Shown in pieces: positions 1-22,922 of a stretch of 22,922 bases of DNA (position 1 is its first letter; each line of letters begins with the position of its first letter). The DNA lies in IMG/VR virus record IMGVR_UViG_3300040801_006048, positions 1 to 22,922 of that record, one strand, 5' to 3'. This DNA comes from a virus. Position numbers and translations under genes: made by a program. The notes under the pieces are model-generated. The model ran no database searches. It saw only the letters and a program-made list of their open reading frames with translations, and was not told where the DNA came from.

Positions 1-417
1 TTAATTTTTAACCTTTTCTATCCCTTTCTTATATTCCTTAATATCCTCATCGTCCCAGCCCATCATCGGCCAAAGCTCAAGTGATATGCCTCGTTGATTT
101 AGATATATTGCAATATCTCTGAGATTGCTTCCTTTAATATTTCCTCCTAAGCTCCACCTCTCTATTTTATCTAACGGTTTATCGTTTTTGTAATCATAAA
201 TCGTTATCACGTCTTTTTTGTTGGTATTGCTTACCAGCGCCCAAATGACTCTGATTTTTTTATCCCTACTGTGCCACTCGCCTTCAACAGTTGCGTCATG
301 AGGTTCTCCCAATATCTTCTTAATCTGCTCAAAACTTTCAATCACAGTACCGATCCTGCTCGTACCGTTAATCTCTTTTTTAGTTGCCCTCCTAAATTTT
401 CTTTTGTCTTTTTTCAT
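1..417 (-). CDS. Small phage hypothetical protein with a W..GG motif
   Basis: A 138-residue soluble protein; its TAA stop is the first three bases of the window, so it is complete. The N-terminus is strongly basic. The core alternates strands around IWALVS, ITIYDYKNDKP and WSLGGN, followed by a helix (DIAIYLNQ). From memory this resembles a family of small phage proteins with the pattern GEP...W...IYDYK...W..GG, whose function I do not know. Its ATG overlaps the end of the upstream gene by four bases (ATGA-type coupling), so it belongs to the small post-lysis operon tail. There is no signal peptide or membrane segment. Real gene: likely. Function: unknown. Confidence 0.75.
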   Translation of the reverse strand: MKKDKRKFRRATKKEINGTSRIGTVIESFEQIKKILGEPHDATVEGEWHSRDKKIRVIWALVSNTNKKDVITIYDYKNDKPLDKIERWSLGGNIKGSNLRDIAIYLNQRGISLELWPMMGWDDEDIKEYKKGIEKVKN

Positions 418-605
418 AATTCTTTAAGCTCGCTATTTAAATCATCAATGATAATTTTAATTATCTCTTTTCTTGTCTGCTTTTTATTTTGATAATACGA
501 GCCATAAAAAAACTCAACATGCACATCGATATTCTCGCCGATTATTTCCAGTAAGCTCGTGCCATTCCTGATTTCATCTTTTAAACTTTTCTTTGAGCGC
601 TTCAT
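414..605 (-). CDS. Small hypothetical protein
   Basis: A 63-residue charged protein with an ATG start, overlapping its downstream neighbour by four bases and its upstream neighbour (574-744) by about 32 bases. The basic N-terminus (MKRSKKSLKDEIRNGTS) is followed by a short hydrophobic patch and a lysine/isoleucine-rich C-terminal helix (KEIIKIIIDDLNSELKEL). The NGTS segment near residue 15 also occurs near the start of the next gene (INGTS), so the two may share a short N-terminal element. I recognise no family. The gene is supported by the overlaps and by compact operon packing. Confidence 0.55.
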   Translation of the reverse strand: MKRSKKSLKDEIRNGTSLLEIIGENIDVHVEFFYGSYYQNKKQTRKEIIKIIIDDLNSELKEL

Positions 606-744
606 AATTTTTCATGATTAACAAAATAGTATCTCGACATAAGCCAAACAAATCGGAAACTACACGAACATCAAACATATTAGTCGCACCTGACCGTCTG
701 ACCGATTCGTACGCTTTAAATTGTCCTTCTGTTATATTTTTCAT
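574..744 (-). CDS. Short helix-turn-helix-like phage protein (56 aa)
   Basis: A 56-residue reading frame begins with ATG at 744 and ends with TGA at 574-576. The protein starts MKNITEGQFKAYESVRRSG, continues TNMFDVRVVSDLFGLCRDT and ends in a helix containing IMKNYEAL. From memory, many phages and small genomes carry short proteins of the form EQ(F/Y).AY..VR.SG.TNMFDV..V..LSGL.R......MKNY, and this is a clear member of that pattern. Function is unknown; the two predicted helices suggest a small nucleic-acid-binding or regulatory fold. It lies 69 bases downstream of the amidase and overlaps the next gene, so it is probably co-transcribed with the lysis genes. Confidence 0.72.
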   Translation of the reverse strand: MKNITEGQFKAYESVRRSGATNMFDVRVVSDLFGLCRDTILLIMKNYEALKEKFKR

Positions 745-813
745 ATTGCGGGGATGTTAACGTAATATACAAAACCTGGCAAGAGCTTAAAATATGCCCA
801 AAATTGCCCATTT

Positions 814-1326
814 TTAAAGTTTTTTGGCCACTTCCAGCACTTCTTCCAATAATTTGATCAATTTATCTTTATTACTGCTTTCAACCTGAACAGTTTCAAC
901 TAAGCTACGGATAAAATTAATATCCACATTTTTCCCAGGGCATGTCTTTGATGCATAATCCCTGTGAAATACGATACCCTCTCTGGCAATACCGTACTGT
1001 TTGGTCAGTTTCTTCAGAAGATCACGCAAAGCGAAAACCTGTGCCGGTTCCGGCTTTTCCTCGTCGAAATTACCGTCCAAACAAACATGAATACATTGGC
1101 CGTTGTTCATATCCGACTGATAGCAGGCCGCTGTCTGTTCACCATCCTTGCGTGCCTGGCGCACCCGGCCATTCTTGGCAATCTCATAATTATAGCCGAG
1201 ATAAAAACCAAGACTACTTTTAAAATTCCATTTCTCCTTGTGGTAATTATTATTCGCCTCGAACTGATCAGAATTTTTTTGAAATGATACCGCACTATGG
1301 TGTATCATGATAAATTTTGGAGTCAT
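814..1326 (-). CDS. Endolysin: N-acetylmuramoyl-L-alanine amidase (PGRP/Amidase_2 fold)
   Basis: This 170-residue enzyme is predicted to cut the amide bond between muramic acid and the peptide stem of peptidoglycan at the end of infection. The fold of T7 lysozyme is recognisable. The zinc ligands would be H9 (in MIHHS), H121 (in FHRDY) and C129 (in SKTCPG), with K127 and a tyrosine of the YLGYNY segment (residues 42-47) completing the active site. Residues 1-142 form the catalytic domain; the acidic/lysine-rich helix at 145-170 may be a short targeting tail. It has no signal peptide, so it needs a holin, and two membrane proteins sit directly upstream. The ATG at 1326 begins one base after the upstream stop. 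Confidence 0.92.
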   Translation of the reverse strand: MTPKFIMIHHSAVSFQKNSDQFEANNNYHKEKWNFKSSLGFYLGYNYEIAKNGRVRQARKDGEQTAACYQSDMNNGQCIHVCLDGNFDEEKPEPAQVFALRDLLKKLTKQYGIAREGIVFHRDYASKTCPGKNVDINFIRSLVETVQVESSNKDKLIKLLEEVLEVAKKL

Positions 1327-1327
1327 A

Positions 1328-1555
1328 TTAATTTCTTATTATCATATAAATTAAATTCAAAATATTTCCAACTCCCAAAAGACCGATAAACCATTTAAGG
1401 TTTCGGATGGTGGTTGAAATCTCAATCCTGAACTGGGTATTTTTCTTTACATTGCCGTTAGTCTGATCCAAACGCTTAATAATCCCGCCATGTTCATTGG
1501 AGTTGTCATTTTTAAGATCCTTGATCTTATCAAGAATCAGATCTAGTTTGTCCAT
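1328..1555 (-). CDS. XhlA-like lysis-associated membrane protein
   Basis: A 75-residue protein with a polar helical N-terminus (residues 1-45, heptad-like leucine/isoleucine spacing), a segment NLKWFIGLLGVGNILNLIYM (about 52-71) that forms one membrane helix, and a short basic end. A coiled coil followed by NxKWxxG and a C-terminal membrane helix is the layout of XhlA-type proteins, which cooperate with a holin and an amidase in Bacillus PBSX-like phages. The amidase follows immediately and a two-helix membrane protein precedes it, giving the same gene set here. Assignment rests on layout and context, not on strong identity. Confidence 0.65.
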   Translation of the reverse strand: MDKLDLILDKIKDLKNDNSNEHGGIIKRLDQTNGNVKKNTQFRIEISTTIRNLKWFIGLLGVGNILNLIYMIIRN

Positions 1556-1556
1556 G

Positions 1557-1721
1557 CTATTTGTCGTTTAAATATTTCTTGTAAAATCCACGACCGATAA
1601 ATACTGCCACGCCGATCAGGAGCAATACCGTCCCCTGCCAGATATTACTCTGAATAACAGCCACGCCGGTACTGACAAATATGGTGGCCACAGATAATAA
1701 TAATTCTTTTGTGTAATCCAT
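1557..1721 (-). CDS. Putative holin (two membrane helices)
   Basis: A 54-residue protein from the ATG at 1721. A GTG further upstream at 1751 would add ten residues but overlaps the previous gene, so I prefer the ATG. Two hydrophobic helices are visible, roughly residues 8-24 (LLLSVATIFVSTGVAVI) and 28-47 (around QGTVLLLIGVAVFIG), joined by a short polar loop, with a basic C-terminus (FYKKYLNDK). That is the topology of a class II holin, which would permeabilise the membrane and release the amidase. Its place next to an XhlA-like protein and the endolysin supports this. Holins share little sequence, so the call is contextual. Confidence 0.62.
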   Translation of the reverse strand: MDYTKELLLSVATIFVSTGVAVIQSNIWQGTVLLLIGVAVFIGRGFYKKYLNDK

Positions 1722-1741
1722 ACGATTTATATAATTAATTG

Positions 1742-3466
1742 TTAAAACCACATCCAGCTGACCTCATTAATTGAAACGTCAACCGTTTCGCCGGTGTTCC
1801 TGCCTTTTAATCTGACTGCACCGACTAATTTCATGCCCACTCCCTCTTCCGCATTATTTCTTATACATTTTGCAAATGTAAATTTATAAATATCCGTGTC
1901 CATCATCTCTACGTCTTTAATTTCCATATCCTGCAAATTTTCATCCTCTCCTGCATCTACAAGACTAATAATTCCCTGAACATCAATCCTCATAACTACA
2001 GCAGTAGCAGTATAACTATATTTTAAATTTTCAGTCATTGATAGAATATTACCGGCAATACTATCAATTGTTTTTATTTCCAGTTTTTGATTTTCTCTGA
2101 TTAATACCCTGTCACCGGCCTCAAATTGAGAAGCATCGGTTATTTCAACATCAGCCTGATCAGCAATGACCACGCCAGCCAGATTTTTCTTTTCAACAAT
2201 ATTCTGCTCAACAAAACAATTAACATTTATTGTCTCATTTTCAGTCTCAATATTTTTCGTAAAATACCAGCCATATTTTGTCCGTCCTTCGGCTCCCGAA
2301 GAATAGCCGGTTGCAAAAGTTGGTGAACTGGTGCCTGATATCGCTCCAGCCTCAATTCTTATCCTCCCATTACCGCCGTTACCGCCCGCATAATAACCGA
2401 AATTTGATCCATAATAACCTTGTCCGCCAGTACCACCTCTGGCATGAATCAAATTTGTCCCTATGGTTGCGCCCAGTAAACAGACAATAAAAATTGTCCC
2501 TCCGGCACCACCACCTCCGCCTGCGGTTTTATAGCTTGTTGTCCCTCCATTACTGCCATTATTTCCATCGCAATCAATTTCACCGTCCATTACGAAATTT
2601 TTACAACTGATTCTGATGATTCCTCCGCCATTTCCGCCGGATCCTGAATTCGACAAAGCAGAGCCTCCACCGCCTCCGCCTGATCCCATAAGATAGGCTG
2701 TGCTTTTATCATCAATCGATGCATTGTTATAAGTAATTCCCCCGATCCCTCTGGTGCTGGAACTCCCTGAATACCCACCGCTTCCACCATTGCTTCCATA
2801 TCCACCTCCACCTCCTCCGGCCGCATCTGTGCCGGATGCTACGCCAGCACCGCCTCCACCATGACCTGTGTCTTTTAGCTGATAAACACTGCCTCCGCCG
2901 TTTCCTGCCCCACTGGAACCATAATTACCGCCTCCACCGCCGGAATGACCTCGGCCTTTAGCATTTAATTTACCTCCTGCCTCAATCTCAAATGTTCCCC
3001 GGCATTTTATTTCAAAATTCCCGCTTATTGTGATTGTATGGCCAGCCTGGATTAAAACGCTCTCAAAATTTTTCTCGCTTGACCATGTTGTACTCCCGGA
3101 ACTTACAAAATCGCCATCACTCCCATCTCCTAAATCAGGAGCCAAAGCTCTTGCGTATTTTCCATTGCCAGTATCAAGTACGCCTAAAAATTTGCCAATC
3201 AATGACCCTAAAGGATATGAATGAATTAAATTTTCGTTCATTGATAAAACATTGCCTACAATAGCCTGAATTGTGGCAGTTTCAAAAGTATCCTCACCAT
3301 CATAAACTATAACCATCTCGCCCACACTAAACTGCGAACCATTGCCAACCTGAATATCAGCCTGACCGTTTAAAGCATCAGCTGATAAATTATCAATCAA
3401 TTCATCCAAAACGGAGTTATCAATTAAGTTGTCTTGTTTTATTCCTATTAATTGTCTGATTGGCAT
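1742..3466 (-). CDS. Glycine-rich tail fibre/adhesin-like protein with duplicated flanking module
   Basis: A 574-residue virion protein, probably at the tail tip for host attachment. Residues about 170-400 are extremely glycine-rich, with runs such as HSGGGGGNYGSSG and GSGGGGGGSA broken by short hydrophobic strands. This recalls polyglycine-helix adhesins (for example the S16 gp38 type), but I see no direct homology. The rich block is bracketed by two copies of one beta-type module: residues 36-93 and 438-493 share a Q.D..(V/I)...SQF..G..V pattern followed by GN.LSM.ENL..SY. The C-terminus is a separate mixed region. It follows other tail genes and precedes the lysis set. The upstream gene ends 10 bases before its ATG. 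Confidence 0.75.
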   Translation of the reverse strand: MPIRQLIGIKQDNLIDNSVLDELIDNLSADALNGQADIQVGNGSQFSVGEMVIVYDGEDTFETATIQAIVGNVLSMNENLIHSYPLGSLIGKFLGVLDTGNGKYARALAPDLGDGSDGDFVSSGSTTWSSEKNFESVLIQAGHTITISGNFEIKCRGTFEIEAGGKLNAKGRGHSGGGGGNYGSSGAGNGGGSVYQLKDTGHGGGGAGVASGTDAAGGGGGGYGSNGGSGGYSGSSSTRGIGGITYNNASIDDKSTAYLMGSGGGGGGSALSNSGSGGNGGGIIRISCKNFVMDGEIDCDGNNGSNGGTTSYKTAGGGGGAGGTIFIVCLLGATIGTNLIHARGGTGGQGYYGSNFGYYAGGNGGNGRIRIEAGAISGTSSPTFATGYSSGAEGRTKYGWYFTKNIETENETINVNCFVEQNIVEKKNLAGVVIADQADVEITDASQFEAGDRVLIRENQKLEIKTIDSIAGNILSMTENLKYSYTATAVVMRIDVQGIISLVDAGEDENLQDMEIKDVEMMDTDIYKFTFAKCIRNNAEEGVGMKLVGAVRLKGRNTGETVDVSINEVSWMWF

Positions 3467-3476
3467 ATTTGAACGA

Positions 3477-3890
3477 TTATGTATAAAAAGAGGCTGAAAC
3501 GGATATTGATGTTGCCGTAATGCTTCCCGACGAAGAGGTTGTTAAAGTTGACCCACTCCAGCTGAATGATAAACCGCTGGTTGATGTTCCTGATGAAGTG
3601 TACAGCTTACCCTCCCGATGAACAGCCGAAGTTCTGCCATCCTTGGCCAGAACCACCTGTCCACAATGCTGTTCTGAAAATCCGGTCGGATACCAAGAAA
3701 AATTTATTATTACAAAATTGGCACCAGCCGGGACTGCAATACTGGTTCCGCCTAAAGTGCTGATATACTCCCAATGGCTTGTCTGATTCAGGGTAATAAT
3801 ATTCTGCGCCAGATTCCTGATCGCTTTCATAATTGCATTAATTTCAAACGCAAATAATTTATTCTGTTTTTTCTTGTTGTCTAAACTCAT
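3477..3890 (-). CDS. Small tail fibre-associated protein
   Basis: A 137-residue protein from the ATG at 3890 (MSLDNKKK); a TTG at 3908 would add six residues. Residues 1-40 are helical and basic. The rest is beta-rich, with a serine/threonine/glycine C-terminal third (GTSTSGLSFSWSGST followed by SITATSISVSASF) typical of a trimeric fibre or carbohydrate-facing domain. The middle segment (IAVPAGANFVIINFSW) looks like a jelly-roll-type strand pair. It overlaps the previous small gene and precedes the glycine-rich adhesin, so it is probably part of the tail tip. No named family is recognised. Confidence 0.6.
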   Translation of the reverse strand: MSLDNKKKQNKLFAFEINAIMKAIRNLAQNIITLNQTSHWEYISTLGGTSIAVPAGANFVIINFSWYPTGFSEQHCGQVVLAKDGRTSAVHREGKLYTSSGTSTSGLSFSWSGSTLTTSSSGSITATSISVSASFYT

Positions 3891-4077
3891 AACTTCTGTA
3901 CTTAGCAATATTTTTGATTTTATTTTTCAAAAAATATGCCGGTCTGTTTTCTTTATCAAAAATCTCTTTGGCACCGTCAAATTCAGCTTCCAGTATTTCA
4001 TGCTGAAGCCCCAGCCTGCTCACAATATCGTAGGCCTCCAGCTTATCCTTTACTTCAATTTTGATATTCAGAATCAT
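3859..4077 (-). CDS. Small hypothetical protein in tail module
   Basis: A 72-residue protein starting at the ATG at 4077. It begins with a strand-like MILNIKIEVKDKLEAYDIVSRL and continues as a charged helical region ending NIAKYRSYEFRQQEKTE. It overlaps the previous gene's stop by four bases and the next gene's start by about 32 bases, as expected of a translated operon member. It lacks a signal peptide or membrane helix. Its place between two fibre-like genes suggests a tail accessory protein or fibre chaperone, but this is inferred from position only. Confidence 0.55.
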   Translation of the reverse strand: MILNIKIEVKDKLEAYDIVSRLGLQHEILEAEFDGAKEIFDKENRPAYFLKNKIKNIAKYRSYEFRQQEKTE

Positions 4078-4640
4078 ACGCTTATAAAAGTATATTTCTG
4101 GCTGATGACCAGAACTGTATTATTATCTTTTGCCCAGTTGAGGCCGGTCAAATGCGACCATAGTCTGCCGGTGTTCGGATTCTCATCGCCGTCAATCACA
4201 TTGCCGAATTCAGTATAAACTCCTGAACATTCGGTCTCGGTAAAAAAAGCAGTTAGCAAAACTACATTTGAACTGTCTGTCCCGCTGGCCATATCGTTGC
4301 GGTAATCTTCAGCTATTAACTGCGTGTCATTAGCTGAAGCCGCGCCTGATCCGGTTCCAAGTAATGCCTTATTAATATGCCCGGTATACGAAGTGTCTCC
4401 GACCAGTCTTTTGATCAGGGCATTAAACCCACCGTTGCAGATTACATTAAACCGCCGCTGTTCCTGCACTAAATTACCTAAAATATAATATCTCATAATG
4501 CCGGGAAACATCGGCCTTAATTTCGCAATCATTTTATTAAACAACCGGTCTTTTTTGGTCAATTTTGACTGATCATAAAACTTAACGGTAATATCACCGA
4601 TAGCGTGCGCGTTTTCTTTTGTGTGTTTTTTTATAATCAT
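4074..4640 (-). CDS. Putative tail fibre/baseplate protein
   Basis: A 188-residue protein. After a helical, basic N-terminal region (residues 1-70), the C-terminal part carries LLGTGSGAASANDTQLIAED, then VVLLTAFFTETECSGVYTEFG and a closing TVLVISQKYTF. The pattern of G.G...A...DT.L..E, a strand with TAFF, and YTEFG is shared by many phage tail-fibre or baseplate attachment proteins, which I recognise by pattern only. It follows the hub gene with a four-base gap and precedes fibre-like genes. The exact role is not certain: fibre base or baseplate wedge. Confidence 0.62.
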   Translation of the reverse strand: MIIKKHTKENAHAIGDITVKFYDQSKLTKKDRLFNKMIAKLRPMFPGIMRYYILGNLVQEQRRFNVICNGGFNALIKRLVGDTSYTGHINKALLGTGSGAASANDTQLIAEDYRNDMASGTDSSNVVLLTAFFTETECSGVYTEFGNVIDGDENPNTGRLWSHLTGLNWAKDNNTVLVISQKYTFISV

Positions 4641-4644
4641 AAAA

Positions 4645-6144
4645 TTAGCTTAATTCACTCGTATCCAGGCAAAACTCTCTTTCCGGGTCTGAGTGTCCCA
4701 ATGGTTGGTACGGTGCCAAGACAAATATTGGTCTTACTCCGGCGCCAAACGGATCCTTTTCAATTGATTCAGCGACTTGAATTGTTTGATGATCATATTC
4801 CTCGGAAGCCAGATTTATCTCTTCGTTAACCTGCGCTGTCTGGTAATCAAGATAATATTTTTTTAAAACCGCATTCTCATTCAAAGTCACTTTTTTATTT
4901 TCTCCGACCAATAAACTCTGTAAAAAGGAAATCATGCCTAAAGTTTTTAAAGTGGCCAGCTCAACCGTCCATTCTCCTTCGGTAGCTGTAAACATCTTCA
5001 GGGATACCCGCATAATCAAAAAGCTTTCGTTTATATTCCTGCCTGATAAATTAACTGTAATAGTCTGCCCGGAACTTAAGCCGCTGATATATGTCCTGAA
5101 TTCTCCCTCTCTGATTGTATTGGCATAAGCCGATAATTGCGCCTCACCATACTTTTTTGCCTCTTCCGTAGTTTTTATGCTCTTATCTATCTTTTTAAAC
5201 TCAAACCGCCCATAACTTGAAATACTGGCATTATCTTCAACCTGCGCCATGATTGGGATAAGATAATATCCGCTTATCTCAATTAAATCACCTGAATTCG
5301 GTGGATTAACGAATCTCACATATTTCTCGTTATAGCTCCAAAGACAATCAAAATTCTCATCACTGTCCAAAAATTCCGTTCCCACCGTTACCTCTACGCT
5401 GTTAACCTTAACTGTCGGCTTTTTGGAAAATTTATAATCCGTGGCAAAACTTTTCTGATTCCCATCCCCGGTGTGCGGTTTTGTCCGTTCATTATCTGAT
5501 GTAATCTCTCCACCCTCTATAATCACTACATTCCTAAGCTGGCTTAAATCATTCTCAATCCCCAAACTGTCCCTAATATAATTATCACTACCGTCCGCGA
5601 TATTGAATGGTGCCGGTTCATCGTTTTTAGCAAAAAAATGTATGTCTTTGCCATAGTCTATGTACCAGCTGTAATTAAACAGCTCGCACAATTCGGTTAA
5701 ACATTTACTGACGCTCAGATTATTAAATGCCACCACTGTCACTTCCAGATCGCAACTGACATGGTTATAGGTAATGCCAAATCCGGCCAGATAATTATCA
5801 ACGATATAGGAAATAATCTCGTTTACTGTTTTATTCTCAAAGCGGTCAATCACCAGAATCCGATCGAGATCCAAAGTATAATCCTTGGTTTCAATCTCGT
5901 AATAAACCACATCACCTTCGGCGTAATTGGCCACCCGGATAATTTTTCCCGCAAATATCAGTTCTTCACCGTCAAACACATCCACTACATCACTTATCTC
6001 CGGCTTATAGCTTTGCCCCTCAAAAACTTTAATTGTAAAATTGCACAGATTGGGCTGATCGTTGATATTGTCCTCGATTCCGAAGCTTTCCCAGTCAACC
6101 AAATTGGTTTTTTCTTCATCGTTTATTTTAACAATTATATTCAT
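4645..6144 (-). CDS. Tail hub / tail-tip protein (gpD/gp27-like)
   Basis: A 499-residue protein immediately after the tape measure, the position of the distal tail or hub protein in siphoviruses. The N-terminal 100 residues are beta-rich and match the start of hub proteins (FTIKVFEGQSYKPEISDVVD then FAGKIIRV, a typical 'G.I..V' loop). Next comes a helical domain with VNEIISYIVDNYL and a segment LTELCELFNYSWYIDYGKDI, the 'WY.D....I.F' hallmark of late-control-D/gp27 hubs. Residues about 220-300 look like an inserted beta domain. No peptidase motif is evident. There is no separate distal-tail gene, so this protein may do both jobs. The tape measure ends four bases upstream of its ATG. Confidence 0.75.
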   Translation of the reverse strand: MNIIVKINDEEKTNLVDWESFGIEDNINDQPNLCNFTIKVFEGQSYKPEISDVVDVFDGEELIFAGKIIRVANYAEGDVVYYEIETKDYTLDLDRILVIDRFENKTVNEIISYIVDNYLAGFGITYNHVSCDLEVTVVAFNNLSVSKCLTELCELFNYSWYIDYGKDIHFFAKNDEPAPFNIADGSDNYIRDSLGIENDLSQLRNVVIIEGGEITSDNERTKPHTGDGNQKSFATDYKFSKKPTVKVNSVEVTVGTEFLDSDENFDCLWSYNEKYVRFVNPPNSGDLIEISGYYLIPIMAQVEDNASISSYGRFEFKKIDKSIKTTEEAKKYGEAQLSAYANTIREGEFRTYISGLSSGQTITVNLSGRNINESFLIMRVSLKMFTATEGEWTVELATLKTLGMISFLQSLLVGENKKVTLNENAVLKKYYLDYQTAQVNEEINLASEEYDHQTIQVAESIEKDPFGAGVRPIFVLAPYQPLGHSDPEREFCLDTSELS

Positions 6145-6148
6145 ATAT

Positions 6149-7789
6149 CTAACCCAATAAATTGCTGGCTTTTAATTTCTTGATCATTAAATCGCCAATC
6201 CGCTCCGCTCCTTTGCGGTCCATAATCGTATTGCCTGAAATATTTACATTAATTACCGTATTCTTACCGCCTAAGCGGTTATTAGGAATAATATTCCCGC
6301 TTGCGCCTGGCACAAACAATTCCGGTCCGGCTTCACCGACAACATAGGCCTTAGTTGGACTGACAAATCCGCCGACTGCCCGGCCCCCGCCAAACCCCAG
6401 CGCATTGCCAATGGCATTCTTCGCGCCCTGTACGATATTCAGCCTCTGAATACTGCTGATCAGCTTATCTATCCAGTCAATGACTTTTGATATCGTAGTA
6501 GTGGTCGCATCCCAGATTCCCTTAAATTTCTCTATCCCTGAATTGGCCGCTTCAATAATAGTGGTCAAAGTCTGAATCAGGGCAATTAAGCTGACCTCAA
6601 TAATTTTTGTCACCGCAATCAAAGCGCCCAGTAAAATAACGCCGATTATCTGCGCAAATGTTTCCAGAAACGGCATTAATGGTTGCAAAGCTTCCCAAAG
6701 CTTCTGCAGTTCCGGCAACAGGTTCTCCCGGAATACCAAAGCCACATTGTCCCAGGATGAACTGAATATGGTTAAAAGACCCTGATAACGGTCAATAATA
6801 TCCATTCCTGCCCTGACTGCATCCGCAAATTTGCCGGATACATCAATCACAAATGAGATAGCGGTTTTTAATCCTTCAAAAGCCGCCATCAGCACCTGTC
6901 CGATAATATCGGCCGTGGCTTTAAGCTGTGGATTGATTTCGTTTTCTTCGGTGAACGCCCAGGAACGGAAACTTTTAATTGTCTGGTAGACATACTCAAT
7001 ACTCGGTTTCATGGCATTATCGAGCATATCCCCAAGGATTAATTTGAGGCTTACAATCCCGTCTTTGACTGAGTTCGATATTTTGTACCAGCTGTTCATG
7101 GCCTCGCTGTATGAGCCTTCCATTCTGGTGGCTTCGCCGATCATGGCATTATACATTGCCTGCGATTTCTGCGCGTAAGTCAGTTCGCTGGTCTTAATCC
7201 CAAGCTGAGTGGCCGCATCAGAATAAACCTTGACCAGATTCATCTGAATGCCGTATTCGCTTAACAGTTCCGGCCGGAGTTTAACCACCGCTTCCATCAT
7301 GGACTTAATCGCTTCATTGGAATTTTTATTCGAAGCGGCCGCTACGTCACGACCCCTGGCCACGATTTCCAAAGCCTGACTTTCACTCATATTGGTCATA
7401 ATGGCGGTTTTGGTCAGTTCAATTGCGGTCAGCATGTCCTTATTCTCTTCCCTGATGCTTTTCACCAAACTATCAATCTGCTTTTTGCTCCAGTTGTTAT
7501 TTTCCCCCAGTTTATAGATAACCGCTTTTGACTGCCCCAGCTGGCCGGTCAGGCTGATGCTTTCTTTGACCAGACTGCCGATACCACTGGCCACCCTGCT
7601 GATCGTTCCGGCAATGGCGTTATAAGCCAGATTACCGACCGCTACCGCCTTGGCCATAGAACCAAAAGAACTGGATGTAGTTTTTACACCTTCTGACATG
7701 CCGTTTAAAGCCTCACTCACTTTTTTCATTTCCGAGCTGGCGTTGTCAACAGCTTTTAATATGATTTGCAGTTCCTTGTTGTCGCTCAT
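6149..7789 (-). CDS. Tail tape measure protein
   Basis: A 546-residue protein that sets tail length and probably helps DNA entry. It begins with an amphipathic helical region (residues 1-80, including SMAKAVAVGNLAYNAIAGTI), is helical throughout, has a hydrophobic stretch at about 374-407 (IIGVILLGALIAVTKI), and ends with a motif typical of tape measures: GGFVSPTKAYVVGEAGPELF near 473-492, then VINVNISGN. It follows the tail chaperones, as in lambda. It is short for the family; at the usual 0.15 nm per residue the tail would be about 80 nm if the protein is unprocessed. Its ATG lies inside the frameshifted chaperone reading frame. Confidence 0.9.
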   Translation of the reverse strand: MSDNKELQIILKAVDNASSEMKKVSEALNGMSEGVKTTSSSFGSMAKAVAVGNLAYNAIAGTISRVASGIGSLVKESISLTGQLGQSKAVIYKLGENNNWSKKQIDSLVKSIREENKDMLTAIELTKTAIMTNMSESQALEIVARGRDVAAASNKNSNEAIKSMMEAVVKLRPELLSEYGIQMNLVKVYSDAATQLGIKTSELTYAQKSQAMYNAMIGEATRMEGSYSEAMNSWYKISNSVKDGIVSLKLILGDMLDNAMKPSIEYVYQTIKSFRSWAFTEENEINPQLKATADIIGQVLMAAFEGLKTAISFVIDVSGKFADAVRAGMDIIDRYQGLLTIFSSSWDNVALVFRENLLPELQKLWEALQPLMPFLETFAQIIGVILLGALIAVTKIIEVSLIALIQTLTTIIEAANSGIEKFKGIWDATTTTISKVIDWIDKLISSIQRLNIVQGAKNAIGNALGFGGGRAVGGFVSPTKAYVVGEAGPELFVPGASGNIIPNNRLGGKNTVINVNISGNTIMDRKGAERIGDLMIKKLKASNLLG

Positions 7790-7973
7790 TTATTTTTTTA
7801 TTACGCTCCATTATGAAAGTGGCAACTTCATTGATAAAATCCCAGCGCTGATTCTGGTACTCATGCTCGGTCCAGCCCATCTCCACACAGACAAAGGCCC
7901 GGAAGCCTTCATAGCTGAAATGGCCGAGCCGGACAAACTTGGCTACTTCGAACCACGAGTTTTGCTCTCCTCT
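7746..7973 (-). CDS. Frameshift extension of tail assembly chaperone (gpT-like part of a gpGT-like fusion)
   Basis: Reading the minus strand in the -1 frame from the slippery site gives 75 further codons to the TGA at 7746-7748. The peptide begins RGEQNSWFEVAKFVRLG and contains FVCVEMGWTEHEYQNQ and WDFINEVATFIMER. That 'GWTEHEY....W.F' pattern is characteristic of the second tail chaperone of siphoviruses, which is normally made only as a frameshift fusion to the first. With the ATG at 8260 the fusion would be about 171 residues. It has no good start codon of its own and overlaps the tape measure start by 44 bases, as in lambda. Confidence 0.8.
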   Translation of the reverse strand, partial: RGEQNSWFEVAKFVRLGHFSYEGFRAFVCVEMGWTEHEYQNQRWDFINEVATFIMERNKKINERQQGTANHIKSC

Positions 7974-8260
7974 AAAAAATCCTGTACAAACTTTAAATTC
8001 TCGATAATAAACCTAGTGTCTTCAAAACCGAACAGGTTGATGTTTTCCGGCGTGATCGGCAGTTTCTGCTCTTTTTCATCAGTGGCATCCCAGTCCTCAA
8101 TTACCCGGCTGAACAAAACTAAAGTCTGCCTGATCTCACTTTTTTCCTGCTCAATTACTTCCACATCGGTTGCCAGAACGCCATCCCTGATTTTGATGGT
8201 TATTCCGCTTTTGGGAAGCTTTATGTTTTTAACTTCTCTTATGTCTTTTAACACTGGCAT
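7943..8260 (-). CDS. Tail assembly chaperone (gpG-like)
   Basis: A 105-residue acidic/helical protein between the major tail protein and the tape measure, the fixed position of tail chaperones that hold the tape measure during tube assembly. The core (residues about 2-45) is a small beta domain with IKLPKSGITIKIRDG; a helical part follows (TLVLFSRVIEDWDATDEKE), ending in a helix with FVQDFLEESKT. The ATG at 8260 sits four bases after the major tail stop; a TTG at 8281 is possible but weaker. The stop is at 7943-7945. About ten codons earlier lies a T TTT TTA heptamer, so a fraction of ribosomes should continue into the extension listed separately. Confidence 0.82.
   Translation of the reverse strand: MPVLKDIREVKNIKLPKSGITIKIRDGVLATDVEVIEQEKSEIRQTLVLFSRVIEDWDATDEKEQKLPITPENINLFGFEDTRFIIENLKFVQDFLEESKTRGSK
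7973..7979 (-). promoter_or_regulatory. Programmed -1 ribosomal frameshift site
   Basis: On the minus strand the heptamer TTTTTTA lies exactly in the X XXY YYZ register (T TTT TTA) relative to the chaperone frame: the preceding codon is GAT, then TTT and TTA. Slipping back one base gives TTT TTT and continues with AGA GGA GAG in the gpT-like frame. The zero-frame stop is 27 bases further on. U UUU UUA is one of the most efficient known slippery heptamers. I see no convincing stimulatory hairpin, only weak pairings. Confidence 0.82.
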
Positions 8261-8264
8261 AGGC

Positions 8265-9239
8265 TTAATAGCTTGCGACAAGGTTGGTCAGTGTGGCTTC
8301 AATGCTTTTTGAGTCACTCGCTGAATAAAAAGCCTTGAAACTGGCCGCTACCTTGGCAATCTCGTTATTATCACCGCTAATAAGCGGTTCTCTTAATTTA
8401 ATTTTGGCTAAGTCAATAACCAGCCTGGGGTTGCTGGTCGCGCCGATCGTAACATCACCATTGACGATCTCAATCCGCATTGCTTTTTGGTTGCCATTTA
8501 AGGCATAGTCCATCAAAACCGTATCCTTAAAGTTCATTTCAATTGAGCCTTCAATTGTTAACTGCTTATTTAAGAAATCCGCCGGTTCAATACTCCCCAG
8601 CTTGTCGTCATCCTCAATGTTTTTATTGATATTAATTTCAACCTTTTTAACATCAATAGCACTGGCCGCTCCCAGTCCGGCCATGTCATCTGCCAGTTTA
8701 ACGTTGATATGCTGGCCTAAAAAGTAATTCTCGGTAATGTAGCCGGGCGCATTGCTCTCAACTACTCCGGCCTTGCCCCGCAAAGCAATCTCGTATTTCA
8801 GATACTGATTAACGGCCGCATCCAGCTTAAATGTTTCGATTACCGAATTGGGATAGGCTTTTTGCTCATTATCGCCCCTTTTAACCTCGACCGTGAGCGT
8901 AGGGTGCTTGGCTGACTGCAGAACCGCGAAAACATGGTCATATACACCAGTGTCCGCGGTTTCTACGCTCCCGACCTGGCCAAGCGTAGCCAGAAGAATC
9001 AGGCCGAAACTCTCGTCAAACACTTCGCCGGTAACCGTGCCTCCGCTCATTTTCTTGCTGATTTCCTGATCCTCGCTGTCCTCAATAACACCGACAGCCC
9101 GCTCACTGACCGCTACTTCGATTTTGTCGTTAATATCTTCAGACAAAGGCTTTAGCCAGTAGCTGGGCGCCACCTTAACCCCTCTGGCGGTTTCTCTGCC
9201 GATGCCGATATTAAATTTGCGCTTTATTAATTCCGTCAT
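8265..9239 (-). CDS. Major tail protein
   Basis: A 324-residue protein from the ATG at 9239 (MTELIKRKFNIGIGRETARG); a TTG at 9254 would add five residues. It would form the tail tube. The opening 'IGRETARGVKVAPSYWLKP' and the following beta-strand/glycine pattern, with GEVFDESFGLILLATLGQVG and VVESNAPGYITENYFLGQHI, are typical of phage tail tube proteins of the 'phage tail protein' type. It lies directly upstream of the tail chaperones. A perfect 9-bp hairpin precedes its start. At about 324 residues it is on the long side, so it may carry an extra immunoglobulin-like or decoration segment, but I cannot define one. Confidence 0.8.
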   Translation of the reverse strand: MTELIKRKFNIGIGRETARGVKVAPSYWLKPLSEDINDKIEVAVSERAVGVIEDSEDQEISKKMSGGTVTGEVFDESFGLILLATLGQVGSVETADTGVYDHVFAVLQSAKHPTLTVEVKRGDNEQKAYPNSVIETFKLDAAVNQYLKYEIALRGKAGVVESNAPGYITENYFLGQHINVKLADDMAGLGAASAIDVKKVEININKNIEDDDKLGSIEPADFLNKQLTIEGSIEMNFKDTVLMDYALNGNQKAMRIEIVNGDVTIGATSNPRLVIDLAKIKLREPLISGDNNEIAKVAASFKAFYSASDSKSIEATLTNLVASY

Positions 9240-9254
9240 ATTGTTGTATTTCAA

Positions 9255-9283
9255 AACATGCCGACAATCAAGAACGGCATGTT
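9255..9283 (-). promoter_or_regulatory. Perfect 9-bp hairpin before the major tail gene
   Basis: The arms AACATGCCG (9255-9263) and CGGCATGTT (9275-9283) pair perfectly around an 11-base loop. On the minus strand the stem is followed by a short T run (TTTT) and then the major tail start. It could be a weak terminator, an RNA-processing site or a 5' stability element for an abundant structural mRNA. The T run is too short for a confident terminator call. Confidence 0.6.
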
Positions 9284-9291
9284 CTGCTTAT

Positions 9292-9498
9292 TTAGTTTAT
9301 TAATTCGTTTAGCTTTTTATCCGCCTCCTTTTTGCTTTTAGCCTTAACGGTAATGTTATGCTCCGGATAATTAAACTCTTTTTGGTGTTCCATTTTACGG
9401 ACTGGTTGTTCTTTATCCTGGTGTTCCATTTTTGGAACCTCCTGCTCCTTACCAGAATGCAGGGACTTGTCTTCGATTTGAGATTTTTTGACTGCCAT
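9292..9498 (-). CDS. Small phage protein with a 12-residue tandem repeat
   Basis: A 68-residue, very hydrophilic protein. Two near-identical units (PKMEHQDKEQPV and RKMEHQKEFNYP) reflect a 36-base direct repeat in the DNA; its 14-base core TGGTGTTCCATTTT occurs at 9383-9396 and 9419-9432. The C-terminus (HNITVKAKSKKEADKKLNEL) forms a strand and a lysine-rich helix resembling small proteins found between tail terminator and major tail genes. Function is unknown; it may be a tail accessory or decoration protein. Start ATG at 9498, 19 bases after the tail terminator gene. Confidence 0.62.
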   Translation of the reverse strand: MAVKKSQIEDKSLHSGKEQEVPKMEHQDKEQPVRKMEHQKEFNYPEHNITVKAKSKKEADKKLNELIN

Positions 9499-9517
9499 AT
9501 TTTTGTCGATTAAATTA

Positions 9518-9928
9518 TTATGTTATTTGAATTAATTTTTTACAGATTATTTCCATTTCCAGAACCCGCATCAGAAGTTCCCGATCTTCCCAGATAAATG
9601 AACTGGAAACCAGGACATCATCGCAAACTCCGCCCAGAGTGTCGTCATTGTCAAACGCTTCGTCTATCTGGTCGCTTAAGCTGTTTAGCAGATTTTCTCC
9701 GTCTTCCTGTCCGCGGGCTTCTTCGTTTACTTCCTGGATTACCTGCACTTTGAATTTATAGTGCTTTAAAATCGTTTTAACACTCATCCGCTCCTTTACA
9801 TTTTCCGTGCCTAAAATTATGGCCACCGGATACTCATTAAATTCGCCTTTGTTATATTTGTACACCTGGGCAATATCATTAATACTGTCCAGCTTGTTAT
9901 AAATTGCATCCAATATTTGGCTTCTCAT
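9518..9928 (-). CDS. Tail terminator / tail completion protein
   Basis: A 136-residue acidic protein in the position of the lambda gpU-type tail terminator, which caps the tail tube and joins it to the head. It starts with a helix (MRSQILDAIYNKLDSI), continues with paired strands (YPVAIILGTENV and HYKFKVQVIQEV), a long acidic helix (ENLLNSLSDQIDEAFDNDD) and final strands. That order (helix, YPA-like strand, 'F.V.V', helix 'D...L') fits the family. It overlaps the upstream gp10-like gene by four bases. Confidence 0.75.
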   Translation of the reverse strand: MRSQILDAIYNKLDSINDIAQVYKYNKGEFNEYPVAIILGTENVKERMSVKTILKHYKFKVQVIQEVNEEARGQEDGENLLNSLSDQIDEAFDNDDTLGGVCDDVLVSSSFIWEDRELLMRVLEMEIICKKLIQIT

Positions 9929-10386
9929 ATGCTTTTGATTATGCGTTCTAAAACGCTGACAAATATCCGCCTGACCTGATAATTAACTTTATCAATTGTC
10001 CGGTCTACAAACGGATTAGGCTTTGTGCCTTTGCGCATTATGCTTTTCTGTACCGCATAAGGATTTAATCCTTTTTTGATCGCCCAGATGCGTAGGGGCG
10101 CTCTTTTGCTTTTAACCGACACATAATGCGGTTTTGTGCCTTCGTGTACCGCAACGGCGTATTCTTTCTTGGGAACAATAATCACGCTCCCGCTTTTTAA
10201 TCTGATACCGATACTCTGCCTTAAATGAGCGGTCACCCCGACCGGCGATTCTCTTTTCTCCTGGCCGGAAATAAGTTTGCCAGCGTCCAGAAGACCGCGC
10301 TGAATCTCGCGGTTAGCGGCCAGCGGATACATCCTGAATACCTCCCTTAGTTCGTTTATATTTTCAATCTTTATTTCAAACGGCAT
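9925..10386 (-). CDS. HK97 gp10-like neck/tail protein
   Basis: A 153-residue basic protein. It carries the marks of the HK97 gp10 family: an N-terminal helix (ENINELREVF), a core SPVGVTAHLRQSI, a strand region with YAVAVHEGTKPHYV, and the C-terminal 'R.....G.K.NPFVDRTI' element (MRKGTKPNPFVDRTID). Such proteins act at the head-tail joint or in tail completion. The gene lies between the head-closure protein and the tail terminator, in the expected order, and starts at an ATG one base past the upstream stop. Confidence 0.85.
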   Translation of the reverse strand: MPFEIKIENINELREVFRMYPLAANREIQRGLLDAGKLISGQEKRESPVGVTAHLRQSIGIRLKSGSVIIVPKKEYAVAVHEGTKPHYVSVKSKRAPLRIWAIKKGLNPYAVQKSIMRKGTKPNPFVDRTIDKVNYQVRRIFVSVLERIIKSI

Positions 10387-10387
10387 A

Positions 10388-10696
10388 TCAATTATTTGTC
10401 TTATAAATTATGGCTTCAATTCTGGTTAGCGCGCCTCTTTCCAGTTTGCGGATGGCTTTAACGATATAGGTTTCGCCCTCACATTCCAATTTGTCCGTTT
10501 CCTTGATATCTGAATGGCTTTCCGTGTAGAGCTTAAGCATATCGGCCGGATTGCCCTCGCTTAAAAGCGTATCCTCGGCTTTGATTGACATAATTGAGCC
10601 CTGAATTTCTCCAAGGAGCTCATAACTCTCCTTCTTTTTATCCGGAGTGCTTACAAGCCGGGAAACCAATAGTGTTTTGTTAAACGCAAATCTCAT
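10388..10696 (-). CDS. Head-closure / head-tail adaptor protein
   Basis: A 102-residue beta-rich protein of the SPP1 gp16-like stopper size. It shows TLLVSRLVSTPDKKKESYEL, then EIQGSIMSIKAED, TESHSDIKETDKLECEGETY and VKAIRKLERGALTRIEAIIY. The 'G..Y.V..I' strand followed by a final long strand is typical of phage head-tail joining proteins that close the DNA channel. Its ATG overlaps the stop of the connector gene (ATGA), suggesting translational coupling. Confidence 0.8.
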   Translation of the reverse strand: MRFAFNKTLLVSRLVSTPDKKKESYELLGEIQGSIMSIKAEDTLLSEGNPADMLKLYTESHSDIKETDKLECEGETYIVKAIRKLERGALTRIEAIIYKTNN

Positions 10697-11229
10697 ATTG
10701 AATACATTTTGTAGCGAGAAAGAATAGAGGCAATGTCAGGAGTTAAATGCTCCTCCCAGGAAATACTAGCTTCACCCAAGCTTTCGGTTTTTATGCCGTC
10801 ACTTTTACGTTGATTCCATAATTTGCCGACTAACTTTAAAATCGCCAGTTTTAAACTGTCAGGAATATTCTGATCCATAAAACCGGCTTTATAACTAATC
10901 TTATAATTCAGCTCTCCACTCCTGACATTATCCAATTTCACAATCCCCTGATCTTTGTAAAAAACATAATCACTGCTTGACACTGCCACCCAGCTTCCGT
11001 CACTGTCATATTCCACGGTCAAATCTTTTAAATTCAGATTATTGGCCAGATAAATATTTTCGTCTATTTCGTCACCATCAAAATATTCTTCAACCGTATC
11101 CTCTTTAATTTTGTTGTTGAGCATGACCTCAACCCAGCTGACAGCGCCGGATATTAACATTTCAATAACACTGTCATAATCGCTTACGGTTAAACCAATG
11201 TAACTTTTAAAATCTTCTGCGGTAATCAT
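10693..11229 (-). CDS. Head-tail connector (gp6/gp15-like)
   Basis: A 178-residue protein. The opening MITAEDFKSYIGLTVSDYDS followed by IEMLISGAVSWVEVMLNNKI is the typical connector start, in which two helices form the ring that binds the portal. A beta segment follows with YFDGDEID, VYKDQG-like VFYKDQGIVKLD and YKISYKAGFM. The last helix contains PDSLKLAILKLVGKLWNQRK, the 'P..L..A...L....W..R' hallmark. It is followed by the stopper and preceded by a small accessory gene and a 10-bp intergenic hairpin. Confidence 0.88.
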   Translation of the reverse strand: MITAEDFKSYIGLTVSDYDSVIEMLISGAVSWVEVMLNNKIKEDTVEEYFDGDEIDENIYLANNLNLKDLTVEYDSDGSWVAVSSSDYVFYKDQGIVKLDNVRSGELNYKISYKAGFMDQNIPDSLKLAILKLVGKLWNQRKSDGIKTESLGEASISWEEHLTPDIASILSRYKMYSI

Positions 11230-11247
11230 ATTTATAAAATATTAATT

Positions 11248-11276
11248 CCTGATCCTTTTTGCGACTAAGGACCAGG
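11248..11276 (-). promoter_or_regulatory. Intergenic 10-bp hairpin before the connector gene
   Basis: Arms at 11248-11257 and 11267-11276 pair through ten positions around a 9-base loop. The only mismatch (A.C on the plus strand) becomes a G.U pair in the minus-strand transcript, so the structure is complete only in mRNA. No T run follows, so it is more likely a processing or stability element than a terminator. Confidence 0.55.
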
Positions 11277-11286
11277 TATTAAAATT

Positions 11287-11532
11287 CTATGCCTTAGAAC
11301 AAATCTTTGCTTCAATTAATTTCTTTGCCAGATCCAGCTCAACTCCGGCAATTTCACCTTTTAGGTAAGGCGTATGAGCCTTGTTAAATTTGACCCGGGT
11401 CAGATTCTTTTTTGGCGCTTTAGTCTCCTTGTCTTTTTTATTCTTACCAGTTGCGCCATCCTGATTTTTTTTATCATCTGCCTTGTCATCGACAGAGGAA
11501 TTTTGATTGTTTTGATTGTTTCTGTTAAACAT
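11287..11532 (-). CDS. Small head-associated accessory protein
   Basis: An 81-residue protein. Residues 1-45 are disordered and charged, starting with asparagine-rich MFNRNNQNNQNSS, then a lysine/aspartate stretch. Residues 46-80 form a compact module with VKFNKAHTPYLKGEIAGVEL and a helix LAKKLIEAKIC. I recognise the pattern 'Y..GE.AG.....A..LI..G' from short phage proteins found between the major capsid and connector genes. Decoration, head-completion and scaffold roles are all possible; none is shown. A double-hairpin repeat (11541-11588) lies eight bases upstream of its ATG. Confidence 0.68.
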   Translation of the reverse strand: MFNRNNQNNQNSSVDDKADDKKNQDGATGKNKKDKETKAPKKNLTRVKFNKAHTPYLKGEIAGVELDLAKKLIEAKICSKA

Positions 11533-11540
11533 AAGATTAG

Positions 11541-11588
11541 TGTTATCGGCTTCGCCGACCCGCCCCTACGAATGCGGGACATGCGAAT
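11541..11588. repeat. Double-hairpin repeat, copy A
   Basis: Forty-eight bases containing two stems: TCGGC/GCCGA with a three-base loop (11546-11558), and CCCGC/GCGGG with a ten-base loop (11559-11578). The segment 11566-11588 is the exact reverse complement of 17618-17640 in copy B, and the rest is similar. It lies in the gap between the capsid gene and the accessory gene, just upstream of that gene's start. Confidence 0.8.
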
Positions 11589-11615
11589 TACCAATATGAT
11601 TTAATTTATTATTTC

Positions 11616-11652
11616 CTCCCCGCCTGTGACCAATACAAGTACAGGCGAGGAG
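11616..11652 (-). terminator. Hairpin after the major capsid gene (possible attenuator)
   Basis: A 12-position stem (arms 11616-11627 and 11641-11652, 13-base loop) starts 18 bases after the capsid stop on the minus strand. The one plus-strand mismatch (C.A) becomes G.U in the mRNA. There is no T run behind it, so a classic intrinsic terminator is unlikely. More probably it protects the 3' end of the abundant capsid mRNA or reduces read-through. Confidence 0.5.
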
Positions 11653-11670
11653 TATAACAATAAACCACGT

Positions 11671-12729
11671 TTATTTTACTCCGGTCAGCTTCTTGCCTGC
11701 TTCCGGCATGGTAAACACGCCGTCAACTGCTTCTGCTACCACTACCTCTGTCTGCAATTTGCTGATAACCTTGTCAGTATCAATAAACATCTCCTCGCCG
11801 TCCTTGATCCAGTAATACCATGGATCGAAAAACAGGATCTCTGTCTCATCCGTGCCTACCCCCAGATTGGCCGGAATATCAGCACTTTCCAAAACCGGGC
11901 GGTTAAAGATAGTCTGATCCCGGACATCGAATATAGGCATTTTATTCTGATCTTTAAGTGATCGAATCAATTTCATGCCAGCACCCGATGTCATGAAAAC
12001 CGCATTCTGACGATACTGCTCAGGTAGTTCATAGTACAGATTCACCAGATCATCATAATCAAAATCAACATCTGCCTGTGCGATTTCACCTAACCCAGCA
12101 CCTCTGACACCATTGGGCTTGCCTGATCCGTCTCCAGCCACAAAGGCTGTTTCTTCCGCATCCCTTAGTTTTCTTGAACTAAGCTCGCCAATAAAATTGA
12201 CGATATTGAATGCCGAAGTATTAAGCAGTTTGCGCGGGATTAAAACCCGGGCCGCCAAATAATAATCAGCCAAACTTTTCTTTTCAATCGTAGGGTTGCT
12301 CTGAGTAATACTGTCATTGTCATCCACCCAGTAAGCGGTTACGCCAGTACCTTCGGTTGGCAACTGGAAGTTGCCGGACAGCTTAAATGAATAAGCTAAT
12401 TGGCGCATACGGGAAATCTTATCTTTCTTGGTCAGAATAAAATCTGCCAGTTCAGTCGGAATGGTGTGACCAAATGAGTTATTGCCGGTATCAATCGCTT
12501 TTTCCTCCAGCTTGCCAAAGCACACGTCTTTGATAAACTGAGCCGCTTTCTCAACCTTTTCCTCCTTGCTTGGCTTTTTGATGTCAGCCAAACCTTTCTG
12601 GGTTTCTTTAAGGATTTCCGCTTTCAAATCCCCGACAATCTCCTTAACCCCGTCAGCAATCAGCTGATTCAGTTCTGTCATGGTTATTTCCTTGACTTCC
12701 TGTTTGTTGTTTTTTTCTTTTGGGTCCAT
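11671..12729 (-). CDS. Major capsid protein (HK97 fold)
   Basis: A 352-residue protein that builds the icosahedral head. Residues 1-75 are a charged helical delta-type domain, probably removed by the neighbouring protease. The HK97 core follows: the IPTELADFILTKKDKISRMR segment, TGVTAYWVDDND, then AEETAFVAGDGSGKPNGVRG, the 'E.AF..G.G...P.G' hallmark. Residues about 235-330 form the closing region, with LFFDPWYYWIKDGEEM. It follows the protease gene by four bases and lacks a visible Shine-Dalgarno site, which is notable for such a highly expressed gene. Cleavage site not determined. Confidence 0.94.
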   Translation of the reverse strand: MDPKEKNNKQEVKEITMTELNQLIADGVKEIVGDLKAEILKETQKGLADIKKPSKEEKVEKAAQFIKDVCFGKLEEKAIDTGNNSFGHTIPTELADFILTKKDKISRMRQLAYSFKLSGNFQLPTEGTGVTAYWVDDNDSITQSNPTIEKKSLADYYLAARVLIPRKLLNTSAFNIVNFIGELSSRKLRDAEETAFVAGDGSGKPNGVRGAGLGEIAQADVDFDYDDLVNLYYELPEQYRQNAVFMTSGAGMKLIRSLKDQNKMPIFDVRDQTIFNRPVLESADIPANLGVGTDETEILFFDPWYYWIKDGEEMFIDTDKVISKLQTEVVVAEAVDGVFTMPEAGKKLTGVK

Positions 12730-12733
12730 AAGA

Positions 12734-13507
12734 TTATTTAGTTATTCTTAATATGTACTCGCAGGCTTTGTCAGCCTGCTTGACTGCATGCCTGATGCGG
12801 AGAATCTTCATCATCTCCGTGGCAGGTTCGACCTTTATCCCCTTAATTGTCAGGGACTTTAAATATTTTTTATATTTATAACTTATTTTTTTACGTTCAA
12901 TTTTTCCGCCCTTATAAAATATCTTTACTCGCATTTTTTTATAATCCACGTCAACATAGCTAACCTGTCTGTCTTTCTTTCCTTTTTTATTATCTTTAAC
13001 GTTAATCAACTGCGTATCCGGATTAGCCCCGGCCAGTACCGGCGACCATTCATACAGCCTGACTTTTTTGATAATCCGGTTGTCATTTTCATCCCACTCA
13101 TAATCCAAAATCTTAAATCCAATACTGAACTCATCAATTATCCCAAACTTAATATCACTGAATGATTCCCTGCCTCTTTGCGTTTCCAGATTAAACTGCG
13201 CCCGGATAAAAAGTCCCTTATCATCCTCTTCGCCTTTCAATGTCTTGGCAATCGGCTCTTCCCAGTTATGCATCCAAACACCTTTTGGCAATTTATTCCT
13301 TAAACTCTCGACAAAGGCACCCCGCCTGATTATATCGCCAACCAGATCGACATTATCAAAAATTGAAACATAGGCTTCAATAATGCCCTGATCTTTTTCT
13401 TCCTTTTGCTCAATTATTTTAATTTCTGCTTTTGCCCGTACTCTGATCATTTTATTCTCAATTTCACCGGGCTGATTATTGTTTTCTTTTTTTATTGATT
13501 TTTTCAT
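12734..13507 (-). CDS. Prohead maturation protease (HK97 family) with a basic C-terminal extension
   Basis: A 257-residue serine protease that cleaves the capsid delta domain during maturation. Residues 40-170 form the protease domain: GIIEAYVSIFDNVDLVGDII, GVWMHNWEEPIAKT with H80, DEFSIGFK with S128, and RLYEWSPVLAGANP with E154, consistent with a His-Ser-acid triad. Residues 1-38 are charged. Residues 172-257 are an unusual basic extension with KGKKDRQ and KIERKKISYKYKKYL; it matches nothing I know and could be scaffold-like or a DNA-binding tail. The next gene is the capsid protein. Upstream is a 160-base gap with three hairpins. Confidence 0.9.
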   Translation of the reverse strand: MKKSIKKENNNQPGEIENKMIRVRAKAEIKIIEQKEEKDQGIIEAYVSIFDNVDLVGDIIRRGAFVESLRNKLPKGVWMHNWEEPIAKTLKGEEDDKGLFIRAQFNLETQRGRESFSDIKFGIIDEFSIGFKILDYEWDENDNRIIKKVRLYEWSPVLAGANPDTQLINVKDNKKGKKDRQVSYVDVDYKKMRVKIFYKGGKIERKKISYKYKKYLKSLTIKGIKVEPATEMMKILRIRHAVKQADKACEYILRITK

Positions 13508-13540
13508 ATGGTTGATTCGTTTAATGAATTAGCTAATGTG

Positions 13541-13563
13541 ACCCCATCGCAAGCGAATGGGGT
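13541..13563. repeat. Hairpin repeat 1 of portal-protease gap
   Basis: A 23-base element: ACCCCA, TCGC, a two-base AA turn, GCGA, one unpaired A, then TGGGGT. It has the same design and length as 13626-13648, but the inner stem is TCGC/GCGA here and CCCC/GGGG there, so pairing is kept while sequence differs. Confidence 0.75.
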
Positions 13564-13579
13564 ATCTTATCTGATTTAA

Positions 13580-13604
13580 GTCAGGAAACCTACGGTTTCC
13601 CGAC
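13580..13604 (-). repeat. Central hairpin of portal-protease gap
   Basis: Arms 13580-13590 and 13594-13604 (core GGAAACC/GGTTTCC) with the three-base loop TAC. The single mismatch (A.C on the plus strand) becomes U.G in the minus transcript, giving an 11-pair RNA stem between portal and protease. Confidence 0.65.
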
Positions 13605-13625
13605 ACCCTTCCCTTCTATTCGGTA

Positions 13626-13648
13626 ACCCCACCCCAAGGGGATGGGGT
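13626..13648. repeat. Hairpin repeat 2 of portal-protease gap
   Basis: A 23-base element: ACCCCA, CCCC, AA turn, GGGG, one unpaired A, then TGGGGT. It is the partner of 13541-13563 with a compensating change of the inner stem. It lies about 20 bases after the portal stop on the minus strand. Confidence 0.75.
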
Positions 13649-13667
13649 ATTGTAAACTAATAAATAT

Positions 13668-15737
13668 TTATAATGGAGTAAAATCGCATTTACAGTTAGG
13701 ATGAGTCTGTCCTGGAATCTGTCCTTCAATATTTTTTATTGTCCACTTCTCCAAACTTTTTAAAATACAGATACTACAGGCTCCAGGCGATAACAGCCAT
13801 TCTACATCAGTATAACCATAATGCTCATACGTTTTTCGGTGAGCCTCTACCACTCCCCGTGATGTTTCGGTTCTGGCAATCATATCTGCCCTTGAATCTT
13901 TAGCAAAATCAAATACCGCTTCTACCCTCTTGCTTAATTCGCCAATATCTTCACCATTAGCTACTCCCTCCTTTAAGGTTTCGGCAAAATTCTCAATCGT
14001 AGTGTTGTTTATGGTTTCACCTGTTTCCTGACTCACTTTAGCAAGCCACTCTTTGATAAAACCCATGTCCACAATCATATCCTCGCCAACAAGCTCACTG
14101 GCTCCTCTGATTCCGGACATTACCGTTTCATACATCAAAGGCGAAATTAAATCAATCGTAGCTTGTAGCTCCTGTGTTTTGTTTATTCCATAATCCTCAG
14201 CAACATCCTTTTTATAATTTTCATTCAGACTTTCTACAAATCTTATTTTTTGTTCTTCAAAAAATTCAATAAATTTACTTTTCCATATTTTCTCTAACTG
14301 CACTTCCTGTTCCATGCGGGATTTATAAAATAACTCTTTTTGCTCATCACTAATGCTTTTACTGTTATCTTTAATAACTTTTAAAACCACTCTTTTCTCA
14401 CCATTTAAATTGCTGATAATTTTATCACTTGCCTTTTGAGCTATTTTGTTGATTCTTAAATTACGGTTTAGTATTCGTCTTTTAATCTGCTTTTGTGTTT
14501 TTAAATTTATCTGACCACTTCTCCTTGCTTTGATTTTTATAAACTGCTCTGACTTTTTCTCTCCGCCAATCAACGGCATATTGGAAAGTGGCATATAAAT
14601 ATAATCTCCGCCGTTTATTGCCTCCAAGCCTTCCAGTTCCCTGATCTCATTAGTGGTCATCCATTTATTCCAGCTTTCAGTCTTGCGTTTTAAATCCATT
14701 TCCTGATCATCCCGGGCTAATGGTTCGAATGAAAGCCACAAATCTGTTCCGAATTTCGGTACTAAGAATTCATTTAACTGCTCAATCATTTCTGTAGCCA
14801 ATGGCTCCAGTGTCCATTTATTAAAGACATATTCGGCCACAACCGCACTGGCACGATTTACATCCTCAAATACTCCCAGTACCGGCTTTGGTACACCGAA
14901 GATGGAAAGTATCTCATCCCGGTTCATTTTCCGGCTTTCAATAAAGTCTAAATCTTTGGGTGGTAAGCTAACCGACTTATACTTCATGCCAGCCTCAAGA
15001 ATCATGGGATTATAGGCACTATCATAACCCTGATGCTGGCTTTTAAATTCTTTTTTAAGTCTTTTAATGGTTGCTTTATTGGCATTACCGGCCAGTTCCA
15101 GAAAACCGCTCGGCCGGGCATTGTTTTTTAGCAAATTACTGTTTGACTGCAGAATATAATCATCATTCTCCGCGCTCATCCTGACTGCTTCAATTACACC
15201 AATACCTCTGTCCGGGTTCCTGGGATTATAGTTTTTTAAAAATATCACTTCGTCCGGAGAATAAGTTTTCTTAAATGTTCCGATTTGGTAAACATAGCCC
15301 TGCAACTGTCCGCTTTTATCTTTCTGCACTTTAAAATATTCCGGCCGGGCAATATAAATATTACTGGGATATTTATCGCTCTCGTTAACTTTAGTCAGCA
15401 CCCAGGGACTGGCACCTAAAAGATCCCGGTAAATCACGCTAAGCTGAATAAAATTATATTTGGTCATTTCCGGGTTTACCCGATACAGTAGCTCTAACAA
15501 TTCATGTTCGATTAACTCTTCAACATCACCGTTCTTTTTAAGCCGGTACAGCTTAAACTCAATCTGCGCCAAACCCATGCTCCGCCTCGCTACACAGGCA
15601 TAAACCCATGACTTATAAAAATCAAGAGCATCGGTCTTGGTAATCACGCTGGCCATAATGCCGGAATTAACAAAAAACGAAAATGGTACAGCCCCTTTGT
15701 AAACTATTGAATGATATAATCTTTTTAAAATATTCAT
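13668..15737 (-). CDS. Portal protein fused to a MuF-type head morphogenesis domain
   Basis: A 689-residue protein. Residues 1-395 are an HK97-type portal: the opening contains SWVYACVARRSMGLAQIEFK, later VFLK-like EVIFLKNYNPRNPDRGIG, and the family core FGVPKPVLGVFEDVNRASA followed by LEPLATEMIEQLNEFLVPKF. Residues 400-560 are basic helices. Residues 560-689 form a MuF/SPP1 gp7 domain: GELSKRVEAVF, IARTETSRGVVEAHRKTYEH, then CSIC at C654/C657 and HPNCKC (H679, C682, C684), a possible zinc site. Most phages encode these as two genes. The portal forms the DNA-packaging vertex; MuF-type proteins assist early head assembly. It starts five bases after terminase. Confidence 0.92.
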   Translation of the reverse strand: MNILKRLYHSIVYKGAVPFSFFVNSGIMASVITKTDALDFYKSWVYACVARRSMGLAQIEFKLYRLKKNGDVEELIEHELLELLYRVNPEMTKYNFIQLSVIYRDLLGASPWVLTKVNESDKYPSNIYIARPEYFKVQKDKSGQLQGYVYQIGTFKKTYSPDEVIFLKNYNPRNPDRGIGVIEAVRMSAENDDYILQSNSNLLKNNARPSGFLELAGNANKATIKRLKKEFKSQHQGYDSAYNPMILEAGMKYKSVSLPPKDLDFIESRKMNRDEILSIFGVPKPVLGVFEDVNRASAVVAEYVFNKWTLEPLATEMIEQLNEFLVPKFGTDLWLSFEPLARDDQEMDLKRKTESWNKWMTTNEIRELEGLEAINGGDYIYMPLSNMPLIGGEKKSEQFIKIKARRSGQINLKTQKQIKRRILNRNLRINKIAQKASDKIISNLNGEKRVVLKVIKDNSKSISDEQKELFYKSRMEQEVQLEKIWKSKFIEFFEEQKIRFVESLNENYKKDVAEDYGINKTQELQATIDLISPLMYETVMSGIRGASELVGEDMIVDMGFIKEWLAKVSQETGETINNTTIENFAETLKEGVANGEDIGELSKRVEAVFDFAKDSRADMIARTETSRGVVEAHRKTYEHYGYTDVEWLLSPGACSICILKSLEKWTIKNIEGQIPGQTHPNCKCDFTPL

Positions 15738-15742
15738 AAAAC

Positions 15743-17182
15743 TTATAAACTAATTATCCGCGGGACTACTTCTTTTCGCTCATAATATGTGAAACATAGT
15801 GCGTCCCAAAAGTCCGGACTTGGCACTCCCCGGGCCAGCAAATCATCCTTTGATTCCATCTGGATCTTGCCGTCTCCTCCGCTGGCTATCTTCCACTTGA
15901 TCTCGTCCACTTCGGCAAATTCAGAGCCGTAAACTTTGCCGTCCTGTTCTGTAAACATTTTCTTGGCTTTAAAATTTGCTTCGGCTTTAATGTTGACGTA
16001 CAAATTCTTGCCATCATCACTGGGCTTGTCATTTGCCCGGCAGGCATTAACAAAAATTCCATCCTCTTCCAGCCTGTCAACTACACCGGCACCAACTCCC
16101 ACCACATCTACAAATACATCAAAGTAATCAATTTTTTCCTCTTTGCAAATCAGCTTTATCTCATCCACGATCTTCATCGTGTTCCGGGTTTTCATTTTGC
16201 GTTTAATATACGCTCGTGGCTTACCTGTCTTCTCTTCCTTGCCCCTGATAACAAATACAGTCCAATTTCCACCCCTGGCAACATCTACGCCTAATTTCTT
16301 ACCTGATCTTTTTAGTTTCGGCTTGCTTACACAAAACATTTCTTCCTGTTCTCTGGATGTCATCAATTTCCTGTACCCACGTGAATCAACATCATCCTCA
16401 TCCGGAAATAAGCACTTGTAAAGAATACTGGCCAGTGGCAGTTTTAAAGCCTTATTCAAAAATTCCTTGGTGTACCGACCTTCTTTTAACGCCTGATAGC
16501 AATCTATGTAAATTTTGAAATAATCTTTGTCTTTCCATGTTTTTAAAAAATGATTATTGTGAAACGGATTGCCAATTTTGATATAGCAGGACTGCTTGCG
16601 TTCATCTCCCACTTTTTGCTTACCGGCCACCATCCTGAATATGGTAGCTTCTATCTCGTCAGGAATTAATGCGCTCTCATCCTGAATTACAATCCGGCCA
16701 CCTTCTCCCATAACCGCCTTAACACCTGATACTACGCTTCTCGCTTCAACACTTAAAGCAAATAACCCCCCGCCATTTCGTAAAACTATCCTGTCCTTAC
16801 TTGCCTCCTGCCTTAACATGTCAATTTTATCCTTTTTCTCAAGTAGTGAACTAAACATCGGACTATCCCCAATATGCTCAATGTAATATCGCATTATTTT
16901 TTTGGCCTGTTCTTTTTTTGGCGCTACTACCGGAATAAGCTCACCCTGAATACAGCTGACAATAATGCAGGCCAAAGCCACAATTAAACTCTTTCCGTAC
17001 TGCGTACAAGCTATGATTTGAATGTACTCAAAATGCCGAAATACTATTGCCCAGAAAATTACCAATTGCCCCTCGGTTACCACCTCGCTTGCCCTGTATC
17101 CTTCTATGTCGAAATGAGCAAGCAGAGATAGGCATACTTCACGTTCTTCCTGGGGTATTTTTGGTAACTTTACTTTTAACAT
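15743..17182 (-). CDS. terL: Terminase large subunit
   Basis: A 479-residue packaging motor. The N-terminal ATPase has a Walker A-like CTQYGKS at 59-65, Walker B RIVIQDES with D168/E169 and an IGNP coupling motif at 203-206. The C-terminal nuclease has KLGVDVARGGNW with D300, FDVFVDVVGVGAGVVD with D359, and SPDFWDALCFTYYE with D457/D460, so all three expected acidic positions are present. It overlaps the small subunit gene by 44 bases. AAGGAG directly abuts its ATG, too close to act as a normal ribosome binding site for it. Packaging type (cos or pac) cannot be told from this sequence alone. Confidence 0.93.
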   Translation of the reverse strand: MLKVKLPKIPQEEREVCLSLLAHFDIEGYRASEVVTEGQLVIFWAIVFRHFEYIQIIACTQYGKSLIVALACIIVSCIQGELIPVVAPKKEQAKKIMRYYIEHIGDSPMFSSLLEKKDKIDMLRQEASKDRIVLRNGGGLFALSVEARSVVSGVKAVMGEGGRIVIQDESALIPDEIEATIFRMVAGKQKVGDERKQSCYIKIGNPFHNNHFLKTWKDKDYFKIYIDCYQALKEGRYTKEFLNKALKLPLASILYKCLFPDEDDVDSRGYRKLMTSREQEEMFCVSKPKLKRSGKKLGVDVARGGNWTVFVIRGKEEKTGKPRAYIKRKMKTRNTMKIVDEIKLICKEEKIDYFDVFVDVVGVGAGVVDRLEEDGIFVNACRANDKPSDDGKNLYVNIKAEANFKAKKMFTEQDGKVYGSEFAEVDEIKWKIASGGDGKIQMESKDDLLARGVPSPDFWDALCFTYYERKEVVPRIISL

Positions 17183-17609
17183 CTCCTTTTACTTTTAGCT
17201 TTTTTATCAGGTCGTTGTAATCACTCCTGATTTCTTCCAGCTCACGCGAATCATTAACGTCAACTTCGCTCTTGGGCTTGTATTTTGGATGATTGCACTT
17301 CAAGTAAAAGATAATAGCGGTAATATCATCATTGGCAACTTTCTTCATTAATTTGCTTTCCACATAACTTCTCTGATCCCATTCAACTTCATCAACCTGC
17401 TGAGCAAATTCATCGTCAGCCTTAAGCCACCGGTAAAAAGTCTTGGGCGTAATACCAACCCTTCGGCAGGCGATCGTAACTATCCCTTTATTCTTTTCCA
17501 GCTCATCTAAAATCAATTTTTTATTCTTTTTGGTACGGGCAACTACCTTCGGTTTGCTTTCCCGGGATTTTTCCTTTTTTATAGTGTGACATTTGTGACA
17601 TTTACTCAT
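17139..17609 (-). CDS. terS: Terminase small subunit
   Basis: A 156-residue DNA-recognition subunit. Residues 1-10 hold CHKCHTIKK with two cysteines and two histidines, possibly metal binding but unproven. Residues 25-65 form a helix-turn-helix: LILDELEKNKGIVTIACRRV then GITPKTFYRWLKADDEF, the pattern of phage terminase small subunits of the 'helix-turn-helix, YRW' type. A helical oligomerisation region follows (VESKLMKKVANDD, IIFYLKCNHPKYKPK). It overlaps the large subunit by 44 bases. A double-hairpin repeat ends nine bases upstream of its ATG. Confidence 0.88.
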   Translation of the reverse strand: MSKCHKCHTIKKEKSRESKPKVVARTKKNKKLILDELEKNKGIVTIACRRVGITPKTFYRWLKADDEFAQQVDEVEWDQRSYVESKLMKKVANDDITAIIFYLKCNHPKYKPKSEVDVNDSRELEEIRSDYNDLIKKLKVKGDVKSKVTKNTPGRT

Positions 17610-17617
17610 ACAATTTT

Positions 17618-17663
17618 ATTCGCATGTCCCGCATTCGTAGTGCGGGTTCGCGAAGCGAATAAC
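17618..17663. repeat. Double-hairpin repeat, copy B
   Basis: Contains CCCGC (17628-17632) and GCGGG (17642-17646) around a nine-base loop, then TTCGC/GCGAA (17647-17659) with the loop GAA. Bases 17618-17640 are an exact reverse complement of 11566-11588. The second stem differs from copy A at two pairs (TTCGC/GCGAA versus TCGGC/GCCGA) but keeps pairing. Confidence 0.8.
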
Positions 17664-17665
17664 TA

Positions 17666-17830
17666 TTAATTTGGGTAACTTTTCTGCCAAATCGCGATTT
17701 TTTTACAATAATTTTCCAGCCTGGCCTTATTTCTGAATAATCGGTAGTTTTTGCACTGTTTTTTCATGCAATAGTTGAATACTTTTCCGGTCTTAATTTC
17801 CTCCCCCTTTCTGATACAGTAAAAAATCAT
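17666..17830 (-). CDS. Small four-cysteine protein (54 aa)
   Basis: A 54-residue reading frame starts with ATG at 17830 and overlaps the methyltransferase stop as ATGA, ending TAA at 17666-17668. The protein begins MIFYCIRKGEEIKTGKVFN, continues YCMKKQCKNYRLF and ends NYCKKIAIWQKSYPN. Cysteines are at 5, 21, 26 and 42, an arrangement that could hold one zinc. It is basic and soluble. I do not know the family. The coupled start and position between methyltransferase and terminase genes support a real gene; a small zinc-binding DNA or protein adaptor is a guess. Confidence 0.7.
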   Translation of the reverse strand: MIFYCIRKGEEIKTGKVFNYCMKKQCKNYRLFRNKARLENYCKKIAIWQKSYPN

Positions 17831-19065
17831 AATTTCTTTGCTTTTCTAGATGTATGTTCCTCCCAGCGTTTGATGATGACATCAATATACTTTGGGTCCA
17901 GTTCCATGCTGTAGCATTTTCTCTCCATTTGCTCGCAAGCCATTAATGTTGACCCTGATCCGCCAAACAGATCAATTACTATATCACCCCGCTCGCTGTT
18001 TTTCTTTAAAGCCCGCTCCGGCAAACGCAAAGGTTTTTGTGTCGGATGAAGATAATTTTGTGTCACGTCCCTTCTTTCGTACCAGACATCCATTAATTCA
18101 CTAAAATCATCATAGTCAAGATGAAATACATCTTTTAAATTATTTATTTTTTTATTTTTAAAATGGCTTTTTTTCTTTTTCCAACCCACCATGCACGGCT
18201 CATACTGCCGGTGATAATCCTGTCCCCGGCTGAACACCATTGAATTTTTAAGCCAGATTATAATTTGACTCATGTGCCAACCTCCCAGCTCAAATGCTTC
18301 CCGGTTAATCCAGTTGTTTTTATTGGCAAACCACCAGTAAATCGTTACATCATCAGTCGTATAATCAAATAAATTCTTTAAAATATCAGTATAAAACTCC
18401 AAGCACTCTTTATTGGTTTTTTTGTCGTTAAATATCTTCCCGCCGCTTCCTCCGTATTTCTTTGAATCATAATCAAGTCCACCCGGGGATTTATAGTCAA
18501 CATTATATGGCGGATCCGTAAATATCATTCTTCCCTTTTTACTTCCCATTAATTTCTCTACGTCTTCCGCTTTAGCTGAATCACCACACATCAGGCGATG
18601 TTCTCCCAGCGCATATATATCTCCCAGCTTTGCTTTTGGCTTTTTGATTTTCTTATATTCCTCCTCGGCATCAAATTCGTCCTCTTCTATCTCAGCTATT
18701 AAATCTTTATCAAAACCGGTCAGTTCCAAAATATCCTCGTCTAATTCTTTTAATTCCTCAATAACCAGCTCCATCTCCCAATCACTCTCATTGAGCTTAT
18801 TATCCGCCAAACGATAAGCCTTAGCCTTTTTGGGCGGGAGGTTAACCGTAATGCAAGGCACGACTTTTAATTTAAGCATTTTGGCGGCTTCAAATCTCCC
18901 ATGCCCAACGATGATCACTTTTTTCTTGTCCAGTACTAAAGGCTGGTTAAAACCAAACTCCCTGATGCTGTCCGCAATTTGCCTGATCTGTTTTTGCGGA
19001 TGTTTTTTAGCATTTTTAGGATACGGCTTAATTTCTTCGATTTTTATTTCCTCCTTTTTTGCCAT
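17827..19065 (-). CDS. ParB-like domain/adenine DNA methyltransferase fusion
   Basis: A 412-residue protein that probably methylates adenine N6 in phage DNA. Residues 1-125 are a ParB/sulfiredoxin-like domain (IKIEEIKPYPKNAKKHPQKQ, then IIVGHGRFEAAKMLKLK at 51-67). Residues 145-405 are the methylase: FTDPPYNVDY with DPPY at 184-187, HPTQKP at 340-345 and DLFGGSGSTLMACEQ at 365-379 (SAM site). The DPPY motif precedes the SAM motif, the beta-class order. This fusion is common in phages. No restriction partner is visible, so it is probably an orphan for protection or regulation. ParB-domain function here is inferred. It overlaps the upstream gene by 38 bases. Confidence 0.92.
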   Translation of the reverse strand: MAKKEEIKIEEIKPYPKNAKKHPQKQIRQIADSIREFGFNQPLVLDKKKVIIVGHGRFEAAKMLKLKVVPCITVNLPPKKAKAYRLADNKLNESDWEMELVIEELKELDEDILELTGFDKDLIAEIEEDEFDAEEEYKKIKKPKAKLGDIYALGEHRLMCGDSAKAEDVEKLMGSKKGRMIFTDPPYNVDYKSPGGLDYDSKKYGGSGGKIFNDKKTNKECLEFYTDILKNLFDYTTDDVTIYWWFANKNNWINREAFELGGWHMSQIIIWLKNSMVFSRGQDYHRQYEPCMVGWKKKKSHFKNKKINNLKDVFHLDYDDFSELMDVWYERRDVTQNYLHPTQKPLRLPERALKKNSERGDIVIDLFGGSGSTLMACEQMERKCYSMELDPKYIDVIIKRWEEHTSRKAKKL

Positions 19066-19441
19066 GGTTTTCGGTGTTAATGATATAAATATCTTTAATC
19101 GCTTTTTTATTGAACTTGCCGGACTTCAGGATTTTGCTATACGCTTTTTCCAGCTTACTGATAATTTCTTCAATTTTTTTCTTATATTCTTTGATATCTT
19201 CAAAGTTGCCTACTTTCATGCCCTGTAGGCTCCGGAGCATCGGATCTTTTGGCACTTTAATATGCCGGTTAATATTTGCCCTTTCGCCTTTGCCGTCCTG
19301 ATAGCAGATAAATACAGGCAAAGCGCCAACAATGAAAAATTGTGGTTCTTTGGTCAAAATACCGCTCTTAGTCTGAAAGCTGTGGTTAAAATCAATTTTC
19401 AGATAAAGATTGTTTTGAATTTTAGTTTTTAAATTATTCAT
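19028..19441 (-). CDS. Hypothetical phage protein
   Basis: A 137-residue protein. The N-terminal half is beta-rich (LYLKIDFNHSFQTKSG, QFFIVGALPVFICYQDGKGE); the C-terminal half is a long charged helix (EDIKEYKKKIEEIISKLEKA) ending in a glycine/lysine tail. No motif is recognised. It lies between the replication initiator and the methyltransferase and overlaps the latter by 38 bases, so it belongs to the same early/DNA-handling operon. The reading frame is likely real because of this overlap and its length; the function is unknown. Confidence 0.6.
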   Translation of the reverse strand: MNNLKTKIQNNLYLKIDFNHSFQTKSGILTKEPQFFIVGALPVFICYQDGKGERANINRHIKVPKDPMLRSLQGMKVGNFEDIKEYKKKIEEIISKLEKAYSKILKSGKFNKKAIKDIYIINTENHGKKGGNKNRRN

Positions 19442-19461
19442 ATGGTCGGTCTTTGTTCGGT

Positions 19462-20154
19462 CTAAAAAAATTTTTTAAAGCCTGCTTCCTTGGCCAATCC
19501 CATGGCACAAGCCCCTTTGTTTTTTGCGGTAGTGCTTTCTCCTACGTCAATTAATATCTCAATAGTTTTCTGAAATCCGATTTGCTTTATAACTTTGAGC
19601 CAAACTTTTAAATTTTTGTGATCATTGATTTTCTCCAGCTGATACTCTAATTGTCCTCTCTGGGTATCTGATAACGAGTTATCCACATTTTGAAAATCAA
19701 CGTTAACGTTGGATTTAGTATTATGATTATTAGTATTATGATTGTGTTCGGTTTGCCGAACGGTTGAGGGGGTTTTGCGTTCGTTTTGGCGAACAGAACT
19801 GTTCGTTTTAACGAACGGTGGGGACAAGTCGTTCGATTTAACGAACAGTTCATCCACCTTGCCTGTCATCTTGATATACAGCTTATTGCCCTCCCGCCAG
19901 GTCAGAATATATCCGGCTTCAGCTATTTTTTTTACTCTTTCCGATACCCGGCTTTTAGCTTTAATCCTGAGTAATGGCATCTCCTCCAGAAGATAACTGA
20001 AATTAACCCAGGTAAACCCGTTTTTGCGATGTTTTTCCACCTTTTCACTCCTTGATGAACAGAGGTAATATAAATAATCAAGAATAGCCCCGTCTACAAT
20101 ATCCAACGAGGTTTTAGCTAAGGCTATTTGATTGATGTTTATATTGTATTTCAT
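19462..20154 (-). CDS. Putative phage replication initiator (winged helix), containing an intragenic origin
   Basis: A 230-residue protein from the ATG at 20154 (MKYNININQIALAKTSLDIV). The frame stays open upstream to a GTG at 20253, but that would run through a structured region, so I prefer the ATG. Residues 47-97 look like a winged helix (WVNFSYLLEEMPLL, SRVSERVKKIAEAGYI, then the wing EGNKLYIKM). Residues 105-165 are a polar linker. Residues 166-230 form a helical end (LEKINDHKNLKVWLKVIKQI). The linker DNA holds four iterons, as the lambda O gene holds the lambda origin. The protein would bind those iterons and start replication. Function is inferred from context and layout. Confidence 0.7.
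   Translation of the reverse strand: MKYNININQIALAKTSLDIVDGAILDYLYYLCSSRSEKVEKHRKNGFTWVNFSYLLEEMPLLRIKAKSRVSERVKKIAEAGYILTWREGNKLYIKMTGKVDELFVKSNDLSPPFVKTNSSVRQNERKTPSTVRQTEHNHNTNNHNTKSNVNVDFQNVDNSLSDTQRGQLEYQLEKINDHKNLKVWLKVIKQIGFQKTIEILIDVGESTTAKNKGACAMGLAKEAGFKKFF
19698..19711. repeat. Perfect 14-bp palindrome in initiator gene
   Basis: CAACGTTAACGTTG reads the same on both strands. It lies just outside the AT-rich repeat and iterons of the proposed origin, in the initiator coding sequence. It could be a further protein-binding site. Confidence 0.6.
19715..19743. other. AT-rich direct repeat, candidate DNA-unwinding element
   Basis: TTAGTATTATGATT occurs at 19715-19728 and again at 19730-19743 (15-base period), almost free of G and C, and ends three bases before the first iteron. 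In lambda and other iteron origins an AT-rich repeat of this kind next to the iterons is where the strands open. The protein it encodes is a low-complexity asparagine/histidine stretch. Confidence 0.65.
19746..19846. other. Four palindromic iterons: candidate phage replication origin
   Basis: Four 16-bp palindromic units share GTTCG-NTTTNN-CGAAC: 19746-19761 (centre GTTTGC), 19779-19794 (TTTTGG), 19801-19816 (TTTTAA) and 19831-19846 (ATTTAA). All ten arm bases are identical in every copy. Start-to-start distances are 33, 22 and 30 bases, near whole helical turns. Units 1-2 and units 3-4 fall in different reading frames, so the conservation is at DNA level and not protein level. Position inside the putative initiator gene parallels the four iterons in lambda gene O. 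Confidence 0.8.
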
Positions 20155-20179
20155 GTGACAAGCATGGATTTTGAGACCA

Positions 20180-20264
20180 CTTATAGGCTTATGAAACAAG
20201 AGGTGGATCCAGTCGAAACCAAATCCCCGGGCTATACCGACCTCTCGTCTCACAAGGCTATAAG
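20180..20264 (-). promoter_or_regulatory. Long imperfect hairpin upstream of initiator
   Basis: Arms 20180-20204 and 20240-20264 are 25 bases each and complementary except at four positions. In the minus-strand transcript three of those become G.U pairs, leaving one true mismatch. The loop is about 35 bases. It lies 26 bases upstream of the preferred initiator ATG. The second arm also takes part in a separate perfect 9-bp hairpin (20251-20271), so the two folds exclude each other. Confidence 0.6.
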
Positions 20265-20271
20265 CCTTGTG
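20251..20271. promoter_or_regulatory. Perfect 9-bp hairpin competing with the long stem
   Basis: CACAAGGCT (20251-20259), loop ATA, AGCCTTGTG (20263-20271). All pairs are perfect on both strands. It shares bases 20251-20264 with the right arm of the longer hairpin, giving an either/or switch-like layout upstream of the initiator. Confidence 0.65.
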
Positions 20272-20295
20272 TTTTGCAAATACGTCTTTGCAAAA
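20272..20295. promoter_or_regulatory. 24-bp palindrome, candidate operator
   Basis: Arms TTTTGCAAA (20272-20280) and TTTGCAAAA (20287-20295) are exact reverse complements. The six-base centre TACGTC is palindromic except for its outer pair. It directly abuts the 9-bp hairpin, in the gap upstream of the initiator. It resembles a dimeric repressor site, but no repressor is visible in this window. Confidence 0.55.
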
Positions 20296-20362
20296 ATGGA
20301 GCTGAATCCTCAGGGTCTTCTGACAGATTCATGACATCGTGCTCCCAAGCATTTCAAAATAT

Positions 20363-20569
20363 TTAAATAAAAAGAAATGTTGTTTTGTGTGTTCTCGGCT
20401 TTTTGGCATTAAGCCTTTTCTCAATTTCTGCTATGCGACGGCTGTCCCTCTCATTCTCTCTTTTTACGATTTTCCGAAATTCTCCCAATAAATAATTACG
20501 TGATTGTATTCTTGATTTAAGTCTGATTTTCTCCGAGATGAGTCCCGGGACAGACATGTTACTTAGCAT
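20363..20569 (-). CDS. Small hypothetical protein
   Basis: A 68-residue, strongly basic, helical protein (SRIQSRNYLLGEFRKIVKRE, then RRIAEIEKRLNAKKPR). It starts with ATG at 20569 and overlaps the end of the NTPase gene by 11 bases, which supports translation by coupling. No family is recognised; size and charge suggest a nucleic-acid-binding helper of the NTPase or initiator. Confidence 0.5.
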   Translation of the reverse strand: MLSNMSVPGLISEKIRLKSRIQSRNYLLGEFRKIVKRENERDSRRIAEIEKRLNAKKPRTHKTTFLFI

Positions 20570-21758
20570 CTTTGGCCTCCTTTCTAGTCTTACCCGCCTT
20601 GCTTTTCGCAGGCGTAGATTTTACCGTTTTTTTTACGCTTTTCTTTTTATCATCCGCCACATCAGGAAATTCCTGAGCGAAATGATCCTTAATATTTATT
20701 TTTAATGTCTCCAGTCCGGCCTCAAGTTCAGCCAGACCTTTCTGCTTGATCTCCTCCCAGCTGTTAGTACCAAATACTTTTTCTGAAATTTCAATCCTTG
20801 ATTTTTTATCAGCTGCGCCAGTGCTTGGCCATGCCTTGAATAACTCATTGGTTATTTTTTCAAGGGTTATTTCCTTATTCCTGATATACTGCCTTTTGTC
20901 CTCTTCGGTTTTAAATAAACCACTGGAATCTGTTTCAGTCACCTCCCTTCTTTCTGGATTGGCAAGCATGTCATCAATAGCCGGAGCAAAATTCTCAAAA
21001 TTAGGATTTATAAAAGTTTTGCCGTCAATTAAAGTTGACCTGTCTTTAATGACCGTAGCCTGACGATAGACTTTTTTGTCTTTGCCCAAAATTTCTTCAA
21101 ATCTTTCCATAAGGACCAGAATATCCGGTTCATAGGCAGTTTCTCCCTCGACTTTCATTTTTACCCCTGACTTATAAATTTCTCTTTTACCGGTTTCCGC
21201 ATTGATCTCGTTTTCATACTCATATCCGGCTCTACCGCACATAATGATATGATACGGATCCCGGACTAATGGATCAGAAAATTCTGCTTTCCACATGGGC
21301 TTTAAAATTCCCCAGTCCTGAAACTGCAAATGATTGCGGTTCATTTTTCGCTTATATGCCTCAACAGTGTCCTCCCAGACATGGGAAATTGAGTCAATCA
21401 GGAAAATGTCACTCAGTCCTGTCTCTCTCATGATCCGCATTGATTCTTTTAGGTCCGCCAATGTTCTTGACTCCTTGACCAGTAATTCAATACCGGCTTC
21501 GTTAAAAACTCTTTTCAAGAACTTGGCCGCTTTTTCAGTGTCAAACATGACAATCGGCTTCTTGGATTTAATCTTTTGATGTAAACCGATTGCCACCAAA
21601 GCTGATGTATAGGTTTTACCTGATCCGGCAAACCCCTCAAATGCGGCTTTAAAATACGGCTTGGTATTGGCCACTTCCATAAAAAAGTTGGTCAAATTTT
21701 TTGTAGACTGAGCCGTTACAGTCTTGGTTAATGTTTTTTGTTGCATATTGTTCTGCAT
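20559..21758 (-). CDS. Phage AAA/RecA-like NTPase (Sak4-type, AAA_24)
   Basis: A 399-residue protein from the ATG at 21758; a TTG at 21779 would add seven residues, but GGGAG lies four bases before 21758. It resembles phage ATP-binding proteins related to RecA/Sak4 that act in replication or single-strand annealing recombination. Walker A is FEGFAGSGKTYTS (core 42-49), Walker B is IFLIDSISHVWED (118-130). Then come YHIIMCGRAGYEYENE and a conserved RST segment (VIKDRSTLIDGKTFINPNFE). The C-terminal 60 residues are a helical, lysine-rich tail (KKSVKKTVKSTPAKSKAGKT). It follows a structured region and starts the DNA-metabolism operon. Confidence 0.85.
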   Translation of the reverse strand: MQNNMQQKTLTKTVTAQSTKNLTNFFMEVANTKPYFKAAFEGFAGSGKTYTSALVAIGLHQKIKSKKPIVMFDTEKAAKFLKRVFNEAGIELLVKESRTLADLKESMRIMRETGLSDIFLIDSISHVWEDTVEAYKRKMNRNHLQFQDWGILKPMWKAEFSDPLVRDPYHIIMCGRAGYEYENEINAETGKREIYKSGVKMKVEGETAYEPDILVLMERFEEILGKDKKVYRQATVIKDRSTLIDGKTFINPNFENFAPAIDDMLANPERREVTETDSSGLFKTEEDKRQYIRNKEITLEKITNELFKAWPSTGAADKKSRIEISEKVFGTNSWEEIKQKGLAELEAGLETLKINIKDHFAQEFPDVADDKKKSVKKTVKSTPAKSKAGKTRKEAKDAK

Positions 21759-21779
21759 TGGACTCCCGCGGGAATCCAA
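21758..21779 (-). promoter_or_regulatory. Palindrome enclosing the NTPase ribosome binding site
   Basis: On the minus strand TTGGA-T-TCCCGCGGGA-G-TCCAA is a palindrome except for one pair that becomes U.G in RNA. The GGGAG that would recruit the ribosome lies inside the right arm, and the final A of the palindrome is the A of the ATG. Folding of the RNA would hide the ribosome binding site; as DNA it could equally be an operator. Confidence 0.6.
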
Positions 21780-21801
21780 TATTATTAATTTTTTAATCCG
21801 C

Positions 21802-21831
21802 TTGACTATTTCAAACGGTTTGTGATAGGTT
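21802..21831 (+). promoter_or_regulatory. Candidate promoter for plus-strand RNA
   Basis: TTGACT (21802-21807) matches the -35 consensus TTGACA at five of six bases; 18 bases on, TAGGTT (21826-21831) is a weaker -10. It overlaps a tandem 11-bp repeat (ATAGGTTATAG, 21825-21846) that may be an operator. Weak alone, but it points at a folded region and a good plus-strand terminator. Confidence 0.4.
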
Positions 21832-21846
21832 ATAGATAGGTTATAG
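21825..21846. repeat. Tandem 11-bp repeat
   Basis: ATAGGTTATAG occurs twice head-to-tail, one helical turn apart. The inverted ATAGGT core recurs in the palindrome CCTATAGG at 21890-21897. The arrangement looks like a regulator-binding site at the plus-strand promoter. Confidence 0.6.
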
Positions 21847-21932
21847 GCCTTTTAAGAAATAGCGCTTTCTTAAGAGGCGTTCATAAACACCTATAGGCAT
21901 CCACCCTTTTTGCAGGGTGGGTGTCTTTTTTT
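21838..21932 (+). ncRNA. Candidate small non-coding RNA
   Basis: Downstream of the candidate plus-strand promoter lies a 13-pair stem (21847-21859 with 21866-21878, loop TAGCGC) whose one non-Watson-Crick pair is U.G only on the plus strand, then a short linker with the palindrome CCTATAGG, then an intrinsic terminator. The pieces together form a compact RNA of about 95 bases. It lies opposite the 3' end of the small gene at 21881-22069 and upstream of the NTPase gene, so it may be an antisense regulator of the early operon. The start is estimated. No protein-coding frame explains it. Confidence 0.5.
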
Positions 21933-22069
21933 CTCGAAAACAACCTTCTTCTGGCATTCTCAAGAATTTCGATATCCCTCCAGATATCATACGGCTCAAG
22001 AGATCCGCCTAACGGATAATCATCACAAAATTCCTCCGTGTCGACCATCTCCCGAGGTAAGTGATCCAT
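21881..22069 (-). CDS. Small hypothetical protein with a good ribosome binding site
   Basis: A 62-residue acidic protein, MDHLPREMVDTEEFCDDYPL and later EPYDIWRDIEILENARRRLF. It has GGGGGTGAT seven to eight bases before the ATG, one of the few clear Shine-Dalgarno sites here, and a short hairpin before that. Its last 16 codons overlap the proposed plus-strand RNA terminator, so either the gene and RNA overlap antisense or the C-terminus is incidental. No family is recognised. It is the first gene in what looks like the early phage operon. Confidence 0.55.
   Translation of the reverse strand: MDHLPREMVDTEEFCDDYPLGGSLEPYDIWRDIEILENARRRLFSRKKDTHPAKRVDAYRCL
21897..21932 (+). terminator. Plus-strand intrinsic terminator
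   Basis: Stem 21897-21907 with 21914-21924 (core CCACCCT/AGGGTGG, loop TTTTGC), then C and seven T residues at 21926-21932. Wobble pairs occur only on the plus strand and the T run is on the plus strand, so it ends plus-strand transcription, although no plus-strand protein gene is present. Confidence 0.75.
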
Positions 22070-22133
22070 ATTTCATCACCCCCTTTCCAGTCATCCCGGA
22101 CTCATGCCGGAGATGAATTATTTTATTAAATTG

Positions 22134-22355
22134 TTAATGTCTTTTCACCAACCGATAATTTTTCTGCAAATACATCAATTCTTTAACCTTCTCCTCCAAA
22201 ACCTCATTTGCCTCTTCCAGTATTTTTAAAAATTCAAAAATATTAACTCCTTCCGTTTCCGGCCTTAATCTCTGTACCTGCAAATCAATAATGGTCGCCA
22301 GCGTGCCGAAATAATCATCGCTTTTGATATGAAATTGTAGACTTTTTTTGCTCAT
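22134..22355 (-). CDS. Small hypothetical protein near ftsZ
   Basis: A 73-residue protein, MSKKSLQFHIKSDDYFGTLA then IIDLQVQRLRPETEG, followed by a helix and MYLQKNYRLVKR at the end. It starts right after a bidirectional terminator that separates it from ftsZ. It could be a host gene next to ftsZ or the first phage gene; the prophage boundary cannot be placed. Sequences beginning 'FHIKSDDY.GTLAT' seem familiar from small-genome bacteria, but I cannot name a family. Confidence 0.6.
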   Translation of the reverse strand: MSKKSLQFHIKSDDYFGTLATIIDLQVQRLRPETEGVNIFEFLKILEEANEVLEEKVKELMYLQKNYRLVKRH

Positions 22356-22358
22356 ACA

Positions 22359-22406
22359 AAAAACCCTGAATAATTTGAATTATTTATCAAATTATTCAGG
22401 GTTTTT
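22359..22406. terminator. Bidirectional terminator
   Basis: A 19-pair perfect stem (22359-22377 with 22388-22406, ten-base loop), with A run before and T run after, so it works on both strands. It lies directly upstream of the 22355 ATG and may insulate ftsZ from the phage genes. Confidence 0.9.
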
Positions 22407-22468
22407 AAGAAATATCCACAGTTTTATTAATTTTCCTGAATTTCCGCCAAATCACCCCTATTTTCAAC

Positions 22469-22501
22469 CAAAAAGGATTGAAAACTATGCTTTCAATCCT
22501 T
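22469..22501 (-). terminator. ftsZ intrinsic terminator
   Basis: An 11-pair perfect stem (22473-22483 with 22491-22501, seven-base loop). On the minus strand it is followed by five T residues, as expected for a terminator, 40 bases after the ftsZ stop. Confidence 0.85.
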
Positions 22502-22541
22502 GTATTTGACTAATATTAAGCTAAATTCAGCATTTATGCCC

Positions 22542-22922
22542 TTACATCATCTTCTTTCGAATAAATGCTGGAATGCCTAATTCTTCATCTTCTTCCGGCT
22601 CATCATCCTGCTTCTTGGCCGCTGGTTCAAATTGAGCCGCTTTTAAACTGGAAAATTTGCTTTTTTTATTGCGTTTTTTTAATTCTGTTTCTTTTTGTTT
22701 TTCTTGTTTTAGTATTTCTTTTTCTTCTTCTTCGGCAATAAAAGAGCTGGGAGTATATGATTTAGGCGTTGATGATTCATCTATGCCCATTTGTCGGCCG
22801 TCAAAACCAGTAGCCACAACCGTAATTTTCATTTCATCTTTTAACTTATTATCAATAACAGCGCCAAAAATTACTTTGGCGTCTTCGTCAACCGAGGATG
22901 TAATAACTTTCGCGGCTTCATT
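22542..22922 (-). CDS. ftsZ: Cell division protein FtsZ (C-terminal part)
   Basis: The last 126 codons of ftsZ; the 5' part lies beyond the right edge of the window. FtsZ is the tubulin-like GTPase that forms the division ring. The visible part shows NEAAKVITSSVDEDAKVIFG and AVIDNKLKDEMKITVVATGF, the conserved end of the FtsZ core. A variable acidic/lysine-rich linker follows, and the tail LGIPAFIRKKMM is the conserved C-terminal peptide that binds FtsA/ZipA-type partners. This is the only clearly host gene and shows that the phage genes lie in a bacterial chromosome. Confidence 0.95.
   Translation of the reverse strand, partial: NEAAKVITSSVDEDAKVIFGAVIDNKLKDEMKITVVATGFDGRQMGIDESSTPKSYTPSSFIAEEEEKEILKQEKQKETELKKRNKKSKFSSLKAAQFEPAAKKQDDEPEEDEELGIPAFIRKKMM

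Follow-up and report, generated by a model that had tools for sequence, protein, structure and literature searches.

Four copies of one palindromic motif lie in the middle of a protein-coding gene on the minus strand of the window (the complete 22,922-bp stretch of viral DNA that was analysed). This raises the question of whether the copies reflect selection on the encoded peptide or on the DNA itself, and which function the DNA would serve in the latter case. The repeats inside the coding sequence are interpreted here as putative binding sites of the encoded protein. The segment very probably represents a lambda-type phage replication origin that lies inside its own initiator gene, the phage being a temperate one that infects Patescibacteria.

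Predicted protein and constrained DNA

The initiator gene (19462..20154; this and the following features are on the minus strand unless stated otherwise) begins with an ATG at 20154, which is also the alignment start of the relatives, ends with a stop codon at 19462 and encodes 230 residues. In an AlphaFold2 model built from a 20-sequence alignment, the winged helix ends at residue 105 and is connected through a linker to a C-terminal domain made of helices. The predicted winged-helix DNA-binding domain (codons 1–105, 19840..20154) has pLDDT values of mostly 80–90 and includes the predicted recognition helix (residues 67–79, 19918–19956). Linker residues 106–159 have a pLDDT below 50 and are predicted to be disordered. 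The C-terminal domain (residues 163–223, 19486..19668) comprises helices 163–175, 179–192, 194–205 and 213–223 and is presumed to recruit the host helicase or its loader.

Searches of Pfam and NCBIfam with the window protein matched no named family, and the initiator family apparently is without a model in either collection. The sequence search against solved structures gave nothing useful. Foldseek aligned the winged-helix domain with MarR/ArsR-type winged helices of the PDB, which are weak and generic matches (E 0.06–0.3); among the matches to viral models are replication initiators, replisome organizers and DnaD. Membership in the DnaD-like or RepA_N families was rejected for lack of a Pfam match, the likeness to DnaD and replisome organizers being confined to the fold level. 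A tblastn search with the N-terminal part gave replication proteins as matches, among them proteins of Campylobacter phages that are annotated as RepO-like (E 3e-4). In PHROGs, phrog_270 ('replication initiation protein') is matched by six of 20 family members (best 8e-21), and other members match related initiation or primosomal families.

The iteron pattern GTTCG-N6-CGAAC has four exact matches in the entire contig: iteron 1 (GTTCGTTAAATCGAAC, 19831..19846), iteron 2 (GTTCGTTAAAACGAAC, 19801..19816), iteron 3 (GTTCGCCAAAACGAAC, 19779..19794) and iteron 4 (GTTCGGCAAACCGAAC, 19746..19761). The start-to-start spacing is 33, 22 and 30 bases. Next to the array is an AT-rich tract (19712..19745, 82% A+T), the presumed unwinding element, which holds both copies of a 14-base direct repeat (19715–19728 and 19730–19743). 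The tract is followed by a 14-bp palindrome (CAACGTTAACGTTG, 19698..19711), whose core AACGTTAACGTT is retained in the window, L005–L011, L038, L041, L047 and L048. The least stable 40-mer of the initiator gene starts at 19704 and reaches the 99th percentile of the contig. The AT-rich tract and many relatives also contain TAATACTAATAAT-like triplets, a superficial likeness to DnaA-trios that is confounded by Asn/Thr codon periodicity. On the 5' side of the gene, two neighbouring inverted repeats (CACAAGGC..GCCTTGTG and TTTTGCAAA..TTTGCAAAA) are present at 20251–20295; a version of the former is found in L005–L007. These may correspond to a terminator, an operator or an attenuator.

Most elements had been located in a preliminary description of this DNA. 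The four sites with identical GTTCG/CGAAC arms were found within the span and at the spacing given there, and the AT-rich direct repeat and the palindrome are indeed part of the initiator coding sequence. The units had been called fully palindromic, which is incorrect: none is perfect over 16 bp, and only the 5-bp outer arms are perfect and common to all, with partly symmetric centres (arms 5–7 bp). The spacing, described as near whole helical turns, corresponds to 3.14, 2.10 and 2.86 turns, so that this wording holds loosely. The proposed span (19698–19846) contains the elements, but the constrained DNA is wider (~19681–19851), and a DnaA box at its edge had been missed.

The constraint was assessed by aligning the codons of ten close relatives, the window among them. 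Synonymous identity is 0.49 in the winged-helix part, where codon usage predicts 0.42, and amounts to 0.80 in the iterons, 0.97 in the AT-rich tract and 0.98 in the palindrome; 3' of the origin block it drops to 0.58. When synonymous codons were shuffled with the protein held fixed, the four iteron copies were regenerated in none of 1000 shuffles. The iteron offsets from the ATG are 308 and 338 (remainder 2) and 360 and 393 (remainder 0). The repeats thus fall in two reading frames and, as had been claimed, it is the DNA that is conserved. To judge from the synonymous sites, the ~170 bp of the origin block (codons 102–158, 19681..19851) is selected as DNA. Since the linker of low pLDDT coincides with this block, the origin DNA would encode a disordered, sequence-tolerant linker, which explains how an origin can be accommodated within a gene.

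The classical DnaA box TTATCCACA (19679..19687, plus strand) at the edge of the constrained block is the sole exact copy in the contig. Within codons 90–165, an exact DnaA box is present in 9 of 28 family genes, compared with 0.53 expected from synonymous shuffles. It occupies five different positions near the iterons across five lineages, a pattern that speaks against the coding sequence simply having been inherited. The gene dnaA is present in the Patescibacteria genomes that hold relatives. In the host dnaA regions the tandem exact DnaA-box pattern was not found; only sparse boxes occur there, and the role of DnaA is for this reason put forward as a hypothesis. The box at the block edge suggests that host DnaA assists the origin.

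Relatives, neighbouring genes and host

Relatives of the N-terminal domain were gathered from 18 IMG/VR loci, 4 genome loci, further Patescibacteria genomes and isolated phages. Prophages of Patescibacteria are among them, as are isolated phages that infect Campylobacter, Elizabethkingia and Pseudomonas. Most have 16-bp palindrome repeats at codons ~100–150 with differing arms: GTTCG in L005, L035, L038 and L047, GTTCA in L012, L039 and L040, and three copies with GACAA in L022. The 'replication protein' gene of phiAH14a carries five copies with TCGGA arms and the family gene of the Elizabethkingia phage two with CTAAA arms (each 0/1000 in synonymous shuffles); the 'RepO-like' gene of Campylobacter DA10 has two with AGGTA arms (37/1000). 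The arrays are degenerate in L009, L041 and L147, and an exact palindrome array was not found in the family members L021, L145 and L146. Loss of the repeats from related phages that keep the protein had been named in the preliminary description as evidence against its proposal; most relatives keep the repeats, and those without them are few and divergent.

The C-terminal domains vary widely among relatives, the module having been swapped. In L173–L183, which share only the C-terminal module with L035 and served as a negative control, no iteron array was found; the iterons therefore appear to travel with the winged-helix domain. The L035 module itself (FWxxYPxK...WLNQERWQDE) is joined to many unrelated N-terminal domains in these phage replication-like proteins.

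An unbiased scan of IMG/VR for paired palindromes returned 92 stretches (20 GTTCG and 72 GTTCA), which were sorted by eye into initiator-like or not. Because only a minority lies within winged-helix initiator-like genes (L066, L068, L058, L063, L070, L090, L114, L121, L014, L122, L093/L096 and L135), the palindrome motif alone is not diagnostic. The winged-helix genes of L070, L058, L063, L093 and L096 have GTTCG or GTTCA palindrome pairs mid-gene and, by eye, are outside the initiator family, some being lambda-O-like at the N terminus. This suggests that similar iterons are used independently in these five loci.

A comparison of protein and repeats links the iteron class (G or A at base 5) to the winged helix. 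Residue 68 is Ser with GTTCG arms and mostly Gly with GTTCA arms. By association with iteron class, the best six of 104 winged-helix positions are 68, 52, 69, 57, 72 and 71, all of which are inside the predicted HTH helices 52–58 and 67–79. L090 is an exception. The class switches only three times on the tree and the sign test is not significant, hence the association is not statistically independent evidence. It is suggestive of an iteron base that tracks the recognition-helix residues and lends indirect support to the putative binding of the iterons by the protein.

Adjacent to the initiator gene on its downstream side is a gene for 137 residues of no named family (19028..19441, minus strand); a similar gene adjoins the initiator in close relatives. 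It occupies the position where lambda has P. The minus strand of the contig further encodes portal, protease, capsid, terminase and a ParB_N-methyltransferase fusion. In the latter (17827–19065), a ParB N-terminal domain is fused to an N6/N4 DNA methyltransferase. Both the ParB part of this protein and the C-terminal domain of the initiator are matched by phrog_7405, so the initiator-type C-terminal module seems to be fused elsewhere to a ParB-like domain. In L020 the gene after the initiator encodes a DnaB helicase (1e-42), and in L035 it encodes an IstB/DnaC-type AAA+ ATPase (loader), with Prim-Pol further on. The GC skew of the window, a partial contig, shows no clear sign of an origin.

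The winged helix of L038, from a Paceibacterota MAG, is 69% identical to that of the window. The L038 contig has rpoA, rpsD, alaS and mur/fts genes beside the prophage and also encodes a tyrosine recombinase, and L047 adjoins ftsZ/ftsA in a Patescibacteria genome; the flanking genes of both were named by eye from the sequence. The two prophages have the gene order of the window. Thus, the window most likely derives from a temperate phage of Patescibacteria.

Proposed function and alternative readings

The anatomy of the locus and the example of lambda, from which binding, stoichiometry, melting and recruitment are deduced, suggest the following course of initiation. The winged-helix domain (residues 1–105) would bind the 16-bp palindromic iterons, one dimer per iteron being the most likely stoichiometry. 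With all four iterons occupied, a nucleoprotein complex would form and put strain on the AT-rich tract beside it until this opens. Recruitment of the host replicative helicase, either directly or via a loader, would then fall to the C-terminal domain, and host DnaA may assist from the box at the block edge.

The repeats might instead result from selection on the protein, as a side effect of a repetitive linker peptide (FVKxN, VRQxE). FVKSN/FVKTN and VRQNE/VRQTE do recur in the linker; however, one DNA motif is read in two frames and yields two different peptides, other relatives have quite different peptides (e.g. SLPDNNSCQEPDNN in L022) and the linker is predicted to be disordered. As the shuffles fail to restore the four copies and the synonymous sites are constrained, protein-driven repeats are rejected, and the probability left to them is close to nil. 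Similarly, arms of 5–7 bp with centres of 2–6 nt are able to form RNA hairpins, which could act on attenuation or mRNA stability. Among 24 near-perfect family arms with one non-Watson-Crick pair, on the other hand, G-U wobble never occurs (about four expected at random by our estimate), and the AT-rich tract is equally constrained with no evident hairpin role. A function of the palindromes as mRNA hairpins is thus highly improbable.

MarR/ArsR-like winged helices bind palindromic operators, and the Foldseek likeness to them, although weak, leads to a reading in which the protein is a regulator that shuts off its own gene by roadblock or autorepression and no origin is involved. The many other paired GTTCA palindromes outside recognisable initiator genes in the unbiased scan are also in line with operators. 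Nevertheless, the array is positioned 300–400 bp into the gene, always in the linker and with AT-rich DNA next to it. Furthermore, helicase, loader and Prim-Pol genes adjoin in two relatives, and relatives match replication-initiation PHROGs. Operators without an origin are therefore very unlikely, and autoregulation and origin function could also be combined in the same sites.

The preferred reading, an origin within the initiator gene, can be extended to a hybrid origin of Patescibacteria phages in which the iteron array and the DnaA box act jointly, host DnaA is needed and a code relates residues 68–69 to iteron base 5. This combined proposal is tentative and appears somewhat doubtful. The origin reading itself predicts a phage origin for Patescibacteria, a large, mostly uncultured group of tiny bacteria. 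A self-contained gene of 0.7 kb that serves as both initiator and origin would be a candidate vector part. Additionally, natural members of the family show joint changes in the initiator domain and its presumed sites, so that a specificity code becomes open to testing.

Comparison with known replication origins

By sequence, the RepO-like proteins of Campylobacter DA10/PC22/PC11 (tblastn E 3e-4, HMM E 2e-15) and the replication protein of Pseudomonas phage phiAH14a (tblastn E 0.1, HMM E 2e-6) are related to the window protein in their N-terminal parts. DA10 and phiAH14a likewise have 16-bp palindromes in the linker. These phages differ from the window in iteron arms, hosts and C-terminal parts, and their functions are given by annotation.

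The replisome organizers of the lactococcal P335 phages Tuc2009 (Rep2009) and TP901-1 (ORF13) bind repeats in their own gene, which constitute the origin region, according to a statement in PMC8965321 that cites McGrath 1999 and Ostergaard 2001. The repeats are described there as direct, unlike those of the window, and the systems are likened by layout only. In staphylococcal pSK41 RepA_N plasmids, four Rep boxes are located mid-rep, and the linker specified by the origin DNA is dispensable; Rep has a winged-HTH N-terminal domain, and its C-terminal domain contacts DnaG primase (PMC5703833). An origin inside the initiator gene and origin DNA that codes for a dispensable linker, both predicted here for the window, are thus found in pSK41 as well. 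In contrast to the window, pSK41 is a plasmid, and the window protein has no RepA_N match in Pfam.

The lambda-like origin proposed in the preliminary description is well supported by the recurring arrays, the synonymous constraint, the disordered linker and the helicase or loader neighbours; it does not extend to the lambda O family by sequence. The window protein matches neither PF04492 (Phage_rep_O) nor TIGR01610, models that lambda O as positive control matches at 6e-36 and 5e-39, and hhalign of the initiator profile (A1) against lambda O found nothing. The arms differ, the spacing is 20–24 in lambda and 22–33 in the window, and the window has an adjoining DnaA box and no recognisable P gene. 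Palindromic units had been regarded as a further difference from lambda. This difference disappears: in lambda, too, each iteron is an inverted repeat, and O binds there as a dimer (PMC5043065, PMC7466680). Iteron 1 of lambda contains TCCCTCAAAACGAGGGA, and the lambda iteron centre CAAAACG is close to CAAAAC in some window copies. The annotated lambda iterons are at codons 116–143 of O, the same place as the array of the window. In both, four inverted-repeat iterons are located mid-gene in linker-coding DNA and are followed by an AT-rich tract (PMC5043065, PMC7466680). The arrangement of an origin in the initiator gene has itself long been known from lambda, and the window very probably provides a new example.
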